DNA of 64,000 bases, from NCBI RefSeq assembly GCF_024172085.1, contig NZ_JAMZDZ010000001.1:8432001-8496000 (forward strand). The letters are read 5' to 3'. The translations under genes and the position numbers were made by a program. This stretch comes from Hamadaea flava. Its GTDB lineage: Bacteria > Actinomycetota > Actinomycetes > Mycobacteriales > Micromonosporaceae. Positions 1 through 64,000 of the stretch are shown one piece after another; position 1 is the stretch's first letter, and each line of letters begins with the position of its first letter. Below the pieces are notes generated by a model, which saw only the letters and a program-made list of their open reading frames with translations, had not been told where the DNA came from and made no database searches.

Positions 1-297
1 GCCGGGCTGCCCTGGCAGAGCATGCTGTTCGTGACCCTGGGGCTGGCGCAGCTCGGGGTCGCCCTCGCGGTCCGGGCCCGGCGCGACCGTGCTCACCGGT
101 GGGCCAACCCGGGGCTGCTGCTGGCCGTCGGGATCTCCGCGCTCGCCCAGATCGGCGGGGTGCTGGCCGAGCCGCTGCGGGTGCTGCTGCGCACGGAACC
201 GCTCACGGGTACGCAACTGCTGCTGTGCGCGGCCGTGGCAGCGCTGCCAGGGCTGCTGTTGTGGGCGGTGAACCGCCGACGAGGTCGCCGGGCCTGA
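1..297 (+). CDS. P-type cation ATPase, C-terminal end (5' truncated by window)
   Basis: The frame is open from the first base and reads into the window as AGLPWQSMLF, then two hydrophobic stretches and an Arg-rich tail ending RRRGRRA. A PWQSM(L/M)F block followed by paired helices is typical of the last membrane domain of calcium/cation P-type ATPases (PF00689), so this is the tail of a pump whose catalytic part lies to the left. It ends 10 bases before another P-type ATPase. Members such as CtpF are known DosR-regulon genes in mycobacteria, which fits the block that follows. Substrate cannot be told from the tail. Confidence 0.7.
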   Translation, partial: AGLPWQSMLFVTLGLAQLGVALAVRARRDRAHRWANPGLLLAVGISALAQIGGVLAEPLRVLLRTEPLTGTQLLLCAAVAALPGLLLWAVNRRRGRRA

Positions 298-307
298 GGG
301 CGAGCCG

Positions 308-2962
308 GTGACAGCAGGAGGCGATGGCGTGATCGCGACCGACTCGGACACGGCTTCGGGTGGGCGACCGCAGCCGTGGTCATTGGACGTTCAGCGTTCG
401 GCCGCGATGTCGGCTGCGGACGTGCTGAGCGTGCTCGACAGCGGACGGGACGGGATCGGCGACGCCGAAGCCGACCGGCGGCGGGCGATCGTCGGGCCGA
501 ACGCGGTGCGTACGCACCGGGTGTCGGGCTGGGCCGTGCTGGTCCGGCAACTGCGCTCCGCCCTGCTGGCGCTGCTGCTGGTCGCGGCCACGGTGTCGTT
601 CCTCGTGGGCCAGCGGACCGACGCCGTGGTGATCGGCGTCATCATGGCGATCAGCGTCGGACTCGGCTTCCTCAACGAGTATCGAGCCGAACGGGCCGGC
701 GCTGCCTTGCACGATCGCATCCGGCATCGCGCCGTCGTCGTCCGGTCCGGACAGGCGCGGGAGGCCGACGTGACCGAGCTGGTTCCCGGCGACGTCGTAC
801 GCCTGGAGCTGGGCCAGATCGTCCCCGCCGACCTGCGGCTGCTGGAAACCACCGGCCTCACGTGCGACGAAGCGATGTTGACCGGCGAATCCGTGCCCGT
901 CCACAAGAGCGCCGACGTCCCGGCGGCCGAGTCCGGGCTCGGCGAACTGTCGTCGTGCGTGCTGATGGGCACTGTCGTGCGGGCCGGGTCGGCGACCGGG
1001 GTCGTGGTGGCGACCGGACCCCGGACCGCGTTCGGGCGGATCGCGGTGGGACTCGGCCGACGGCATCCGCCCACCGAGTTCCAAGTCGGTCTGGCCCGAT
1101 TCTCGACGCTGCTCGCCCGGGTCGCCGCAGTGCTCACGACGATGATCTTCGTCATCAACCTGACGCTCCACCGGCCGATTCTCGACGCGATCTTGTTCAG
1201 CCTCGCCATCGCGGTCGGCATCACGCCGCAGCTGTTGCCGGCGATCGTCACGACCAGCCTGGCGACCGGGACCCGGCGACTGGCCCGGCGGCGGGTGCTG
1301 GTCAAGTGCCTGGTCTGTGTGGAGGACCTCGGCAACATCGAGGTCTTGTTCACCGACAAGACCGGCACATTGACCGCCGGCGCCCTCGCCCTGGAGGAGA
1401 GCCTGGCCGTGGACGGCCGCCCGGCACAGCTGCCGCTGCTGTACGGGCTGCTGGCGAACGAGGCGACGGTGTCGCCGGGTGCGCTGGCCGGGGGTAACGC
1501 GCTCGACCAGGCGCTGTGGCGGTCGCCGGACGCCGCGGCCCAGCCGGTCGCCGACTATCAGCGCTGGGATTCGGTGCCGTTCGATCACGAGCGTCGCCGG
1601 ACCAGCGTCCTCGTGGACGGGCCGGACGGCCGGACGCTCATCGTCAAGGGCGCGCCGGAGGAGATCCTGGCCCGCTGCCAGGGCGAGCTGGACCCGGCCC
1701 GGAAGGTGCTCGATCAGAAGCTGACCGCCGGTGGGCGGGTGATCGCGGTCGCGGCGCGGCCCGCCCCCGGGGCGTCGACGATCGGTCCGGACGACGAGCA
1801 CGACCTCACTCTCGTGGGCGTACTCGTGCTGTCAGACCCGCCCAAATCGGAGGCGGCCGAGGCTCTGGCCCGGCTCGCTCAGCTCGGCGTCGCGGTCAAG
1901 GTCGTCACCGGCGATCATCCGGCCGTCGCCGGCCACGTCTGCCGCCAGGTCGGCCTGCCGGTCGCCGGAGTGGTCGCCGGCAGGCAGCTCGCCGGGATCG
2001 ACGACGACGCGCTGCCCGCGCTCATCGCGGCCACCACCGTCTTCGCGCGGGTCAGCCCCGAGGACAAGGCCCGGCTGGTACGCGTACAGCGGCTGGCGGG
2101 TCGCGACGTCGCGTTCCTGGGTGACGGGGTCAACGACGCGCTCGCTTTGCACAGTGCGGACGTCGGGGTCTCCGTCGACAGTGGAGCGGACGTGGCCCGC
2201 GACGCCGCGGATGTTCTGTTGCTGGACAAGGATCTCGGCGTCCTGGCCGACGGGGTGACCGAAGGCCGGCGCATCTTCGCCAACACGGTCAAGTATGTGC
2301 TGATGGGGACGTCGTCGAACTTCGGCAACATGTTCTCCGCCGCCGGGGCATCGGCCTTTCTGCCGTTCCTGCCGATGTTGCCGGGCCAGATTCTGCTCAA
2401 CAATCTGCTCTACGACGTCTCGCAGATCGCCATCCCGACCGACCGAGTCGATCCCGAGCAGCTGGCCCGCCCGGCGCACTGGGATCTGCGGGAGATCCGC
2501 CGGTTCATGCTGACCTTCGGGCCGCTGTCGTCGATCTTCGACTTCTTGACGTTCGCGATCCTGCTCAGCGTCCTGCACGCCGGGGCGACCGAGTTCCGCA
2601 CCGGCTGGTTCGTCGAATCGGTCGCCACGCAGACGCTGATCGTCTTCGTCATCCGTACCCACGCCAGCCCGTTCTGGCGCAGCCGGCCCAGCCTCGCGCT
2701 CGTGCTGTCGGCGGCAGCGGCGGTCACGGTCGCGTGGTCGATCCCGTATTCGCCGCTCGCCGGGGCGCTCGGCTTCACCGCGCTGCCCCCGGTGTTCCTC
2801 GGCGTGGTCGTCGTCCTCGTCGCCGTCTACCTGGCTCTCGTCGAGACGACCAAACGGAGCCTGTTCGCGGCGAGCGATCTACGCAGCACGACGGCGCAGC
2901 GCGTACGCCCATCGCACGAACGACGGCAGCACCGCCGCGCCGCCCGGTTCACCACACGGTGA
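308..2962 (+). CDS. mgtA: Magnesium-translocating P-type ATPase (type IIIB, MgtA-like)
   Basis: This 884-residue inner-membrane ion pump has the full P-type set: N-terminal cation-ATPase segment, LTGES in the actuator domain near residue 195, phosphorylation motif DKTGTLT at about 350-356, and hinge motif GDGVND at about 604. The stretches ITPQLLPAIVTTSLA before the phosphorylation site and NNLLYDVSQIAIPTD in the C-terminal membrane domain match type IIIB MgtA/MgtB pumps rather than calcium pumps. The GTG start at 308 is 10 bases past the previous stop; in-frame starts within the first 35 residues are also possible. MgtA pumps import Mg2+. Placement beside the stress cluster suggests joint expression with it, which is inference. 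Confidence 0.85.
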   Translation: MTAGGDGVIATDSDTASGGRPQPWSLDVQRSAAMSAADVLSVLDSGRDGIGDAEADRRRAIVGPNAVRTHRVSGWAVLVRQLRSALLALLLVAATVSFLVGQRTDAVVIGVIMAISVGLGFLNEYRAERAGAALHDRIRHRAVVVRSGQAREADVTELVPGDVVRLELGQIVPADLRLLETTGLTCDEAMLTGESVPVHKSADVPAAESGLGELSSCVLMGTVVRAGSATGVVVATGPRTAFGRIAVGLGRRHPPTEFQVGLARFSTLLARVAAVLTTMIFVINLTLHRPILDAILFSLAIAVGITPQLLPAIVTTSLATGTRRLARRRVLVKCLVCVEDLGNIEVLFTDKTGTLTAGALALEESLAVDGRPAQLPLLYGLLANEATVSPGALAGGNALDQALWRSPDAAAQPVADYQRWDSVPFDHERRRTSVLVDGPDGRTLIVKGAPEEILARCQGELDPARKVLDQKLTAGGRVIAVAARPAPGASTIGPDDEHDLTLVGVLVLSDPPKSEAAEALARLAQLGVAVKVVTGDHPAVAGHVCRQVGLPVAGVVAGRQLAGIDDDALPALIAATTVFARVSPEDKARLVRVQRLAGRDVAFLGDGVNDALALHSADVGVSVDSGADVARDAADVLLLDKDLGVLADGVTEGRRIFANTVKYVLMGTSSNFGNMFSAAGASAFLPFLPMLPGQILLNNLLYDVSQIAIPTDRVDPEQLARPAHWDLREIRRFMLTFGPLSSIFDFLTFAILLSVLHAGATEFRTGWFVESVATQTLIVFVIRTHASPFWRSRPSLALVLSAAAAVTVAWSIPYSPLAGALGFTALPPVFLGVVVVLVAVYLALVETTKRSLFAASDLRSTTAQRVRPSHERRQHRRAARFTTR

Positions 2963-2984
2963 GCGGGCGGCACGGTCGGGTGTG

Positions 2985-3479
2985 TTACGAGGCAGGCTCG
3001 GGCTCGATCGCAGCCGGCTCTCCAGCGGGTTCGACGGCCAGCAGCCGGGCCCGGGTGTGGCTGAGCCGTTCGGCGATGACGCCGGTGAACCGCCGCATCA
3101 GCTCATAGCCGAGCGCGGGGTCGGCCGCGCACAGTTCGCGTACGCCCGGCCCGTCCAGCGCCACCGCGTGCACCACGTCTTCGGCGGTGCCGGTGAACTG
3201 CCACCGGTATGGCGGAAACAGCCAGGACCAGCCGATGACCGAGCCAGGGCCGAGGGTCTCCACGACGACCTCGCCGCGACCAGGGACGTTGGTGCTCAGC
3301 CGGACGTGACCGTCGTCGACGAGCCAGAACCGGTCGGCGCGCCCGCCCTCGGCGAACAGGCGGCTGTCCCGGTGGAACATGGTGGTGTAGCCCCACATCG
3401 ACAGCCGGTCGAGTTGCCGGTCCGACAGACCGGTCAGGAACGGGTGGGACCGCAGCGTGAGATACGTCGTCTCGATCAT
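2985..3479 (-). CDS. Stand-alone cyclic-nucleotide-binding (Crp/Fnr-type) domain protein
   Basis: A 164-residue protein made almost entirely of one cNMP-binding beta-roll: HPFLTGLSDRQLDRL at the N-terminus, then LFAEGGRADRFWLVDDGHVRLS and a turn near LGPGSVIGWSWL. There is no C-terminal winged helix, so it is not a normal Crp/Fnr DNA-binding regulator. It may be a sensor or partner subunit. It is last in a three-gene minus-strand operon (Acg-type flavoprotein, universal stress protein, this gene) with a 27-base gap to its neighbour. The classical Arg of the cAMP pocket is not obvious, so the ligand is unknown. Confidence 0.75.
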   Translation of the reverse strand: MIETTYLTLRSHPFLTGLSDRQLDRLSMWGYTTMFHRDSRLFAEGGRADRFWLVDDGHVRLSTNVPGRGEVVVETLGPGSVIGWSWLFPPYRWQFTGTAEDVVHAVALDGPGVRELCAADPALGYELMRRFTGVIAERLSHTRARLLAVEPAGEPAAIEPEPAS

Positions 3480-3506
3480 CGGAAAACACCTCCTGCTATC
3501 GGGCTG

Positions 3507-4403
3507 CTATCGGGCTGGGTGGATGACGGCGACCGGTCCGTGCGCGTGGTGCACGAGGGCCCGGCTGACCGAGCCGAGCAGCAGCCCGGTGAACCCGCCG
3601 CCGCCCCGGCCGCCGACGACGGTCAACCCGGCTCCGATCGTCTGGTCGATCATCGCCTTCTCGACGTGCTGCGCGGCCACGGTACGCGTCTCGATGGTCA
3701 CGCCGGGCTGGTGCAGCCACGGGCTGACCGCGTCGAACAGGATCTGCTCGGCGACCGCCTCGTCCTGCCGCACCTCGAAGTAGGGTTCGTCGCGGCCGAT
3801 GGGGAAGGCGTACACGGCGATGATCGAGGTGTTCCGTCGGCGGGCCTCGTCGACGGCCCACTTCAGGGCGATCTGCGCACCCGGGGAACTGTCCACACCG
3901 ACCACGATCGGGCCGTCCACCGGTTCGGCCGGGGTCTCGCCGTCGGTGACCGGTGGGCGTACGACGACGACCGGACCGTGGGCGTGCGCGGAGACCTGTG
4001 CGGACACCGAGCCGAGCAGGAGTTCGGTGAACCCGCCCAGTCCGCGGCAGCCGACCACGGTCAGCTGGGCGTGGCGGGACTCTTCGAGCAGCACTGCCGC
4101 GCCGCCGCCGGTGACGGCGCGGGCGCTGATGTCGGCCAGCCCCGGATGATCGTCCGTCAGCTGCTTGACCACTGCGGCCAGCATCGTCTCGGCGTCAGCA
4201 CGCATCGCCTGGTCGTCGAGGTAGTACCGATCGGCGACCGCGACGGGGAGGTATCCGTAGACCGGGATCTCGAACCCGTAGACCAGCGACAGCGGCGCGT
4301 CGCGCAGTTCGGCCAGGTGGGCGGCGTACCGGGCGGCGGCCAGGCTGGACGGTGAGCCGTCGACACCGGCGACGACCGGGGGAACGGGGGTGGTGCTGGA
4401 CAT
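3507..4403 (-). CDS. Tandem universal stress protein (two Usp domains)
   Basis: The 298-residue protein has two Usp domains of about 145 residues each. Each has the ATP-binding pattern G-x2-G-x(9)-G-S: GCRGLGGFTELLLGSVS in the first half and GGRGGGGFTGLLLGSVS in the second, each followed by HAHGPV and VVRPP or VIHPA. This tandem layout with intact ATP motifs is that of the DosR-regulon Usp proteins of mycobacteria (Rv2623 type), which bind ATP and slow growth under hypoxia. It is 11 bases downstream of the Acg-type gene and surely co-transcribed with it. The role here is inferred from family and context. Confidence 0.9.
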   Translation of the reverse strand: MSSTTPVPPVVAGVDGSPSSLAAARYAAHLAELRDAPLSLVYGFEIPVYGYLPVAVADRYYLDDQAMRADAETMLAAVVKQLTDDHPGLADISARAVTGGGAAVLLEESRHAQLTVVGCRGLGGFTELLLGSVSAQVSAHAHGPVVVVRPPVTDGETPAEPVDGPIVVGVDSSPGAQIALKWAVDEARRRNTSIIAVYAFPIGRDEPYFEVRQDEAVAEQILFDAVSPWLHQPGVTIETRTVAAQHVEKAMIDQTIGAGLTVVGGRGGGGFTGLLLGSVSRALVHHAHGPVAVIHPAR

Positions 4404-4414
4404 CAGAGCCTCCT

Positions 4415-5404
4415 TCAGCTCGACAGGTTGACGACCTCACCCAGCCGGCGGCGTGGGCTGGCCGGTGGTGTTCCGTCGGGCGCGTAGCCGACGCGTAGCG
4501 CCAGCTGGGGCGCGCCGATCCCGGCCAGCACGTGCCGCAGCCGTTCGCGGGTCAGGGTGTGCTCGGTGACGTCGCTGATCGGGGAAGCGGCGAGACCGGC
4601 CGCGGTGGCGCCGAGCAGCAGCGCCGAGAGCGCCTGACCGGCGTGCAGCCAGGCCGGCGGGGTGTCCTCGTCGGTGAACAGCACCGTGTACAGGGTTCCG
4701 GCGTCGCCCTCGTCGCCGGGGTCGAGCGTGCCGACGCCGGATGGGGCGAATTCGCGTACCGGGACCCGGCGGGGCGACGGCGACACGGCCGTCTCCGACG
4801 GCACACCGGATCCGTTGGCCGGAGCCTTCGGCGCGTCGGCGGTCCAGGCCGCCAGCTCGTGCCGGTACGCCGGATCGGCGAACTGCAGTTCCGCCGCGCG
4901 GGCCGTGAGGATGGCCAGATCGTCGATCTCGCCGCCGCGGAGCACCGCCAGATGGGCGCCTTGGCGTTCGGCCAGGGCGATCAGCCGCTGGATGACCTCC
5001 ACGGGCACCGGCTGGCCGGTAAACGCCCGCCGATCCGTGCGCCGCTGCGAGATGGCGGCGTACGCGGCCCGGTCCTCGGTGGCCGGATCGGCGGCGTCGC
5101 CGAGGCGCACCTCGGCCAGCAGATCGGGCTCGGCGGGATCAGGCAGCGTACGCACGTCGGCGGCGTGACCGGCGACGGCCAGCGCGACTCTCGCGTGGTG
5201 CAGGGCGGCGCCGCAGCTGACGGTCAGCAGCCGGCCGTCGGGATCGGCGACGAGCAGCTGCCGGGCGCGGTCCGCCCACAGCTGCATCGAGTGCTCCTGG
5301 ACGACCCATCGCCACGGCTGCGTGTTGAAGATGGACGGGGCGTTGAGGGCGACCTGTGCCGCCACCCGCAGGGTGCGGCCGTCCGCCGGTCCGATGGTCC
5401 TCAT
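4415..5404 (-). CDS. Acg-family nitroreductase-like FMN protein
   Basis: A 329-residue cytoplasmic protein resembling the Acg family (Rv2032 type). It starts with AAQVALNAPSIFNTQPWRW, the usual nitroreductase entry with the NTQPW box, and has RRTDRRAF in the middle and a second half like the first, giving one fused pseudo-dimer. Acg proteins keep the fold but in mycobacteria are thought to store FMN rather than reduce nitro compounds. It is the first gene of the minus-strand operon with the Usp and cNMP proteins, and its start lies 82 bases from the DosR-like palindrome shared with the divergent devR. The ATG at 5404 is the only good start. Confidence 0.85.
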   Translation of the reverse strand: MRTIGPADGRTLRVAAQVALNAPSIFNTQPWRWVVQEHSMQLWADRARQLLVADPDGRLLTVSCGAALHHARVALAVAGHAADVRTLPDPAEPDLLAEVRLGDAADPATEDRAAYAAISQRRTDRRAFTGQPVPVEVIQRLIALAERQGAHLAVLRGGEIDDLAILTARAAELQFADPAYRHELAAWTADAPKAPANGSGVPSETAVSPSPRRVPVREFAPSGVGTLDPGDEGDAGTLYTVLFTDEDTPPAWLHAGQALSALLLGATAAGLAASPISDVTEHTLTRERLRHVLAGIGAPQLALRVGYAPDGTPPASPRRRLGEVVNLSS

Positions 5405-5486
5405 GGTTCTGACGATCCACCCACGCGGGCCACGAGGTCAGGGCCGCCGGGCGCAACCCCTCAGGCCCGATGGCCCATGCCCGGGT

Positions 5487-5500
5487 GGGACTAAAGTCCC
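5487..5500. promoter_or_regulatory. DosR/DevR box between acg-like operon and devR
   Basis: GGGACTAAAGTCCC is a perfect 14-base palindrome and matches the published DosR consensus core GGGACTWWAGTCCC at every position. It lies 37 bases before devR (+) and 82 bases before the Acg-type gene (-), so one site can serve both promoters and give devR autoregulation. Confidence 0.85.
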
Positions 5501-5537
5501 TGTGCGCCGGGTCCGGAACGCTGGCACACTGAGGAGC

Positions 5538-6176
5538 ATGATCCGGGTGTTCCTCCTCGACGACCACGAGGTCGTCCGGCGCGGCCTGCGCGAACTGTTG
5601 GAGGCGCAGGGCGACATCGAGGTGATCGGCGAGGCCGGTTTGGCGACCGAGGCCGCACACCGGGCCCCCGCGCTGCGTCCGGACGTGGCGATCCTGGACG
5701 CGCGGCTGCCTGACGGCAGCGGCATCGACGCGGCTCGTGAGATCCGTTCGGTCGACCCGAGCATCCAGGTGCTCATCCTCACCTCCTACGAGGACGACGA
5801 GGCGCTGTTCGCGGCGATCATGGCCGGAGCCGCCGGATACGTGCTCAAGCAGATCAAGGGCACCGACCTGGTCGACGCCGTCCGGCGGGTCGCCGATGGA
5901 CAGTCGCTGCTGGACCCGGCGGTCACCGCGCGCGTCCTGGAGCGCATCCGCAACCCGCAACGGGAGCCGGCCCAGCTGCGCGGGCTCACCGAGCAGGAGC
6001 GCAAGATCCTCGACTTCATCGCCGACGGGCTGACCAACCGCCAGATCGCGGCGCAGATGTTCCTGGCGGAGAAGACGGTCAAGAACTACGTCTCGAGCCT
6101 GCTCGCCAAGCTGGGCCTGGAGCGGCGGACCCAGGCGGCGGTGCTGGCCACCAAGCTGCGCGAAGGCGGCCACTGA
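5538..6176 (+). CDS. devR: NarL/FixJ response regulator, DevR/DosR orthologue
   Basis: A 212-residue response regulator: receiver domain with acidic pair D8-D9, phospho-acceptor D54 (AILDARLPDG) and K104 (VLKQIKG), then a C-terminal LuxR-type helix-turn-helix. The recognition part LTNRQIAAQMFLAEKTVKNYVS with the following LLAKLGLERRTQAAV is nearly that of mycobacterial DosR, which controls the hypoxia/NO dormancy regulon. The ATG at 5538 is preceded by GAGGAGC. The frame is open further upstream but the domain begins exactly here. No DevS/DosT sensor kinase is in the window. A consensus box lies just upstream and a second before the GNAT-ligase gene. Confidence 0.92.
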   Translation: MIRVFLLDDHEVVRRGLRELLEAQGDIEVIGEAGLATEAAHRAPALRPDVAILDARLPDGSGIDAAREIRSVDPSIQVLILTSYEDDEALFAAIMAGAAGYVLKQIKGTDLVDAVRRVADGQSLLDPAVTARVLERIRNPQREPAQLRGLTEQERKILDFIADGLTNRQIAAQMFLAEKTVKNYVSSLLAKLGLERRTQAAVLATKLREGGH

Positions 6177-6183
6177 CGCGCGG

Positions 6184-8853
6184 TCAGCGCAGCCGGAACA
6201 CATAAGGATCCGGTTCGTCGCCCACCGCCGCCAGGCGCAGTTTCGCGTCGACCACCACGAGCCCGTCCGGTCCGGCGATGACCGGATTCAGGTCCAGTTC
6301 CGCGATCTGCGGCAGGTCTTGGGCGATTCGGCCCAGCCGGTGGACCAGCTCCTCGACCGCCGCGGTGTCCACGCCGGGGGCGCCGCGATAACCGGTGAGC
6401 AGCCGCGCGCCGCGCAACGACCGCCACATCCGTGCTCCGTCCCGGTCCGACAGCGGCGTCAGCCGGTAGACCCGGTCGCCCAGGAGGTCGGTGAGCACGC
6501 CGCCCAGGCCGAGCATCACCAGCGAGCCGAACAGCGGGTCGTGCACGACGCCCGCCGCCAGCTCCACCGGTCCGCGGGCCATCGGCTGCACGAGCACCTG
6601 CGGTCGCGCGACGTCCAGCGCCGTGCCGATCATGTGGTACGCCTGACGCACTGCCTCGGCGTCGGTCAGGTCGAGGCGCACCGCCCCGACGTCGGTCTTG
6701 TGCACCAGTTCGGGGACCGCTGATTTCACCGCGACCGGGTAGCCCAACCGGTTCGCCGCCGCCACGGCCTCATCCGCCGTCACCGCGACCGCGTGATCGA
6801 TCTGCGTGATGCCGTAGCAGCGCAGCAGTTCGGCGGTCACGTCGGCCGGCTGCCAGCCGTCGGCGGCCGTCGCCACGACGGCTTGGGCGGTCACCGGGTC
6901 GATCCGGTCCAGAATGGGCGGCCCGCCGAGCGGCTCCCGGCGCCAGGCGGCGTACCGGGCGGCGTGCCCGAGGGCGCGGATGGCGCGCTCCGGCAGGTCG
7001 TACGCCGGCCGCTCGGGGCAGGCGCCCACGTGGGAGACGTCCCACCGGCCGATGACGACTCCGGCGGCGGGCAGGTCCGGATGCGTGTCGAAGACCTCGC
7101 CGGCGGCGGCCAGCATCCCGGGCACGTCGTTGGCGCGGGTCGCGGCGACCACGACGACGATGGCGTCGACCTCACCGGATTCGGCGAACGCGGTCAGCGC
7201 CGCTTGCAGCGTCTGCGGCGTCGCCTCCGCGCCCAGATCGAGCGGATTCTGCGCCGAACCGCCCAGCCGGGCCGCCAACCGCGGGCTCACGGCCGGGACG
7301 TCTAGACCGGCGGCGTCGGCCGCGTCCACGGCCAGGACGTTGACCCCGCCGGCGTTGCCGACCACCGCGATCCGGTTGCCGGCCGGTAGCGGCTGGTCGA
7401 CCAGCATCCGCGCGGCGTCGATGAGCTCGCCGAGGTCGTCGCACCGGACCACCCCGGCCTGGGCGAACAAGCTGTCCACCGCCACCTCCGGAGCGGCCGC
7501 CGCCGCGGTGTGCGAAGCGCCGGCGCGTTGCCCGGCCGCCGACCGGCCGCTCTTGACCGCCAGCACCGGCTTGCGCCGGCCCAGGTCGCGGACGAGACGG
7601 GCGAACCGGCGCGGGTTGCCGAACGACTCCAGATACAGCGCGACCGCCTTCGTCGCCGGATCGTCATGCCAGTACGCCAGCAAGTCGTTGCCGCTGATGT
7701 CGGCCTTGTTCCCCAGGGAGACGAACGACGACACCCCGCATCCGCAGCGGGCCAGATGGTCGAGCAGGCTGATGCCGACCGCCCCGGACTGCGACGCGAC
7801 ACCGAGCGCGCCCGGCACCGGCGGCGCGCCCGCGAACGTCGCGTTCAGGCGTACGGCGCGATCGGTGTTGAGCAGGCCGACGCAGTTCGGACCGAGCAGC
7901 CGCATGCTGTGTTCGCGCGCGATGCGTACCGCTTCGTCCTGCAGTGCCTGCCCGGCCGGTCCGGCCTCGCCGAAGCCGGCGCTCAGCACGATCGCCGCGC
8001 GTACGCCTGACTCGCCGGCCTCCCGCAGTGCCGCCGGCACCGCAGCGGCCGGTACCGCGATGATCGCGAGATCGACCAGGTCGGGAAGTCTGCGCAGCGA
8101 GGGGACGGACGGGATCCCGGCGACGCTGTCCGCGTGCGGGTTCACCGCGAACAGGATGCCGTTGAAGCCGTACTCGGCCAGCGCCCGGAGGGTTTCGTGG
8201 CCGACGCCGCCCGGAGTGCGGCTCGCGCCGACGACCGCGACCGAGCGTGGGGTGAGCAGCGGGCGCAGCGACAGCCGTTCGGCGGTGCGATTACGCAGAT
8301 CGGCCGCGCTGACCGCGGCGGCCTGTGCCCTGGCGGGCAGCCCGACGTCCACGACCTCGGCCAGCGCGTCGGTGCGCGCGTGCGCGGCCATGTCGCGGGC
8401 GACGCGCAGCATCGAGAAGTTCGCGGGCATCACCTCGCCGGACAACTCGGTGACGCCGTTGGCCTCGGCCTGGGCGGCGAGGTGCTCGAGGAGGACGGTG
8501 CCGATCCCGCGGCCGCGCTCGTCCTCGGCGACGAAGACGGCGAACTCGGCCGCCGCCGCGGTGGGGCCACGCTCGTACGACGCGACGCCGACGACACGAC
8601 CGGCTTCCGCCGCGACGAGCACCCCGTGTTCGGCCGAGGCGGGGCGGGTGAGCCGCGCGACCTCGGCCGTGATGACCGCCGGACCCGGGACCGCGAAGAA
8701 CCGCAACCGCAGCGCGTCGACCGAACTCGCCCCGAACATCGTCGCCAAGGCGGTGGCGTCAGCTTCGTCCGCCGGGCGAATCCGCACGATCCGCCCGTCG
8801 GCCAGCAGCGCGTCGACCCCGGCCAGCGTGGGGCGGTCGGCGTAAATCGTCAT
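6184..8853 (-). CDS. GNAT acetyltransferase fused to NDP-forming acyl-CoA synthetase (Pat/SlPatA-like)
   Basis: The 889-residue fusion has domains in this order: an N-terminal GNAT domain (about 15-165, with ERGRGIGTVLLEHLAAQA as the acetyl-CoA loop), a CoA-binding Rossmann domain (from about 205, VAVVGASRTPGGVGHETL), succinyl-CoA-ligase-like domains (ASQSGAVGISLLDHLA) and a C-terminal ATP-grasp domain (from about 670, NRLGYPVAVKSAVPELVHKTDVGAVRL). Fusions of this type are protein lysine acetyltransferases (Pat) that tune acetyl-CoA synthetase; the GNAT-first order is that of Streptomyces SlPatA. A DosR-like box sits 58 bases before its start, tying it to the hypoxia block. It ends 7 bases from the end of the convergent devR. 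Confidence 0.88.
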   Translation of the reverse strand: MTIYADRPTLAGVDALLADGRIVRIRPADEADATALATMFGASSVDALRLRFFAVPGPAVITAEVARLTRPASAEHGVLVAAEAGRVVGVASYERGPTAAAAEFAVFVAEDERGRGIGTVLLEHLAAQAEANGVTELSGEVMPANFSMLRVARDMAAHARTDALAEVVDVGLPARAQAAAVSAADLRNRTAERLSLRPLLTPRSVAVVGASRTPGGVGHETLRALAEYGFNGILFAVNPHADSVAGIPSVPSLRRLPDLVDLAIIAVPAAAVPAALREAGESGVRAAIVLSAGFGEAGPAGQALQDEAVRIAREHSMRLLGPNCVGLLNTDRAVRLNATFAGAPPVPGALGVASQSGAVGISLLDHLARCGCGVSSFVSLGNKADISGNDLLAYWHDDPATKAVALYLESFGNPRRFARLVRDLGRRKPVLAVKSGRSAAGQRAGASHTAAAAAPEVAVDSLFAQAGVVRCDDLGELIDAARMLVDQPLPAGNRIAVVGNAGGVNVLAVDAADAAGLDVPAVSPRLAARLGGSAQNPLDLGAEATPQTLQAALTAFAESGEVDAIVVVVAATRANDVPGMLAAAGEVFDTHPDLPAAGVVIGRWDVSHVGACPERPAYDLPERAIRALGHAARYAAWRREPLGGPPILDRIDPVTAQAVVATAADGWQPADVTAELLRCYGITQIDHAVAVTADEAVAAANRLGYPVAVKSAVPELVHKTDVGAVRLDLTDAEAVRQAYHMIGTALDVARPQVLVQPMARGPVELAAGVVHDPLFGSLVMLGLGGVLTDLLGDRVYRLTPLSDRDGARMWRSLRGARLLTGYRGAPGVDTAAVEELVHRLGRIAQDLPQIAELDLNPVIAGPDGLVVVDAKLRLAAVGDEPDPYVFRLR

Positions 8854-8910
8854 GATCCCAGCTTCGGCAGCCGCGCGTACCGCAGGAAGTGCCGCTCAGC
8901 ACCCCCGGCT

Positions 8911-8924
8911 GGGACCTTCGTCCC
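8911..8924. promoter_or_regulatory. Second DosR-like box, upstream of the GNAT-ligase gene
   Basis: GGGACCTTCGTCCC keeps the GGGAC...GTCCC half-sites of the DosR palindrome with a changed centre. It lies 58 bases upstream of the minus-strand start at 8853, a plausible activator position. Confidence 0.65.
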
Positions 8925-8936
8925 ACGGGACGAGCG

Positions 8937-8971
8937 CGGTGCCGTGCTCCCGGAGCCGGAGCACGGCACCG
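8937..8971 (-). terminator. Hairpin terminator after the MFS gene
   Basis: Perfect 14-base arms (8937-8950 and 8958-8971, CGGTGCCGTGCTCC and its complement) around a 7-base loop, beginning 5 bases after the MFS stop codon on the minus strand. There is no T-run, as is common in actinomycetes. Confidence 0.8.
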
Positions 8972-8976
8972 GAACA

Positions 8977-10509
8977 TCAGACCTTGGCGAGTTCGCGTTC
9001 CGCCGACGGCTGGGCGATCGCCGTCTGACGCAGGCAGACGAGCGCCGCGACGGCGGCCACCAGCATGATCGCCGCGCTCGTCCACACCGCGGTGTGCATG
9101 CTGGCGACGAACGCCGCACGCGCGGATCGCAGCAGGTCCGACGCCTCGGCCGAGGGCAAGCCAGCAGCGGTGGCGACGGCGCCGCCCATGGTTTCCCGCG
9201 CGGCGGCCGGGACGTCGTCGCTGAGCTGGGCGCGATAGACCGCGGTCGCGACGCTGCCGAGGATCGCGATGCCCAACGCGCCGCCGAACTCGGTCGCGGT
9301 CTCCATCAGGGCCGACGACGCTCCGGCCCGCTCGGCGGGGACGGCACCGACCGCGAGTTCCGTGGCGGTGGACAGCACCACGACGACGCCGGCCACGTAG
9401 AGCGTGGACCCGACCAGCCAAAGCCACAGGCCGGACTCGACCGGGACCGCGCTGAGCACAGCGAACCCGCCGGCGGCGACCAGGAAACCCGCAGCGATGA
9501 TCTTGGCTCGGTCCACTCCGCGCCGGGCCAGCGTGGCAGCGATCGGGGCAGCCGCGCCGACCCCGGCGGACGGCACGAGGCTCCACAGCGCACCCTCGAG
9601 CGGACTCATTCCGAGCACCAACTGCAGGTACTGAGTGGACAGGACCGCGAAACCGATCATCGCGACCGCCGCGAGCAGGCTGACCAGCACCGACCCGGCG
9701 AACGCCCGGCGGCGCAGGATGGCCAGGTCCAGCATCGGATCCGGGCGGCGTCGCTGACGCCGGAGGAACACCACCGCGATCGCCAGACCCGCGACGATGG
9801 CGGCGGCCCTGGTCATGTCGACACCGTGCGCGGCGATCTCCTTGACGCCCCAGATGACCGGCAGGACGGCCGCGATCGAGAGCAGGGCGCTGGCGAGGTC
9901 GAACCGGCCGGGGAAGGCGGCCCGATACTCGGGCAGCAGGATCGGCGCGAGCAAGAGCAGCAGGACCATCGCGGGCACGTTGATGAGGAAGACCGAGCCC
10001 CACCAGAAGTGTTCGAGCAGCAGGCCGCTGACGATCGGACCGAGGGCGATGCCGCTGGTCATCACTCCGGTCCAGACGGCGATCGCGGTGGAGCGCTGCT
10101 TCTCGTCGTGGAACATGTTGCGGATCAGGGCGAGAGTGGAGGGCATCAGGGTCGCCCCGGCGATGCCGAGGATCGCCCGCGCGCCGATCAGCATCGAAGC
10201 GCTGCTGGAGTACGCGGCCAGCGCGGACGCGGCGCTGAACCCGAGCGCTCCGATCAGCAGCAGGCGTCGGCGGCCCATCCGGTCGCCGAGCGCCCCCATG
10301 GTGATCAGGAGCGCGGCGAGCACGAACCCGTAGATGTCGAAGATCCAGAGCTGTTCGGTGCTGCTCGGCGCGAGATCGCGGCTGATGAACGGCACGGTGA
10401 AGTACAGGACCGAGACGTCCATCGAGACCAGCAGCAGCGGCAGGATCAGCACGGCGAGCCCGATCCACTCCCGCCGGCCCGCTCGGGGCGGCGCCATGGT
10501 GTCTTGCAC
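8977..10509 (-). CDS. MFS drug exporter, DHA2 (14-helix) type
   Basis: A 510-residue integral membrane protein with about 14 hydrophobic segments, starting after a short RRE-containing head with LAVLILPLLLVSMDVSVLYF (the DHA2 first helix with its conserved Asp). It has motif A-like GDRMGRRRLLLIGA between helices 2 and 3 and motif C-like GPIVSGLLLEHFWWGSVFLINVP. EmrB/QacA-type exporters expel drugs or cations by proton antiport. The divergent TetR gene and twin palindromes between them indicate substrate-inducible repression. Substrate not predictable. Confidence 0.9.
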   Translation of the reverse strand: MQDTMAPPRAGRREWIGLAVLILPLLLVSMDVSVLYFTVPFISRDLAPSSTEQLWIFDIYGFVLAALLITMGALGDRMGRRRLLLIGALGFSAASALAAYSSSASMLIGARAILGIAGATLMPSTLALIRNMFHDEKQRSTAIAVWTGVMTSGIALGPIVSGLLLEHFWWGSVFLINVPAMVLLLLLAPILLPEYRAAFPGRFDLASALLSIAAVLPVIWGVKEIAAHGVDMTRAAAIVAGLAIAVVFLRRQRRRPDPMLDLAILRRRAFAGSVLVSLLAAVAMIGFAVLSTQYLQLVLGMSPLEGALWSLVPSAGVGAAAPIAATLARRGVDRAKIIAAGFLVAAGGFAVLSAVPVESGLWLWLVGSTLYVAGVVVVLSTATELAVGAVPAERAGASSALMETATEFGGALGIAILGSVATAVYRAQLSDDVPAAARETMGGAVATAAGLPSAEASDLLRSARAAFVASMHTAVWTSAAIMLVAAVAALVCLRQTAIAQPSAERELAKV

Positions 10510-10529
10510 GGTTTCCTCCAGATACGACG

Positions 10530-10577
10530 AGTACTGCGTAAGGCTTACGCGTTACTGTTTAAGTCTTACGCAGTACT
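10530..10577. promoter_or_regulatory. Twin TetR operator between MFS gene and tetR
   Basis: Two overlapping symmetries are visible. The outer arms AGTACTGCGTAAG (10530-10542) and CTTACGCAGTACT (10565-10577) are perfect 13-base inverted repeats. Inside, GCGTAAG-G-CTTACGC (10536-10550) is a perfect palindrome, and GTTTAAG-T-CTTACGC (10557-10571) is a second copy with two mismatches. The two centres are 21 bases apart, i.e. two helical turns, as for cooperative TetR-type dimers. The site covers the MFS promoter and lies 39 bases before the tetR start. Confidence 0.85.
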
Positions 10578-10615
10578 AGGATGAGCGTCAAGCCCCAAAG
10601 AAGAAGGCAGCGTCG

Positions 10616-11377
10616 ATGACCGAGATCAGCAGCCCGGTGCCCAGCGCCTTACAGGCAGCCTGGGGCCTCCGGGAACGGCCCACCAAAGGCCCGAAACCGA
10701 CCCTGACCGCCGACCGCATCGTCACGGTGGCCATCGACATCGCCCGCGCCGAGGGTTATCCCGCGGTCTCCATGCCTCGGATCGCCAACGAACTGTCGTC
10801 CTCCGCGATGGCGCTCTACCGCTACGTCGCCAACAAGGACGAACTCGTCCTGCTGATGATGGAGGCGGCCGTCGGCGAGCCGCCGGAGCCGAAAGCGCCG
10901 GGCGAGACGTGGCGAGCCGCGATCGAGCGATGGGCGTACGCGACGGCCGCGATGTTCCGCGAGCACCCGTGGTTCATGCAGGTCCCGGTCGCCGCTCCGC
11001 CTGCCACACCACGGCAGCTCGCCTGGATGGAGACTGGCCTCAGCGCCCTGACCGACACCGGTCTGGCGGAGACGGAGAAACTGTCGCTGCTCATGCTGAT
11101 CAACGGCTACATCCGCTACGACGCCCTGATCCGCGGGCAGATGATCGAAGCGGCGCGGGCCAGCGGGCAGAGCTTCGAAACGGTGATCGCCGACTTCAGC
11201 GCCGTGCTGCGGCACCTGGTGCAGGCCGACCGATTCCCGTTGCTGCGGCAGGCGATCGACGCCGGCGCGATGGATCAGCCCGACGACCCGAACGCCGACT
11301 TCGCCTTCGGGCTCGCCCGAATCCTGGACGGCATCGCCGTCTTCATCGAGACCCGCGGCCACGCCGCGACGCCATAG
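10616..11377 (+). CDS. TetR/AcrR family repressor
   Basis: A 253-residue regulator with an N-terminal helix-turn-helix: LTADRIVTVAIDIARAEGYPAVSMPRIANELSSSAMALYRYVANKDELVLLMM, where the ALYRYVANKDEL recognition helix is standard for the family. The rest is a helical ligand pocket of the TetR_C type with MFREHPWFMQVP. It is divergent from the MFS exporter and separated by the twin palindrome, so it very probably represses both genes until the exporter substrate binds. The ATG at 10616 follows a GAAGAAGGCAGC ribosome site. Confidence 0.92.
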   Translation: MTEISSPVPSALQAAWGLRERPTKGPKPTLTADRIVTVAIDIARAEGYPAVSMPRIANELSSSAMALYRYVANKDELVLLMMEAAVGEPPEPKAPGETWRAAIERWAYATAAMFREHPWFMQVPVAAPPATPRQLAWMETGLSALTDTGLAETEKLSLLMLINGYIRYDALIRGQMIEAARASGQSFETVIADFSAVLRHLVQADRFPLLRQAIDAGAMDQPDDPNADFAFGLARILDGIAVFIETRGHAATP

Positions 11378-11487
11378 TCAGACGCTTCAACGCAGGTTCT
11401 TCTCCGCCGGCTGTCGAATTCCGCTTCCCCGTTCGACATGTAGACGAGTACGCCGGATGGCGGCGTACCGGGCGAAGGGAAGCGCAC

Positions 11488-12123
11488 ATGAGCCAGGCTT
11501 GGCCGGCGAAGCCGGCGATCGTCACCGCCGACGAGTGGCAGAAACTGCGGTCGGAACTGCTCGCCGCGGAGAAGCAGGCGACCCGCGAACTGGACGCCCT
11601 CGCCGCCCGGCGACGCCGGCTGCCGATGGCCGAGTTCGACACCGGATACACCTTCGCCACCCCGGACGGCCCGCGTACGCTGCTGGACCTGTTCGACGGC
11701 CGGTCACAGCTCGCGTTGTACCAGTTCATGGACCGGGGGCCGGACGAGTTCTGCCAGGGCTGCACCGCCTTCGCGGCCAACATTCCGGAGGCGGGGCCGG
11801 AGCGACTGGCCGCCCGCGACGTCACCTGGGTCATGGCGTCGGACATGCCGTTGCCCCAGATCCAGGCGTACCGGGAGCGGATGGGCTGGACCATGCCGTT
11901 CGTGTCCTCGCACGGCACGACGTTCACCCGCGACTGCGGAGTGGGCGGAGGTTTCCTGCTGAGTGTCTTCCTTCGTGACGGCGACCAGGTCTACCGCACC
12001 TACACCACGACCTCGCGCGGGGTCGACCGGCTCCTGTGGGTGCACAGCATCCTCGACCTGACCCCGTACGGGCGGCAGCAAGCCTGGGAGGACTCGCCCG
12101 AAGGCTGGCCGCAGACCTACTGA
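11488..12123 (+). CDS. DUF899 family (thioredoxin-like) protein
   Basis: A 211-residue cytoplasmic protein. Family marks are the N-terminal W(x)KLRSELLAAEKQATRELDALAARRRRLPM, then FDTGYTF, LFDGRSQLALYQFM, CQGCTAFAANI and the C-terminal YTTTSRGVDRL. DUF899 proteins have a thioredoxin-like fold of unknown activity; a CxxC (CQGC) motif is present at about residue 90. The ATG at 11488 is preceded by AAGGGA at 9 bases. The frame is open upstream but lacks family similarity there. Monocistronic or loosely linked to tetR. Confidence 0.85.
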   Translation: MSQAWPAKPAIVTADEWQKLRSELLAAEKQATRELDALAARRRRLPMAEFDTGYTFATPDGPRTLLDLFDGRSQLALYQFMDRGPDEFCQGCTAFAANIPEAGPERLAARDVTWVMASDMPLPQIQAYRERMGWTMPFVSSHGTTFTRDCGVGGGFLLSVFLRDGDQVYRTYTTTSRGVDRLLWVHSILDLTPYGRQQAWEDSPEGWPQTY

Positions 12124-12141
12124 CGGCTGAGCTGCCGGTCG

Positions 12142-12537
12142 CTAGGAAACAAGCGCCTGCGCTGTGGCTCGGTCGATGGCGACAGATGTCTCGCTGGTCG
12201 CGCAGTTGACCAGGATTCCGTCGCCATCGGCGCTGCCTGCTGCCATCTGGAGCAGGACTTCACCGGACAGCCCGGCGTTGAATTGCGGCCCATAGGTACG
12301 CAGGAAGATCTCGGGGTCGGCGTAGGCCAGGATTCGCGTCCGGCCGCCGTGCTGGGTGGACCCGACGGTCATATCTCCTCCGGCGACGAAGCCGCCTCGC
12401 CCGTCCGGGACGGGGGTGCCGTTCATCATCACACCGACCGTCGAGACGCGAAACACCGCCAGAAATCGGTCGTACGCGTCCGGGACCGACCCGGCGACGA
12501 GGTCACTGATGGCGTCGGAAAGCGGCGTCTGGCTCAT
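12142..12537 (-). CDS. SseB-like domain protein
   Basis: A 131-residue soluble protein with a single domain that looks like the SseB N-terminal domain: DAYDRFLAVFRVSTVGVMMNG at the start, then GGRTRILAYADPEIFLRTYG and GDGILVNCATSETSVAIDRATAQAL at the end. SseB-like proteins are common and functionally obscure in actinomycetes. It is convergent with the DUF899 gene (18 bases apart). The family call rests on the pattern of a strand, a FxxPE-like turn and a C-terminal I-N-P/C strand, so it is moderate. Confidence 0.55.
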   Translation of the reverse strand: MSQTPLSDAISDLVAGSVPDAYDRFLAVFRVSTVGVMMNGTPVPDGRGGFVAGGDMTVGSTQHGGRTRILAYADPEIFLRTYGPQFNAGLSGEVLLQMAAGSADGDGILVNCATSETSVAIDRATAQALVS

Positions 12538-12587
12538 GCGCCGGAACGATAGCGGGTCCTCACGGGTGTGTGCGCACTCGGAATCTG

Positions 12588-13094
12588 CTAGAGGCCGAGG
12601 TGGACCGGCTGGTCCGGTGCCCCCGCGGTGAGCAGCGCCGTCAAGGGTGTCGTGAGGTCGCGGGGCGAGAACAGCTCAGCTCCCGTATGACCGGCGATCT
12701 CCGAGAGCCGCCACCACCGGAACGCGCCCAGGTTCTCCTCTGCTGCGAGGTGGTCGTCGGTCAGCTCGCCGCGGGGCTGGAAGTGGTTCGTGCGGATGAG
12801 GAAGTAGTCGTTGACGAGGCCGTCGAAGCCCGGTGCCTGGTCGACGGCAACGATTTCCTGGTGCCAAACGTGCGGCGGGTCGGCGGTGATCACCAGCCCG
12901 GTCTCTTCCCGCAGTTCACGGCGCAACGCCGTCAGCCGGTCCTCACCGGGTTCGATGCCGCCGCCGGGGGCCGCCCAGACGGCCTTGGCCTGCGCCGGCA
13001 CCGCCGGGTGTGGAAAGTCGAATCGGCAAAGCAGGACGCGGTCGTCCTCGTCCAGGATGATCGCGCGGACGGCGCGCCGCAGCTTCAGTGTCAT
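12588..13094 (-). CDS. NUDIX hydrolase
   Basis: A 168-residue hydrolase with a full Nudix box, GGGIEPGEDRLTALRREL followed by REETGL (residues about 44-67), which binds the metal and cleaves nucleoside diphosphate-X bonds. The N-terminal RRAVRAIILDEDDRVLLCRF strand and W-x-APGGG lead-in are normal. Aromatic NDYFLIRTNHF and RWWRLSEIA resemble 8-oxo-dGTP or ADP-sugar hydrolases, but substrate cannot be set. It lies 50 bases upstream of the SseB-like gene on the same strand, possibly co-transcribed. Confidence 0.9.
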   Translation of the reverse strand: MTLKLRRAVRAIILDEDDRVLLCRFDFPHPAVPAQAKAVWAAPGGGIEPGEDRLTALRRELREETGLVITADPPHVWHQEIVAVDQAPGFDGLVNDYFLIRTNHFQPRGELTDDHLAAEENLGAFRWWRLSEIAGHTGAELFSPRDLTTPLTALLTAGAPDQPVHLGL

Positions 13095-13182
13095 GGCAGG
13101 TCAAACCCGGTGGCGAGGCGGACGATGATCGGCATCGACGCAGACTATCAGCCGCCGAAGGGACCCTTTCCATCCGCCTAGC

Positions 13183-13230
13183 TGTATGTACCTTGACGGT
13201 TACGTAACCAAGTTGGTACGTTCACATACA
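13183..13230 (+). promoter_or_regulatory. ArsR promoter with palindromic operator, probably leaderless
   Basis: TTGACG (13193-13198) and TACGTT (13217-13222) with 18 bases between form a sigma-A-like promoter. The 12-base perfect palindrome GGTTACGTAACC (13198-13209) fills the spacer, and TGTATGT (13183-13189) pairs with ACATACA (13224-13230) around it. The ATG at 13230 is only 7 bases past the -10 element and lacks a ribosome site, so the transcript is expected to start at or next to the A of ATG. Confidence 0.65.
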
Positions 13231-13556
13231 TGGAAGCAGCATTGCGGGCACTGGCCGATCCGAGCCGGCGGGCGATGGTCGAGCGGATGGCTCGCGGTCC
13301 GGTCACGGTCGGAGAACTGGACGCGATGCTGGCGATCGCGCGGCCGGGAGTGTCCCGGCATCTGCGAGTGCTGCGGGAGGCGGGACTCGTCGACGTACGC
13401 CAGGACGCGCAACGCCGGGTCTACAGCCTCCGGCCCCAGCCGCTCGCCGAGATCGACGAATGGCTCGCCTCCTATCGGTCGCTGTGGGAGCAGCGGCTGG
13501 ACGCCCTGCATAGCGAGATCGCCCGAGGGAAACGTCAGCGAAGGAGCGCTTCATGA
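13230..13556 (+). CDS. ArsR-family regulator (MTase/SRPBCC-linked type)
   Basis: A 108-residue winged-helix protein: LRALADPSRRAMVERMARGPVTVGELDAMLAIARPGVSRHLRVLREAGLVDVRQDAQRRVYSL covers helix-turn-helix and wing. It lacks the CxC metal site of true ArsR/SmtB. It overlaps the next gene by ATGA, the usual pairing of this ArsR subgroup with an AHSA1/SRPBCC protein. The palindrome inside its own promoter suggests autorepression. Confidence 0.9.
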   Translation: MEAALRALADPSRRAMVERMARGPVTVGELDAMLAIARPGVSRHLRVLREAGLVDVRQDAQRRVYSLRPQPLAEIDEWLASYRSLWEQRLDALHSEIARGKRQRRSAS

Positions 13557-14107
13557 CCGACAACACGCGCACAGACGTCCGCGTACTGGGCAGCCTCCGG
13601 TCGTCGGCTGGCCGGGGTGTCGTCCGCATCGAGGACCGCTACGACACCGACATCGACGACCTCTGGTCGGCGGTCACCCAACCCGAGCGGCTGGCCCGCT
13701 GGTGGGGACGTGTGGAAGGCGATCTCCGTCCAGGTGGGGAGATCCGGCTGTTCGTCACCTCCGCCGGACTGGAGTCGGTGGGTCGCGTGGAGATTTGCGA
13801 ACCGCCACAGCGACTCCGGGTGATCAGCCGGGAGACCGAGGAGAGCCGGGCTGCCGGCGGCCCGGACGCGCCGCCGGCCTTCGACTCCGTCACAGAGGTG
13901 GCACTGACCGCGGACGGCGACCACACCATCCTGGTCATCGAAGTCTCGGGGCTGCCGTTGGACAAGGTCGCCTTCTACGGGGCGGGATGGCAGATCCACG
14001 CCGAGAACCTGGCCGCGTACGTGACCGGGCGCGAGCGTGGCGACGAACAAGCACGGTGGGGCGAACTCGTCCCTTCCTATCAGGACCTCGCGGCTCATCT
14101 GGCGTGA
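13553..14107 (+). CDS. SRPBCC/AHSA1 domain protein
   Basis: A 184-residue START-like fold protein. The pattern IEDRYDTDIDDLWSAVTQPERLARWWGRVEGDLRPGGEIRLF, followed by RVEICEPPQRLRVI and the C-terminal GAGWQIHAENLAAYV helix, is that of the AHSA1 (activator of Hsp90 homologue-like) group, whose beta-barrel holds hydrophobic ligands. It is translationally coupled to the ArsR-type regulator. Such pairs are common but their ligand is rarely known. No signal peptide. Confidence 0.87.
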   Translation: MTDNTRTDVRVLGSLRSSAGRGVVRIEDRYDTDIDDLWSAVTQPERLARWWGRVEGDLRPGGEIRLFVTSAGLESVGRVEICEPPQRLRVISRETEESRAAGGPDAPPAFDSVTEVALTADGDHTILVIEVSGLPLDKVAFYGAGWQIHAENLAAYVTGRERGDEQARWGELVPSYQDLAAHLA

Positions 14108-14153
14108 CACCCGCGATCGGCGAAGTAGTGGCTGGACGTCTGGGTGCACGGTG

Positions 14154-14192
14154 AACGCGCGCGGGGAGGACGCCGTCCTCCCCGCGCGCGTT
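14154..14192. terminator. Bidirectional hairpin terminator
   Basis: Perfect 17-base arms (14154-14170, AACGCGCGCGGGGAGGA, and 14176-14192) with a 5-base loop lie between the convergent SRPBCC gene and ABC-transporter operon and can stop both. Confidence 0.9.
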
Positions 14193-14202
14193 GTGGATCG
14201 GA

Positions 14203-15234
14203 TCAGCCGGCGGCCTTGACGAAGTCCGTGGTGAAGGTCTTGCTCAGGTCGATCGATCCGGCCTTCTGCACGTCGGGGTTGGACTCCTTGAGCACGTCGA
14301 GCACGGTCTGCGGACCGTCGGCCGGCATGACGCCGTCGGCGGTGAACATGCCCTTGGAGTCGTTGATCGACTGCTCGTAGAGCTTCACGTCGCTACCGGC
14401 GTAGTCGGCGGGCATCTTCGCGGCGATCTCGGCGGCGGTGTGGGTGTTGATGAACGCCAGCGTCTTGACGAACGCGGTGGCCAGCTTCTGGATCGCTTCC
14501 TTGTGGGCGGCCACGTAGTCACACGGCATGTAGAGCGACGCGCCCGGGTAGAGCCCGCCGAGGGCGGCCTTGGTGCCCTCCTCGGTACGCAGGTCGATGA
14601 TGACCTTGCCCTTGCCGGTGCTGACCAGCTTGGCGATCGTCGGGTCGGTGGTCATCCCGGCGTCGATGCCGCCGTTGTCGATGGCGGCGATGAAGGTGGC
14701 GCCCGCGCCCGCCTTGACCGTGGTGTACTGCGACTTCTGGACGCCGTTGCGGACGGCCAGCGCTTGGGTGAGCATGTCGGTCGAGGAGCCGGGGCTGGTC
14801 ACGCCGAGCTTCTTGCCCGCGAAGTCCTTGGCTGAGGACAGCGTCGCGGCTTTGCTCGTCGCGACGACCTCCGCCTCGCCGGGCACGTCGGCGAACTGCA
14901 CGACGCTCTCGACGCACTTGCCCTTGGCCTGCAGGTGGACGGTGTGGTCGTAGAAGCCGACGACGCCGTCCACCTGACCGGCCAGCATCATCGTCTCGGC
15001 GTCCGCGCCGGACGGTTCGCTCTTGAGGTCGACGGTGATGCCGGCGTCCTTGAAATAGCCGAGCTGCTCGGTCAGCTTGGCCGGCAGGTAGATCACCTTG
15101 TCCAGACCGCCGACCATGATCGTGATCTTGTCGGTGGAGCCGCTGCCCGACTGAGCCGCCGGCGACTGGCCCCGGCAGGCCGACAGTCCCAGGACCAGCG
15201 CCGGGAGGGCCAGCAGTGCGATTGATTTACGCAT
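14203..15234 (-). CDS. ABC transporter substrate-binding lipoprotein (NitT/TauT, NMT1-like)
   Basis: A 343-residue extracytoplasmic binding protein with a lipoprotein signal: Arg/Lys head, hydrophobic LLALPALVLG and lipobox LSAC with the Cys at residue 20. The mature part has the SsuA/NMT1 pattern: KITIMVGGLDKVIYLPAKLTEQLGYFKDAGITVDL, then GVVGFYDHTVHLQAKG and LGVTSPGSSTDML. Family members bind nitrate, sulfonates, thiamine precursors or riboflavin precursors; the ligand is not evident. First gene of a minus-strand operon of binding protein, permease and ATPase would be expected from the 3' end, but here the ATPase gene is first and this gene last. Confidence 0.88.
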   Translation of the reverse strand: MRKSIALLALPALVLGLSACRGQSPAAQSGSGSTDKITIMVGGLDKVIYLPAKLTEQLGYFKDAGITVDLKSEPSGADAETMMLAGQVDGVVGFYDHTVHLQAKGKCVESVVQFADVPGEAEVVATSKAATLSSAKDFAGKKLGVTSPGSSTDMLTQALAVRNGVQKSQYTTVKAGAGATFIAAIDNGGIDAGMTTDPTIAKLVSTGKGKVIIDLRTEEGTKAALGGLYPGASLYMPCDYVAAHKEAIQKLATAFVKTLAFINTHTAAEIAAKMPADYAGSDVKLYEQSINDSKGMFTADGVMPADGPQTVLDVLKESNPDVQKAGSIDLSKTFTTDFVKAAG

Positions 15235-15261
15235 GGCGAATCCTTTGTGAGAGAGGGGGGA

Positions 15262-16101
15262 TCAGCGAGGTTGCCAGCGGGTGAGCCGGCGCTCGACGAG
15301 GGTGAGGACCGCCTCGGCCAGCAGCGCCAGCGCGGTCATGATGATCATGGCGGCGTAGATGCCGGCCGAGTCGAAGGTGCCCTGCGAGTGGGCGATGAGC
15401 ATGCCGAGGCCCTTGTCGGCCCCGGTGTACTCGCCGACGATCGCGCCGATCAACGCGAACCCGAACGCGGTGTGCAGGCTGGCGAGGATCCAGGAGGTTG
15501 CGCTGGGCAGCACGACGGTACGCATCATCTGCAGCCGGGACGCGCCGAGGATGCGGCTGTTGTCGTCGATGACCTTCGGTACTTCCCGGGCGCCCTGGAA
15601 GGCGTTGAAGAAGACGCCGAAGAAGACCAGCACGAACGCGGTCGCCACCTTCGAACTCATGCCGAAGCCGAACCAGATGACGAACAGCGAGGCCAGCACG
15701 ATCCGGGGGATGGCGTTGGCGGCCTTGATGAACGGCGCGAGCACGTCGGACAGGAACCGGGACCGCCCCAGGACGACGCCGAGGAGCACGCCGACGATCG
15801 CGCCGAGGGCGAACCCGTACACCGCCTCCTGGAGGGTGTAGCTGATCTGGAGCCAGATGCTGCCGTAGGAGGTGCCCTCGGTGAACCAGTCGACCAGCTT
15901 CTGCCCGATCAGACTCGGCTTGGAGTAGAAGAACGGGTCGATCCAGTAGGTCCCGGCGATCTCCCACGACCCGAGCCACAACGCGACCAGGAGTACGCGG
16001 CCGGCGTACACGGTCCAGCGGCGGTCCTTCGGGGTTCGGATGGTGATCTCGGCGGCGCGGCTGTCCGCCAGTGCGATGCCGATGTCAGCCACGGCGGGCA
16101 C
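15262..16101 (-). CDS. ABC transporter permease (NitT/TauT type)
   Basis: A 279-residue membrane protein with about six hydrophobic segments. The cytoplasmic coupling motif is FNAFQGAREVPKVIDDNSRILGASRLQMMRTVVLPSATSWILASL, containing the EAA pattern (...GAS....LP). The N-terminal helix has LLVALWLGSWEIAG and a C-terminal MIIMTALALLAEAVL. It overlaps the ATPase gene by 17 bases and is 27 bases upstream of the binding-protein gene. Confidence 0.88.
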   Translation of the reverse strand: MPAVADIGIALADSRAAEITIRTPKDRRWTVYAGRVLLVALWLGSWEIAGTYWIDPFFYSKPSLIGQKLVDWFTEGTSYGSIWLQISYTLQEAVYGFALGAIVGVLLGVVLGRSRFLSDVLAPFIKAANAIPRIVLASLFVIWFGFGMSSKVATAFVLVFFGVFFNAFQGAREVPKVIDDNSRILGASRLQMMRTVVLPSATSWILASLHTAFGFALIGAIVGEYTGADKGLGMLIAHSQGTFDSAGIYAAMIIMTALALLAEAVLTLVERRLTRWQPR

Positions 16102-16894
16102 CCCTTTCGCGGGCGATCTCGACTTCTTCGCGCAACGAGTTCCAGACCTCGCGGTAGAGGTCGAGGAACGCCGGGTCGAGCCGGATGGCCTCGACGTCGC
16201 GCGGGCGGGGCAGCGTCACCGGGACGATCGACTTCACGGTGGCGGGGGCGGCGGTCATCACCACGACCCGGTCGGCCAGCGCGATCGCCTCGGTCAGGTC
16301 GTGGGTGACGAAGACGACCGCGGCGCCGGTCCCGGCCCACAGCCGCAGCAGTTCGGCCTGCATCAGCTCCCGGGTCTGCACGTCGAGCGCGCCGAACGGC
16401 TCGTCCATGAGCAGGATCTCCGGCTCGGTGATCAACGTCTGGGCCATCGCGACCCGTTTGCGCATGCCGCCGGACAACTGATGCGGGTAGTACTTCTCGA
16501 AGCCGCCCAGGCCGACCCGATCGATCCACTCCCGGGCCCGCTCGCGCGCCTGTGCCTTGGGCACCCCGCGATACCGCAGGCCGAGGGCCACGTTGTCGAC
16601 GACCGTCCGCCACGGCAGCGTCGCGTCCTGCTGGAACATGTAGCCGACCTTGCCGGGGAGGCCGGTGACCGGCGTACCGGCGACGGCGACCTCGCCCGCG
16701 CTGGCCGGTTCCAGCCCGGAGATCAGCGCCAGCGTGGTGGACTTGCCGCAGCCGGTCGGGCCGACCACGGTGACGAACTCGCCCGGCGCGACGTCGAGGG
16801 TGACCTCGCGCATGGCGGTGAAGGTGCCGCCCCCGGCCGCGGGGAACACCTTGGTCGCCCGTTGCAGCCGGATGGCGGATGTGGTCTGGGTCAT
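16085..16894 (-). CDS. ABC transporter ATPase (NitT/TauT type)
   Basis: A 269-residue nucleotide-binding subunit. Walker A is GPTGCGKSTT, the signature is LSGGMRKRVAMAQ, Walker B is ILLMDEPFGALD and the switch His is in FVTHDLTEAI. The start MTQTTSAIRLQRATKVF at 16894 is chosen because similarity begins there, although the frame stays open for another 84 codons upstream. It is the first gene of the operon and lies 121 bases from the divergent CitA-type kinase, so promoters for both sit in that gap. Confidence 0.88.
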   Translation of the reverse strand: MTQTTSAIRLQRATKVFPAAGGGTFTAMREVTLDVAPGEFVTVVGPTGCGKSTTLALISGLEPASAGEVAVAGTPVTGLPGKVGYMFQQDATLPWRTVVDNVALGLRYRGVPKAQARERAREWIDRVGLGGFEKYYPHQLSGGMRKRVAMAQTLITEPEILLMDEPFGALDVQTRELMQAELLRLWAGTGAAVVFVTHDLTEAIALADRVVVMTAAPATVKSIVPVTLPRPRDVEAIRLDPAFLDLYREVWNSLREEVEIARERGARRG

Positions 16895-17015
16895 AGCGGC
16901 AGACCGTAGAGGTGACCGAAAGGTTTCCGCGCGGTTTCGTCCATTGCGCGGCCAAGTTACGTAGATGGCGTTCTGCGCATTCTGCTCACCGCGTTTTCCC
17001 AGGTAGTTTGACGGC

Positions 17016-18602
17016 ATGAGCCGCCGCCCCCTCCGCCTGGCCACGCAGACGATGCTGCTGCAGGTGGTCGTGGTCGCCATCGTGGCGGCGGCCGGCTTCG
17101 CCCTCGCCGTGCTGCTGCTGCGGTATGAGATCGAGGAGCAGTACAAGGAGCGGGTGCTCGCGATCGCGCGGTCGGTCGCGCAGGAACCCGGGCTCGGCGA
17201 TCAGGTCCGCACCGGCCGGCCCGACGTCGACGGGCCGGTCCAGGCCTACGCCGAGCGGGTCCGGGAGGCGACCGAGGCCTTGTTCGTCGTGATCACCGAC
17301 GCCGACGGCATCCGCTTCTCGCACAAGGAACCGGACCGCATCGGCCAGCGGGTCAGCACCGATCCGACCGGTCCGCTCCAGGGCAGCGAGCAAGCCAATA
17401 TCGAGCGCGGCACGCTCGGCCTGTCCGCGCGCGGCAAGGTGCCGCTGCGTGACTCGACCGGCGCCATCGTGGGCGAGGTCAGCGTCGGCATCCACGCCGA
17501 TCAAATCGGCGACCGCCTCGACCAGATCCTCCCTGGGGCCATCGGCTTCACCGTCCTCTCGCTCGCCGTCGGGGTCGGCGGAGCAGCCCTGCTCGCGGTC
17601 CGGCTCAAGCGGCGCACCCTCGGCCTCGAGCCTGCCGATCTGGCTGATCTGGTACGCGAACAGGTCGCCGTCCTCGAAGGCGTACGCGACGGGGTGCTGG
17701 CCGTCGACGTCGCCGGCCGGGTAGGGGTGTGCACCGAACAGGCCGCCAAGCTGCTGACTCAGCCGGTCACCCCGGGATCACCGGCCACCGACGAGATCCG
17801 TGCCCTCCTCGAGGACCGGTCGTCGCTGACCAGCGGGCTGCGGATGCTCGGCGAACGGGTGGTGGTGGTGACCCGGCGGCCGGTGCAGCGCGGCGGCCAG
17901 GATCTCGGCACCGTGCTGACGCTGCGCGACCACACCAACCTCGACGACATGGCCCGCGAGCTGGAGGCGACCCGTGCGTTGACGGATGCGCTGCGGGCGC
18001 AGGCGCACGAGCACACCAACCGGCTGCACACCCTCGACGGGTTGCTGCAACTGGGCGAGGTCGACCGGGCGCGGGCGTACATGCGGGAGCTGTCGGCGAC
18101 CGAGGCGGCCGGGGCGCCGCCGGGCGAGGTCGGCGACCCGTACCTGGACGGGCTGCTCGCGGCGAAGAGCGCCGTCGCCTCCGAAGCCGGGGTGAGCCTT
18201 CGGCTGGGGGAGGACACCTGGGTTCCCGGTCGGCTGACCTCGCCGCTGGACGTCGTCACCGTGTTGGGCAACCTGGTGGACAACGCGATCCGGGCGGCGG
18301 CGATGGGCGTACGCCAGCCGGGGTGGGTCGAGGTCAGCCTGCTCGCCCACGACGGCGACCTGCACGTCTACGTCGCCGACAGCGGGGACGGGGTGACGCT
18401 GCCGGATCCGTTCGCGCCGGGAGTGTCCACGAAGGACTCACCGGGCAGCGGGCTGGGACTGGCCCTGGCTCGCCGCACCGCTCGTCACCACGGCGGCGAC
18501 GTACGCCTGGGCCCGCCCGGCGAGGAAGGTGGCGCGGTCTTCGTCGCCGAGCTGCCCGGCGTGCTCAGCCCGGCCGCCGCGCTGGCCTGGGAGGCGTCGT
18601 GA
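17016..18602 (+). CDS. CitA/DcuS-type sensor histidine kinase
   Basis: A 528-residue membrane kinase. TM1 is at about 13-36 and the extracytoplasmic sCache/PAS sensor at about 37-170, with the ligand-like FSHKEPDRIG. TM2 (about 172-192) follows, then a cytoplasmic PAS, a SpoOB-type phosphoacceptor helix RAQAHEHTNRLHTLDGLLQL with the His near residue 331, and an HATPase domain with N-box LVDNAIRAA and SGDG and GSGLGLAL boxes. CitA/DcuS kinases sense small carboxylates directly outside the cell. It overlaps its regulator gene by GTGA and is divergent from the ABC importer, so it may control that importer. Confidence 0.9.
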   Translation: MSRRPLRLATQTMLLQVVVVAIVAAAGFALAVLLLRYEIEEQYKERVLAIARSVAQEPGLGDQVRTGRPDVDGPVQAYAERVREATEALFVVITDADGIRFSHKEPDRIGQRVSTDPTGPLQGSEQANIERGTLGLSARGKVPLRDSTGAIVGEVSVGIHADQIGDRLDQILPGAIGFTVLSLAVGVGGAALLAVRLKRRTLGLEPADLADLVREQVAVLEGVRDGVLAVDVAGRVGVCTEQAAKLLTQPVTPGSPATDEIRALLEDRSSLTSGLRMLGERVVVVTRRPVQRGGQDLGTVLTLRDHTNLDDMARELEATRALTDALRAQAHEHTNRLHTLDGLLQLGEVDRARAYMRELSATEAAGAPPGEVGDPYLDGLLAAKSAVASEAGVSLRLGEDTWVPGRLTSPLDVVTVLGNLVDNAIRAAAMGVRQPGWVEVSLLAHDGDLHVYVADSGDGVTLPDPFAPGVSTKDSPGSGLGLALARRTARHHGGDVRLGPPGEEGGAVFVAELPGVLSPAAALAWEAS

Positions 18603-19273
18603 TCGGCGTACTCGTCGTCGACGACGACTTCCGGGTGGCGGCGCTGCATTCGTCCTTCGTGGACAAGGTGCCGGGATTCGGCTCGGTGGGCGTCGCCCAC
18701 ACGGCCGCCGCCGCGGTCGCCGATTGTGAGCGGCTGCGCCCCGAGCTGGTGCTGCTCGACCAGTATCTGCCCGACGGTCTGGGCACCGGGATCGTCCGGC
18801 GGCTCGACGCCGACGTCATCATGCTCACCGCCGCCGGCGACGCCGGCTCCGTTCGCTCCGCGTTGTCGACCGGGGCGCTCAACTATCTGGTGAAGCCGTT
18901 CACCGCCGCCCAGCTCTGGGAACGGCTCTTGGCGTACGCCCGATTCCGCGGCCATCTGGCCGGGGACCGCGACCTGGACCAGGCCGAGATCGACCGGGCG
19001 GTGGCCATGCTGCACGACGCGGACGCGCCCACGGGCGCGCTGCCGAAGGGCCGGTCGGCGGTGACCGCGCAGCGCATCCTCGAGGCGCTGCGCGCCGCGC
19101 CGGGACCGGTCACGGCGATCGACGTGGCCGACGTGACCGGTGTCTCCCGGGCGACCGCGCAGCGGTATCTCGCGGATCTCGCGCACAGCGGGCGGATCGA
19201 GCTGAATCTGCGGTACGGATCGACCGGCCGTCCGGAGCATCTCTACCGCTGGCGTGGTGGCCGAACCGCCTGA
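18599..19273 (+). CDS. CitB/DcuR-type response regulator
   Basis: A 224-residue regulator. The receiver has the acidic DDD at 8-10 region and phospho-acceptor in LVLLDQYLPDG (about D56), with KPF near 100. The C-terminal half is the DcuR/CitB output: KGRSAVTAQRILEALRAAPGPVTAIDVADVTGVSRATAQRYLADLAHSGRIELNLRYGSTGRPEHLYRW, a winged helix-turn-helix. Start is GTG at 18599, coupled to the kinase stop. It is the cognate partner of the CitA-type kinase. Confidence 0.9.
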   Translation: MIGVLVVDDDFRVAALHSSFVDKVPGFGSVGVAHTAAAAVADCERLRPELVLLDQYLPDGLGTGIVRRLDADVIMLTAAGDAGSVRSALSTGALNYLVKPFTAAQLWERLLAYARFRGHLAGDRDLDQAEIDRAVAMLHDADAPTGALPKGRSAVTAQRILEALRAAPGPVTAIDVADVTGVSRATAQRYLADLAHSGRIELNLRYGSTGRPEHLYRWRGGRTA

Positions 19274-19282
19274 CGCGGCGGA

Positions 19283-19654
19283 TCAGGCTTCCTGCGGTTC
19301 GAGTTCGGCGAAGGCGCGCGGGCTGCGCAGGAACACCGTCAGCAGCAGTACGCCGCAGACGGCCTGCTCGATGCGAAGCCAGCCGGGGAACAGTCCCGGC
19401 AGGGCCACGATGACGACGATGGCCACCGTCATGACGCCGGACAGGATGCGCAGCCGCTTCAGCGCCGGTCGTGACCCTCTCGCGGCGCGGGCCGCGAAGT
19501 AGGTGATGGCCAGGGCGCTGAGGACGACGAGGAAGGTACGCACCCAGACGGCGTCGGTGACGATGTCGGTGTGGCCGCGCAGTGCGATGACCGCGGCGAA
19601 GGTGAGGATGCTGAGGCCGAGGTAGCCGGCCGCGAGGAGTCTGACGGTACGCAT
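19283..19654 (-). CDS. Small membrane protein (four predicted helices)
   Basis: A 123-residue protein with hydrophobic segments at about 5-25 (LLAAGYLGLSILTFAAVIAL), 37-55, 71-92 and 95-110, and an acidic tail AELEPQEA. No family recognised with certainty. It is divergent from the NarL-type kinase gene (110 bases) and convergent with the CitB-type regulator (9 bases). It could be an accessory of the neighbouring two-component system, but nothing in the sequence shows that. Confidence 0.7.
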   Translation of the reverse strand: MRTVRLLAAGYLGLSILTFAAVIALRGHTDIVTDAVWVRTFLVVLSALAITYFAARAARGSRPALKRLRILSGVMTVAIVVIVALPGLFPGWLRIEQAVCGVLLLTVFLRSPRAFAELEPQEA

Positions 19655-19764
19655 GCCGAAAAGGCTCCCGGTTTCGGCCGTCGTGGTCTTCGGCGTGGGA
19701 GTGGAGCTTGTTCTCCACCCCCGGTTGGAGGCGGCCTCCCCGGTGATCGTCGTAAGGTCGATCC

Positions 19765-20925
19765 GTGTCCACGCCAGCCGCCTTCGACGGCTCCCAGCTC
19801 CAACGGGAGCCGGTGATGCGCTGGCTGCGGCTGCTGGTGCCGGTGGTGCTGCTCGTCGTGATCTGGAGCGTCGCCACCTCCACTCCCACCCCGGGCCTGG
19901 ACGTGGTGGGCCTGGCGTTCGCCCTGTTCGTCGTCGCCAGTGCCGGCGTCGTGGCGACCCTCTGGCGGGCGAGGCCGGTTCCGCTGGTGTTCGCGGTGGG
20001 ACTGCTGGCCGCGTCGGGCGCCTTGACGTGGCTGCAATCAGGCGCCGCGATCGCCGGGATCTTCGTCGGGGTCTCGATGCTGGCGCCGCGCCTGCGCGGC
20101 CGGGCCTCGGTTCTCCTGGCGGTGCTGGCCCTGGTCTCGCTCGGGTTGCTCGCGACGACCCTGCTGCACCGGTCGGTCGCCGAGAGCCTGCTGAACGCGG
20201 TGATGATCGGCGCCTTCTACGGCATGTTCTTCCTCGCGCTGCGGCTGCGGGAGGCCCATCGTCGTACGCAGCAGTTGCTCGCCGAGCTGGAGGAGAGCCG
20301 GGCGGCGGAGGCACGCGCCGCCGGGCTGGCCGAGCGGGAGCGGCTGGCCCGCGAGATGCACGACGTCCTCGCGCATTCACTGTCCGGTCTCATCCTCCAG
20401 TTGGAAGGCGCGCGGATGCTGGCCGCCGAGGACGCCGCCGATCCACGGCTGCCGCACGCCGTCGAACGTGCGCATCACCTGGCGAAATCGGGGCTGGACG
20501 AGGCACGCCGGGCGATCGGGATGCTGCGCGGCGACGAACTGCCCGGCCCCGAAGGGCTCGGCGGGCTGGCCGCCGGTTTCACCGAAGCGCATGGGATCAC
20601 CTGCCGATACACGGTCTCCGGTGCGGCGTACGCGCTCGGCGCGGAAGCGCGGGTCGCCGTCTTCCGGGTGGCCCAGGAATCGCTGACCAACGTCACGCGC
20701 CACGCCCAGCCGGAACGGGTCGAGATGACGCTGGCGTACGAGGAGCGGCTGACCCGTCTCGTGGTCGAGGACTTCGGCGTTCCACCGCCGGCCGACGCGA
20801 CGCCCAAACCCGGCGAGGGCTACGGGCTGACCGGGATGCGGGAACGCGCCGAGCTGCTCGGCGGCTCGCTGATCACCGGCCCGACGGCGACCGGATTCCG
20901 GGTCGAGTTGGGGGTGCCGGCCTGA
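19765..20925 (+). CDS. NarL-family sensor histidine kinase (HisKA_3)
   Basis: A 386-residue kinase. The N-terminal membrane domain has about five or six helices (residues about 18-150) without a large outside loop, then a short coiled coil (ELEESRAAEARAAGLAERERLAREMHDVLAHSL), the HisKA_3 dimerisation helix with the phospho-His at about 198, and HATPase (QESLTNVTRHA). A GTG at 19765 gives the start; another GTG/ATG pair near 19813-19816 is possible. Coupled to its regulator by an ATGA-like overlap (stop 20923-20925, start 20925). Signal likely sensed within the membrane. Confidence 0.9.
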   Translation: MSTPAAFDGSQLQREPVMRWLRLLVPVVLLVVIWSVATSTPTPGLDVVGLAFALFVVASAGVVATLWRARPVPLVFAVGLLAASGALTWLQSGAAIAGIFVGVSMLAPRLRGRASVLLAVLALVSLGLLATTLLHRSVAESLLNAVMIGAFYGMFFLALRLREAHRRTQQLLAELEESRAAEARAAGLAERERLAREMHDVLAHSLSGLILQLEGARMLAAEDAADPRLPHAVERAHHLAKSGLDEARRAIGMLRGDELPGPEGLGGLAAGFTEAHGITCRYTVSGAAYALGAEARVAVFRVAQESLTNVTRHAQPERVEMTLAYEERLTRLVVEDFGVPPPADATPKPGEGYGLTGMRERAELLGGSLITGPTATGFRVELGVPA

Positions 20926-21548
20926 TGCGCGTCCTGATCGCCGACGATCAACGGGTGGTCCGCGAGGGCCTGGCCCTGGTGCTCGGGCTGCTGCCCGACG
21001 TCGAGGTCGTCGGATCGGCGGCCGACGGGGACGAGGCGGTGGCGCTGGTCGCCGAGCTGCGTCCGGACATCGTGCTGATGGATCTGCGCATGCCGCGCTG
21101 CGACGGCGTCGAGGCCACCCGGCGGCTGCGGGCGGCGTACCCGGAGGTCAAGGTCGTGGTGCTCACGACCTATTCCGACGACCGTTCGGTGCTGGAGGCG
21201 TTGCGTGCCGGAGCGCGCGGCTATCTCACGAAGGACGCCGGCGGGCAGGAGATCCACGAGGCGCTGCGGCGCGTCCACGACAATCAGGCGGTCCTGGATC
21301 CGGCCGTCCAGCACCACCTGGTGTCGGCGGTGTCCGCGCCGTCGCCGGGTTCGCTGACGCCCCGGGAGACCGAAGTCCTCACGCTCATCGCCGAAGGGCT
21401 GTCCAACACCGAGATCGCCACGCGGCTGTTCGTCACCGAGGCGACGGTGAAGACCCACATCAACCACCTGCTCGCCAAGATCGGCGTACGCGATCGGGCC
21501 CAGGCGGTCGGGTACGCGTACCAGCAGGGGCTGATCTCCGCGCCCTGA
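20925..21548 (+). CDS. NarL/FixJ response regulator
   Basis: A 207-residue regulator with receiver phospho-acceptor in DIVLMDLRMPRCDG (about D54), LTKDAGG near 105, and a LuxR-type helix-turn-helix LTPRETEVLTLIAEGLSNTEIATRLFVTEATVKTHINHLLAKIGVRDRAQAV. It is the partner of the preceding HisKA_3 kinase. Targets unknown. Confidence 0.92.
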   Translation: MRVLIADDQRVVREGLALVLGLLPDVEVVGSAADGDEAVALVAELRPDIVLMDLRMPRCDGVEATRRLRAAYPEVKVVVLTTYSDDRSVLEALRAGARGYLTKDAGGQEIHEALRRVHDNQAVLDPAVQHHLVSAVSAPSPGSLTPRETEVLTLIAEGLSNTEIATRLFVTEATVKTHINHLLAKIGVRDRAQAVGYAYQQGLISAP

Positions 21549-21624
21549 CCGGTATGGCGACTAGGTCTCTCGGGTTATCCACAGGGGATGGTGATCTTCG
21601 ATGTGACCGCCTACGGTCTGGCTC

Positions 21625-21948
21625 ATGATCGTGAACGGAGATCGGTCCGCCGCCGAGGTCCGGGTCTCCCCGGAGGTGCTGCGATCGGCGGCCGCCAGCA
21701 CGACCGAGCTGGCCGGGCAGGCGAAGAGCGCGCTGCGCGACGTGTCCGACGACATGGCGTACGCCGCCGGCGCGTTGCGGGACTGGTCGACCGGCCGGGC
21801 GCTGACCGAGCTGATGGACCTCTGGGATCGTGAGGAGACGGCGTTCGGCGGGCAGCTGACCGGCTTGGCCGACGGGCTGCAGAAGTCGGCGGACAACTAC
21901 GCGCACGCCGACGCCGCGAGCGCGGCGGACTTCGGGACGCTGCGATGA
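21625..21948 (+). CDS. ESX/WXG100-like small helical protein
   Basis: A 107-residue helical protein, no signal peptide, with VSPEVLRSAAASTTELAGQ as first helix and LTGLADGLQKSADNYAHAD as second, separated by a turn near DWSTGRAL. The helix-turn-helix hairpin and the Y-x3-D/E-like C-terminal pattern (YAHAD) resemble WXG100/EspC-type substrates of type VII secretion, though the strict WxG is not kept. It overlaps the next gene by ATGA, a pairing seen with DUF1023 proteins. Likely a chaperone or partner of that protein. Confidence 0.65.
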   Translation: MIVNGDRSAAEVRVSPEVLRSAAASTTELAGQAKSALRDVSDDMAYAAGALRDWSTGRALTELMDLWDREETAFGGQLTGLADGLQKSADNYAHADAASAADFGTLR

Positions 21949-23504
21949 CCGGCGGCTTCGTCGAGCTGCGCGACACCCGGTTCGTCGCGCTCGGTCAGGC
22001 CGCCGACGCGTGGCAGGCGTACGGGCGGCAGGCGGCCGCGCTGGAGGACCGGTCGGTGCAGACCCTCATCGGGCCGCTGCGCCGCTCGGGCTGGGCCGGC
22101 CCGGCCGCCTCGGCCGCCCTTCCGCAGGCGGACACCGTCGACGACCAGTTCGAGATCCGAGCCCGGACCGCGCGGCTGATCGACGTCGTCCTGGACGAGG
22201 CGTCGTCGCGCTTCGCCCAGCTTCAGTCGGCGCTGCACGACGAGGTCGAAGCGGCCCGGACCGCGGGGTTCCGCGTCGGCGAGGACGGCGTCGCCCGGCC
22301 CGCCCATGACGAGGACGGCTCGGCCGCCGACGCGTGGACCGACCGGATCGCGGCGGTCGTGAAACGGGCGGGACAGCTCGACGACCAGGTGGCCGGCGTA
22401 CTGGCCGGGTTGCGCCCCGACGGGCAGGGCAAGACCGGTGCCGACGACTGGAACCGGATGTCCGACGCGGCCGAAGACGTCGCCGTCTGGCTCGGCGTCG
22501 ACCCCAAACGCGTGCCCCCGCCCGGTAGCAGCCCGCAGCGGGTCGCCGACTGGTGGAAGGGCCTGAGCGACCAGCAGCGGCAGCTCTACCTCGACGCGTA
22601 CCCGCAGGTGGTCGGCAACCTCGACGGGCTGCCCGCCACCGACCGCGACACCGCCAACCGGCTGGCTCTGCGCTCGCACCTGGCCGAGCTGACCACGGGT
22701 GACGGCGACGAGCGCGACCTCGAACGCAGCCGGCGGCTGCTCGACCGGCTCGAACGCAACGAATACGGCGACCCGAACGAGCAGCTGTTCCTGCTCGGCA
22801 TCGACAACTCCGGGGACGGCCGGGCGATCGTGGCCGTCGGCAATCCCGACGACGCGGCCAACACCTGCGTGCTCGTGCCCGGCGTGGGGACGACACTGGA
22901 CGGCATGACCGGCGAGATCGACCGCGCCACCACCATGCAGCGAGGCGCGTACGCGCAAGCCGTCGGCACCGGCGAAAGCGTCAGCGTCATCGCCTGGCTC
23001 GGCTACGACGCCCCGGAAGCCGACTGGTCGGCGATCAGCCACAAGCGTGCCGAGGCCGGCGCCCCGCTGCTCGACGGATTCGTCGACGGCCTGCACGTCA
23101 CACACGGCAACGGCTCGGCCCACACCAGCGTGCTCGGCCACAGCTACGGCAGCACCGTCGTCGGCAACGCCGCGCACGACGGCAACGGCCTGGCCGCCGA
23201 CGACATCATCACCGCCGGCAGCCCCGGCATGGACGTCAACACCGTGGCCGACCTGCAGATCGACCCGCAGCACGTGTGGGCCGGCGCGGCCGAGAACGAC
23301 CCGATCGCCGGCCCGCTGGGCAGCATCTGGGGCATCCACGACAACGAGCCGACCGACCCCAGCTTCGGGGCCAACCGATTCCACGTCGACACCTCCGGCC
23401 ACAGCGGCTACTGGGCCGCCGACAGCCAGAGCCTGGCCAACATCAGCCGGGTCGTCATCGGCGACTACGACCATGTCACCCTCGACCACGGTCACGCGCC
23501 GTGA
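21945..23504 (+). CDS. DUF1023 alpha/beta-hydrolase with ESX-like N-terminal region
   Basis: A 519-residue protein. Residues 1-190 are a helical ESX-like region (GQAADAWQAYGRQAAALEDRSVQTLIGPLRRSGW), and the C-terminal half is the DUF1023 alpha/beta-hydrolase. Marks are NTCVLVPGVGTTLDG, then WLGYDAP, the nucleophile elbow GHSYGS and, near the end, a DTSGHSGYW segment that may give the His. DUF1023 proteins are frequent type VII-associated enzymes of unknown substrate. Coupled at both ends to small neighbours (ATGA and GTGA overlaps). Confidence 0.85.
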   Translation: MTGGFVELRDTRFVALGQAADAWQAYGRQAAALEDRSVQTLIGPLRRSGWAGPAASAALPQADTVDDQFEIRARTARLIDVVLDEASSRFAQLQSALHDEVEAARTAGFRVGEDGVARPAHDEDGSAADAWTDRIAAVVKRAGQLDDQVAGVLAGLRPDGQGKTGADDWNRMSDAAEDVAVWLGVDPKRVPPPGSSPQRVADWWKGLSDQQRQLYLDAYPQVVGNLDGLPATDRDTANRLALRSHLAELTTGDGDERDLERSRRLLDRLERNEYGDPNEQLFLLGIDNSGDGRAIVAVGNPDDAANTCVLVPGVGTTLDGMTGEIDRATTMQRGAYAQAVGTGESVSVIAWLGYDAPEADWSAISHKRAEAGAPLLDGFVDGLHVTHGNGSAHTSVLGHSYGSTVVGNAAHDGNGLAADDIITAGSPGMDVNTVADLQIDPQHVWAGAAENDPIAGPLGSIWGIHDNEPTDPSFGANRFHVDTSGHSGYWAADSQSLANISRVVIGDYDHVTLDHGHAP

Positions 23505-24007
23505 CCGCCCTCGTGGGCCGAACCCTCACCGCCCTGACCGTCATGATCACTCTGGCCGCCTGCACCACGAAGGACGACACGATGCCCACCGTGCCCACCG
23601 CCACCCTCGCCGACACGCAGGCCCAGGTGCAGAGCCGGCTGACCACGATCGTCGCCGCGCTCGCCGTGGCGGCCCCGGCGGCCGGTCACGACCCCACCCA
23701 GGCCAAGATCGGACCCGCGCCGTGCGGCGGCAGCGGGCCCGAATACCAGGTCACCGCCACCGACAGCGTCCTGCTCGACGGGGCACAGCACCGCGTCGCG
23801 CTCGCGGCTCTGCGCGACCAGCTCACCAGCCACGGGTACGCCGTCAGCAGCAGCCATGATTTCGGCGACGGCGTCGGCGGTGAACTCAACCTGCGCGACG
23901 AGGCCGGATACACCGCCACCGTCAGCAGCGGCAAAGGCAACCACGGGCTCGCCGTCATCGTGGTCTCCCCGTGCTACCGGACACCCGACGGCGACTATCC
24001 CGGTTGA
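23501..24007 (+). CDS. Small lipoprotein linked to DUF1023 gene
   Basis: A 168-residue predicted lipoprotein starting at GTG 23501, which overlaps the DUF1023 stop. The signal is hydrophobic LTALTVMITLA with lipobox LAAC (Cys about 21). The mature domain has two Cys (CGGSGPEYQ and VVSPCYR) that could form a disulfide, and a segment LRDQLTSHGYAVSSSHDFGDGVGGELNLRDEAGYTATV. The family is not recognised by name; similar small lipoproteins often follow DUF1023 genes. Likely anchored outside the membrane with the DUF1023 product. Confidence 0.75.
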   Translation: MTALVGRTLTALTVMITLAACTTKDDTMPTVPTATLADTQAQVQSRLTTIVAALAVAAPAAGHDPTQAKIGPAPCGGSGPEYQVTATDSVLLDGAQHRVALAALRDQLTSHGYAVSSSHDFGDGVGGELNLRDEAGYTATVSSGKGNHGLAVIVVSPCYRTPDGDYPG

Positions 24008-24022
24008 GCGATCCCACGGGGT

Positions 24023-25087
24023 TCACCAGCTGATCCCGGCCGCCACCGGAAGATGATCGCTGCTGGTGGCCGGCAGAACCCAGGAGGCCGTCGGCTTCAA
24101 GCCTCTGACCAGGATCTGATCGATCCGCACCACCGGGAACGCCGCCGGCCAGCTGAAGCCGAAGCCGTCGCCGGCGCTGGTCTGGGCCGAGGTCATCTGC
24201 GCGGTGACTCCGGCGAAGGCACGGTCGTCCACGGTGCCGTTCATGTCTGCGAGCAACATCACCCGCGGGTTCTGCTCGGCAGCGAGGGCCGCACCGAGCG
24301 CCTGCGCGTTCCTGTCCCGCGAGTCCGTCGAGAAACCCACCTCGGGTGTCACCCGCGCGGATCCCAGGTGAGCCACATACACCGCCAGCGGACCATGGTC
24401 GGTGACGACCGTGGCACGGAGCGCCCGCAGGTAGGTCAGCGTGACCTCGGCCGGCTTCGTGCTCGCCAGCGGCCCGGCATCCTGCTGGGTGTCGACCGGC
24501 TGCACGTCCGACAGCGGCAGCTTGCTCCACAGCCCGACGGTCCCCAGCACCTCATGATGCGGGTACGCCTCCGCCAGCCCCCGCTCGTACGTGCCCAGGT
24601 CCTGCTCGGTCAGCTCGACCAGGGCCAGCACGTCCACCCCGGTGGCGGCCAGCTCGCGGGCGGTGCCGGCCGGGTCGGGATTCTCCGCGCCGACGTTGTG
24701 CTCGGCCACCGTGAGGTCGCTGCCGGGGTGGGATTTGTCGCCGAGCAGTGGGCCGAAGAGGCTCAGCCACACCACGACGGGCAGCAGCAACGCGGCCAGG
24801 GCGGAGGCGGATCGGCGCCACAACGCCCCGGCCAGCAGCACCGGAACGAACGCGCCCAGCCAGGGCAGGAAGGTCTCCACCAGGCTGCCGATGTTCCCGA
24901 CCCGATTGGGGACTTGCCCGTGCAGCAGCAGGAGCAGGCCCAGCAACAGGGCCAGGGCGGCGAGCACCAGGCCGCGCTTCCACGGTCCCGGCCGGAGGAC
25001 GGCGCGGATGCGCGTTTGCCAGGTCACCGAGCCGGCCTCGCGGCGGCCGATGTCCTGCCTGGTCTGTGCCGTGTCCACCTGCGTCAT
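24023..25087 (-). CDS. Endonuclease/exonuclease/phosphatase (EEP) family membrane protein
   Basis: A protein of about 354 residues. Three hydrophobic helices (about 35-125) form an N-terminal membrane part, followed by an EEP catalytic domain: LTVAEHNVGAENPDP (first motif with Asn), VDVLALVELTEQDL (metal-binding Glu), VYVAHLGSARV (His), LLADMNGTVDD (D-x-N) and the C-terminal TSSDHLPV (D-H). All catalytic positions of the DNase-I-like fold are present, so it is probably active as a nuclease or phosphodiesterase facing outside. ATG 25087 is chosen; a GTG 9 bases upstream is possible. Convergent with the lipoprotein gene. Confidence 0.85.
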   Translation of the reverse strand: MTQVDTAQTRQDIGRREAGSVTWQTRIRAVLRPGPWKRGLVLAALALLLGLLLLLHGQVPNRVGNIGSLVETFLPWLGAFVPVLLAGALWRRSASALAALLLPVVVWLSLFGPLLGDKSHPGSDLTVAEHNVGAENPDPAGTARELAATGVDVLALVELTEQDLGTYERGLAEAYPHHEVLGTVGLWSKLPLSDVQPVDTQQDAGPLASTKPAEVTLTYLRALRATVVTDHGPLAVYVAHLGSARVTPEVGFSTDSRDRNAQALGAALAAEQNPRVMLLADMNGTVDDRAFAGVTAQMTSAQTSAGDGFGFSWPAAFPVVRIDQILVRGLKPTASWVLPATSSDHLPVAAGISW

Positions 25088-25185
25088 GGGGACCACTTCA
25101 GCAGCCGGCGTGTTACCAGGGTGTGAGCGATCACCGTGACCGGACGCGGGCTTGACCTGCCCTCATGACGCGCCGTGAGGCAAAA

Positions 25186-25217
25186 GTCGCGGGGCCGGCC
25201 TCGGCCGGCCCCGCGAC
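25186..25217 (-). terminator. Intrinsic terminator of the cold-shock gene
   Basis: Perfect 15-base GC-rich arms (25186-25200 and 25203-25217), followed on the minus strand by TTTTG, starting 9 bases after the csp stop codon. Confidence 0.92.
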
Positions 25218-25225
25218 GATCTATG

Positions 25226-25429
25226 CTAAATGGCGGTGACGTTGTCCGCCTGCGGGCCCTTCTGTCCTTGCTTGACCTCGAACTGGACCTTCTGGCCCTC
25301 GTCGAGCTGCCGGTAGCCACTGCTGGCAATGGCTGAGTAGTGCACGAAAACGTCAGGGCCGCCGTCGTCCTGCTGGATGAAGCCGAACCCCTTGTCGGCG
25401 TTGAACCACTTCACGGTTCCCGTTGCCAT
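25226..25429 (-). CDS. cspA: Cold-shock protein (CspA family)
   Basis: A 67-residue single cold-shock domain: [20 protein letters not shown] contains RNP1 (KGFGFI), and DVFVHYSAI is RNP2. It binds single-stranded RNA/DNA as a chaperone. Followed by a strong intrinsic terminator, so expressed alone. Divergent from the methyltransferase gene. Confidence 0.97.
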
Positions 25430-25545
25430 GTGCCGTCTCCCATTCGGGTGCGGAATTTAGACCTGCGAAAGAGAACGAAGGCCGTATCACTTTGACCAGT
25501 CCGCACCCGTCCACCGTAGCCCCACATCGAGTCGAAGGGGGCATC

Positions 25546-26271
25546 GTGTCCGACATAATCATCCCAGTTGAGATCCAGAGCCCGGCCACCGCACGGCAAT
25601 TCCTCAGCGGAATGTTCGCCGACGCCTCGGCCGAGGACCCCACCGGAGACCAGCTCGTCTTCACCCCAGTGGCGCTGGTCCCGGAGATCAGCCTCTACCT
25701 GGCCGTCGACGCCATCCTGTTCTGGGCGCGGCTGGAGGCGGCGGCGAAGATGCCGCTGCCCGCACCGTTCTGGGCGTCCGCCTGGGCAGGTGGGCAGGCC
25801 GTCGCCCGCTACCTCCTCGACAACCCCGAGGCGGTCCGCGGCCAGTCGGTACTGGACATCGGCTCCGGCTCCGGGCTGGCCGCCATCGCCGCCGCCCGCG
25901 CCGGCGCCCACGTCGTGGCCAACGACATCGATCCGCTCGCCGTGGCGTCGATCAGCGTCAACGCCGAGGCCAACGCCACCGAGGTGACGCCGCACCTGGG
26001 CGACATGCTGGGTGGGACCGGCTACGAGGCCGACGTCGTCCTGGTCGGCGACGCGTTCTACAACGAGGAGATCGCCGCGGTCCTCCTGCCGTACCTGCGG
26101 CGGGTGCTGGCCGCCGGCGGGCGGGTCCTCATCGGCGACCCCGGCCGCGGCTACCGGCCCGAGCAGGGCATGGACCTGCTGGCGACCTATCGCCACCCGG
26201 ACATCGGCACCTTCGGCGACTCCAATCTCGACGAGGTCCAGGTCTTCGAACTCCGCCCCGACCTGGCCTAG
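25546..26271 (+). CDS. Class I SAM methyltransferase (METTL20/PrmA-like)
   Basis: A 241-residue methyltransferase. Motif I is VLDIGSGSGLAAIAAARAGA, motif II has NDIDPLAVASISVNAEANA, and motif IV is DVVLVGDAFYNEEIA. The preceding PAPFWASAWAGGQAVARYLLDN is the entry seen in protein lysine methyltransferases like METTL20 (ETF-beta) and in ribosomal-protein methyltransferases. GTG 25546 follows GAAGGGGGC; upstream codons lie over the csp promoter and look non-coding. Target protein not shown. Confidence 0.85.
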   Translation: MSDIIIPVEIQSPATARQFLSGMFADASAEDPTGDQLVFTPVALVPEISLYLAVDAILFWARLEAAAKMPLPAPFWASAWAGGQAVARYLLDNPEAVRGQSVLDIGSGSGLAAIAAARAGAHVVANDIDPLAVASISVNAEANATEVTPHLGDMLGGTGYEADVVLVGDAFYNEEIAAVLLPYLRRVLAAGGRVLIGDPGRGYRPEQGMDLLATYRHPDIGTFGDSNLDEVQVFELRPDLA

Positions 26272-26305
26272 ACCGCTACGCCGCCGGACCCGGCAGCCCA
26301 AGCCT

Positions 26306-26359
26306 GCTCTGCCGGCTACGCGGGCTCTGGCGGCCACGCGGGCTCTGCTGGCTACGCGG
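26306..26359. repeat. Three tandem 18-bp repeats
   Basis: GCTCTGCCGGCTACGCGG is followed by two more copies (GCTCTGGCGGCCACGCGG and GCTCTGCTGGCTACGCGG) with only one to three changes each. They sit between the methyltransferase stop and the hairpin. No function visible. Confidence 0.85.
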
Positions 26360-26362
26360 GCG

Positions 26363-26415
26363 GATCAGGGATCTGGGTCGAATCACGGTCCAAGATTCGA
26401 CCCAGATCCCTGATC
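26363..26415. terminator. Long hairpin after the methyltransferase gene
   Basis: Perfect 22-base arms (26363-26384 and 26394-26415) with a 9-base loop. The left arm begins GATCAGGGATCTGGGTCG. It ends exactly where the inverted end of the adjacent insertion element begins. Confidence 0.85.
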
Positions 26416-27544
26416 TCGTTTCATCCTGAACGCTGCAGGTGGTTGTGTGTTGCGTGATTCGGGTGGTGGGCTGTGGGGGCAGCTCACCACCCGATGATCT
26501 TTGTGGAGATCTTTTGCCCGGGTGGGTTCATCGTGGGTTTTCGATCTGGGTGAGGATCATCAGGGCTCGCAGGAGTCTGGTGGCGTTGCGGTGGCGCATG
26601 CGCAGGCAGGTCAGGATGCGCCAGTTTTTCAGGTAGCCGAAGGGGTGCTCGTTGGCGGCGCGTTCGGCGTTGATGACCTGGTTGGTGAAGGTTTCGGTGG
26701 CGGTCAGCGGCCGGTTGGGGTGGGGCCGGCGGCCGGTGATGATGATCGGCTGGTCGGGGTCGTGGTTGGCGTCTTTGGCCAGGCCGCTGTAGGCGAGGTC
26801 GGCGATGGCGGCCAGGCCGGAGCGCTGGAGCTGGGCGGGTAGCCGGTCGGCGCGGGCGGCGGTGGCGTCGTGGGTGCGTCCAGGTCGGGCTTTGGACAGC
26901 CATAGCAGGTGTCCGGCGGGGCTGACCAGGGCCGTGAATTGCAGTCCGTGGGCGTGGTGTTTGCCGCTGTAGGTGTTGCGTCCGGCCGGGCCGTGTCGGC
27001 GGGTGGACCGGATGAGGGTGGCGTCGAGCAGTACATATTCGACGCCGGTGCGTGCGGCGCGGTGCAAGACCCGGTCCAGGCGGGGTGCTCGGGCGGCCAG
27101 GATCGTGATGACCTGCTGGACCCAGCGACGCACGGTCGACGCTGACACGTCGTTGCCACCGCCCAGGTCGGCCAGGCGTTGGTCGTGGCGCAGGTGCCCG
27201 AGCACGATCAGCGCCGCCTGATAGTCGGTCTTCTTACGCCACCGGGATCCGACCGTGGTGCGGTAGAGGGTGATCGCCCGGACGACGGCGGTGACGGTGG
27301 CGCTCGACAGGTTCAGCTTGACCTGGTAGACAGCAGGCGAGCCCTCGGCGCGGATTGGTGTTGTCTTCACAAACCACAGCAATCTGCCGAGGGCTCGCCT
27401 TATGTGGTGACGCCACGCCGCATGTGCCGCTAACGAATCGGCGACTAAAGATCATCACGAAGATCCACAGCCGGTGAGCTGGCTGAGCACCCACCCGCAC
27501 CATCACGCAACACGGTTCCACCTGCGGCAATCAGGATGGAACGA
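26416..27544. mobile_element. IS5-like insertion element with about 110-bp imperfect inverted ends
   Basis: The left end starting TCGTTTCATCCTGA and the reverse complement of the right end starting TCGTTCCATCCTGA align for about 110 bases with one gap. Identity is about 80 percent in the first 40 bases, followed by a second well-kept block (26480-26516 against 27445-27481, about 28 of 37 identical). The element holds one DDE transposase gene. An 11-base direct repeat GATCCCTGATC lies immediately outside both ends (26405-26415, 27545-27555). An alternative is a shorter element 26480-27481 with 37-base ends; no direct repeat is visible for that. Confidence 0.75.
26528..27382 (-). CDS. IS5-family DDE transposase (DDE_Tnp_4)
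   Basis: A 284-residue transposase, apparently intact. The N-terminal helix-turn-helix is RLADLGGGNDVSASTVRRWVQQV. The catalytic residues are D in LLDATLIRS, D in AIADLAYSG and E in NAERAANEHPFGYLKNWRIL. The GRNTYSGKHHAHGLQ and RPGRTHDATAAR blocks are standard for the HTH_Tnp_4/DDE_Tnp_4 group. It lies inside the long inverted ends, on the minus strand. Confidence 0.92.
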   Translation of the reverse strand: MLWFVKTTPIRAEGSPAVYQVKLNLSSATVTAVVRAITLYRTTVGSRWRKKTDYQAALIVLGHLRHDQRLADLGGGNDVSASTVRRWVQQVITILAARAPRLDRVLHRAARTGVEYVLLDATLIRSTRRHGPAGRNTYSGKHHAHGLQFTALVSPAGHLLWLSKARPGRTHDATAARADRLPAQLQRSGLAAIADLAYSGLAKDANHDPDQPIIITGRRPHPNRPLTATETFTNQVINAERAANEHPFGYLKNWRILTCLRMRHRNATRLLRALMILTQIENPR

Positions 27545-27611
27545 GATCCCTGATCCGGCGCCCAAAGCCGAAGGGGGAGGGCGGGCAGAAGGGGGTCCGG
27601 ACAGGCGGGTG

Positions 27612-28628
27612 TCAGTCGCGGGCGCAGGTGGGGCATTGGCCGCGCCGGCGCAGGTGGTAGCCGACGGCGGCGAGCACCAGCGCGACGCCCCACGGCGGCC
27701 AGAACAAGACGGGGGAGACCTCGCGCACGGCGTCCGCGCCCTGGAAGACGAACACGCCGGGGGTCGCCACGAACGCCATGATGCCGACGGCGGCGGCCGG
27801 GATGGTGGCCAGCTTGATCGGTACGCGCTTGCCGGCCAACCCGATCATCCAGCGCGGGAAGCGTTCGCCCCAGGGCCGGATCAGTCCTACGGTGAGGATC
27901 GCGCCGATGGTGGCCGCCGCGCCCAGGCCCAACCCGACCCAGTACGCCCCGTTGCTCTTCAACTCCGGGATGTCGGACGAGTGGACCCCGCCCAGTCCGA
28001 CGTTGAAGATCCAGGCGAAGCGGAACAGGGCGTACACCATGGGGGTGGCGGCGGCGACGTAGACGACCCAGCGGCCCCACCGTGTGGCGGTGGCTCGGCT
28101 GGTGAAGCTCCCGGCTCCGCCGCACTCCACGCAGGCGTTCCGGGTGAGCCGCTGCCAGCGCAGCAGCGTACGCGCCAACAGCAGGCCGGCGACCACGCAG
28201 AGCACCTCGTTGAGCAGCGCCCAATTGAACACATCGGATGGATCGAACTTGCTCCACACGCCGAACGGCGTACCGATGATCAGAATCGGGGCGTATCCGG
28301 CGACCATGAGCAGCCGGGCGTCGGTCATCACGACGATGAGCCCGGCGACCGCCGTCCAGCCGCCGGCGAGGACCGCCGTGCGGGCCACCCCCGTCAGGCG
28401 TACCACTGGCTGTGCGTCGAGGGCGAAGGCGGTGACCGCCACGCCGAGCAGGGCCACTGCGAAGATCGGCGCGGCGATCCGCGGGTCGGCGGCCCGCAGC
28501 AGATGGGTGGCGTTGTGACCGTCGCCGGCGCCGAACGGGAAGCCGGCGCCGGTGACCGCCCAGCCCAGGGCGAGCAGCGCGTAGAGCGAGAGGTAGATGG
28601 TGGCCAGGCGGTCTTTGAAGATCGTCAT
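27612..28628 (-). CDS. Multi-pass membrane protein A of two-component cassette
   Basis: A 338-residue protein with about eight hydrophobic helices, a cytoplasmic-looking CVECGG segment near 168-173 and a C-terminal CPTC pair, both of which could bind a metal. Around residues 250-262 the motif WGERFPRWMIGLAGKRVP occurs; almost the same motif (WGEVFPRWLPGLRGRRVP) is in the 30470-31057 protein. It is last in an operon with a response regulator, kinase and that relative, and also carries its own copy of the 16-base palindrome 35 bases before its ATG. No family name can be given. Confidence 0.75.
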   Translation of the reverse strand: MTIFKDRLATIYLSLYALLALGWAVTGAGFPFGAGDGHNATHLLRAADPRIAAPIFAVALLGVAVTAFALDAQPVVRLTGVARTAVLAGGWTAVAGLIVVMTDARLLMVAGYAPILIIGTPFGVWSKFDPSDVFNWALLNEVLCVVAGLLLARTLLRWQRLTRNACVECGGAGSFTSRATATRWGRWVVYVAAATPMVYALFRFAWIFNVGLGGVHSSDIPELKSNGAYWVGLGLGAAATIGAILTVGLIRPWGERFPRWMIGLAGKRVPIKLATIPAAAVGIMAFVATPGVFVFQGADAVREVSPVLFWPPWGVALVLAAVGYHLRRRGQCPTCARD

Positions 28629-28662
28629 GCGTCCACAGTCGTCGAACGCCGGGGCCAGGGGT

Positions 28663-28678
28663 TCCCTCGCGCGAGGGA
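28663..28678. promoter_or_regulatory. Palindrome TCCCTCGCGCGAGGGA before membrane protein A
   Basis: A perfect 16-base palindrome whose near edge is 35 bases upstream of the ATG at 28628. A near-identical copy lies at the same distance before membrane protein B. Probable operator for the response regulator encoded between them. Confidence 0.75.
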
Positions 28679-28703
28679 GCTTGACCGGCCCGGCTGGGGG
28701 AGA

Positions 28704-29363
28704 TCAGCCGCCGGGCGTGACGAACCCCGACTCGTACGCGGCGATCACCGCCTGGGTGCGGTCGCGCGCACCGAGCTTGGCCAGCAGATTCGCCACATGG
28801 GTCTTGACCGTCTCCACGCTGACCACCAGCCGTGCCGCGATCTCCGCATTGGACAGTCCACTGGCGATCAGCCGCAGGATCTCCGCCTCGCGCTCGGTGA
28901 GCTGGGCGGGCAGCGGCTTCGGCCGGGCGTGACCGGCGATCATCGCGCGCAGGGCCGCCGGGAACACCAGCGATTCGCCCGCCGCCGCGACCCGGATCGC
29001 CTCCAGCACCTCGGCTGGACGGGACCGTTTGAGCAGGAAGCCGCTCGCCCCGGCGCGCAGCGCGGCATAGACGTAGTCGTCGTTCTCGAAGGTGGTGATG
29101 ACGATGATCTTCGGCGGTCGAGCCGACACCGCGAGCAGCCGCTCGGTCGCCGAGATCCCGTCGACCAACGGCATCCGCACGTCGATGAGCAGCACGTCCG
29201 GCCGGTGCCGGGCGACGAGGTCCGGCACGTCGGCGCCGTCCGCGCCCGTCCCGACCACGGTCATGTCCGGCGCGGCGCCGATGATGGCCGCCAGCCCCAC
29301 CCGGATCAGCTCGTCGTCGTCCACCAGTGCTACGCGTACGGCAGCCACGCCGTCACCCGCCAT
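28704..29363 (-). CDS. NarL/FixJ response regulator of the membrane-protein cassette
   Basis: A 219-residue regulator. The receiver has DDDE at its start and phospho-acceptor in DVLLIDVRMPLVDG, with LLKRSRP later. The LuxR-type helix-turn-helix is LTEREAEILRLIASGLSNAEIAARLVVSVETVKTHVANLLAKLGARDRTQAV. It overlaps the kinase gene end by about 34 bases. The likely target is the paired palindrome 35 bases before the two membrane-protein genes. Confidence 0.92.
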   Translation of the reverse strand: MAGDGVAAVRVALVDDDELIRVGLAAIIGAAPDMTVVGTGADGADVPDLVARHRPDVLLIDVRMPLVDGISATERLLAVSARPPKIIVITTFENDDYVYAALRAGASGFLLKRSRPAEVLEAIRVAAAGESLVFPAALRAMIAGHARPKPLPAQLTEREAEILRLIASGLSNAEIAARLVVSVETVKTHVANLLAKLGARDRTQAVIAAYESGFVTPGG

Positions 29364-30460
29364 CTCGCCCCCTCGATCGGTCCCGCCTCGATCCGCCCGC
29401 CCAGCAACGCGACCCGCTCGCGCAGGCCGGACAGGCCGCGGCCGCCGCCGGAGCGCGGGATCCGCGGGCCGCCGCCGAGCGCGTTGGTGATCTCGACAGT
29501 CACGGTCCGATCGCCCACTACCACGATCACCTGCGGGTACGCGTCGTCCGCGTGCCGGGCGGCGTTCGTGAGTCCCTCCTGGACGATCCGGTACGCCTCC
29601 CGGCGTACGACGCCAGGCAGCCGCCCGAGATCTCCGGTGATCTTCGCATGGGCGGCGAGGCCGGCGATGTCGCCGCTCGGGGCGTCCTCGCGCAGGCGGT
29701 CGCGACGCAGCAGGCCGAGCACGTGATCCAGATCGGCGGCGGCCTCCCGGCTGCGTTCCTCGATGGCGGCCAGCGCCCGCTCGGCGAACTCCGGATCGGT
29801 ACGCAGCAGTTCCCGGGCCGCCCCGGCCTGCACGACCGCGACCGTCAGCGCGTGCCCCACCGAGTCATGCAGCTCCCGGGCCAGGCGGTTGTGTTCGAGC
29901 AGGAGTTCCTGCCGCTCCTCCAGCGCCCGGATCCGTTCGACGGCGGACGGGCCGAGCAGCACCGGCGCCATCAACCTTGCCAGCGCGCCCAGCCCGGCGA
30001 CCGCGTACGCCGCGACGGTGACCTCGGCGGCGGTGATCGCCAAGCCGACCGCGGCGTTGTAGGACACCGCCAGCACCGGTCCGGCCGGCAGCACGATGAC
30101 GAGCCCGGCGCCGAGCACCGCACCGCCGCCGACGTGCAGGAAGTACCACAACGCCGCCCGCAGCCGCGTCTGCTGATCCAGCCGGGCGTCCGGCAGCGGA
30201 TCGGGCAGGTCGACGTCGAGCAGCGTACGCGCGGCAGCGATCTGCAACCCGCGAGTCGCCGGGAGCAGCGCCGGGGTTAGCCCGATCGCTGCCCCGACGA
30301 CGATGAGCGACAGCGCGACCGCCGCCCCGTTGGTGCGCCACACTTGGGCTAGCGCCCAGCCGAGCACGGCGTACGGGGTCGCGATGACGCTGCCGAGCAG
30401 CAGGTAGACGCCGCGACGACCCACCGTGCGCAACGGGTCGAGCAGGCGGCGCCAGGACAT
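29330..30460 (-). CDS. HisKA_3 sensor histidine kinase of the cassette
   Basis: A 376-residue membrane kinase. Four or more hydrophobic helices lie in residues 17-165. The dimerisation helix is LLEHNRLARELHDSVGHALTVAVVQAGAARELL, with the phospho-His in ELHDSVG. The HATPase domain has EGLTNAARHADDAY and GRGLSGLRERVALLGG. Located 10 bases after the gene for membrane protein B, so co-transcribed with it. Senses an unknown signal, possibly through the two membrane proteins. Confidence 0.9.
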   Translation of the reverse strand: MSWRRLLDPLRTVGRRGVYLLLGSVIATPYAVLGWALAQVWRTNGAAVALSLIVVGAAIGLTPALLPATRGLQIAAARTLLDVDLPDPLPDARLDQQTRLRAALWYFLHVGGGAVLGAGLVIVLPAGPVLAVSYNAAVGLAITAAEVTVAAYAVAGLGALARLMAPVLLGPSAVERIRALEERQELLLEHNRLARELHDSVGHALTVAVVQAGAARELLRTDPEFAERALAAIEERSREAAADLDHVLGLLRRDRLREDAPSGDIAGLAAHAKITGDLGRLPGVVRREAYRIVQEGLTNAARHADDAYPQVIVVVGDRTVTVEITNALGGGPRIPRSGGGRGLSGLRERVALLGGRIEAGPIEGARWRVTAWLPYA

Positions 30461-30469
30461 CGAACCAGC

Positions 30470-31057
30470 CTATCCGGCAGCCGATGCGGCCCGGCGTCGC
30501 CGCCAGTACGCCACCGTCAGCGCGCCGAGCAGCGGACCCCACAACACCAGCGGCAGGTACATGGCGATGGCGAGAATGCCTTTCCAGTGATGCATGGTCA
30601 ACGGGTCGGGGGCGGTCATCGGCTGGCCGGTGATGGTTCGCGAGAACGGCACCGTCACGATCGCCGCCGTCCAGATGGCGGTGAGCAAGGCGGCCCCGGC
30701 GGCGGCCGGAACGACCGCGGCGAGCGGCGGCACGCGGCGACCCCGCAGGCCGGGAAGCCACCGTGGAAACACCTCGCCCCACCGCGCGACGAGCCCGACC
30801 GCGGCGAACGCGACCGCCTCGGAGAAGATCGACAGCAGCACGACGTAGACGCTGGTCGGCATGCCGAGCGTACGGTCGTCGCCGGCGAGGACGGCCGGAC
30901 CGCCGTAGACGATCGGCAGCTGCAGCGTCCAGCCGGAGATGCGCCACAGACTCGACGGGACGACGGTCAACGGGACGATCACGGCGGCGATCCGGGCCCA
31001 TCGAGGCACTCCGGCGACCGGCGTATGGGCAGCGGCCCACGCGGTGCGAATGGTCAT
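30470..31057 (-). CDS. Multi-pass membrane protein B of two-component cassette
   Basis: A 195-residue protein with about five hydrophobic helices. It shares the W-G-E-x-F-P-R-W...G-x-R-V-P motif and helix layout with the C-terminal part of membrane protein A, so the two are probably paralogues of different length. ATG 31057 is preferred over an in-frame start 12 bases upstream. With it the 16-base palindrome lies at exactly the same distance (35 bases) as before protein A. Basic C-terminus RRRRAA. Confidence 0.75.
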   Translation of the reverse strand: MTIRTAWAAAHTPVAGVPRWARIAAVIVPLTVVPSSLWRISGWTLQLPIVYGGPAVLAGDDRTLGMPTSVYVVLLSIFSEAVAFAAVGLVARWGEVFPRWLPGLRGRRVPPLAAVVPAAAGAALLTAIWTAAIVTVPFSRTITGQPMTAPDPLTMHHWKGILAIAMYLPLVLWGPLLGALTVAYWRRRRAASAAG

Positions 31058-31091
31058 ACAGCCAGCCAAGCGGCGCAGCGCGGAAGTTGGA

Positions 31092-31107
31092 TCCCTCGCG
31101 AGAGGGA
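31092..31107. promoter_or_regulatory. Palindrome TCCCTCGCGAGAGGGA before membrane protein B
   Basis: A 16-base inverted repeat, 6-base perfect arms TCCCTC/GAGGGA, differing in the centre from the copy at 28663-28678. Its near edge is 35 bases upstream of the ATG at 31057. Confidence 0.75.
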
Positions 31108-31468
31108 AGATCGCTCACCGCTTCGAGGGATGCCTGCCCGGCTGCGTTGGCCGGGCGGCGGCCCTGACCACGGTCATGATCGACATCCTGGCCAGGTGGC
31201 CCGAATCCGGACTACAAGACGAATTCCGAATACCGGAACCGTCCAACAAGGACGATAGTCTCGTTCATGTTCGCTCCGGCGAACGGGGAAGTTCATTCAG
31301 ACATGGATGGGTTGAACGTTCGGCTAGTCAGCGTCGGCATGTGGACAGTTGATCTGCAAAGCTGCAGGCCGGAAGCGAATCGCCGCATTCCGTTCCGACA
31401 ACGCCGTGGATGTGGTCTTGGCGCCGGTGTGGGATCGTGAGCGTACTCAAGCGATAGGGGGTCGTCGC
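31108..31468. other. Intergenic region before the STAND operon
   Basis: About 360 bases between the divergent cassette and the first STAND ATPase gene. I see no convincing gene, tRNA or strong hairpin. The promoter of the STAND operon must lie here; a TTGAAC at about 31313 may be a -35 element but no clear -10 follows. Confidence 0.5.
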
Positions 31469-33979
31469 ATGCGACGCCGACTCATGATCCTCGCGGCACC
31501 GCTCCCGCTCTTCGCGGTATCGTACATGGCCTTTGCGCAGACCCCCAACGACGGCAATTCGCATCCCGCGCTGCGTCTCTTCACGATATTGGGGCCGCTC
31601 GTCCTGCTGATGATCTTCGCTGCGTGGTCGGTCTTGTCGGAGTGGCGTTCCAGCGAAGTGATCGTCCCCTCCATGCTGCCACCGGCGCCGCCCACGGTCG
31701 GGCGGAGCATTCAGCTGTCGAAGCTCAGGGAGTACCTGGTTTCGCTCCGTCGAGACTCGCGACCGCGACTTGTTCAGATCGTCGGCGAGCCCGGTCTCGG
31801 CAAGACCACCTTGGCAGTCGACGCGGCTCGCAGCGTCACCAGTCATTACGCCGGCGGCGTGCTGTTCGCCACCGTCGGCGCCGCCCATCTGCGGGACAGT
31901 TCGCGCGACGCCGTCACCAAGGCGATCCTCAAGGACTTCATCCAGGCGCTCCAGCGCGGCGGAACGGCAGTGCCGAACACCCTCGAGGGCTGCATCGAAC
32001 GCTTCCGGGCGCTGACCTCCAAGTCGCGTCGTGGCGTACTCGTGTTGCTGGACAACGTGCCGAACGCGGCGGCCGTGAAGAACCTGCTGCCCAGCGGTCC
32101 GGCGTCCGGCGTGATCGTCACCTCTCGCAAGGCGGTTTCCCTCCCCGACTGGCACGTGATCCCGGTAGCGGCCTTGTCCCCCGAGGATTCGCTCACACTG
32201 CTTGTCAGCATCATCGGCGAGCAGCGCCTCCAGCCGACCTCCGGAGCGGACCCGAACGCGGATGCGGACGCCGCGAGGGAGATCGTCAAGCGGTGCGGTG
32301 GATCACCGTTGGCGATCCGGCTTGCCGGCGCGGCACTTGTGGCACGGCCGCATTGGAGCTTGGCGCGAGCCGCGGAAGGGATGGAGACCGTCCGGATGAA
32401 GCCGCGGAACAAGGCTTCGGGCGTCTTCGACTTCAGCTTCGCGTTGCTGACTGAGCAGGAGCAGAACGCCCTCGTCGCACTCGGGCTGCTGGAGGAACGG
32501 GTCTTCGAACCGTGGATGCTCGCCACGTTGCTGGGCCTTCCCAACGACGAGGAGGCGGTCGCCTGGCGGTTGTCGGACCGGCTCGCCACCGTGGGCCTGC
32601 TCGAAACGATCATGAACGATGCCACCGGGGCAACCGAATACAGAATCCTGGAACAGGTTCACGAGTATGCCCGTCTTCGCGCACGAGACCCGTCGTCGCC
32701 ATTCGCCACGCGCGCGGATGTGGCGAAGGAGCGGCTGAAGCAGGCGCGGCGCGCACGAGGCACACGAGACCTGCGCGAGATCCGGGAGATCCTTACCGGG
32801 CAGGTCTACCCGGCACTGGAGAAGGGATATCTCACTCGATCCCAGAACTACGCGCTGGATGCCCTGACCCTGGCGAGGGAGACCATCGCGCGCGCGGAAG
32901 CCGAGGTCGACCGCACTGCGGGGGGCGCCGGATCGACGAGTGCCCGCAATCGGCTGGAAGCGGCGCAGAAGGGCGAACGGCTGGCCCTCGCCGCGCTGGC
33001 TGAGGTACGCACTGAACTCGGCGGTGTCGATGACGCGCTGGCCCTGTGCAAGCAGGCACGTGGCGCCGCGTTTCCGGAGGCCGACGTACGCGCCTTGCGC
33101 TGCATGGGCAAGCTCTACCGGCGCAAGCACCAGTTCGCCGACGCGCAGAAGGTCTTGGCCGAGGCCGCCGAGGTCGCAGACTCCATCGACGAGCGATCCG
33201 AGTTGGCTCGCGTGTACCGCGAGACCGCCATCATGCTCGGAAAGATGGGTCACACCGCGGAGGCGCTCAAGATCGTCGACGAAGGATTGTCGCTCGATCT
33301 GCCGGCCGAGGTCGCCAGACGATTGCGCCCGAGTTTGCTGTGGGCCAAGGCGCTCGTCATCGCCGACGGCTCGCCTTCGCGACATGAGGACGCCGATGCG
33401 GAGCAGATCCTGGCCGAAGCCCTCGAGATCGCCCGCGAACTCGGCCAACGGCTCTGGGCGGCGTGGATCGAGTTGCTGCTGGCGCGGGTGCTCCGCCAAG
33501 CCGACCGTCTCGAGCAGAGCAGAATGACCGCCGATCGAGCGATGGAGCTGTTCGGGCAGATGCGGCATCGGTACGGCGTCGCCTGGTGCCGTCTGGAAGC
33601 GGGACGCTCCTATCGGACCGCTGACCGCCTCAGCGATGCGATCCTGCGGCTCGAGGAGGCTCGGCAGAGCTTGTCGACCTGCGACGACCGATGGATGGAG
33701 GCTTGTGCCGCCTTCGAACTCGGTGAGGTCCTCATCCGATCCGGTCAGGAGAGCGACAACGACGCCTCGCGGCTTTCGGCCGCCGTACGCGAGCTGAGAC
33801 TCGCGGACGCGCTGTTCGAACAACTTGGCGACTCGGCGAGCCGGGAGCGCGTGACGCAGGCGCTCAAGCAGGCGAATCGCGCGTTAGCCGATCGACGAAC
33901 GCAGACCTCCACGGCCGGATCCCCGCCCATCGTCGACGCTGCGGGATTTTGGCACAGCAACCTAGCCGGAACTCATTGA
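31469..33979 (+). CDS. Membrane-anchored STAND ATPase 1 (NB-ARC plus TPR-like repeats)
   Basis: An 836-residue protein. Two N-terminal hydrophobic segments (about 5-23 and 37-58) anchor it, then an NB-ARC ATPase has P-loop GEPGLGKTT (106-114), Walker B GVLVLLDNV (about 189), VIVTSRK sensor and CGGSPLAIRLAG (the GLPL-like motif). A winged-helix part (SFALLTEQEQNALVALGLLEE) follows, and from about 430 on a long helical TPR-like array ends the protein. Start ATG 31469 has TAGGGGG just upstream; 40 more codons are open but unlikely. STAND ATPases oligomerise on sensing a ligand through the repeat domain; many act in anti-phage defence or signalling. No separate effector domain is visible. Confidence 0.82.
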   Translation: MRRRLMILAAPLPLFAVSYMAFAQTPNDGNSHPALRLFTILGPLVLLMIFAAWSVLSEWRSSEVIVPSMLPPAPPTVGRSIQLSKLREYLVSLRRDSRPRLVQIVGEPGLGKTTLAVDAARSVTSHYAGGVLFATVGAAHLRDSSRDAVTKAILKDFIQALQRGGTAVPNTLEGCIERFRALTSKSRRGVLVLLDNVPNAAAVKNLLPSGPASGVIVTSRKAVSLPDWHVIPVAALSPEDSLTLLVSIIGEQRLQPTSGADPNADADAAREIVKRCGGSPLAIRLAGAALVARPHWSLARAAEGMETVRMKPRNKASGVFDFSFALLTEQEQNALVALGLLEERVFEPWMLATLLGLPNDEEAVAWRLSDRLATVGLLETIMNDATGATEYRILEQVHEYARLRARDPSSPFATRADVAKERLKQARRARGTRDLREIREILTGQVYPALEKGYLTRSQNYALDALTLARETIARAEAEVDRTAGGAGSTSARNRLEAAQKGERLALAALAEVRTELGGVDDALALCKQARGAAFPEADVRALRCMGKLYRRKHQFADAQKVLAEAAEVADSIDERSELARVYRETAIMLGKMGHTAEALKIVDEGLSLDLPAEVARRLRPSLLWAKALVIADGSPSRHEDADAEQILAEALEIARELGQRLWAAWIELLLARVLRQADRLEQSRMTADRAMELFGQMRHRYGVAWCRLEAGRSYRTADRLSDAILRLEEARQSLSTCDDRWMEACAAFELGEVLIRSGQESDNDASRLSAAVRELRLADALFEQLGDSASRERVTQALKQANRALADRRTQTSTAGSPPIVDAAGFWHSNLAGTH

Positions 33980-33995
33980 ACGCAAGGTCACCGGG

Positions 33996-36872
33996 ATGCC
34001 CTCGACTCCTCACCCCAGATCCGGCAACGCAGCTTCCACAACTTCGGTCCGCAGCCGGCTGCGGCGCTGGACCAGAGCGCGGCGGCGGTCAGCGGCGCAA
34101 TTTCGAATCCTCGTCGGAGCCGGCCTCACCGGTGTCGGCGGGTTTGCGGCGGCCGCCGCCGGAGGCGCGAATTTCTGGTTGAGCCTTTTCATCGGAGCTG
34201 TCACCGCGGCACCGGTACCGCTCATCGACGGCATTGTGCGCGATCAGCTGCGCCGGCACCGAGACTTCGAACCCCGCCGGCCGGGCGGCGGTCGGCGACG
34301 GTCGCCTGCGACGTCGGCTCAGGAGGCCAACAGTGCTCCGCTGAGCACCTTCCGCGGGCGTTCACGCGAAATCGCGCAGCTGTTGCAGCTGCACCGGAGT
34401 GAGCGAGAGGCTCGGCGCCGCCCCTCCACTGATTCGCAGGCCAGGACCGGCCCGGTCGTCATCACGATCCACGGCAAGCCAGGCGTCGGCAAGAGCGATC
34501 TTGCGCGCGAACTCGCGGCTCATCTGGCGAAGGAGTACAAAGCCGGCCTGATCTACGAGAACTTCGGCTTCGGCGGTCCGCGGCCCGCAGCAGAGATCGT
34601 GCACAGCATTCTGCTGGCCATGGGCTTCCCCGACAAAGCCATCCCCACGGACGCCATCGGCGCCGCCCACATGCTGCGGTCGGTCACCGCCGGCAAGCCG
34701 TGGCTGTTCGTCTTCGATGCGGCCCGCCACCATGACCAGGTGCTTCAGGTGATGCCGACGAACATCCGATGCACCGTGATCGTCACCAGCCGGCGTGACA
34801 TGTCGGCCGCGCTGAACGCGGCCTCGTCCGCGATGTGGCTCGACGTGCCCTCGGTCGAGGAATCACTGGACATCCTGTCGGCCGTCGCCGCAGTGGACTG
34901 GCGTACCGACGCCGAGGCTGCACTCGAGGTAGTCGAGTTGTGCGGGATGTTGCCGCTGGCGATCAAGTCGGCGGCTGAGCGAGTGGCGATCGACGGCACG
35001 AACCTCCGCCACGTCGCTGATCTGCTCCGCCGTCGAGAGACGCGCCTGACGTGGCTTGAACACGGCGGGCGCGGGGTCGAAGAACGCTATCGGTCGGAAT
35101 ACGCCCGGCTGGTCGGGCACCTGCCGAAGGCGTTCTGTGTACTCACCCTGCTCAAATCGCCGACGTTCGTGCCGTGGGTGCTCAGTCCGCTGCTGGACGT
35201 CGGTAATCATGAGGCCGAGAACATCATGGCCAGTCTTGGTGCGGCGCAGCTACTCGATGAGGCCGGTCAGGACCCGGCTTCCGGCGTCGCCCGCTACCGC
35301 TTCAACCCACTGGTCCATTTGTACGCGCAGGCCGAGCTGCGCAAGCATGACGAGTCGGCACCCGACGCGGAGTGGGAGGCCCCGGCCCGACAGCGGCTCA
35401 ACGACGCATATCTGGCCCTGACGGGTGCCGTGCTGCATGAGATCGACGCCAGTCATCCGCGCCCGCCTTCTCCGTGGCTGTCCGGCGACGACCGCGCGAT
35501 TGCGGCCGTCGCCGCGCGCCCTGAGGAAACGGTGCGCGCCGAATACGACAACCTCATCGGGGTCATCAACAACGCGCCCACTGACCTGGCGTTAGCCGGG
35601 TTGAGGTGGCGCGTCGCCGCCCGGCTGCGCGGATGCGTCTCCGTCACCTCGACCCAGAAGGAGATCATCGATGCGTTTGAACTGGGCGCCTCGGCAGCCG
35701 ACCTGACGCAGAACCCGCTGGGCCGGATCGAGGTGCTCCTGGCGAACGCGAGCTATCTGGTCGCCGTGGAGCGGTACCAAGATGCGTTCGATGCACTCGA
35801 ACAGGCCGACAAGCTGACGGATCAAGCGGCCGCTGCGGGTAGTGACAACCTGAGCACCATTGCGACTTTCCGCGCCCGTGCCGCCCGCAAGCGCGCGGAG
35901 GCCTATGCGCAGATGGGAGCGTACGGACTGGCCGACGTGTTCATCGACAAGGCGGTGCCACTGGCCGACGCGGCGGGCGGAGATCTCGAACGCCGCCTGC
36001 TCATGGTGATGCGAGCGGACCTGCATCAGGTCTCGAGTCTCGACGCCACCGTCAGCGCCGACCCGGGCAGCGACCTGCACGACCCCATCCGCTTTCGGAG
36101 TCATCTCAACCGATCTGAGGCCGCTCGCCGCAAGCGCATCTGGCGGAGCGCCGAGGCAGAGCTGCTGTCGGCCGAGCGGGCAAGCCTCGGCGATGCCCGC
36201 CGGCTCGCCAACGTCCACTATCGGCTGTCGCGTCTCTACCTGGCACGGTGGTGTCAGAGCATGCCGAACCTCGGGATCACCGATGACGAGGCGTCGGCTG
36301 GGGACTCGGTGCCCATCCCCGGCAGTGATCGCTCCGGGGAGCTACGCCCCCTGCTCACCAAAGCGATTCTGCGATCGGCCGAGGCGGCACTGGCGTTCCA
36401 CCGGATGGGTAACCTGGTCGGGGCGGTGCGCGCACAATGTCTGCACGTCAGAGCGCTGGCCGCCGCGAATCTCTTGCTGGCCGCCGAGCGGACGGTCCGC
36501 GATGTGACCGCCCAACTCGGCCGTCCGGAGGTGCGTTGGGCGCCGGTGTACCCGTCGGTTCGCGCCCGGTATACCCGCGCATACGGGGAGATGATGCTGC
36601 ATCGCGGCGATCTCGGGGCGGCCTGGGAGCTATTGGTCCGCGCATCAGAGCTTTTCGCCCAGAACAAGGACTGGTCGAGCCAGGCCGAGTGCCTGGCTTT
36701 GATGGATGCCGCGCAGCGGGTGCATCCCTACCCGCAGCGCTACGGCTTGGCGGCGATCAACCAGGCTCTCGACGGCGCGTTCGAGACTCTCAATGGCAAG
36801 GACTCCGGTGACGCGGCGCATTGGCAGCCCATTTCGCAGCGTCGATCGCCGGCCGAAGCGCACACCGCGTAG
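33996..36872 (+). CDS. Membrane-anchored STAND ATPase 2 (NB-ARC plus TPR-like repeats)
   Basis: A 958-residue protein 16 bases after STAND ATPase 1. A basic head (RLRRWTRARRRSAAQF) is followed by a hydrophobic hairpin at about 39-80, a linker, then NB-ARC with P-loop HGKPGVGKSD (159-168), Walker B-like KPWLFVFDAARHHD, sensor TVIVTSRRD and CGMLPLAIKSAAE. The C-terminal 500 residues form helical repeats (for example YQDAFDALEQADKLTDQAAAAG). The two ATPases have the same plan but low similarity, suggesting an old duplication and a hetero-complex. Convergent with the OLD-type nuclease, with 3 bases between the stops. Confidence 0.82.
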   Translation: MPSTPHPRSGNAASTTSVRSRLRRWTRARRRSAAQFRILVGAGLTGVGGFAAAAAGGANFWLSLFIGAVTAAPVPLIDGIVRDQLRRHRDFEPRRPGGGRRRSPATSAQEANSAPLSTFRGRSREIAQLLQLHRSEREARRRPSTDSQARTGPVVITIHGKPGVGKSDLARELAAHLAKEYKAGLIYENFGFGGPRPAAEIVHSILLAMGFPDKAIPTDAIGAAHMLRSVTAGKPWLFVFDAARHHDQVLQVMPTNIRCTVIVTSRRDMSAALNAASSAMWLDVPSVEESLDILSAVAAVDWRTDAEAALEVVELCGMLPLAIKSAAERVAIDGTNLRHVADLLRRRETRLTWLEHGGRGVEERYRSEYARLVGHLPKAFCVLTLLKSPTFVPWVLSPLLDVGNHEAENIMASLGAAQLLDEAGQDPASGVARYRFNPLVHLYAQAELRKHDESAPDAEWEAPARQRLNDAYLALTGAVLHEIDASHPRPPSPWLSGDDRAIAAVAARPEETVRAEYDNLIGVINNAPTDLALAGLRWRVAARLRGCVSVTSTQKEIIDAFELGASAADLTQNPLGRIEVLLANASYLVAVERYQDAFDALEQADKLTDQAAAAGSDNLSTIATFRARAARKRAEAYAQMGAYGLADVFIDKAVPLADAAGGDLERRLLMVMRADLHQVSSLDATVSADPGSDLHDPIRFRSHLNRSEAARRKRIWRSAEAELLSAERASLGDARRLANVHYRLSRLYLARWCQSMPNLGITDDEASAGDSVPIPGSDRSGELRPLLTKAILRSAEAALAFHRMGNLVGAVRAQCLHVRALAAANLLLAAERTVRDVTAQLGRPEVRWAPVYPSVRARYTRAYGEMMLHRGDLGAAWELLVRASELFAQNKDWSSQAECLALMDAAQRVHPYPQRYGLAAINQALDGAFETLNGKDSGDAAHWQPISQRRSPAEAHTA

Positions 36873-36875
36873 GGT

Positions 36876-38396
36876 TCAGGAGAACAGCCTGGCGTCGATT
36901 TCGCGAAGCACGTCGACGACTTCTTTGGCCGATACCTCGAACTCCTGACGTGCCTGCGTGGGCTCTTGTTCGCACCAGTCGAGGACCTTGAGCAGTAACG
37001 CCTTCTTCGCGGATCGACGAGCATCCCCCGAGAGCGCCAGCGCGGCGTCGGTCTCGCCGCCGAATCGGGCCGGGTAGTACCGCTCGAACTCCGGCTGGGA
37101 CCACACTCGGAAGTGCTCGGTCGGCCAGTCTGAATAGGTCGCCTGCAACTGGCGGATCGCGTTCTGCCCGGAGGGCTCCCCGTCGGCGATGACCCAGGCC
37201 CGACCGCGATAGACCTGATTCAGGTGGACATAGAGGAAGAGCCTCCGGCAGTCCTCGAACAGGGCCTTGACCTTGCTGGTGCCGCCGGCCGAAACGGTCC
37301 GGACGCGGGTCAGCCGGGGGACGAACCAGGGCACCAGATAGCTGCGGATGATGGACTCCGCGGACGACTCTTCCAAGATCAGCCAGCCGTCGTAAAGATC
37401 GAAGTCGATCAGCTCGTAACCGAGGTCCCGCAAGATCTCGATGCGCGCCTGCGGAGTGCTCTCCAGCGGACGGACCGCCGACACCGGTACGCCTTCCGCG
37501 GGTTCATCGGCCTCGACGGCGAAGATCTTGGTGTCGGGCGCTGCGCCGAGGTGGCGCAGAACGATGTTCGAGTGTGTCGTGATGAAGAACTGATTCCCCG
37601 AGGACCGCTGAACGATGACCTCCAGCAGCGCCTTGAGCGCCTGTGGATGGACGTCGTTCTCGGGCTCCTCGATCAGGTAGACGTTGCCGTCCTCCATGCA
37701 CAAGTCGGCGATGAGACCGAGCAGGCTGGATACGCCGTCACCCATCGACTCGATCGAAATGGTGTCGAACCGGCCGACCGAGATTCCCGCCTGGTGACCA
37801 CCGGCGGCGGGAAAGGCGCTCACCCGAAAACCGAGCAGGCGAGCGCAGAGATCGGCATATTCGGCCGAACGCGCGTAGTCGACGTTCGCCAGGCGGTTGA
37901 CCTTCGCCACGAGGTGTTTGAGGCTCGTGGCGACGGCGCGGGTCCGCTCGATGTCGACGACGCGATCGAATTCCACGACCTTGCGTTTGGCCAGATACGT
38001 GTACATCAGATTGTCGGGCTCTCGCGCGGGCGCGCGAGAGACCTCAGTCTCGGTTCGACTGGAGAGCACGGCGAGCGCGCAGTCGCATCCTGATTCGTTC
38101 TTGCTCATCCGAAGGCGGAGCGCCATCGGATCATCCACCTGACGTCCGAATCGGCGCTGCACCGCCCGCGTGAGGTCCTCGCCGCCGATCGACAAGTTGA
38201 TCTCAGCCTCGTCCGCGCCGATCCGAACGTCTTGCGGACCGTACTCGGCCCCCTCCTGCAGGCAGTGCAGGGCCTTCAAGACGGCGGACTTTCCCGCGTT
38301 GTTTCTACCGACGAAGACGTTGATGTCTCCCAAGTCCAACGTGCCGGTGTCCTTGAAGCACTTCCAATTCCTGACGCGCAGCGAAGTAATCTTCAA
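36876..38396 (-). CDS. OLD-family ATPase/TOPRIM nuclease
   Basis: A 506-residue protein. The N-terminal SMC/ABC-like ATPase starts KITSLRVRNWKCFKDTGTLDLGDINVFVGRNNAGKS, with Walker A at about 30-37, an inserted helical region, a signature-like SMGDGVSSLLGL, Walker B VYLIEEPENDVHPQ and switch FFITTHSN. The C-terminal third is a TOPRIM domain with acidic LILEESSAE and IADGEPSG, followed by QPEFERYYP, as in overcoming-lysogenisation-defect (OLD) nucleases. Class 1 OLD proteins act alone, and class 2 (GajA) with a UvrD-like partner; no helicase is present here. Candidate effector for the adjacent STAND pair. Confidence 0.85.
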   Translation of the reverse strand: MKITSLRVRNWKCFKDTGTLDLGDINVFVGRNNAGKSAVLKALHCLQEGAEYGPQDVRIGADEAEINLSIGGEDLTRAVQRRFGRQVDDPMALRLRMSKNESGCDCALAVLSSRTETEVSRAPAREPDNLMYTYLAKRKVVEFDRVVDIERTRAVATSLKHLVAKVNRLANVDYARSAEYADLCARLLGFRVSAFPAAGGHQAGISVGRFDTISIESMGDGVSSLLGLIADLCMEDGNVYLIEEPENDVHPQALKALLEVIVQRSSGNQFFITTHSNIVLRHLGAAPDTKIFAVEADEPAEGVPVSAVRPLESTPQARIEILRDLGYELIDFDLYDGWLILEESSAESIIRSYLVPWFVPRLTRVRTVSAGGTSKVKALFEDCRRLFLYVHLNQVYRGRAWVIADGEPSGQNAIRQLQATYSDWPTEHFRVWSQPEFERYYPARFGGETDAALALSGDARRSAKKALLLKVLDWCEQEPTQARQEFEVSAKEVVDVLREIDARLFS

Positions 38397-38643
38397 GGTG
38401 GCGCCTCCCGTGATGCGAAAACTCAGTTGTTCACGCGAACGCTACGCCAATGTCGGTACCGGGAAATACCTCGATCGTGTCGCTGGTCAAAGCCCGGTTG
38501 TCCAAAAAGTCCTACCCATTGATACTGCGATCATCATCGATTAATCGCGCAGGGTGGCCCGCCCGGACCATACCGACGTCCGCACCCAGGCTTGAGCCCC
38601 GTCGAATCATGCCGCGTAAGCTCACGCACGACTGGAGGTGCCG

Positions 38644-39114
38644 GTGAGGCAGTTGAGCGAGGTCCAATCGTCATTCTGGCAGGCTTATCTCGAGACTCTC
38701 TCGCCGGAGAGCCGACCGGCCGATCCCTTCGTCGAAGCGGCCTTCGCCGGACCCAGGGAGTCGACTGACGAGCTGCTCGACTTGTACCTGAGGGGGCGGA
38801 AGACCGCCGGTAGCAGCATCAAGGAGGACTTCGTCACTGCGGGCGATCCATTGCCAAGGGTCGGCAATTTCTGGATCCTGCTGAACAGCCGAGACGAGCC
38901 GGGCTGCCTCCTGCGGACCGAGAAGATCGCGGTGCACAAGTTCTATGACGTTCCGCCCGAGGTCGCCGTGGCCGAGGGTGAAGGGGATCTGTCGCTGGAT
39001 TATTGGCGACGAGTGCATCAAGCGATATATGAGCCGCACCTCGCGGAGTGGGGGCTGGCATCGATCGCGGATGCGACCGTCGTCACGGAGTACTACACCT
39101 TGGTGTTCACATAG
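38644..39114 (+). CDS. ASCH-domain protein
   Basis: A 156-residue protein with the pattern DELLDLYLRGRKTAGSSIKEDF...LPRVGNFWILLNSRDEPGCLLRTEKIAVHKFYDVPPEVAVAEGEGD...W, which is the ASCH (PUA-like) fold with its GxKxxT-like loop. ASCH proteins bind RNA or act as small amidohydrolases (N4-acetylcytidine type). GTG 38644 is preferred because GGAGG ends 5 bases before it; a GTG at 38638 overlaps that site. It lies 247 bases past the start of the divergent OLD gene, so it has its own promoter. Confidence 0.78.
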   Translation: MRQLSEVQSSFWQAYLETLSPESRPADPFVEAAFAGPRESTDELLDLYLRGRKTAGSSIKEDFVTAGDPLPRVGNFWILLNSRDEPGCLLRTEKIAVHKFYDVPPEVAVAEGEGDLSLDYWRRVHQAIYEPHLAEWGLASIADATVVTEYYTLVFT

Positions 39115-39500
39115 CCCGGTGTCTCCGCTCCCGGCCGCAGCGAGGTGGCAGTCGCCGGAAGCTGCCCTAAACCTTCACGGTGGGCTGCCACGCCCGCACC
39201 TGCCCCACCTCTGTGGCGCTGGCGATCTTGTGGACCACCTTCACTACGACGAGGTCGTTGCTGAACGCGAGCATGCGATGGGGACTCGGCGGCCACTACG
39301 CATAGCGGCTATGCGAGGTGCTGGGAGGCTGTGTGCCGGGGCCGATCGACAGCAAGAGGGGCTGGCCGGCGGTGATGAACCTGCCTCGTGGGAACGCCAT
39401 CACGACTGCCAGCGACATGAATTCCTGAAGTCGAGGTCGTCGCCGGTCGTCCACCGGCTGACCCGGAAATAGTCCTGCTGGACGCAGACGACGCGAAGGC
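39115..39500. other. No gene seen
   Basis: About 390 bases with no supported coding region. Reading frames here have mixed codon use and stops. It leads into a field of decayed gene fragments. Confidence 0.5.
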
Positions 39501-39830
39501 CAACGGTTTCTCCCAGCCCTCCACGAGGCGATCCACCATCAAAGCCAGCAGGCGATCGGCCCGGTCATCCTCTGCGAGCCGGTCGCGAAACTCGCTGAGC
39601 ACCGAGAAGTCGGGTCCCGGCTCGTCGAGTTCCATGCCCAGGCAGTACTTCCAGTCGATCCGGCAGGCCACCGCCGGGGCCGCCTGCCGGTCGGTCAGGT
39701 TCTCCGCATACTGCAACACCGACGCCAACGCCAGCCGGGCCGGTGACACCCCACGCCGCCCGTCGACGGGGAACCAGCCGGCGAAGTCATCGTCGGTGAA
39801 CAACTCCTGCAACCGGTCATGTATCCACAT
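39501..39830 (-). pseudogene. IS1182-family transposase remnant (N-terminal part)
   Basis: About 110 codons of a DUF772-type transposase N-terminus: WIHDRLQELFTDDDFAGWFP, RGVSPARLALASVLQYAENLTDRQAA, CRIDWKYCLGMELDEPGPDFSVLSEFRDRL. After RLVEGWEKPL the frame continues in unrelated sequence, so the catalytic domain (about 350 residues) is missing. Full-length relatives exceed 450 residues. No inverted ends found. Confidence 0.8.
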
Positions 39831-40121
39831 CGCAGGAGTGCCGCGTGGGGCTGCATGCCCAGGCCGCCCGTATGGTCCGGGCCGGGATCGCCCTGCCACC
39901 GCCATAGCCCATCGACATCGCAGCGCTGGCTTCTCTTTCAGAACGCGACACCGTCCCCTGCACGTAGAAAAGCACCACGGCACGTGACTTGTCGACTGAG
40001 TGAACTAAATTCCCACCAATGAGATCACCAGGAGCATCATAAATGTGGGCCAGATCCAATATTCGGCCGTCGTGGACAGCCTCAACGTCCGCTGGGCACG
40101 AGCCGAGCGGGCCTGGCTCGC

Positions 40122-40236
40122 CTGCGCACATTCACACACGCGATCCTCGCCGCGCTACTGGTCGGCACGACCATCGTCTCGCCCCCACCGGTGTCTGCGG
40201 CCGGAACACGGCCGCTGTTCCAGCTGCCGTTCCCGT
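40122..40236 (+). pseudogene. M23 metallopeptidase signal-peptide fragment
   Basis: The frame LRTFTHAILAALLVGTTIVSPPPVSA followed by AGTRPLFQLPFP and a stop reads like the start of an actinobacterial M23 peptidase: a Sec signal peptide, then the (R)PLFQ(M/L)PFPCGQ entry of the mature protein. The rest of the gene is gone. The stop TGA is created exactly at the joint with the next fragment. Confidence 0.55.
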
Positions 40237-40392
40237 GACATTCCGGACCTGGGCAACTTCGACTTCGGGCATGCCGGCCCGAATCTGCCGATGCCGGTCG
40301 GCATCCGCGTCGGCCTCGATGCGCAGCAGCGGACGTTGTCGCTGCTCGAACCGGCGGTAGGGCCGCACGCGACGGCGGGACCGGTCAGCTGA
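40237..40392 (+). pseudogene. S66 LD-carboxypeptidase C-terminal fragment
   Basis: The 51 codons after the M23 joint read DIPDLGNFDFGHAGPNLPMP then VGIRVGLDAQQRTLSLLEPAV, the usual last strands of S66 peptidases (D-F-G-H...P-x-G...LD...LLE). The catalytic Ser and Glu parts are missing. It lies in a different frame from the M23 fragment. Confidence 0.55.
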
Positions 40393-40558
40393 GCACTGCG
40401 GATCAGTGAGACGACGGCCCCCGGGCAGCACCCACCGGGGGCCGACCCTCGTTTTGGTGACCCGCCGCCCTGAGTCGCTTGTGCGGCCTGCGGGAGGGGA
40501 CATGATCACCTGGTGGCTCGTGTTGATCTAGAGGCTTGGGCCCCGACGTCAGCGATCA

Positions 40559-40592
40559 CCAACCCGGTGAACGTATACGGTCACCGGGTTGG
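40559..40592 (-). terminator. Hairpin after the secreted hydrolase gene
   Basis: CCAACCCGGTGA (40559-40570) and its perfect complement TCACCGGGTTGG (40581-40592) with a 10-base loop, 21 bases past the stop of the minus-strand hydrolase gene. Confidence 0.8.
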
Positions 40593-40613
40593 CCAGTGGA
40601 TTCCGCTCGTGCG

Positions 40614-41930
40614 TCAGGGGATGAAGGTGATGTCGGGAAGGCGCGGGGACGGCCCGTCCAGTACGCTGCCGTCCCGGCCCCGCAGCCACCGGTCGAAGAA
40701 CGCGGCGATAAGGGTTTCCTCGGTGGTGACGGCTCGGGTTTGATCGATGTTTCCGATGATGCGAGTGACGAAGCTGTCGGGAAGTCCAAGCTGCCGGGCG
40801 ATCTGCGGGATCAGCGACACCGTGTCCTTGTAGGAGTCCTCGCCTTTCGCCCCGTTCACATTCACGTCGACATGCCAGCCGCTGCTGTTGTCCCACAACA
40901 TCTTCCAAGACGGTGTCTGGTTGTGGTCGGTGCTCGGGTCTCCCATGAACATGAACGGCTGGTCCAGGCCGTGCTGTGCCACCGGCCACAGCTGATTGGG
41001 GTCCGGGATCAGCGGCGACTCGATGTTGCCGCCGAGGTCGACGGCGGCCTTGATGCGTCGGTCCTCGTCCATGGCCTGCAAAGCGACCAGCCCGCCCGCC
41101 GACACGCCGAACATGCCAATGCGGTGCAGGTCCATCGCACCGGCCAACCCGGCGGGAAGCCGCCGACCTTCCGCGTCCGGGTTCGTGCCGCAGGCCAGAG
41201 CCGTGAGCTGGTCAAGCACGAAGCGGATGTCTGCGATTCGCACGTCGAAGACCTTGGTCGCCAGCGTCAGGAAGTCGTTGCTTTGCTGAACTTCGTGGAA
41301 CCACTGCTCCCATAGGCTGCCGACCACGCGGCCATGCGGGAACTCCACCTCGGATGAGTCGTAGGTGTGGTCGATTGTCACCACCACGTACCCGCGGCTG
41401 GCCAGATCCTGCACGATCGTGGTTTCCCAGGTCCGCGGGTCGCCGGCACCGGGCGAGTACAACACCACCGGCAACGGCCGGGCGTGCAGCGCCACCGGTG
41501 CGCCCTCGTGACCGCTGGTCCGTGTCGCGGCAAAATCCACCGAGTCTGGCGGTATGCCGTACAGGCTGGAACCGAACAGCCCGTTGCCGGCGGCACTGCC
41601 GAAATGAGCCGCGGCGCCGGATAGCATGTGGGGCGCCAGCGGGAAACGGCCCGCATCTCTAGCCGGGTACCAGACGCTGACCATCAGCTCGCGGTATGAC
41701 GGCGTGGCCGTCCATGGATTGGCGCGGGAACGGTCGATCAGGTGCATGTCCACCGTACCGACCGGGTACGGACCGGTCGCTGCCGGCAGCGTCAGCCTGG
41801 CCAGCTCGCCAGTTCCCGGCTGGGCCTGCGGCGCGCCATTCCGCGAGGCGGACGACGGCGTCGCAAACGCGATCATGACACTGCAGACAAGCAGCGAAGC
41901 GAACGCCGCTGCGCGTGCGTTCCGTACCAT
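40614..41930 (-). CDS. Secreted alpha/beta-hydrolase (PAF-acetylhydrolase/lipase-like)
   Basis: A 438-residue protein with a Sec signal peptide (AAAFASLLVCSVMIAFATPSSAS). The mature part opens TLPAATGPYPVGTVDMHLIDRSR with RELMVSVWYPA, typical of the bacterial PAF-acetylhydrolase-like group. It has an oxyanion-side LPVVLYSPGAGDPRTW, the nucleophile elbow GMFGVSAGG (GxSxG), an acid candidate in FMFMGDPSTDHN and a His before SYKDTVS or in SSGWHVD. It is monocistronic, with AGGAG 4 bases before the ATG and a hairpin after the stop. Likely an extracellular esterase; substrate unknown. Confidence 0.85.
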   Translation of the reverse strand: MVRNARAAAFASLLVCSVMIAFATPSSASRNGAPQAQPGTGELARLTLPAATGPYPVGTVDMHLIDRSRANPWTATPSYRELMVSVWYPARDAGRFPLAPHMLSGAAAHFGSAAGNGLFGSSLYGIPPDSVDFAATRTSGHEGAPVALHARPLPVVLYSPGAGDPRTWETTIVQDLASRGYVVVTIDHTYDSSEVEFPHGRVVGSLWEQWFHEVQQSNDFLTLATKVFDVRIADIRFVLDQLTALACGTNPDAEGRRLPAGLAGAMDLHRIGMFGVSAGGLVALQAMDEDRRIKAAVDLGGNIESPLIPDPNQLWPVAQHGLDQPFMFMGDPSTDHNQTPSWKMLWDNSSGWHVDVNVNGAKGEDSYKDTVSLIPQIARQLGLPDSFVTRIIGNIDQTRAVTTEETLIAAFFDRWLRGRDGSVLDGPSPRLPDITFIP

Positions 41931-42256
41931 GCATAACTCCTAGGGAAACCAGGGCCCCGCCAGCCGTTGCCCTCATCGACCTAACGCTATGAGCGCCGCG
42001 TGGTGCGGTAGAAGGGGGTTACCACCCGTCTTCGCGCCGGGGGATAGCCCCCTATCCACAGGGGACACACAGCCGCAGTCTCCGGCGAGGTTGAGCGTCT
42101 GCGCGCATGACCAACCCGGCCGGGGGACTCCCGCCACCCAGATCGAATATGTCAATACCTACGGAGGCGGCGCCGTGGATGTGGACATCTCGAAGCGAGA
42201 TGACGCCCGCCACTCGTGCGCCCCGACGCGATGCCTGTCAGGCCGAAGCGGGCCGG

Positions 42257-42445
42257 TCACCCGTGCAGCCAGGCCACACCTCCGTGCCGTGCTTCTCCCT
42301 GGGCAGCGACCCACTCCTGCGGCTGGCCGAACTGCGGCGATAAGAGCCGACCGTCGCCGTAGTCGTTTCGCATGATCGTCAGACCTGCACTCCAGACCGA
42401 GATGATGACCAGCGCGGCGCTGACCGTCCAGATCAGGTGAGGGCA
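42257..42445 (-). pseudogene. Possible membrane-protein fragment
   Basis: On the minus strand a frame reads HLIWTVSAALVIISVWSAG then LTIMRNDYGDGRLLSPQFG, QPQEWVAAQGEARHGG and a stop. One membrane helix and even codon bias suggest a remnant of a real gene, but it has no start and no recognised family. Confidence 0.3.
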
Positions 42446-42498
42446 GCCTTTGACGAAATGTGGTCGGGCGGCGCCGGAGGCCCGCGCGCGTACCGGGG

Positions 42499-42648
42499 CT
42501 GGGACTGGCGAAGATCGCCAAATCGGTCGGCCTGCGCAAGGCGGCCGAGCTTGGCATCGCGGACGCGTACACGACCAACGACGAGGTCAACGAGCCGATG
42601 CTGGTGTTCAACGTGTGGCTCGGCTACAAGCCGTGCGCCCAACAGTAG
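42499..42648 (+). pseudogene. GNAT acetyltransferase C-terminal fragment
   Basis: The frame GLGLAKIAKSVGLRKAAELG then IADAYTTNDEVNEPMLVFNVWLGYKP ends at TAG 42646. The (T)xN...N-xPML-xxN-xxLGY pattern is the last third of a GNAT acetyltransferase. The N-terminal part is missing or in another frame, so it is a truncated gene. Confidence 0.55.
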
Positions 42649-42830
42649 TCATACATGAAGACGATCTGACGCGGACCGCCCCGGGTAAGGACCGGGGCGG
42701 CCGACGATGACCGTCCGATTTAGGCCGTCGGCTACCTAACACACCGATTCCGCATCGACACGCGGCATGGTCGAATCTGCTCACGAAAAGGCGCATCCGG
42801 TTCGATTTTTACCACACGGGTGGAGATGCG

Positions 42831-45800
42831 ATGGAGTCTCTTTTCAAATTCGCTCAGGCGCGCCCCGCGTACCGCAGCGACCCCGATCCGATCCCGCTCG
42901 CGGCGCCGACCGAACTCCAGGCGCTGCTCGAAGCGGCGGCGGCGCTGCCCGACGGCACCGCCGAGATGAAGCGCCACGCCGAGGCGTTCACACACACCGA
43001 GCATTACGTCACGGGTGAGCAACCCGATCAAGTCCTCGACCAGCTCAACGCGGTCGCGCAGGCCCTGCGCGAGGAGCCGACCGGCGATCTGACCGCCGTC
43101 ATCACCGAGGCCCTGGGTGGTCCCGTCGCGAGTTTCCTCGACAGCGCACAGGTCACCGATCGGCTGCGTGACCTCAAGGACAGCATCCTCGTCATCAAGC
43201 TGCTCCCAACCGAGCACGGCAAGCCTATTGACAGTCTCGTCCAGGCTCTGCGCGCCTACAATTTCCTGGTCCGGTTCGGTTCAGACCAGCAGCAAACGTC
43301 GCCGTCAGCGGCCATGCGCCGCGGCGTTGTCGTGCCCGACTGGTTCGTTCGTCCACGCGCGACAAGGCAGCCGCTGCCGACCGGCGGCTCGATCCGCGAT
43401 CGCCTCAGAGGCCTGGCGGACCGGTACGACGGCCTCGACGTCGCGATCGCCGACCTGCTGACGGTGCCGTCGACCGGGTTCCAGGCGAGCCCGCAGGTGG
43501 CGTTGCCGGAGCGGCTGCCACCCGTCGGACTGAGGCCGGCGGCCCTGTTCCAGGCCGAGGTGAGCATCCGGCAGAAGGTGCTGGAGACCACGGTCTTCTC
43601 CGCCGGCACGACCGTGTCGCGTACCGGGACACCCAGCGCCGGGACGGTGGCGTACGCGGCGGACAGTCTCTCGATCGAGACGCTCGGTGCGAAGCTGCCC
43701 GGGTTCCGCGCCGGGCGTGGTGCGTTCGTCGCACTCAGCGGCCGCCCGGCCTTCGAGCCCGCGATGGGGCTGTTCGGTATGCGCTTGCAAGGTACGGCCA
43801 TCGAGCGGCTGCGCGAATCGACCCGAGCGACCCTGACCGGTCACGGGCTCGACCTGCAGGCACCATTGCCCGAGAGTGTGTCGGCACTCCTGCAAGCGCG
43901 TAAAGCGGTGCACGACGAGGCCCAAGCGCTGGTGCGGCCGCTGCTGGAGCGGGTGTCCTTCCGGCGCCGCGGCTCCACATTGATCACCCGATCGGACGCG
44001 CTGCTCGCGCAGGCGGTCGCCGCGCCGCCGCGGGGCCTGATCGACGTGTTCGACCAGCTCAGCCCGGCCGAAGTCGGGCAGCCGGCCGTGCCGATGACCC
44101 ACGCCGACATCACTCCGGTCGGCATCATGGATCTCTTGATCGTCCGGCAGGCCCTCAAGGGCTATGAGCTCGGCGAGATCGCCCACGTCGAGAACGTGCT
44201 CCAGGGCGAGCTTCGTGACCGCGTCGTGCGTACGCGGACCGAGACCGAAGCCACCTTCTTCGAGGAGCGGGAGCAGGAGACGGAGCGCACCTCGTCTCTG
44301 GAGACGGCTGACCGGTTCGAGATCCGTCGTGAGGCCCAGTCCCTTCTGAGCGAACGCGCGGACGTGCGTGGGTCGATGTCGGTGTCCGGCAGCTACGGGC
44401 CGACCGTGGACTTCCAAGCCACCGCCGACGGTGGCTGGTCCCGCGATTCGCAGGAGAGCGAGACCTCAGCGAACACGATGGCCCGGGACGTGACGCAGAC
44501 GGCCACCGAACGCGTCGCCGAGCGGATCCTCACTCGGCAGACGCGGCGAACCACGATTGAGGTGGAGGACACCGACCGGCACACCTTCGACAACAAGGAC
44601 GGCACCGATCACATCGTCGGCGTGTACCAGTGGCTGACGAAGGTCTATGAGGCGCAGGTCTACAACTACGGGCAGCGAACGCTTTACGAGCTGATGGTGC
44701 CCGAACCCGGTGCCGCCCTGCTGGAGGCGTTTCGCCGCACCCGGGCCGAGGCCGTCGAGATCGCCGAGCCACCCCGGTTCACCCTGCGGCCGCGGGACCT
44801 GCATCCGGACACCTATCAGCAATTCGTCGCACTCTATGGAGCTACCGGCGTCAAGCCGCCGCCCCAGCCGTATGTCACGCAGGGATACGACTTCAGCACG
44901 GGCGGCGAGTCGGAGGACCAGGAGTTCACCGACTCCACCCAGATCAAGGTGCCGGACGGCTACCGCGCCGTGCAGGCAACGGTCGCCGTCGCCGTCACCG
45001 TCTGGGATGACTGGGCGGTCGACGTCGTCGTCGGGCGCCACGCCAACCGGTTCCAGGGCATCAGCAAGGTATGGACCACACCGCTCGACGACGAGACGGA
45101 GTCGGTACCGTTCGGCATCGTCACCGACAAAGTCGGCGACATCGCCGTCGCGGTAGAGGTGCACTGCACCTCTACGGACCGGGCCATCGGCCTCTGGCAG
45201 AGCGAGGCGCATGGCCAGATCCTCGACGCTTACCGCGCCCGCCAGTCGGAGTACGAGGCGAAGCTCTCCACGCTGGAAGCCGACGCGCCGCCGGACATCC
45301 GCAGCCGCTCGGCGTACCGTAACCGCGAACTCATGGTCGACGAACTCAAGCGGGCCTGCGTGAGCGTGCTGACCGAGCAGCACTACGAACTCTTCGACGC
45401 GATCGACACAGGGCCCGACGGCCTGCCCCAGATCCGTTTCGCCGAGGCCAGGGCGGAAGGCGCATACGTCCGCTTCTTCGAGCACGCCTTCGAATGGGAG
45501 AACATGTCGTGGATCTGCTACCCCTATTTCTGGGGACGGCGATCGACGTGGTTCGAGCGTCTGGAGATCCAGGACGGCGACATCGAGTTCGAGGACTTCC
45601 TCAAGGCGGGCTACGCCCGGGTCGTCGTGCCCGTACGGCCGGGGTTCGCGGCGGCGGTCGACCACTTCCGGCTCCGCGGGGAGCCGTGGGGCGGCGGTCC
45701 CCTCCCGACGATCAGCGACAAGACCTATCTGCCGATCGCGCAGGAGATCGCCGAACGCCTCGACCGGCCGGGCCAGGAGATCCCTGTCGGCGAGCCGTGG

Positions 45801-45902
45801 GACGTGCGCGTACCGACCACGCTGGTCCACCTGCGGCAAACCAGCGGCCTGCCAGGCTGGGTCAAGCAGCCCGACGGCGGGTGGCTCCCCGATGACCGGT
45901 GA
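42831..45902 (+). CDS. Large protein of unknown family, first gene of two-gene operon
   Basis: A 1023-residue soluble protein, no signal peptide or membrane helix. The N-terminal 450 residues mix helices and strands. Residues about 455-500 are a charged coiled-coil-like stretch (RTETEATFFEEREQETERTS), followed by a Ser/Thr-rich repeat-like region (GSMSVSGSYGPTVDFQATAD). The C-terminal third holds a Trp/Tyr-rich block FEWENMSWICYPYFWGRR (about 887-904), then FEDFLKAGYARVVVPVRPG. ATG 42831 follows GGGTGGAGATGCG. It overlaps the next gene by 11 bases. I do not recognise a named domain. Size and partner suggest a structural or carrier subunit of a delivery or toxin system, which is inference. Confidence 0.8.
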   Translation: MESLFKFAQARPAYRSDPDPIPLAAPTELQALLEAAAALPDGTAEMKRHAEAFTHTEHYVTGEQPDQVLDQLNAVAQALREEPTGDLTAVITEALGGPVASFLDSAQVTDRLRDLKDSILVIKLLPTEHGKPIDSLVQALRAYNFLVRFGSDQQQTSPSAAMRRGVVVPDWFVRPRATRQPLPTGGSIRDRLRGLADRYDGLDVAIADLLTVPSTGFQASPQVALPERLPPVGLRPAALFQAEVSIRQKVLETTVFSAGTTVSRTGTPSAGTVAYAADSLSIETLGAKLPGFRAGRGAFVALSGRPAFEPAMGLFGMRLQGTAIERLRESTRATLTGHGLDLQAPLPESVSALLQARKAVHDEAQALVRPLLERVSFRRRGSTLITRSDALLAQAVAAPPRGLIDVFDQLSPAEVGQPAVPMTHADITPVGIMDLLIVRQALKGYELGEIAHVENVLQGELRDRVVRTRTETEATFFEEREQETERTSSLETADRFEIRREAQSLLSERADVRGSMSVSGSYGPTVDFQATADGGWSRDSQESETSANTMARDVTQTATERVAERILTRQTRRTTIEVEDTDRHTFDNKDGTDHIVGVYQWLTKVYEAQVYNYGQRTLYELMVPEPGAALLEAFRRTRAEAVEIAEPPRFTLRPRDLHPDTYQQFVALYGATGVKPPPQPYVTQGYDFSTGGESEDQEFTDSTQIKVPDGYRAVQATVAVAVTVWDDWAVDVVVGRHANRFQGISKVWTTPLDDETESVPFGIVTDKVGDIAVAVEVHCTSTDRAIGLWQSEAHGQILDAYRARQSEYEAKLSTLEADAPPDIRSRSAYRNRELMVDELKRACVSVLTEQHYELFDAIDTGPDGLPQIRFAEARAEGAYVRFFEHAFEWENMSWICYPYFWGRRSTWFERLEIQDGDIEFEDFLKAGYARVVVPVRPGFAAAVDHFRLRGEPWGGGPLPTISDKTYLPIAQEIAERLDRPGQEIPVGEPWDVRVPTTLVHLRQTSGLPGWVKQPDGGWLPDDR

Positions 45903-48285
45903 TCTCCTGGAGATGGTGGCGCGTCCCAAGGACGGCGCCATCTACGACGCGATGCCCGACCTCGACGGCGTCCTTTCCTGTGCCGGCCAACTCTTGCCGG
46001 ACGAGGGCACGGCGACGCTGCAGGTGACCGACCATGTGCTCGACGTGTCCTGGAACTGGACGTTCCGCGCGGGCCAGGCGAGCGCGCAGCGGTGGCGGGA
46101 GCTGGGTATCTCGCCGGTGGTGTGGCACTTTTCGCCACCGGCGACCCCCCAGGAGCCCGGCACGCGCGGACGCACCTACCGGGCTCCGGCGCTCGTTCTG
46201 GCGGTCGACCGCGACGTGACCATCGAGTTCCAACCGGAACGCAAGAACCTGACCGCCTTCTCGGTGAAGAGGCCCGAGTACGTCTCCGGGCCCCTGTCGC
46301 TCCATTCCGACCCGACACCATGCCAATGCCACCCGTCGCACCACCAGCGCGCCTTGACGACGCCGCAAAGGGGCGTACTAAAAGAAGGCTATCAATGGGT
46401 CTCGCTAAGTCCGCACGTGGAGATCATCCGCGTCCAGAACCCCGCGCTCATGCCGAGCTTCGACCGGCCCGAGTCGATATTCGCCTCCTACGACGGGCCA
46501 TACCTGATCAAAGCCTTACAGAGCGATCCCACGGCGGTCGATACCACTGACTTCAGCCCGACCGGCGAGTTGACCGAAGCCGCGGTCGCTCGGCTCGATC
46601 TGAGGTTCCGCGGGAAGATGCGGCCCGGGATGCTCGTGGCGGCTCGCGGTGACGGGCTCGTGATCCAGTCGCTGGAGAACAACTTCTTCGTCGAGGTCAA
46701 GGTGAAGGACCCGATGAAGCCCGCGGCTTTCGCCCACACCGAGATCCAGCAAATCGCGAACTTCATCATGATCAAGCGAGACAAGAACATCGATATCAAA
46801 GTGACCGTGGACCCTGGAATCTGGCGCCCCGATTTGCATGTCATGGTCTATGCCAAAACCGTCGCTCACGATGAGGTGCCGATCCAAGGAGCACTTCCCT
46901 ACGAGATGACGGGATACGAGGAAATCGAGGACGAGTCCGGCCGCGGCGGCTCCCCCCTCACGATGTTCATCGACATGGCGATCTCCGCGATTCCCGTGGT
47001 CGGCATCATTTACGACCTCGGGCAGCTCAGTTACATGATCGCGACGGGAAAGAACTTCTGGGGCGCCAAGGTCTCGTCCGTGGACATCGTGTTGAGCGGC
47101 GTCTTCGCGGTCGGCGCTCTCGGCCTGAGCGTCGGTTCCCTTGTGAAGTCGATCCGTGCGCGCGCTGTGGCGGCCGTCGCCGCCCGGCTGGACAACCTCG
47201 CGGACCAACTGCCGGAAGCGGTGCTCAACGGACCGCTCTTCGACGTGATGCGCCAGATGCCGAAGGGCGACCAGGAGGCCCTGGCGAAGGCGCTGGGCAA
47301 GGCTCTTGAGGCCGGCGACGCCGTCGCCGGGGTGAAAGCAGTACAGCAAGCCGTGGCCCAGACGCTCAAGCGCGCCGACGCGACCGTCAAGCAGGCCATC
47401 GTCGACGGCATGGTCAGAGACCTTTTCACCGAGGACCTCAGCTCGTTCCGCAACACCTTTCTGCGCGTGTCGTTCGACACCTACAAGATCAAGAACCCGA
47501 CCGGGATTCTCACGCCCGTTGCCTGGCTGCGATCGACCAAGGGCATGTGGGTGAACGGTTACATGAGGCAGATGCTGGGGTCCAACTGGAAGATCGTCCT
47601 CGCCGAGAGCCTCGGTCTGGCCGGGAGCCGCGTCAAGAAGTTTGATCAAGCGATGCTCAAGCAGTACGACTTGATCGTCAGCAAGGGCCTCATCGAATAC
47701 GCCGAAGCGAAGAAACTCGTCGCAATGGTCCCCGGGCTTGGCCGGCACGTCGAGCTGGATCACCTCGTCGAACAGCGGTTCATTCGGCAAAGCATCGAAT
47801 GGGTGGACGCCCTCCCAGAGGATGCCGCCCTGATGGTCTTCCCCGTTCCGAAGAACGCAGCTGCCGCAGCCGAGATCCTCAGGATCGACCCGAGTTCCAA
47901 GATCATCGAATATGTCCACACGGCGAAGACCGATGTCATGCGACAGCTGATCCCGCACGGTGCCGAGCACCTGTTCACCGTCCAGCAGATCGCCGACGCG
48001 ACCCTCTACACGCTCAAGTCGCTCGGCGCCCACAAGTATCTGCCAGTCACCGCTCTGCGGGGCGACTTCGCGATGCTCGCGTTGGCCCGAGCAACGAACA
48101 TCGACGCCCATGCACTGGCCGCCCGCAAGGGCTTCTTTCAGGCGGCGAACGAGGTCGGCATGCCCAAGATCCGCAAATGGTCCCAGGTCACGGCAGAGCT
48201 CGTCTCGCCGGCCAACGGGTTCCCCAGGGTCGCGCGCGTCAACGGCGTGTGGCGAGTCGTCAGTTCGACCGCGCCGAAGCCATGA
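45892..48285 (+). CDS. Large protein with pretoxin-like and nuclease-like regions, second gene of operon
   Basis: A 797-residue protein. Residues 1-350 form an unrecognised soluble part with CQCHPSHH near 143-150. Residues about 353-421 are hydrophobic and glycine-rich, with IPVVGIIYDLGQLSYMIATG then KNFWGAKVSSVDIVLSG, like the pretoxin linkers of polymorphic toxins. A helical part follows, and about 616-631 reads LGRHVELDHLVEQRFIRQ, where His-x-Glu-x-Asp-His resembles the His/Asp centre of HNH-type or related nuclease toxins. The C-terminus is Lys/Arg-rich. No immunity gene follows; a strong hairpin does. Function not proven. Confidence 0.8.
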   Translation: MTGDLLEMVARPKDGAIYDAMPDLDGVLSCAGQLLPDEGTATLQVTDHVLDVSWNWTFRAGQASAQRWRELGISPVVWHFSPPATPQEPGTRGRTYRAPALVLAVDRDVTIEFQPERKNLTAFSVKRPEYVSGPLSLHSDPTPCQCHPSHHQRALTTPQRGVLKEGYQWVSLSPHVEIIRVQNPALMPSFDRPESIFASYDGPYLIKALQSDPTAVDTTDFSPTGELTEAAVARLDLRFRGKMRPGMLVAARGDGLVIQSLENNFFVEVKVKDPMKPAAFAHTEIQQIANFIMIKRDKNIDIKVTVDPGIWRPDLHVMVYAKTVAHDEVPIQGALPYEMTGYEEIEDESGRGGSPLTMFIDMAISAIPVVGIIYDLGQLSYMIATGKNFWGAKVSSVDIVLSGVFAVGALGLSVGSLVKSIRARAVAAVAARLDNLADQLPEAVLNGPLFDVMRQMPKGDQEALAKALGKALEAGDAVAGVKAVQQAVAQTLKRADATVKQAIVDGMVRDLFTEDLSSFRNTFLRVSFDTYKIKNPTGILTPVAWLRSTKGMWVNGYMRQMLGSNWKIVLAESLGLAGSRVKKFDQAMLKQYDLIVSKGLIEYAEAKKLVAMVPGLGRHVELDHLVEQRFIRQSIEWVDALPEDAALMVFPVPKNAAAAAEILRIDPSSKIIEYVHTAKTDVMRQLIPHGAEHLFTVQQIADATLYTLKSLGAHKYLPVTALRGDFAMLALARATNIDAHALAARKGFFQAANEVGMPKIRKWSQVTAELVSPANGFPRVARVNGVWRVVSSTAPKP

Positions 48286-48308
48286 CACGGCCTCGTTGGG
48301 TGCGAAAA

Positions 48309-48344
48309 GGCGGTCATGCTCGCCTGGGGCCGAGCATGACCGCC
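48309..48344 (+). terminator. Hairpin terminator of the two-gene operon
   Basis: Perfect 14-base arms GGCGGTCATGCTCG (48309-48322) and CGAGCATGACCGCC (48331-48344) with an 8-base loop, 23 bases past the stop; TTTAC follows. Confidence 0.88.
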
Positions 48345-48376
48345 GTTTACTTGCCGCAGGCAGACGCCTTGATGGG

Positions 48377-48421
48377 TTAGACGCCGAAGTACAGCTGGAA
48401 CTCGTGGGGCCGGATGCAGGC
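48377..48421 (-). pseudogene. Possible 3' end of a glutamine synthetase gene
   Basis: On the minus strand a frame ends SACIRPHEFQLYFGV-stop, which looks like the C-terminus of type I glutamine synthetases (RPHPxEFxLYxxV). Only about 15 codons before the IS3 end are readable, so this is a scrap. Could be chance. Confidence 0.3.
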
Positions 48422-48543
48422 AGACGTGCAGGGGCTCAAACCCCGATACCAATAAGGACCCGGTGCTGCTTGATCGGGACTGCCCCGGCTTTGCTTGACT
48501 CCTGACCTGCGAGGATAGGTTCTTCGCTGGAAGGAAGTCGATC

Positions 48544-48830
48544 GTGCCGAAGGCATCCCCGAGGAGTTCCGTCGTGATGTGGTCGCGGTCGCCCGTAAGG
48601 GCCAGGCCCCGGCGGCACAGATCGCCAAGGATTTCGGAATTTTCGAGTCTCGTCCGCACCGCTGGCTGAAACTGGCCGACATCGAGGACGGAGTTCGGCC
48701 CGGCGTCACCGCCGACGAGTCAGCTGAGCTTCGTGAGCTGCGCAAACGTAACCGGCTCCTGGAGCCGGAGAACAAGATCCTGCGCCGTGCCGCGGCCTAC
48801 TTCGCCTCCCGCGAGCACAACCCAAAATGA
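48544..48830 (+). pseudogene. IS3 orfA (HTH_Tnp_1), frameshifted near its start
   Basis: GTG 48544 begins VPKA, but the following PEEFRRDVVAVARKGQAPAAQIAKDFGI is in another frame, so one base is missing near 48556. The rest is a normal orfA with helix-turn-helix and leucine zipper (ELRELRKRNRLLEPENKILRRA). Confidence 0.8.
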
Positions 48831-49530
48831 CCTACCCGCTGGTTGAGGACCTGGCCGCCGACGACATCCCCGTCGCGGTCGCCTGCCGGGTACTGGGGTT
48901 CTCCAAACAGGCGTTCTGCCAGTGGAAGGCCGATCCAGTCTCGCAGCGCGACTGGGACGACGCCCACCTGATCAACGCCGCCCTCGACATCCACCACGAC
49001 GATCCAGCCTTCGGTTACCGGTTCATCGCCGACGAGCTGAACGCCCAGGGCATCGCGGCAGACAGCAACCGGGTCGCGAGGTTGCGCTCGATGCAGCGCA
49101 TTGGTCGGTGTTCGCCAAGAAACGCGGCCCGCATCGCCGTTCGGGGCGGATCGTCGGCTACCCCATCGACGCCCGGATGAAGGCCGGCCTCGCCGTCGCG
49201 GCGCTGCGCAACGCGATCGCGTTGCGCGATCCGGCTGGCACCGTGGTCCACTCCGACCGCGGCAGCCAATTCCGGTCACACAAGTTCGTCAAAGCGTTGC
49301 GCCGCAGCGGACTTCGCGGATCGATGGGCCGTGTCGGCGCGTGTGGTGACCAACGCCGCGATGGAGTCGTTCTTCGCCCTGCTGCAGAAGAACGTTCTCG
49401 ATCGCCAGTGCTGGGCGACTCGCCAGGAACTGCGCCTGGCGAGTCGTGACCTGGATCGAACGCACTTACCACCGTCGCAGGCGCCAGACCCGCCTCGGCC
49501 GACTCACCCCGATCGAGTTTGAGACACTTC
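48827..49530 (+). pseudogene. IS3 orfB (rve integrase), multiply broken
   Basis: Starts with ATG overlapping the orfA stop: YPLVEDLAADDIPVAVACRVLGFSKQAFCQWK. A base is lost near 49102 (QRI|WSVFAKKRG). About 45 codons including the first catalytic Asp are deleted near 49146 (RRSGR|IVGYPIDARM). A base is gained near 49352 (GACGD|NAAMESFFALLQKNV), and another frame change near 49443 comes before VTWIERTYHRRRRQ. It cannot make active integrase. Confidence 0.88.
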
Positions 49531-49602
49531 ACAAGACCGCAAACGCGGTCTGACCAGCCCAACCCCGAGAGTCAACCAAACTCGGGGCAGTCCCTGTCGC
49601 CG

Positions 49603-49752
49603 CTGATCCAACGCACACGAATACCTGGTTCCTCGGGCGACATACCGCTCGGCATCGCGACAGCATTTAGCTCACGGCAGATGACGTGACGCGTCGCGGT
49701 CAGTACAGCGGCCACAGTGTTGCGGCGCCGCGCCCACTCGTCAACTCCTGTC
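49603..49752 (-). pseudogene. Possible gene fragment next to the IS3 right end
   Basis: On the minus strand a frame reads TGVDEWARRRNTVAAVLTAT then RHVICRELNAVAMPSGMSPE and runs into the IS end. GVDEWA recalls ISL3-type transposases but the following residues do not agree. It may be a fragment cut by the IS. Confidence 0.25.
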
Positions 49753-49845
49753 GGTAATGCGGCACTGAGGAAGAGGCCCGATCCCGTTCCTCGCGAGCCG
49801 AGCAGCGTGGTTCCGACGCCCGAAGCGAGCAGGGTTCAATGACAT

Positions 49846-49902
49846 AGCGGGCTCTTGATGATCGCAGCGGCGTAGACAACCACTGCCTATCAAGAGCCCG
49901 CT
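49846..49902. repeat. Inverted repeat with 14-base perfect arms
   Basis: AGCGGGCTCTTGAT (49846-49859) and its complement (49889-49902) with a 29-base spacer. Could be a terminator or the ends of a very small non-autonomous element. Confidence 0.6.
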
Positions 49903-50209
49903 TTCAATTCCCTAGCGACATTGCCGCGAGTGCCGCCGCCGGTTTAGTAGCAGGCTCTATGCAACGGGATCGAGGCCGACAGAACCGGCCCCCGGTGGTT
50001 GAGTATTGGTTTGTGTCGATCCGGAGACAAGTCATTACCCAACACCGAGGTCGCGGCCTCGCATGGCGGATGTGTCGGTGGGCGACTCGAACCCCCACGC
50101 CCTTGCCGTAGTCAGGTCGCAGTACGCCGTCGTGTATCCGAGCCTTGAACCAGAACGCCACCGGGGTCAGGGCTGTGCGTGCGCGCACGGGCGCGGGCTG
50201 GCAGGACTG
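49903..50209. other. No gene seen
   Basis: About 300 bases between the inverted repeat and the PAP2 gene. A short minus-strand frame exists but shows no family likeness. A tRNA-like T-arm string occurs near 50080-50103 without the rest of a tRNA. Confidence 0.5.
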
Positions 50210-51043
50210 TCAAACGATCGTTGACGGTGTTTCCGGCGGATCTTCAGTAGGTCGCGGCGGCCGGGAACCGGTCGGGGAAGGTGATGGCGAAGGCGTTTTG
50301 CGTCCTGGCGACCCGCCTCGTCGTCCACCTCGTTTGGTTGCGATCCAGGCGGCAACGACGACTAACCAGCCGGCGAGCACGTCGAGCACCCAGTGGTTGG
50401 CCGTGCCGACGACGACGAACGCGCTCAGTCCGGCGTACGTCCAGCCCGCGATGCGCAGCGACCACCGTCGCGCCCCGCGATGCAGTGCCAGCGCCACCCA
50501 CAGGGACCAGCCCGCGTGGAGCGACGGGAACGCGGCCAGCTCGTTGGTCAGACTCCCGGTGCCGCGCGGCGCGGAAGCGTCAGCGCCCCACCAGCCGGCG
50601 TCGGAGTGGATGGACAAAATGTCCGGGTAGCCGGCCATCATCCGCGGCGGCGCCGTCGGCAACAGCAGGTACATCACCAGTCCGAGCGCCGTGGCGACCA
50701 GCAGCGCGCGTCTGGCTGGCAGGTAGACGCGGCGCCCCCGACGGTAGAGCCAGATCAGCACGAGGGGCGTGCCGACATAGTGAGCGGTGCTGTACCAGAA
50801 GCACGAGAGCAGTCCGACGAGTGGATGGGCGGCCACGTAGCGAACGATTCCGTGCTCCCAGTCCAGATCGAAGACAGCCTCGAAGTCGAGGAGTCGGTGC
50901 GCCCGCACCAGTGCGGGAGCCCGGTCGTCGGCAGCCAGCAACCGCGCGGCCGTGTAAGCCACGTAGAAGACGGAGGCCAAGAGCAACTCCCGCACCGCGC
51001 CGGCGCCCTCACTCCCATCGAGCTCGCGGTCGGGCGTGCCCAC
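50210..51043 (-). CDS. PAP2-family membrane phosphatase (inositolphosphotransferase-like)
   Basis: About 277 residues with five or six helices. Marks of PAP2 are YLLLPTAPPRM (first motif), FPSLHAGWSLW (SxxH motif) and a final ANHWVLDVLAGW (H...D), as in the AUR1/PAP2_3 group. These enzymes cleave lipid phosphates or transfer head groups at the outer face of the membrane. GTG 51043 is preferred because similarity starts there; the frame is open to an ATG at 51199. The C-terminal Pro/Ser-rich tail is odd. Confidence 0.85.
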   Translation of the reverse strand: MGTPDRELDGSEGAGAVRELLLASVFYVAYTAARLLAADDRAPALVRAHRLLDFEAVFDLDWEHGIVRYVAAHPLVGLLSCFWYSTAHYVGTPLVLIWLYRRGRRVYLPARRALLVATALGLVMYLLLPTAPPRMMAGYPDILSIHSDAGWWGADASAPRGTGSLTNELAAFPSLHAGWSLWVALALHRGARRWSLRIAGWTYAGLSAFVVVGTANHWVLDVLAGWLVVVAAWIATKRGGRRGGSPGRKTPSPSPSPTGSRPPRPTEDPPETPSTIV

Positions 51044-51334
51044 CCTGTTTCTGCTTCCCCGTGACACCGGCTCTATACCCCGCGCCCTGAAAAATCGTCC
51101 TGGGACCGCCAGACGTACGTGATATTTACCCCACACCGCTACGAACGGGATAACGGATGCGACCGTCGTCGTGGACTCGGGCCACCCTGCACGCGTCATC
51201 CGTTACTTCGAGCGGCGCCGCATCGGGGTCAAGTCGTCACAAGAGATCTTGAGAATCGTCCAAGGGAGCGTCGGATGACTGCAGCGCGACACATAGTTGC
51301 GGACGCGGCGGCGGTGCGCGAGATCTATCGACGC

Positions 51335-51545
51335 TGGCGTCTGACATCAACCTTAAAGCTGAGGACTCGGTAGAGGAGGAGTGGCGCGGTCGGCAATGTG
51401 GCGCATGTCGCTTCTGGATTCCATTGGCTGGACGGGTGGGATACGACTAGGTAGCTTGCTCGAACGTGCGATCCGAATTCGATGGTCGCCTTCGCTTCGA
51501 GCATGATGGCTGTCAAGCGCATGAGGACGCAGTGGTTGACACCCG
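51335..51545 (+). pseudogene. Small Cys-rich protein gene interrupted by an in-frame TAG
   Basis: One frame reads EDSVEEEWRGRQCGACRFWIPLAGRVGYD, then TAG (51448-51450), then VACSNVRSEFDGRLRFEHDGCQAHED in the same frame. The CGxCRFWxPLAG...CSN...S.FDGR..FEHDGC pattern is known from short actinobacterial zinc-ribbon-like proteins (DUF3027-like). A single change of TAG would restore it. No start codon is convincing, so it is probably decayed. Confidence 0.55.
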
Positions 51546-52028
51546 AGGACTTCTCGTGGGGGGTCGCGGGAACGCTCGTGGGGCGCAGCAAGGATGCGCG
51601 AGACCGCCGTCAATGTCGCTAACAGCTCCGATAGCTGATGGCAGAGGACCCTCCCGGTGGGAGCCAATGAATACCACGCCTTCCACCAGCCACCGTCCGG
51701 GCATCGAAGACAGGAAGTCCGGCCCGCGATGCGGACCGGGCCTGACCTTCTCCAATTCCTGACACCAAGGCGCCGCGAATGTCTCTCGGCTAGGTCCGCA
51801 TGATGCTCGTCGACAGCGTCGGACCCAGTTGGGCATTGGTCGGCGCCGATCATCGGACGCGTTATAGCTCCACGGCTTCGATCGGCGTAATCCGATTGAG
51901 GGCTGGTGTCTTTGATGCTGATCGAGGCGGGCGCTGCTTCGGGATCGGTCTCATTCGCAGGGGGACCTGTTGGAAGCTGGTCTCGCCGTCGATTTCGAGC
52001 CGCCATTCGGTCTGATCGCACCAAATGA
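51546..52028. other. No gene seen
   Basis: About 480 bases. Frames on either strand are short and not family-like. The minus-strand frame that continues the next gene's 3' side (about 51862-52130, with ESHKLIIWCDQTEWRLEIDG) may be a coding remnant. Confidence 0.4.
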
Positions 52029-52556
52029 TCAACTTATGGCTCTCCAGTGTCGCGGGCTGCTCCGCAGTGCTGATGTCGGCGTCGGCGAGGAAGTCGATCG
52101 CCTGGTCCTCGCGGGCGTAAATCGGGCCGGGCCCCTGGGGCCGGTGGTCTCCGGGCCGTCGACCCACGCCGTGAACGTCCCGGCCGGTACGCGCGTCCGC
52201 AAAGGAATCGGCCAGCTGCCGTCGATCGTGGCGTCGCAGTCGGTGACCTGGTAGGTCAGCGTGATCCAGGCCCACTTGCGCGCCTCGATGTGCGGGTGGT
52301 CGACCGTGGTGCCGGTCAGGGCCACCCCGTCTCCGCCGCGGCCCGCGCCGGCGAAGTCGACCGCGTACCGCCCGGAGTTGCAGGCGCCGACCAGGGCCGT
52401 GAACGTGCGATCGGCCCAGCTGACCTGGGACACGCTGGTGCGCACGATGTGCGGCCAGAGCAGGTCCGCCCGCCAGCCGGCGACGGCGCCGCCCGCGAGC
52501 ACGCACAACACCAGGCCGACGACCAGAAAGTGCCTCCACGGTACGCGTACCGACAC
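52029..52556 (-). CDS. Signal-anchored hypothetical protein, possibly frameshifted at its 3' end
   Basis: A 175-residue protein with an N-terminal helix (FLVVGLVLCVLAGGAVAGW) and an outside domain with two Cys (VGACNSGRYAVDF and TDCDATIDG). The C-terminal 35 residues are Arg/Thr/Ser-rich (TPARTRRSTSSPTPTS), unlike the rest. From about 52130 another minus frame looks more coding (YAREDQAIDFLADADIS), so a shift may have replaced the natural end. It lies 45 bases beyond the end of the RiPP operon, same strand. Confidence 0.55.
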   Translation of the reverse strand: MSVRVPWRHFLVVGLVLCVLAGGAVAGWRADLLWPHIVRTSVSQVSWADRTFTALVGACNSGRYAVDFAGAGRGGDGVALTGTTVDHPHIEARKWAWITLTYQVTDCDATIDGSWPIPLRTRVPAGTFTAWVDGPETTGPRGPARFTPARTRRSTSSPTPTSALRSSPRHWRAIS

Positions 52557-52600
52557 GCCCCGCTTCCTAAGCCGGAACCCTTAGACCATGGGTGCCGGAA

Positions 52601-53188
52601 TCAGTCGCTGTAGGACGGTGCGACCACGCAGTCCGTCGCGCCGTTCTGCCAGGCGTGGTTGTAGCGTCCGGCGAGCTTGGTGATGAACGTGACGATCGCC
52701 TTCTCGTCCAGCGGGTCCAGCCGTTGCAGCCGCTGCCAGGCGCTGAGCGCGATGCCGTGGCCGAGGTCCGGGTAGGGGGCGACGACGACGTCCCGCGGAT
52801 GCTTACGCCCGATGCGTTCGAGCTTCTCGATGTCCACGTCCGGCACGTCCGGCGCGTATTGGAGCATGATGTGGCCGTGTTCGAGCACGTGGACCTGAAG
52901 CTCGGGCAGGATCGGCTCGCGGTAGACGCCCGGGGTGACCACCCGCGGCGAGTGCGGTCCGGAGGTGGGCGGCATGGTGCGGTAGGGGTCGTGCCCGGCG
53001 CCCTCGTAGGGGATGTGGTTGTTGCCCTCGAACTGTTCCGGCGTGCCGGGCAGCTGGTCGCATGGCCGCGCCGCGGTCTGGGTGGCCGCCCCGGCGAGGA
53101 CACCGACGCCGAGGCTGGACATGGTGATGATGCTCAGCGTGGTGACGGCGATGCTGACCACCGTCCCCAGCCAGCCCTGGCGGGTCAT
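52601..53188 (-). CDS. DUF3105 protein, last gene of candidate RiPP operon
   Basis: A 195-residue protein with one N-terminal helix (about 10-34) and an outside DUF3105 domain: CDQLPGTPEQFEGNNHIPYEG...YRTMPPTSGPHSP...VHVLEHGHIMLQYAP, with conserved His and Cys residues that probably bind metal. It overlaps the metalloprotease gene by ATGA. DUF3105 proteins have no known activity; here it may help in processing, export or protection from the peptide. Start ATG 53188 is fixed by the overlap. Confidence 0.88.
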   Translation of the reverse strand: MTRQGWLGTVVSIAVTTLSIITMSSLGVGVLAGAATQTAARPCDQLPGTPEQFEGNNHIPYEGAGHDPYRTMPPTSGPHSPRVVTPGVYREPILPELQVHVLEHGHIMLQYAPDVPDVDIEKLERIGRKHPRDVVVAPYPDLGHGIALSAWQRLQRLDPLDEKAIVTFITKLAGRYNHAWQNGATDCVVAPSYSD

Positions 53189-54396
53189 GACGCCGCTCCG
53201 GCGGCGGCCCGCCGACCGCGCAGCCAGTTGCGGACGGTCACGCCGAGCGGAAGCGTCACGTTCAGCAGGGCGAAGATCAGCAAACCGATCCCCTCCCACC
53301 AGTACGCGCTGCCGGGCGGGGCGCCGAGCAGCACACCGGCCGCCCAGCCGAACACGACCTTGGCGCTGGGCAGGAAGAAGTGTAGGAAGAACCAGGCCAT
53401 CCAGACGAGCCCGCTGAGATAGAGCAGCCGGTACCAGCGGGCGACCCGCAGATCTCGGGCGTGCGCGTCGCGCAGGATGGCGGCCTCGGCCGGGCTGAGC
53501 ATGCGGACGAGGCGTTTGACCGACAGCCGGGTGATCTGGTGCAGGTTGCGGCATCCGGTCGCGGTCGCCATCACCAGATACATGTCCGTACGCAGATACG
53601 CCAGCGTCTGGAACGCCAGCTTGGCGACCTGGCTGAACACCACCATAGCGAGCAGCCGGGCGAAGCTGGGGGAGATGTCGAGCCAGCCGCGCGACCAGGC
53701 GAACCGGGGAGCTACGGCACCGAACAGCATGACGCAGTCGATGGCCATCCCGGCCAGAAAGGGACTGTAGCGGCGTTCCGGCGGCAGCGCCCACAGCCCG
53801 GACAGGTCGGTCTCCAGCACCGGGAAGATGCCCCGCCGTTCGAGCCGCAGCTGGGACGGTACGCCGACCGCCGCCCCGGCCAGCGCGTGCCAGATCTCGT
53901 GGACCACGGTCAGCGCGATGACGACGATGTTGGTGACGATGAGGCTCAGCACGACGTCGGGGAAGAGAAAGGTGTCCTCATAGGTCGGCAGCAGGGACGG
54001 TTCGGTCAGGAACATCACGCCTGTGGCGACGAGGCAGCCGGCGTAGAGCGTCCAGGCGACCCGGCCGAACAGCGGGCGTACGAGGCGGGCGGGCAGGCGC
54101 GACACCGACCAGCTGCGGCCGCCGCCTGGTGGCCGGTCGGCGATGATGCCGGAGTCGACGAGCACCTCGGCGAAGTCGAGCGCGTCGATCGGCTCGCCGG
54201 TCTCCCGTTCGACCTCGTCGGCGGCCTCGGCGACGGTGTGCCCGGCGGCGAACAGCTCGACCAGCCGCGCGCCCACCTCGGGCACGACGACGAAGGTGCC
54301 GGTGGCCGGGTCGCCGACGACGAACTCGTCCTCGTCCTCCCGGCGTACGACGAGGTGGGCGACGTCCAGGCGGCTGCCGGGGCCGAGGGCGATCAT
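53185..54396 (-). CDS. PqqD-like domain fused to M50-type membrane metalloprotease
   Basis: A 403-residue protein. Residues about 1-85 resemble PqqD (VVPEVGARLVELFAAGHTVAEAADEVERETG), a RiPP leader-binding fold. Then come five or six helices with zinc motif HEIWH (about 166-170) in VVHEIWHALAGAAVG, and later LRTDMYLVMATATGCRNLHQ, whose Asp fits the third ligand in YydH-like peptide zinc proteases. It would bind the leader and cut it in or near the membrane. ATGA overlaps on both sides couple it to the E1-like and DUF3105 genes. Start ATG 54396. Confidence 0.85.
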   Translation of the reverse strand: MIALGPGSRLDVAHLVVRREDEDEFVVGDPATGTFVVVPEVGARLVELFAAGHTVAEAADEVERETGEPIDALDFAEVLVDSGIIADRPPGGGRSWSVSRLPARLVRPLFGRVAWTLYAGCLVATGVMFLTEPSLLPTYEDTFLFPDVVLSLIVTNIVVIALTVVHEIWHALAGAAVGVPSQLRLERRGIFPVLETDLSGLWALPPERRYSPFLAGMAIDCVMLFGAVAPRFAWSRGWLDISPSFARLLAMVVFSQVAKLAFQTLAYLRTDMYLVMATATGCRNLHQITRLSVKRLVRMLSPAEAAILRDAHARDLRVARWYRLLYLSGLVWMAWFFLHFFLPSAKVVFGWAAGVLLGAPPGSAYWWEGIGLLIFALLNVTLPLGVTVRNWLRGRRAAAGAAS

Positions 54397-55496
54397 CGGG
54401 GCGCCCCGACCCAGCCGCACCTGCCGCAGGTCCGCCCGGGCTCGGGGCGTACCGCGTAGTGGTAGGTCAGATCGGTAAGGCTCAGGTGGAACATCAGCCC
54501 GCGGGTCGTGGTCGGGATGCCGGTCAGGTGGTAGACGGCGTCCAGCGCGGCGAGGTGGCCGGTCAGGTTGGCCGACGGGGCGATCACCGCGTGCCCGTCG
54601 AAGGCGAAGAGGTCCTCGGGCCGCGCGCCGTGCTCGTCGGCGAGCCGGTCGGCCACGCTCGGCAGGCAGTCGGGGCAGCAGGTCTGGCCGGGGACGAAGA
54701 GGCCGACGACCGCCATGGGGCCGGCGTACTGGGCCAGCATCCAGGGCGTGCCGGTACGCAGCGCCGCCTTGTTCGTCCACTCGCGGATGAGGTGGCGGGG
54801 CTGGTCGGCGCACAGCACGAGCAGATCCTGGTCGCGCATCAGGGTCGCGGCGGTGTCGGCGGAGTCGATCCGGACCTCCTCGCCGGTGACCTTGGTCGAG
54901 GAGTTGAGCCGCCGCAGGCGTTCGACCGCCACGGAGACCTTGGGGAAGCCGATGTCGTCCTCGGTGTACAGCAGCTGCCGCGTGAGGTTGCCCTCCTCGA
55001 CGACGTCGAAATCGACGCAGTGCACGGCACCGACCCCGGCGGCGACGAGCGAGGCGGCGACGGACGATCCGGTGCCGCCGAGTCCGGCGATCACGACCCG
55101 GCTGGCCTTGAGCGTCGCCTGCACGTCATACGGCGACGTACGCGGAGTCAGGTCGACCCAGGCGTAGTACGTCATCGCCCGGTCGTATCGGTCGACCTCG
55201 GCTGGGCTCAGTTCGGGCGGGACCGGTGCGGCGGCGTCCTCCACGTAACCGGCGTCGATGATCGTCTGGATCGTCTCGGCGGTGTCGTCCGGGTCGGTGC
55301 CGGGGTGCGTCCCGGCGAGCGCGGCGACGATCTCGTCGCGCGTACGCGTGCCGTCCATGAGGCCGAGCAGCGCCCACAGCGAGCCGTCCTCGTCGTCCAT
55401 CTCGGCGCCGATGCCCAGCTGCCGGCCACCGATGCTGATCAAGGTCGGGGTGAGCCGCATGGGCTTGTGGATGCGTTTGATCCGTGGTCGCAACAC
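54393..55496 (-). CDS. E1/ThiF-like adenylating enzyme with N-terminal RRE-like domain
   Basis: A 367-residue enzyme. Residues about 10-100 (LTPTLISIGGRQLGIG...SLWALLGLMDGTRTRDEIVAALAG) look like the winged-helix leader-binding part of TOMM-type cyclodehydratase partners. The ThiF fold has VVIAGLGGTGSSVAASLVAAG for ATP, VDFDVVEEGNLTRQLLY and a zinc knuckle from CCPDC and CGRCG. It could activate a C-terminus or side chain of the precursor. No YcaO is present, so it is not a standard azoline system. GTG 55496 follows GGAGG. Confidence 0.85.
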   Translation of the reverse strand: MLRPRIKRIHKPMRLTPTLISIGGRQLGIGAEMDDEDGSLWALLGLMDGTRTRDEIVAALAGTHPGTDPDDTAETIQTIIDAGYVEDAAAPVPPELSPAEVDRYDRAMTYYAWVDLTPRTSPYDVQATLKASRVVIAGLGGTGSSVAASLVAAGVGAVHCVDFDVVEEGNLTRQLLYTEDDIGFPKVSVAVERLRRLNSSTKVTGEEVRIDSADTAATLMRDQDLLVLCADQPRHLIREWTNKAALRTGTPWMLAQYAGPMAVVGLFVPGQTCCPDCLPSVADRLADEHGARPEDLFAFDGHAVIAPSANLTGHLAALDAVYHLTGIPTTTRGLMFHLSLTDLTYHYAVRPEPGRTCGRCGWVGAPR

Positions 55497-55540
55497 CGTC
55501 GTCGAACCTCCGTCGAGCACTCCGCGGGAAGCAGGGCAGG

Positions 55541-55570
55541 GCCGGGGCCACGGCGTACCGCGGCCCCGGC
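55541..55570 (-). terminator. Hairpin between precursor and modification genes (attenuator)
   Basis: GCCGGGGCC (55541-55549) and GGCCCCGGC (55562-55570) with a 12-base loop, 8 bases past the precursor stop. Such partial terminators give high precursor and low enzyme expression in RiPP operons. Confidence 0.7.
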
Positions 55571-55578
55571 GGCGGCTG

Positions 55579-55698
55579 CTAGCCGCAGACCTCGTTCCGG
55601 CAGCCCGGGTCGACGACGATGACGGCCGTGGTCTCCAGCCGCTCAAGCTTGCGGACGACGACCTTGGCCGGCTTGCGGGTCTCGACGGTCTTCTCCAT
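55579..55698 (-). CDS. Candidate RiPP precursor peptide, 39 residues
   Basis: ATG 55698 is preceded by a near-perfect AGGAGG 5 bases upstream. The peptide opens MEKTVETRKPAKVVVRKLER, continues LETTAVIVVD and ends PGCRNEVCG before TAG. Its charged N-terminus (Lys/Arg/Glu) with a hydrophobic stretch is leader-like. The C-terminus with Cys33 and Cys38, Asn35 and a terminal Gly is core-like. It is first in an operon with an E1-like enzyme, PqqD-M50 protease and DUF3105 gene and is separated from them by a hairpin. Too short for standard gene callers. Product type unknown. Confidence 0.8.
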   Translation of the reverse strand: MEKTVETRKPAKVVVRKLERLETTAVIVVDPGCRNEVCG

Positions 55699-56247
55699 GG
55701 TTTCCTCCTATGGATGGGGAGAAACGGGGTCCGAGGGGTGCACCACTCGCTTGCGAACCATGGAAACAGAGGCGGTGATCATTGCCAATATAAGAATCAA
55801 TCAATCAAGTTGTTCTGTCACCTAGCTGACGGATGAATACCGCCACCCCGGGCAGAACGGGCTCAGCCGATCGTGGCGTGCCGGGCCAAGGCGGGGAAGA
55901 CCTGCTCCACGAGCATGATCAACGTAGTGGCGGGCACCTGGTGCACCCGCTCGCGGTCGGGGGTGTCGCGTTGCAGTGTCGTCCGACGGGGCGGGCACGG
56001 CGCTGCCGGTTCGAGCCGGGTCCGGCGGCGTACGCCCAGATGCCGCCTGCAGGCTCGCGCCGAGGACGCCGATCTGATCAGGCTGGGACCTGAGCGTGGA
56101 TTCGACCATCACTAGGCGCACCAGCACACAGCCGGCGCACGCCGCGAGGTTGACCTGCATAGAGGGTCAGACGTGGGTCCACATGTCAAGCCGGGCTCGC
56201 GTCCGCTTGTTAGAGAGCTGTGAGCGCCACCCGTCATCATCGCGGGC
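55699..56247. other. Intergenic region with the RiPP operon promoter
   Basis: AT-rich DNA at about 55775-55815 contains TATATT on the minus strand (about 55786-55791), a likely -10 element for the RiPP operon, with a GATT repeat just upstream. 55830-56160 has a weakly coding minus-strand look but no start, domain or ribosome site. The rest shows nothing. Confidence 0.45.
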
Positions 56248-57150
56248 ATGAGGACAAAGAGGATTCTCCTAGCCCTATCTCTAGGAGTACTTGGCTCCGT
56301 CATGATTGCGACCGGCGCGGTCGCGATCGAGCCCAGCTACGACGTCGCAGCCCTGCAGCGCGTCAAGGCGACGCTGGACGCCGACGGCGCAGCGAGAATT
56401 CCCGGCACGAGCTGGATCGTGGACGCAAGCTCCCAGCGGGTCGTGGTGTCTTATGACGACACCGTCACCGATGGCAAGCTGACTGCTTTGAAGGCGGCGA
56501 CCCGGCGATTCGGCAGCTCGGTCCGGCTGGAGCACATGCCCGGCGTGCTGGAGCGGGCCGATTCCCGGACGGTCGGCGGCAATGCGATCTTCGGCGGATC
56601 GATTCGATGTTCCCTTGGTTTCAACGGCATCAGCGCCAGCGGAACCTACTATTTCATCACCGCGGGCCACTGCACGAACGAGGCAGTCGACTGGTACGAC
56701 AACGACCACACCACGTACCTGGGGTACCGGGCAGCGTCCTACTACGGTGGCTCGGACTACGGGATCGTGCGTTACACGAACGCGACGATCGCCAAGTACG
56801 GCACGGTCGAGAGCAACTATGACGGCACCTATCAGGACATCACGGGCTCGCGGCGGGCGCAGCTCGACGAGTTCATCTGCCGCAGCGGGAGCACCACCGG
56901 GCGCAGATGTGGCTATGTCCGTGATCTTTGTGCCACCGTCACCTACACCGACGGCGTGACGCTGTATTGCATGATCAAAACCACGGCGTGCATGGACCAC
57001 GGCGACAGCGGTGGACCCCTATGGTCAGGCTCGTCGGCGCTCGGGGTGCTCTCTGGCGGCATGACGGGCTGTTCCGCGCACCCGAGCGGTCCCAGCTACT
57101 TCATGCCGGTGCAACAGATCGTCGACACCTACGGCATCCGGCTCTATTGA
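56248..57150 (+). CDS. Secreted S1-family serine protease (streptogrisin-like)
   Basis: A 300-residue pre-pro-protease. Sec signal (RILLALSLGVLGSVMIATGAVA) up to about residue 27, a pro-region to about 107 and mature domain from TVGGNAIFGG. The catalytic triad is His in FITAGHC, Asp in GGSDYGIVRY and Ser in HGDSGGPLW. Paired Cys fit disulfides, including the CSLGF...GHC pair. It acts outside the cell. It is divergent from the RiPP operon at a distance, with no clear link, though a secreted protease could also process peptides. Confidence 0.92.
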   Translation: MRTKRILLALSLGVLGSVMIATGAVAIEPSYDVAALQRVKATLDADGAARIPGTSWIVDASSQRVVVSYDDTVTDGKLTALKAATRRFGSSVRLEHMPGVLERADSRTVGGNAIFGGSIRCSLGFNGISASGTYYFITAGHCTNEAVDWYDNDHTTYLGYRAASYYGGSDYGIVRYTNATIAKYGTVESNYDGTYQDITGSRRAQLDEFICRSGSTTGRRCGYVRDLCATVTYTDGVTLYCMIKTTACMDHGDSGGPLWSGSSALGVLSGGMTGCSAHPSGPSYFMPVQQIVDTYGIRLY

Positions 57151-57443
57151 CCGGACTCATGGGTGGCGTGCGGCCGGGGCGCCCGCCCGGCCGCACGTGC
57201 GCACGATTGCTCCACCCGCTACCGTGAGGTTCATTCGCTTCGGAGTGCTGGTCCCGTCCAGGTGTAGACCGGGGACGAAGACCTCGGAGCAGGCAGCAAC
57301 AGGGAACGCTAGATCCTGGCCTCCTGCTGTTTAATGCAGACCGAATGCCTGCGCTCGGGCCTGGTGACGCCCACCTCATGGCGGTGTTCAAGTAGGAGGC
57401 GAACCGCCGCCCATAGACGCCATATGTCTGCTATGGACAGTGA
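57151..57443. other. No gene seen
   Basis: About 290 bases after the S1 protease without coding or strong repeat signal. Confidence 0.5.
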
Positions 57444-57630
57444 CTTGACGACTTCCTGGCCCAGCGCATCCTCACCGAGCCGCCGCCGCTCCAACTGGGC
57501 GTCGCCAACGTGGGCATCTCCGGCAACGAGCTGCTCAGAGACGGCAAGGGGGCTAGCGCGCTCGCCCGCTTCGACCGCGACGTCCTCGACCAGCCTGGCG
57601 TACGGACCGTCATCCTGATGGAAGGCGGCG
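57444..57630 (+). pseudogene. SGNH/GDSL hydrolase fragment
   Basis: The frame DFLAQRILTEPPPLQLGVAN then VGISGNELLRDGKGASALAR and FDRDVLDQPGVRTVILMEG is the middle of a secreted SGNH hydrolase (V-G-I-S-G-N block with the Asn/Gly motif). It lacks the catalytic N-terminal GDS block and the C-terminal D-x2-H, and the frame ends soon after. Remnant. Confidence 0.7.
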
Positions 57631-57771
57631 AGCCCAGCCCGAACCGTTGCGGCGCCGCAGTTTCCAACCGCGCCTCTCGAGCGTGCGCAGGCAGCCGTGA
57701 CGGGTCAGGCCGCTACCGTGGCCCGCCGCGCCCGCGGCTTCGGAATATCAGGAGTCCCGTCCTGATATTCC

Positions 57772-58356
57772 TCAATGAAGTGTAGAGCGGCGGGTGGGGC
57801 GGAGTCGCAGGTTTTCGGTCTTCACCACCTCTGCGGGTACGTCTGCCTGCAGGGGTGACCGGGTGAGCCAGACCAGCGCGTGTTCCCCCTCCCGGACCGG
57901 TAGCCGGGGGAAGTCGTTCGCTGCGTACTCGGTCCGAAGTACGGCCAGTGTGTCTTTCGGGATCTCAGCGGGGTCAGGGAAAGGACCGGCCCAGTACCAG
58001 ACTGTCGCGTGCAGAACCGATTCGGGGCTGGCGGCGCCGCGGTCGAATACCGGCACCGCGAGGATCTCTCGGAGCAGCAGTACGTCGTCCGAGTCGAGCA
58101 TCGTCGCGTTCGCGGCCGGGCCGTGCTTCGCCCACACCGGGCCGGAGTAGAAGGCCGCAAGGCCGGTGCGGCGCGAGTACATGTCGGTGAATCCGCGCAG
58201 CCAAACGAAGTGGTCGGGCCGGTCGAGGTCGCGGAACTGGCCCAGCACGGCCATCCCCAGTTCCTCCTGGGTCTCGACGAACTCGCGGTCGAACAGGTCG
58301 ATCAGTTCGTCGCGGCGTCCCTCGCGCAGGGTGTAACGGCGCAATTCGACGATCAT
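57772..58356 (-). CDS. NIPSNAP-family protein
   Basis: A 194-residue soluble protein: MIVELRRYTLREGRRDELIDLFDREFVETQEELGMAVLGQFRDLDRPDHFVWLRGF is the NIPSNAP ferredoxin-like fold with its F-V-W-L-R-G-F core, and AFYSGPVWAKH follows. The family has no sure activity. Start ATG 58356 overlaps the stop of the Rrf2 gene by 4 bases, so the two are coupled and this gene is probably the regulator's target. Confidence 0.82.
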   Translation of the reverse strand: MIVELRRYTLREGRRDELIDLFDREFVETQEELGMAVLGQFRDLDRPDHFVWLRGFTDMYSRRTGLAAFYSGPVWAKHGPAANATMLDSDDVLLLREILAVPVFDRGAASPESVLHATVWYWAGPFPDPAEIPKDTLAVLRTEYAANDFPRLPVREGEHALVWLTRSPLQADVPAEVVKTENLRLRPTRRSTLH

Positions 58357-58778
58357 GCCAGGATCCTTTCCAAGACGTCGGTGACGGTCCAGCGGGCCAG
58401 CGACGCCTGGAATGTGTCGGTCGCCTCGTCGTACAGGTCGGTGAGCACCGGACGGATTCCGCGTCCGACCGGGCAATCCAGGTTCGGCTCCGAGTGGTGC
58501 AGGGCTAGTAACGGCTCCGGCGAGACGGCGAGCCAGACGTCCAGCAGTGTGATCTCTGTTGCCGGCCGTCCGAGGGAGAAGCCGGCGCCGTTGCCGCGGC
58601 GGGCCCTCACCAGGCCGGCCCGCTGCAGGTCGCCGAGGCTGCGCCGGACGATGACCGCGTTCGTGTTGACGCTGGCCGCCACTTCTTCGGAGGTGAGCAC
58701 CTCACGACCGCGCCGCCTTGCCAGTTCCAGCCACGCCAAGGCGTGGGCCGCGATGGTCACCCTGCTGTTAGCCGCCAC
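58353..58778 (-). CDS. Rrf2-family regulator
   Basis: A 141-residue winged helix-turn-helix protein: MAANSRVTIAAHALAWLELA, LTSEEVAASVNTNAVIVRRSLGDLQRAGLV and a wing RGNGAGFSLGRPATEITLLDV are typical for Rrf2. Only one Cys (NLDCPVGRGI) lies where IscR/NsrR have three, so it does not carry a classical iron-sulfur cluster and resembles YwnA/YwgB-type thiol or ligand sensors. First gene of the pair with NIPSNAP. Confidence 0.88.
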   Translation of the reverse strand: MAANSRVTIAAHALAWLELARRRGREVLTSEEVAASVNTNAVIVRRSLGDLQRAGLVRARRGNGAGFSLGRPATEITLLDVWLAVSPEPLLALHHSEPNLDCPVGRGIRPVLTDLYDEATDTFQASLARWTVTDVLERILA

Positions 58779-58964
58779 CGCGACAGTCTCGCCGACAGGC
58801 GCAGCAAAAGCAACAACATCTGTTACGTTCGGGAACCTCCAAATCTGGTTCGCACCACGACGGTGTCGATGAGGTGGGATCGTGCGTGGATGTGAAATGG
58901 TGCCGACAGCAGTCTGAAAACGGTCCGGTGAAACGCGATGCGTGCGTCAAGGGGGAGCAACGGG

Positions 58965-59534
58965 ATGAGACCGCTTCGATACTCGATCAACGTCACACTC
59001 GACGGCTGCTGCCATCACGAGGCAGGGCTCGCTCCAGACGACGAGTCGATGAGCTACTGGACCGCGGAGATAGAACGCGCCGATGCTCTGCTATACGGCC
59101 GGGTGACCTACGAGATGATGGAGTCGGCGTGGCGGCGGCCGGCCACGGGCGCGTGGCCTGACTGGATGGGTGAGCGGGACGTCCCGTTCGCCGAGGCCAT
59201 CGACCGGGCGAAGAAGTACGTCGTGTCGAGCACGCTGGGCGGCGTCGATTGGAATGCCGAGCTGGTGCGAGGCGACCTGGGGCAAGCGGTTCAGCGGCTC
59301 AAGCAGGAGCCAGGCGCGGGCTTGTCCGTGGGTGGCGTGACGCTGCCTCTGGCGCTGGCAGATCTGGGACTGATCGACGAGTACCTGTTCCTTGTGCAGC
59401 CGGTCCTTGCCGGACACGGGCCGACGTTGCTCGCCGGTCTGCGTGAGCGCGTCCAGCTTGAGCTCGTGGATCGCCATGAGTTCCGGTCAGGGGTGGTCGC
59501 CTTGCGATTCCGGCCCACGCAGGTAACGGCTTGA
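58965..59534 (+). CDS. Dihydrofolate-reductase-family protein (RibD C-terminal-like)
   Basis: A 189-residue reductase fold: LRYSINVTLDGCCHHEAGL start, then IERADALLYGRVTYEMMES, AKKYVVSSTL, and GLSVGGVTLPLALADLGLIDEYLFLVQPVLAGHGPTLL. This is the YyaP/RibD-C group which binds NADPH; substrate not known. ATG 58965 with GGGGGA 8 bases upstream is preferred to an ATG 27 bases earlier. Divergent from the Rrf2/NIPSNAP pair. Confidence 0.9.
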   Translation: MRPLRYSINVTLDGCCHHEAGLAPDDESMSYWTAEIERADALLYGRVTYEMMESAWRRPATGAWPDWMGERDVPFAEAIDRAKKYVVSSTLGGVDWNAELVRGDLGQAVQRLKQEPGAGLSVGGVTLPLALADLGLIDEYLFLVQPVLAGHGPTLLAGLRERVQLELVDRHEFRSGVVALRFRPTQVTA

Positions 59535-59636
59535 CGTGCTGTCGCTCCTCAGCAGGGACAGCGACAATCTATACAGACGACCTAACCGGTTTCCTGTACG
59601 TGGACGCAGGTGGTTGTCGCCCTCACAATTGCTCCC

Positions 59637-62048
59637 GTGACTCTGACGGGGAAGACATCACGCCTCATCGTCGCGCTCGGGCTGCTCGCGGGTGGCCTGA
59701 CTGTCATCTCGGCCCCTGCGGCCGTCGCAGCCACCGCCGTGGCTCGGCTGCTGCCCAACGCGGACTTCGAATCCAGCGCTACAACGCCGGCCGGCTGGGC
59801 GGTGACCGGGTCAGCGGTGGCCACGGTGGCCTCGCCCACGCATAGTGGCGTGGTGGCCGCGAGGGTCACCGACACGTCGAGCAGCACCGGGGTCAGCCTG
59901 CGCAGCACCCGCATCACCACGCTGCCTGGGGAGAGCCTGACCGCCTCCATCTGGGCCAACCGCACCTCCGGCAGTGGCGGCGTGCTCTACCTCGAGTTCT
60001 GGCGAGCCGACGGGGGGCGTGCCCTGGCGGTGTCCACGCCGCTCACGGCGGCATCCGGGTGGCAGCGGGTCACCGCGATCGGCATTGCTCCCGACGACGC
60101 GGTCACAGCGACCATGCTCGCCTACAGCTCGCTGACCGATGTGAGTTCTATCGTGTGGGACGACGCTACGGTCGCCAGCGTGATGCCGTCGCTACGGAAG
60201 GTGCCTGACGCTGGATTCGAGGAGCCGCGCGGTGGCGGTTCACCTACCGAGTGGGCGGTCTATGCCCCCGGTGGCAGCGCCACCGTCGTCGACACGCCGG
60301 TCCATAGTGGACGGGCAGCACTGCGGACGGTCGACACCTCGACGAGCGATGAGGTGTCGGTGCTGAGCCGGCAGATCCCGGCCGCGGGCGGTGAGACGTT
60401 CACCGCATCGGTATGGGCCAACCGGATCAGCGGCGCGTCCGGCGTGCTCTACCTGGAGTACTACGGCTCCAGCGATACCCGGTTGACCGCCGTCACGGCG
60501 ACGGTACCGGCGGGCGGGTGGCGCCAGGTGTCGGCCACCGCGTCCGCGCCGAGCGGGACCGTCGGGCTGCGCGTACGGCTGTACAGCCTGCAGAGCACGA
60601 CCGGCACAACGGTATGGGACGACGTCACCCTGAAGTCCACCTCGGAACCGTCCTACGTCTCGGCGCTCGCCGCTGATGCCACCGTGCTGTTCGTCGGCGA
60701 CCAACGCGTCGACTACTACACCGGGGTGACCCGGCAGATGAATCCCGGAACGAAGACCGGCCCCGTGCTGTCCGGCGTCGACACGTGGGATGCAAATCCT
60801 CGCCTCTCCGGCACGGTGCTCCCAGGTGGACCCGGATACCAGATGTGGTACGCGACTTCCACCGGCACCGGCTTCGCCGAGAGCGTCGACGGGATCACCT
60901 GGAGCCGGAACGGCCGCACCGCCGCCATATATCCACAAGCGATGCATGGTGTCGTGCAGAACCGCGACTGGACACCGGAGAGCGGCGGCCCGAAGTTCTT
61001 CATGCTGCGGCCCGCGGCCACCGGTGACCCGAAGCCGCGCCACTACTACCCGATGCAGTCCGCCGACGGGATCATCTGGACCGCTGTGCCCGGGTCGAGC
61101 CCCATCCCCGGCTGGGATGTCGCCAACGTGACCTACGACCCCGTGACCGGCCGGTACATCGCGATGACCAAGCAATACCCGACCGACTACGCCCCGCCGG
61201 CGGTGCCGCCCGGCCCTCGCACCGTGTGGGTCGCTACGAGCACTGACTTCGCGGTGTGGACCGCGCCCCGGCCGTCCTTCGCCGCCGATGTGGCCGACAG
61301 CGGGCTCATCCCGATTGGCACGGGCAAGCACGGCACGACGGCGTGGAGCGAGATCTACGGTATGCCCGCTATTCGTTACGGCGATCAGTATCTGGGCACG
61401 CCCTGGGTATTTGACATCGCCTATAGCCCCAACCGTGACAACGGCGATCCCGGCCCCGACACCGGACGCAGCCACATCGGGCTCGCGGCGTCGAGCGACC
61501 TGGTCAATTGGAGCCGTCCCAACCGGACGGACCTCATCCTCCCCGGCCCGGTCATGTCGTGGGACTGGGGGTTCGCCCTCACCGGCACCACCCTGTTGAA
61601 TGTGCTGGTCGACGGTGAGTGGCAGACCCGGCTCTACTACGGCGCGTTCGCGGGTGAACACAGCTGCACGGCCGCCGCCGTAAGCGCCGGTGACTGCACA
61701 GTCGTGCAGGGCAACTCCAAGATCGGGCTGATCTCGTGGCCGCAGGACAGATTCGAATCGTTCCACGGCGCGGGCACAGTGGTCACCCGGCCACTGTCGC
61801 CGGCCGGGGCGACACTGCGGGTCAACTATGACCCCGGTCCCAGCGGGACGCTCATTGTGTCCGTTGTGGATGACCAAGGCGAACCGATCAGGGACTACGC
61901 GGCCACCGACGCCGTGGCCGTCACCGCCAACGCGCTCGCCCCTGGTGTCGCGGTGAGCTGGTCAGGAAGAACGACCCTGCCGGCTGGCCCGATCCGCCTC
62001 AGGTTCGACCTGACCGGAGGCGACCTCTACTCCTTCACGATCAGCTGA
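59637..62048 (+). CDS. Large secreted protein: two beta-sandwich domains plus beta-propeller-like domain
   Basis: About 803 residues with a Sec signal (KTSRLIVALGLLAGGLTVISAPAAVAA). Two related beta-sandwich domains of about 150 residues follow, each opening with an FE or FEEP-type entry (NADFESSATTPAGWAV and VPDAGFEEPRGGGSPTEWAVY) and containing SLTASIWANRTSGSGGVLYLE or FTASVWANRISGASGVLYLE. They look like carbohydrate-binding modules of the CBM4/9 kind. The last 450 residues have repeated Trp-rich blades (VDGITWSRNGR, SADGIIWTAVPG, SSDLVNWSRPN) like GH43/GH32/sialidase propellers. GTG 59637 is chosen as it gives a standard signal; 59610 is possible. Glycan target unknown. Confidence 0.82.
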   Translation: MTLTGKTSRLIVALGLLAGGLTVISAPAAVAATAVARLLPNADFESSATTPAGWAVTGSAVATVASPTHSGVVAARVTDTSSSTGVSLRSTRITTLPGESLTASIWANRTSGSGGVLYLEFWRADGGRALAVSTPLTAASGWQRVTAIGIAPDDAVTATMLAYSSLTDVSSIVWDDATVASVMPSLRKVPDAGFEEPRGGGSPTEWAVYAPGGSATVVDTPVHSGRAALRTVDTSTSDEVSVLSRQIPAAGGETFTASVWANRISGASGVLYLEYYGSSDTRLTAVTATVPAGGWRQVSATASAPSGTVGLRVRLYSLQSTTGTTVWDDVTLKSTSEPSYVSALAADATVLFVGDQRVDYYTGVTRQMNPGTKTGPVLSGVDTWDANPRLSGTVLPGGPGYQMWYATSTGTGFAESVDGITWSRNGRTAAIYPQAMHGVVQNRDWTPESGGPKFFMLRPAATGDPKPRHYYPMQSADGIIWTAVPGSSPIPGWDVANVTYDPVTGRYIAMTKQYPTDYAPPAVPPGPRTVWVATSTDFAVWTAPRPSFAADVADSGLIPIGTGKHGTTAWSEIYGMPAIRYGDQYLGTPWVFDIAYSPNRDNGDPGPDTGRSHIGLAASSDLVNWSRPNRTDLILPGPVMSWDWGFALTGTTLLNVLVDGEWQTRLYYGAFAGEHSCTAAAVSAGDCTVVQGNSKIGLISWPQDRFESFHGAGTVVTRPLSPAGATLRVNYDPGPSGTLIVSVVDDQGEPIRDYAATDAVAVTANALAPGVAVSWSGRTTLPAGPIRLRFDLTGGDLYSFTIS

Positions 62049-62318
62049 TACGCCGTAGGGCCGCCATCGACGAGCAACTTCGTCGGTGGCCGCCATATGT
62101 CGTCACGCTCTGATTAGCTCGGCTGATCTACCGCGCCGATGGCGGACGTCAGGACCGTGCGCCGAGTATCAAGTGCTCGGCCACGAGGAGAGCAATGATC
62201 GGCAGAGTCGCCTCCGTCTTGTGGTGTCCGCACGGTCGCACGCGTTGCTTTCCCGAGGACGGAATAACAGACGCCCGCACGGCCGTGGCGCTGCTTCGGT
62301 GGTGGTTGGATGATTCAC

Positions 62319-64000
62319 ATGGATTTCTTGGTCCTGGGGCCGGTCGAAGTGCGGGCTGACGGGCGTTCCATAGAGGTGGGTAGCGGGCGGGAGCGCCTGG
62401 TGTTGGCGCAGTTGCTGCTGAACGCCGACCGGCTGACCGCCGCCGACCGGCTGGTCGAGACAGTGTGGACAGCGCCACCGCGGACGGCCAAGGGTCAGCT
62501 GCACAACATGATCAGCAACCTGCGCCGACGGTTGGGCGGGGTCATCTTCACTCGACCTCTCGGCTATCAGGTGACATTGGACGGACATCGGCTGGACCTG
62601 GCCGAGTTTCGCTCCCTCGTCTCGCGGGCGGGCGCGGCTGTCGAGCATGCCGAATCGCTTGAGCTGCTGGCGGCCGCCGAGGCGCTGTGGAACGGGCCTG
62701 CCCTGGCGAACATCGCCGGTGACTGGGCCGAATCGGTCCGCGCGAGCCTGCACGCCGAGCGGCTCGCCGCCGCCGTCGCCTGGCTTGAGGCGGCGCTGTC
62801 CCTCGGCAGGCACGAAGACGTGCTGCGCGCCCTGCCCGGCCTGATCGGCGAACACCCCTATCACGAGCGGTTGCGTGAGCTGCACATGCTGGCCCTCGTC
62901 GGGGTCGGCCGCCGAGCCGACGCGCTCACGGAGTACCGGGGAACCTATCGGCTGTTCGCCGAGGAGTTGGGCATCGAGCCGGGTGTCGGCCTGCGGGCGA
63001 TTGAGCGCGAGATCCTGCAGGACGCCCCGCCGGCCGGCTGGGTCTACCCGCGACAGCTACCGCCCGTGCCGACCATTCTCGGCGGCCGGGACGACCTGAT
63101 CGCCGCAGTCGAGAACGATCTGTGCCGAGCGGGCCCGGCCGCGCCGCCCATGGTGGTCCTCGTGGGGCCGGGCGGGGTCGGGAAGACGACGGTGGCCGTC
63201 GCCGCCGGGCACGGGCTGCTCGGGAGGTTCCCCGATGGTCATCTGTTCGCCGACTTGCGGGGCATGCACGCCGATCCCATAGCGCCGCACACGGTGCTCG
63301 GCCGGTTTCTGCGCGCGCTCGGCGTCGCACCGGCCGAGGTTCCCGACGATCCGCAGGAGCGGCTGGCCGCCTACCGCAGTCGGCTGGCCGGTCGGCGGGT
63401 CCTGGTGCTGCTGGATGACGTGGCGAGCGAGGAACAGGTCCGGGCGTTGCTGCCCACGTTCGCGGGCTGCGCGACGGTGATCACCTCTCGGCAGCGGCTG
63501 ACGGCGCTGGTGGGCGCCACCCGGTGGACCGTTCCCGTGCTGGTCGACCGGGACGCGGTGGAGCTGTTGGCCCGGATCGCCGGCCCCGAGCGGATCGCTG
63601 CGGAACCCGCGTCGGCGCAGGCGGTCGTCGAGGCGTGCGGGCGGTTCCCGCTGGCGATCTGCATCGCGGCCGCCCGGTTGGCTGCCCATCCCGGCTGGAC
63701 GCTCGCCGACCTGCATCGCCGGCTCGCCGCCGAGCACGGCCGGCTTGACGAGCTGCGGGTCGGGGACCTCGACGTGCGCTCCAGCATCGGCTTGAGCTAC
63801 CGGCTGCTCGACCTGCCGCAACAGGCTCTGCTGCGCCGGCTGGCCATCCTCGACGCACCCGACTGGCCGGCGTGGGTTTGCGACGAGCTGATCGGCCGGG
63901 CCGCGGACGGGTTGCTGGATGATCTGGTCGGCGTGCACCTCGTCGATCCGCGCAGCGTCGACGCGGCCGGTCAACTCCGATACCGGCTGCACGACCTGGT
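62319..64000 (+). CDS. SARP-type regulator with NB-ARC domain (3' truncated by window)
   Basis: Open from ATG 62319 to the window end. Order: OmpR-like DNA-binding domain (FLVLGPVEVRADGRSIEVGS...LHNMISNLRRRLGG), BTAD helical domain (FRSLVSRAGAAVEHAESLELL...PYHERLRELHMLALVGVGRRADALTEYRGTYRLFAEELGIEPG), NB-ARC with P-loop GPGGVGKTTV and Walker B RVLVLLDDV, then VITSRQRL and FPLAICIAAARLA. This is the AfsR/DnrI-type architecture that activates specialised-metabolite genes. An in-frame ATG at 62310 is also possible. The repeat-containing end is off the window. Confidence 0.93.
   Translation, partial: MDFLVLGPVEVRADGRSIEVGSGRERLVLAQLLLNADRLTAADRLVETVWTAPPRTAKGQLHNMISNLRRRLGGVIFTRPLGYQVTLDGHRLDLAEFRSLVSRAGAAVEHAESLELLAAAEALWNGPALANIAGDWAESVRASLHAERLAAAVAWLEAALSLGRHEDVLRALPGLIGEHPYHERLRELHMLALVGVGRRADALTEYRGTYRLFAEELGIEPGVGLRAIEREILQDAPPAGWVYPRQLPPVPTILGGRDDLIAAVENDLCRAGPAAPPMVVLVGPGGVGKTTVAVAAGHGLLGRFPDGHLFADLRGMHADPIAPHTVLGRFLRALGVAPAEVPDDPQERLAAYRSRLAGRRVLVLLDDVASEEQVRALLPTFAGCATVITSRQRLTALVGATRWTVPVLVDRDAVELLARIAGPERIAAEPASAQAVVEACGRFPLAICIAAARLAAHPGWTLADLHRRLAAEHGRLDELRVGDLDVRSSIGLSYRLLDLPQQALLRRLAILDAPDWPAWVCDELIGRAADGLLDDLVGVHLVDPRSVDAAGQLRYRLHDL

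What the first reader, a model, noticed from the sequence alone, without database searches (positions are those of the whole stretch)
52601..55698. Candidate RiPP operon with E1-like enzyme, PqqD-M50 protease and DUF3105, but no YcaO or radical-SAM enzyme
Four tightly packed minus-strand genes: a 39-residue peptide with two core-like cysteines, an E1/ThiF-like enzyme with an RRE-like N-terminus, a PqqD-like domain fused to a membrane HEIWH metalloprotease, and a DUF3105 protein. Three are coupled by ATGA overlaps. Known classes with ThiF-like enzymes use a YcaO partner (TOMM) or C-terminal adenylation (microcin C, pantocin). This gene set matches neither exactly, so a new modification is possible.
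Basis: partly seen in the sequence, partly recalled or inferred. Interest (0 to 1): 0.88.

Follow-up and report, generated by a model that had tools for sequence, protein, structure and literature searches.

The report
Actinobacterial ThiF-enzyme peptide-modifying operon
A small gene set in an actinobacterium appears to make a chemically modified short peptide with an E1-like (ubiquitin-activation type) enzyme and a membrane protease, and relatives with different peptide endings occur in several actinobacterial families, so it looks like an uncharacterised branch of a recently recognised kind of peptide natural product.

Summary
Four minus-strand genes encode a 39-aa precursor, an E1/ThiF-like enzyme with an RRE-like N-terminus, a PqqD-M50 membrane protease and a DUF3105 protein. 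All 15 distinct E1s of this clade (the window's included) have a precursor just upstream, 14 with the core (D/E)PG(G)nCR(N/D)xxC(G/S). By one rule, a precursor with a related leader was found beside 46 of 79 E1s, against 0 of 9 housekeeping ThiF-family genes and 1 of 79 on the opposite strand. The E1 matches MccB and PaaA better than MoeB or ThiF, and keeps ATP-site Arg/Lys (79 of 79) and Asp (77 of 79). Two genomes holding the cluster have no YcaO. Most likely the E1 adenylates a precursor carboxylate, preferably the C-terminal Gly, and an internal nucleophile captures it. Here I favour a Cys33 thiolactone, at about one in three. Sister-clade cores lack Cys but all carry Arg and end in Gly or Ala, so Cys is not the family-wide nucleophile. 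My paper searches listed no description. No chemistry was tested.

The parts
55579..55698 (-). precursor peptide, 39 aa, MEKTVETRKPAKVVVRKLERLETT + AVIVVDPGCRNEVCG
   Evidence: orthologues beside E1; pN below pS in 12 of 12 comparisons
55627..55698 (-). leader part of the precursor (residues 1-24, to LETT); the cleavage site after LETT is inferred
   Evidence: RKLExLETT is the most conserved stretch (R16, L18, E19, L21, E22, T23, T24 invariant in 9 of 9)
55582..55626 (-). putative core (residues 25-39) with Cys33, Arg34, Cys38 and C-terminal Gly39
   Evidence: two-Cys core in 14 of 15 clade-A rows; Arg and a small C-terminal residue in 27 of 27 rows of clades A and B
55704..55709 (-). AGGAGG ribosome-binding site of the precursor
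   Evidence: sequence
54393..55496 (-). E1/ThiF-like adenylyltransferase, 367 aa, GTG start
   Evidence: Pfam ThiF 1.4e-40; PDB profile hits MccB 3.9e-38, PaaA 4e-29
55212..55496 (-). RRE-like N-terminal domain of the E1 (about residues 1-95; boundary inferred)
   Evidence: PaaA aligns from residue 3; MccB aligned over about 330 columns
54459..55130 (-). ThiF adenylation domain (residues 123-346) with GLGGTG, R173, K186, D231 and cysteines 274, 277 (357 and 360 lie just after it)
   Evidence: in 79 E1s R173 79, K186 79, D231 77, C274 78, C277 79
53185..54396 (-). PqqD-like domain fused to a multi-helix membrane metalloprotease (M50/site-2 type), 403 aa
   Evidence: HEIWH and D271 conserved; homologue annotated site-2 protease family
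54142..54327 (-). PqqD/RRE-like domain of the protease (residues 24-85)
   Evidence: Pfam PqqD 0.002, below cut-off; Foldseek TbiB1 probability 1.00, E 0.22
53887..53901 (-). HEIWH zinc motif (residues 166-170)
52601..53188 (-). DUF3105 protein with an N-terminal hydrophobic stretch (secreted or anchored, inferred)
   Evidence: Pfam DUF3105 1.3e-27; beside the cluster in 13 of 13 clade-A loci, 10 of them distinct

Best explanation
A RiPP operon of the ThiF-like-adenylyltransferase kind. The leader (RKLERLETT region) of the 39-aa precursor binds the RRE-like N-terminus of the E1. The E1 uses ATP-Mg to adenylate a carboxylate of the precursor, most likely the C-terminal one (Gly39), and an internal nucleophile displaces AMP to give a cross-link or macrocycle. 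For this clade I think a thiolactone from Cys33 to Gly39 is the likeliest single product (about 1 in 3). A side-chain Asp/Glu partner, an Arg, backbone or N-terminal nucleophile, or a disulfide on top of another modification are alternatives. The PqqD-M50 protease binds the same leader through a second RRE and cuts it off in the membrane, releasing the product outward. DUF3105 acts on or handles the released product outside the cytoplasm. Shown here: gene content, conservation, intact adenylation residues, relation to MccB/PaaA, no need for YcaO. Inferred: every chemical step, which carboxylate and which nucleophile, the cleavage site, the role of DUF3105.
For: E1 profile hits in the PDB rank MccB (3.9e-38) and PaaA (4e-29, aligned from residue 3 and so including the RRE) above MoeB (3.4e-28) and ThiF (1.6e-23); Foldseek ranks MccB first. 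The ATP/Mg residues R173, K186, D231 lie 13 and 45 residues apart, the spacing of Arg167, Lys180, Asp225 named in the EnfB account of PMC12250964, and are kept in 79, 79 and 77 of 79; ThiF partners of YcaO enzymes serve only as docking domains (PMC12150305). Precursors recur beside E1, under purifying selection in the window's clade, with one leader type and diverse cores. All 27 clade A and B cores end in Gly (22), Ala (4) or Ser (1), consistent with C-terminal activation. M50 proteases are known RiPP proteases (TglG, TmoG, EpeP; passages of PMC10885120). GrcB makes a thiolactone with the same enzyme type.
Against: Thiolactone is not general: the sister row L047 and all 12 clade-B cores have no Cys, so either the nucleophile differs or Cys plays another role. 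In GrcB the link joins a Glu side chain and a C-terminal Cys, not a C-terminal Gly. No transporter or other further gene is conserved between clade-A genera in the flanks held. The E1 model has mean pLDDT 65.9 with a poor N-terminus. No precursor was found by my rule beside 33 of 79 E1s: 26 of 26 in the family-f4 remainder, 3 of 10 in clade C, 4 of 16 in group II (the f4 loci held only 1.5 kb of flank). No mass data exist.
Confidence: 0.55

Rival explanations
1. The E1 activates the C-terminus but the conserved Arg of the core, not Cys, is the partner (or positions the substrate); the product is an Arg-linked macrocycle (acylguanidine), and the cysteines of this clade form a disulfide or a second linkage.
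For: Arg is present in all 27 clade A and B cores, whereas Cys is in 14. A later-found Nonomuraea gerenzanensis precursor also has Arg at core position 3 and ends in Gly (SWRDGGG).
Against: No enzyme of this kind is known to me to acylate Arg. Arg could instead be a binding residue. Clade C and group-II cores do not share the pattern (ALNSNPSG; FIHQREDELA and others). Of the three other plasmid loci, two gave no candidate and one a core without Arg (NSPCANAS).
Confidence: 0.12
2. Microcin-C-like chemistry: the C-terminus is joined to a nucleotide through a phosphoramidate or amide rather than cyclised.
For: MccB is the closest solved relative; 8 of 12 clade-B cores end in NG, DG or NGA.
Against: MccA ends in Asn, whose side chain takes part (side-chain part recalled); here clade A and B cores end in Gly, Ala or Ser. 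In this clade two Cys are conserved without an obvious role in such chemistry. No further gene is conserved between clade-A genera.
Confidence: 0.13
3. A TOMM-like pathway: the E1 is only a docking partner and a distant YcaO makes azolines from the cysteines.
For: Weak TIGR03882 (TOMM leader-binding) hit to the E1, 21.4 bits against a 36.9 cut-off; a clade-B E1 scores 33.3; the genome has two YcaO genes.
Against: YcaO is absent from G182 and G816, which hold E1s of this clade, and is about 177 kb away in the window genome. ATP-site residues are intact. Clade-B cores lack Cys and 8 of 12 lack Ser and Thr too.
Confidence: 0.04
4. A sulfur-carrier-like system: the E1 turns the C-terminal Gly into a thiocarboxylate and the peptide is a small sulfur donor, not a natural product.
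For: The E1 superfamily does this for ThiS and MoaD (recalled); 22 of 27 clade A and B cores end in Gly.
Against: Length, leader and an RRE-bearing protease fit a RiPP; cores vary between sister clades; the tree parts the E1s from the housekeeping ThiF-family proteins; no further gene is conserved between clade-A genera.
Confidence: 0.05
5. Head-to-tail cyclisation: after leader removal the new N-terminus attacks the adenylated C-terminus.
For: Would work for all cores whatever their side chains.
Against: The E1 is expected to need the leader (RRE), and in ind the protease prefers the already modified precursor. The membrane protease would have to act before a cytosolic enzyme.
Confidence: 0.08

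Closest known systems
GRC-type RiPPs (GrcA/GrcB, Streptococcus pneumoniae)
   Same: 39-aa precursor, RRE-ThiF enzyme, Cys near the C-terminus, thiolactone by ATP-dependent activation (PMC12250964 section 4).
   Different: GRC has two radical-SAM enzymes, a stand-alone RRE and a transporter, and links Glu35 to Cys39. Here: nearest radical SAM about 142 kb away, PqqD-M50 and DUF3105, Cys-Gly C-terminus.
Microcin C (MccA/MccB) and pantocin A (PaaA)
   Same: Closest solved structures of the E1; RRE plus adenylation domain.
   Different: Other precursors and products; PqqD-M50 and DUF3105 partners are not mentioned in the parts of the accounts that I saw.
Enterofaecin (EnfB) and ind (IndF)
   Same: RRE-ThiF enzyme, ATP-dependent cyclisation of the C-terminus (-18 Da shown for IndF), conserved ATP-site residues; ind also has a peptidase.
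   Different: Imide/amide or Trp-linked products in enterococci and streptococci; M16 protease in ind.
Pearlins and epipeptides with M50 proteases (TglG, TmoG, EpeP)
   Same: Membrane M50 metalloprotease processes the peptide.
   Different: Different modification enzymes; here the protease carries a PqqD-like domain and sits next to an E1.
Housekeeping MoeB/ThiF-type proteins
   Same: Same superfamily and nucleotide site.
   Different: Separate clade, extra RRE, precursor and protease partners; 0 of 9 housekeeping loci show the motif peptide.

Membership tests
ThiF-like-adenylyltransferase RiPPs | RRE fused to a ThiF/E1 domain | tested here: met
   PaaA aligned from residue 3; MccB fold over about 330 columns. 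The Pfam PqqD hit to the N-terminus is below cut-off and that part of the model is poor.
ThiF-like-adenylyltransferase RiPPs | intact ATP/Mg residues (Arg, Lys, Asp) | tested here: met
   R173 79/79, K186 79/79, D231 77/79
ThiF-like-adenylyltransferase RiPPs | conserved short precursor beside the enzyme | tested here: met
   15 of 15 in the window's clade, 46 of 79 over all E1s, 0 of 26 in the family-f4 remainder
ThiF-like-adenylyltransferase RiPPs | ATP-dependent activation of a precursor carboxylate | not testable with these tools
   needs in vitro assay
GRC-type (thiolactone) RiPPs | radical-SAM enzymes in the cluster | tested here: not met
   no radical-SAM domain in the four operon genes; nearest of 20 matches in the window genome about 142 kb away
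GRC-type (thiolactone) RiPPs | Cys thiolactone in the product | not testable with these tools
   needs mass spectrometry
Microcin C | short MccA-type precursor ending in Asn | tested here: not met
   precursors have a leader and end in Gly or Ser in this clade
TOMM (azol(in)e) RiPPs | YcaO partner in the cluster | tested here: not met
   no YcaO match in 2 of 12 genomes holding the E1; about 177 kb away in the window genome
Housekeeping MoeB/ThiF | E1 groups with the genomes' own housekeeping ThiF-family proteins | tested here: not met
   9 housekeeping rows split from 79 by one branch, support 100; quick method, long branch
Housekeeping MoeB/ThiF | NCBIfam equivalog score reached | tested here: not met
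   ThiF 108.9 against 275.25, MoeB 100.3 against 266

The most novel reading that the evidence does not exclude
A broad actinobacterial RiPP class in which two leader-binding domains (on an E1 adenylyltransferase and on a PqqD-M50 membrane protease) read one LETT-type leader, and the E1 joins the activated C-terminal Gly/Ala to the invariant core Arg as a macrocyclic acylguanidine, a bond not known to me from RiPPs; the window's clade adds two cysteines for a second ring, with DUF3105 as an extracytoplasmic maturation or immunity factor.
Probability: 0.1. Interest if true: 0.85.

Novelty: new variant of a known kind. Interest (0 to 1): 0.55.

Why it matters
The ThiF-like RiPP enzymes characterised in the papers I saw come from Escherichia coli, Bacillus, streptococci and enterococci (pantocin's Pantoea origin recalled), and they form different bonds. 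This is an actinobacterial branch with its precursors now in hand, a minimal set of genes and diverse cores on one leader, so the question of which nucleophile each enzyme uses can be tested directly by co-expression. It also pairs the E1 with a protease that seems to carry its own leader-binding domain.

Tried and rejected
Housekeeping MoeB/ThiF origin: rejected. TOMM: rejected. Cys as the family-wide nucleophile: rejected on clade-B cores. DUF3105 as a marker of two-Cys cores: rejected. It lies beside 13 of 13 clade-A loci, but also beside L047 (no Cys) and five other E1 loci (6 of 32 other E1 loci, 0 of 38 E1-less loci at phmmer E up to 1e-5, domains checked). My first DUF3105 profile was contaminated by out-of-frame stretches and was discarded; the second iteration still held such stretches, so I use only the single-sequence phmmer result. 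The gene after DUF3105 (52029-52556) and the PAP2 gene (50210-51199) have no tblastn match at E up to 0.01 in the nine named loci and are left out of the operon. For four DUF3105-bearing group-II loci or their kin (L049, L053, L055, L058; L055 without DUF3105) no precursor was recognised.

Published descriptions were sought: none of the listed titles and abstract openings describes this gene set, and no paper of the library contains the term DUF3105. Some searches listed only part of their hits. The library holds only open PMC papers, and the network of 27,400 RRE-ThiF candidates mentioned in PMC12150305 may include this family unseen.

Rows: the 83 M50 loci (9 named, 74 unnamed) hold three repeats (L002/L083, L004/L084, L009/L085), so the 13 clade-A loci are 10 distinct ones. 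The 74 unnamed loci cover 74 of the 82 matches and 2 of the 3 further ones; the window's own match and seven fragment matches, and G383, were not fetched. Dropped before the 79-row counts: E1 stretches under 180 aa, identical rows, and rows under 380 bits of the wide profile. Weaker PF00899 hits (at most 93 bits) were not put in the tree.
Full report
What is there. On the minus strand at 52601-55698 lie a 39-aa peptide gene, an E1/ThiF-like gene, a PqqD-like domain fused to a membrane HEIWH metalloprotease, and a DUF3105 gene; the last three overlap by ATGA. The window belongs to an 8.86-Mb single-contig genome; its closest named relative in the E1 scan is Hamadaea tsunoensis (91% E1 identity).

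Is the peptide real? A pattern-based scan (close relatives only) of one genome for each of 84,980 species gave 9 loci: Hamadaea, four Micromonospora, Kribbella, a Streptomyces sp., Allorhizocola and Labedaea. All 9 carry a short peptide just upstream, 8 with the two-Cys core and one (Labedaea) with only the leader in common. The M50 gene follows in 9 of 9, DUF3105 in 8 of 9 (one partial at a contig end). Against the window, pN is below pS in 12 of 12 comparisons.

How wide is it? The M50 profile hits 58 of 200 Micromonosporaceae genomes and 5 of 396 drawn over the phylum, two of which are the window genome and another of its family. The E1 profile hits 39 of 354 genomes of the family at E up to 1e-60, 42 of 200 of another family, f4, at E up to 1e-45, and 2 of 396 over the phylum at E up to 1e-45, one of them the search's own centre. 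Of 83 loci with the M50, 45 have the E1 and 38 do not (three repeats). Four records of the plasmid collection hold the E1 (the Nonomuraea one is 11.85 Mb and is probably a chromosome), and in 4 of 4 the M50 profile matches right after it; the record of the Nocardia plasmid names that gene site-2 protease family protein.

Precursor logic. With one scan rule, a candidate precursor (related leader, ribosome-binding site) was found beside 46 of 79 non-redundant E1s: clade A (the window's, with its sister row L047) 15 of 15, clade B 12 of 12, clade C 7 of 10, group II 12 of 16, family-f4 remainder 0 of 26 (the f4 loci held 1.5 kb of flank). Controls: 0 of 9 housekeeping loci, 1 of 79 on the opposite strand. 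The rule was shaped on some of these loci, so clade counts are descriptive. Fourteen clade-A rows have (D/E)PG(G)nCR(N/D)xxC(G/S); L047 ends QQIRWDLEG. Clade-B cores are GWRVIGAGG, GQRANG, TIRVLDMG, VLRNHDG, ADRKDG, TARGTNG, VIRESNGA (two), VIREGNGA (two), GVRDAVGG and AVRDAVGG. Thus Arg and a small C-terminal residue (22 Gly, 4 Ala, 1 Ser) are common to 27 of 27, Cys to 14 of 27. A Nonomuraea gerenzanensis precursor found afterwards ends SWRDGGG, in keeping with this; an Actinacidiphila one ends NSPCANAS, without Arg; the Streptomyces and Nocardia plasmid loci gave no candidate.

The enzyme. PDB profile search ranks MccB and PaaA first, then MoeB and ThiF; Foldseek ranks MccB first, on a model of modest confidence (mean pLDDT 65.9). 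The window genome has three ThiF-family proteins: this E1, a second E1 with its own M50, and one that scores far higher (283 bits) with the Pfam model, which I take as the housekeeping MoeB/MoeZ type (the name is inferred). In a tree of 88 rows nine such housekeeping proteins part from the 79 others with support 100, on a long branch that calls for caution. R173 and K186 are kept in 79 of 79 and D231 in 77 of 79, at the spacing of the residues named in the EnfB account of PMC12250964; the housekeeping rows keep them too, so this shows a working adenylation site, not RiPP function. YcaO has no match in 2 of 12 genomes that hold this E1, and the nearest radical-SAM gene in the window genome is about 142 kb off.

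The protease. HEIWH and an Asp are invariant; the N-terminus resembles the TbiB1 RRE (by Foldseek probability, not by E-value). M50 proteases already process pearlins and epipeptides (passages of PMC10885120).

DUF3105 accompanies 13 of 13 clade-A loci (10 distinct), 6 of 32 other E1 loci and 0 of 38 E1-less loci. One of these six (L050) has a precursor ending GSGCRNPAICDS, sharing GCRN and a following Cys with the window's core although its E1 is distant: a lead, n = 1. In my rough gene clustering no other family is shared between clade-A genera, apart from reverse-strand frames over these same genes; the flanking genes were not all typed.

Mechanism. Known ThiF-like RiPP enzymes adenylate a carboxylate that is then attacked by different nucleophiles (PMC12150305; PMC12250964). 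I therefore propose leader binding by the E1, adenylation of the C-terminal Gly, capture (Cys33 thiolactone favoured in this clade), membrane cleavage after LETT by the PqqD-M50 protease and release. None of the chemical steps was tested.

Papers: outline, sections 4, 5 and 6 and passages of PMC12250964; parts 1 and 2 of 3 of PMC12150305; passages of PMC12710340, PMC10885120 and PMC13381572, and a term search of PMC7794033 without hits; all others only as search listings.

Verdict. A real, conserved actinobacterial branch of ThiF-like-adenylyltransferase RiPPs, not described in anything my searches listed: a new variant of a known kind, with unknown final bond.

Noticed in passing
G000:C1:8801044-8803139 (locus L066): A second E1/PqqD-M50 pair in the window genome, with a different precursor ending FIHQREDELA; near relatives share IH and an acidic tail.
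   Followed up: partly
L068, L075, L078, L095, L098, L102, L103 and others: E1-less PqqD-M50 loci with leaders such as MKKIxVRK, in some several precursors in a row; 17 of 38 share a gene whose one typed member (L068) has TPR repeats and an N-terminal 390 residues without a significant solved match; 6 share a gene typed once (L078) as flavin reductase-like.
   Followed up: partly
L050, 3668 in the M50-strand orientation: Precursor MTITVKKVEALVATMCPVDGCGSGCRNPAICDS beside a distant E1 and a DUF3105 gene shares GCRN...C with the window's core.
   Followed up: partly
L123-L150 (family f4): E1 homologues, 19 of 28 without an M50 match within the 1.5 kb held, and no precursor by my rule in the 26 rows counted; L151, outside that set, has MKIQIRKLERIETTVACACGSCSDC.
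   Followed up: no
L217, L218, L219 (plasmids of Streptomyces, Nocardia, Actinacidiphila): Plasmid-borne ThiF adenylyltransferase genes directly followed by a gene that matches the M50 profile.
   Followed up: partly
G000:C1:8664597-8675742: Two YcaO genes about 9 kb apart in the window genome, possibly another RiPP cluster.
   Followed up: no
window 56248-57150 (+): Alpha-lytic/trypsin-like protease gene, divergent from the operon; link to the operon not tested.
   Followed up: no
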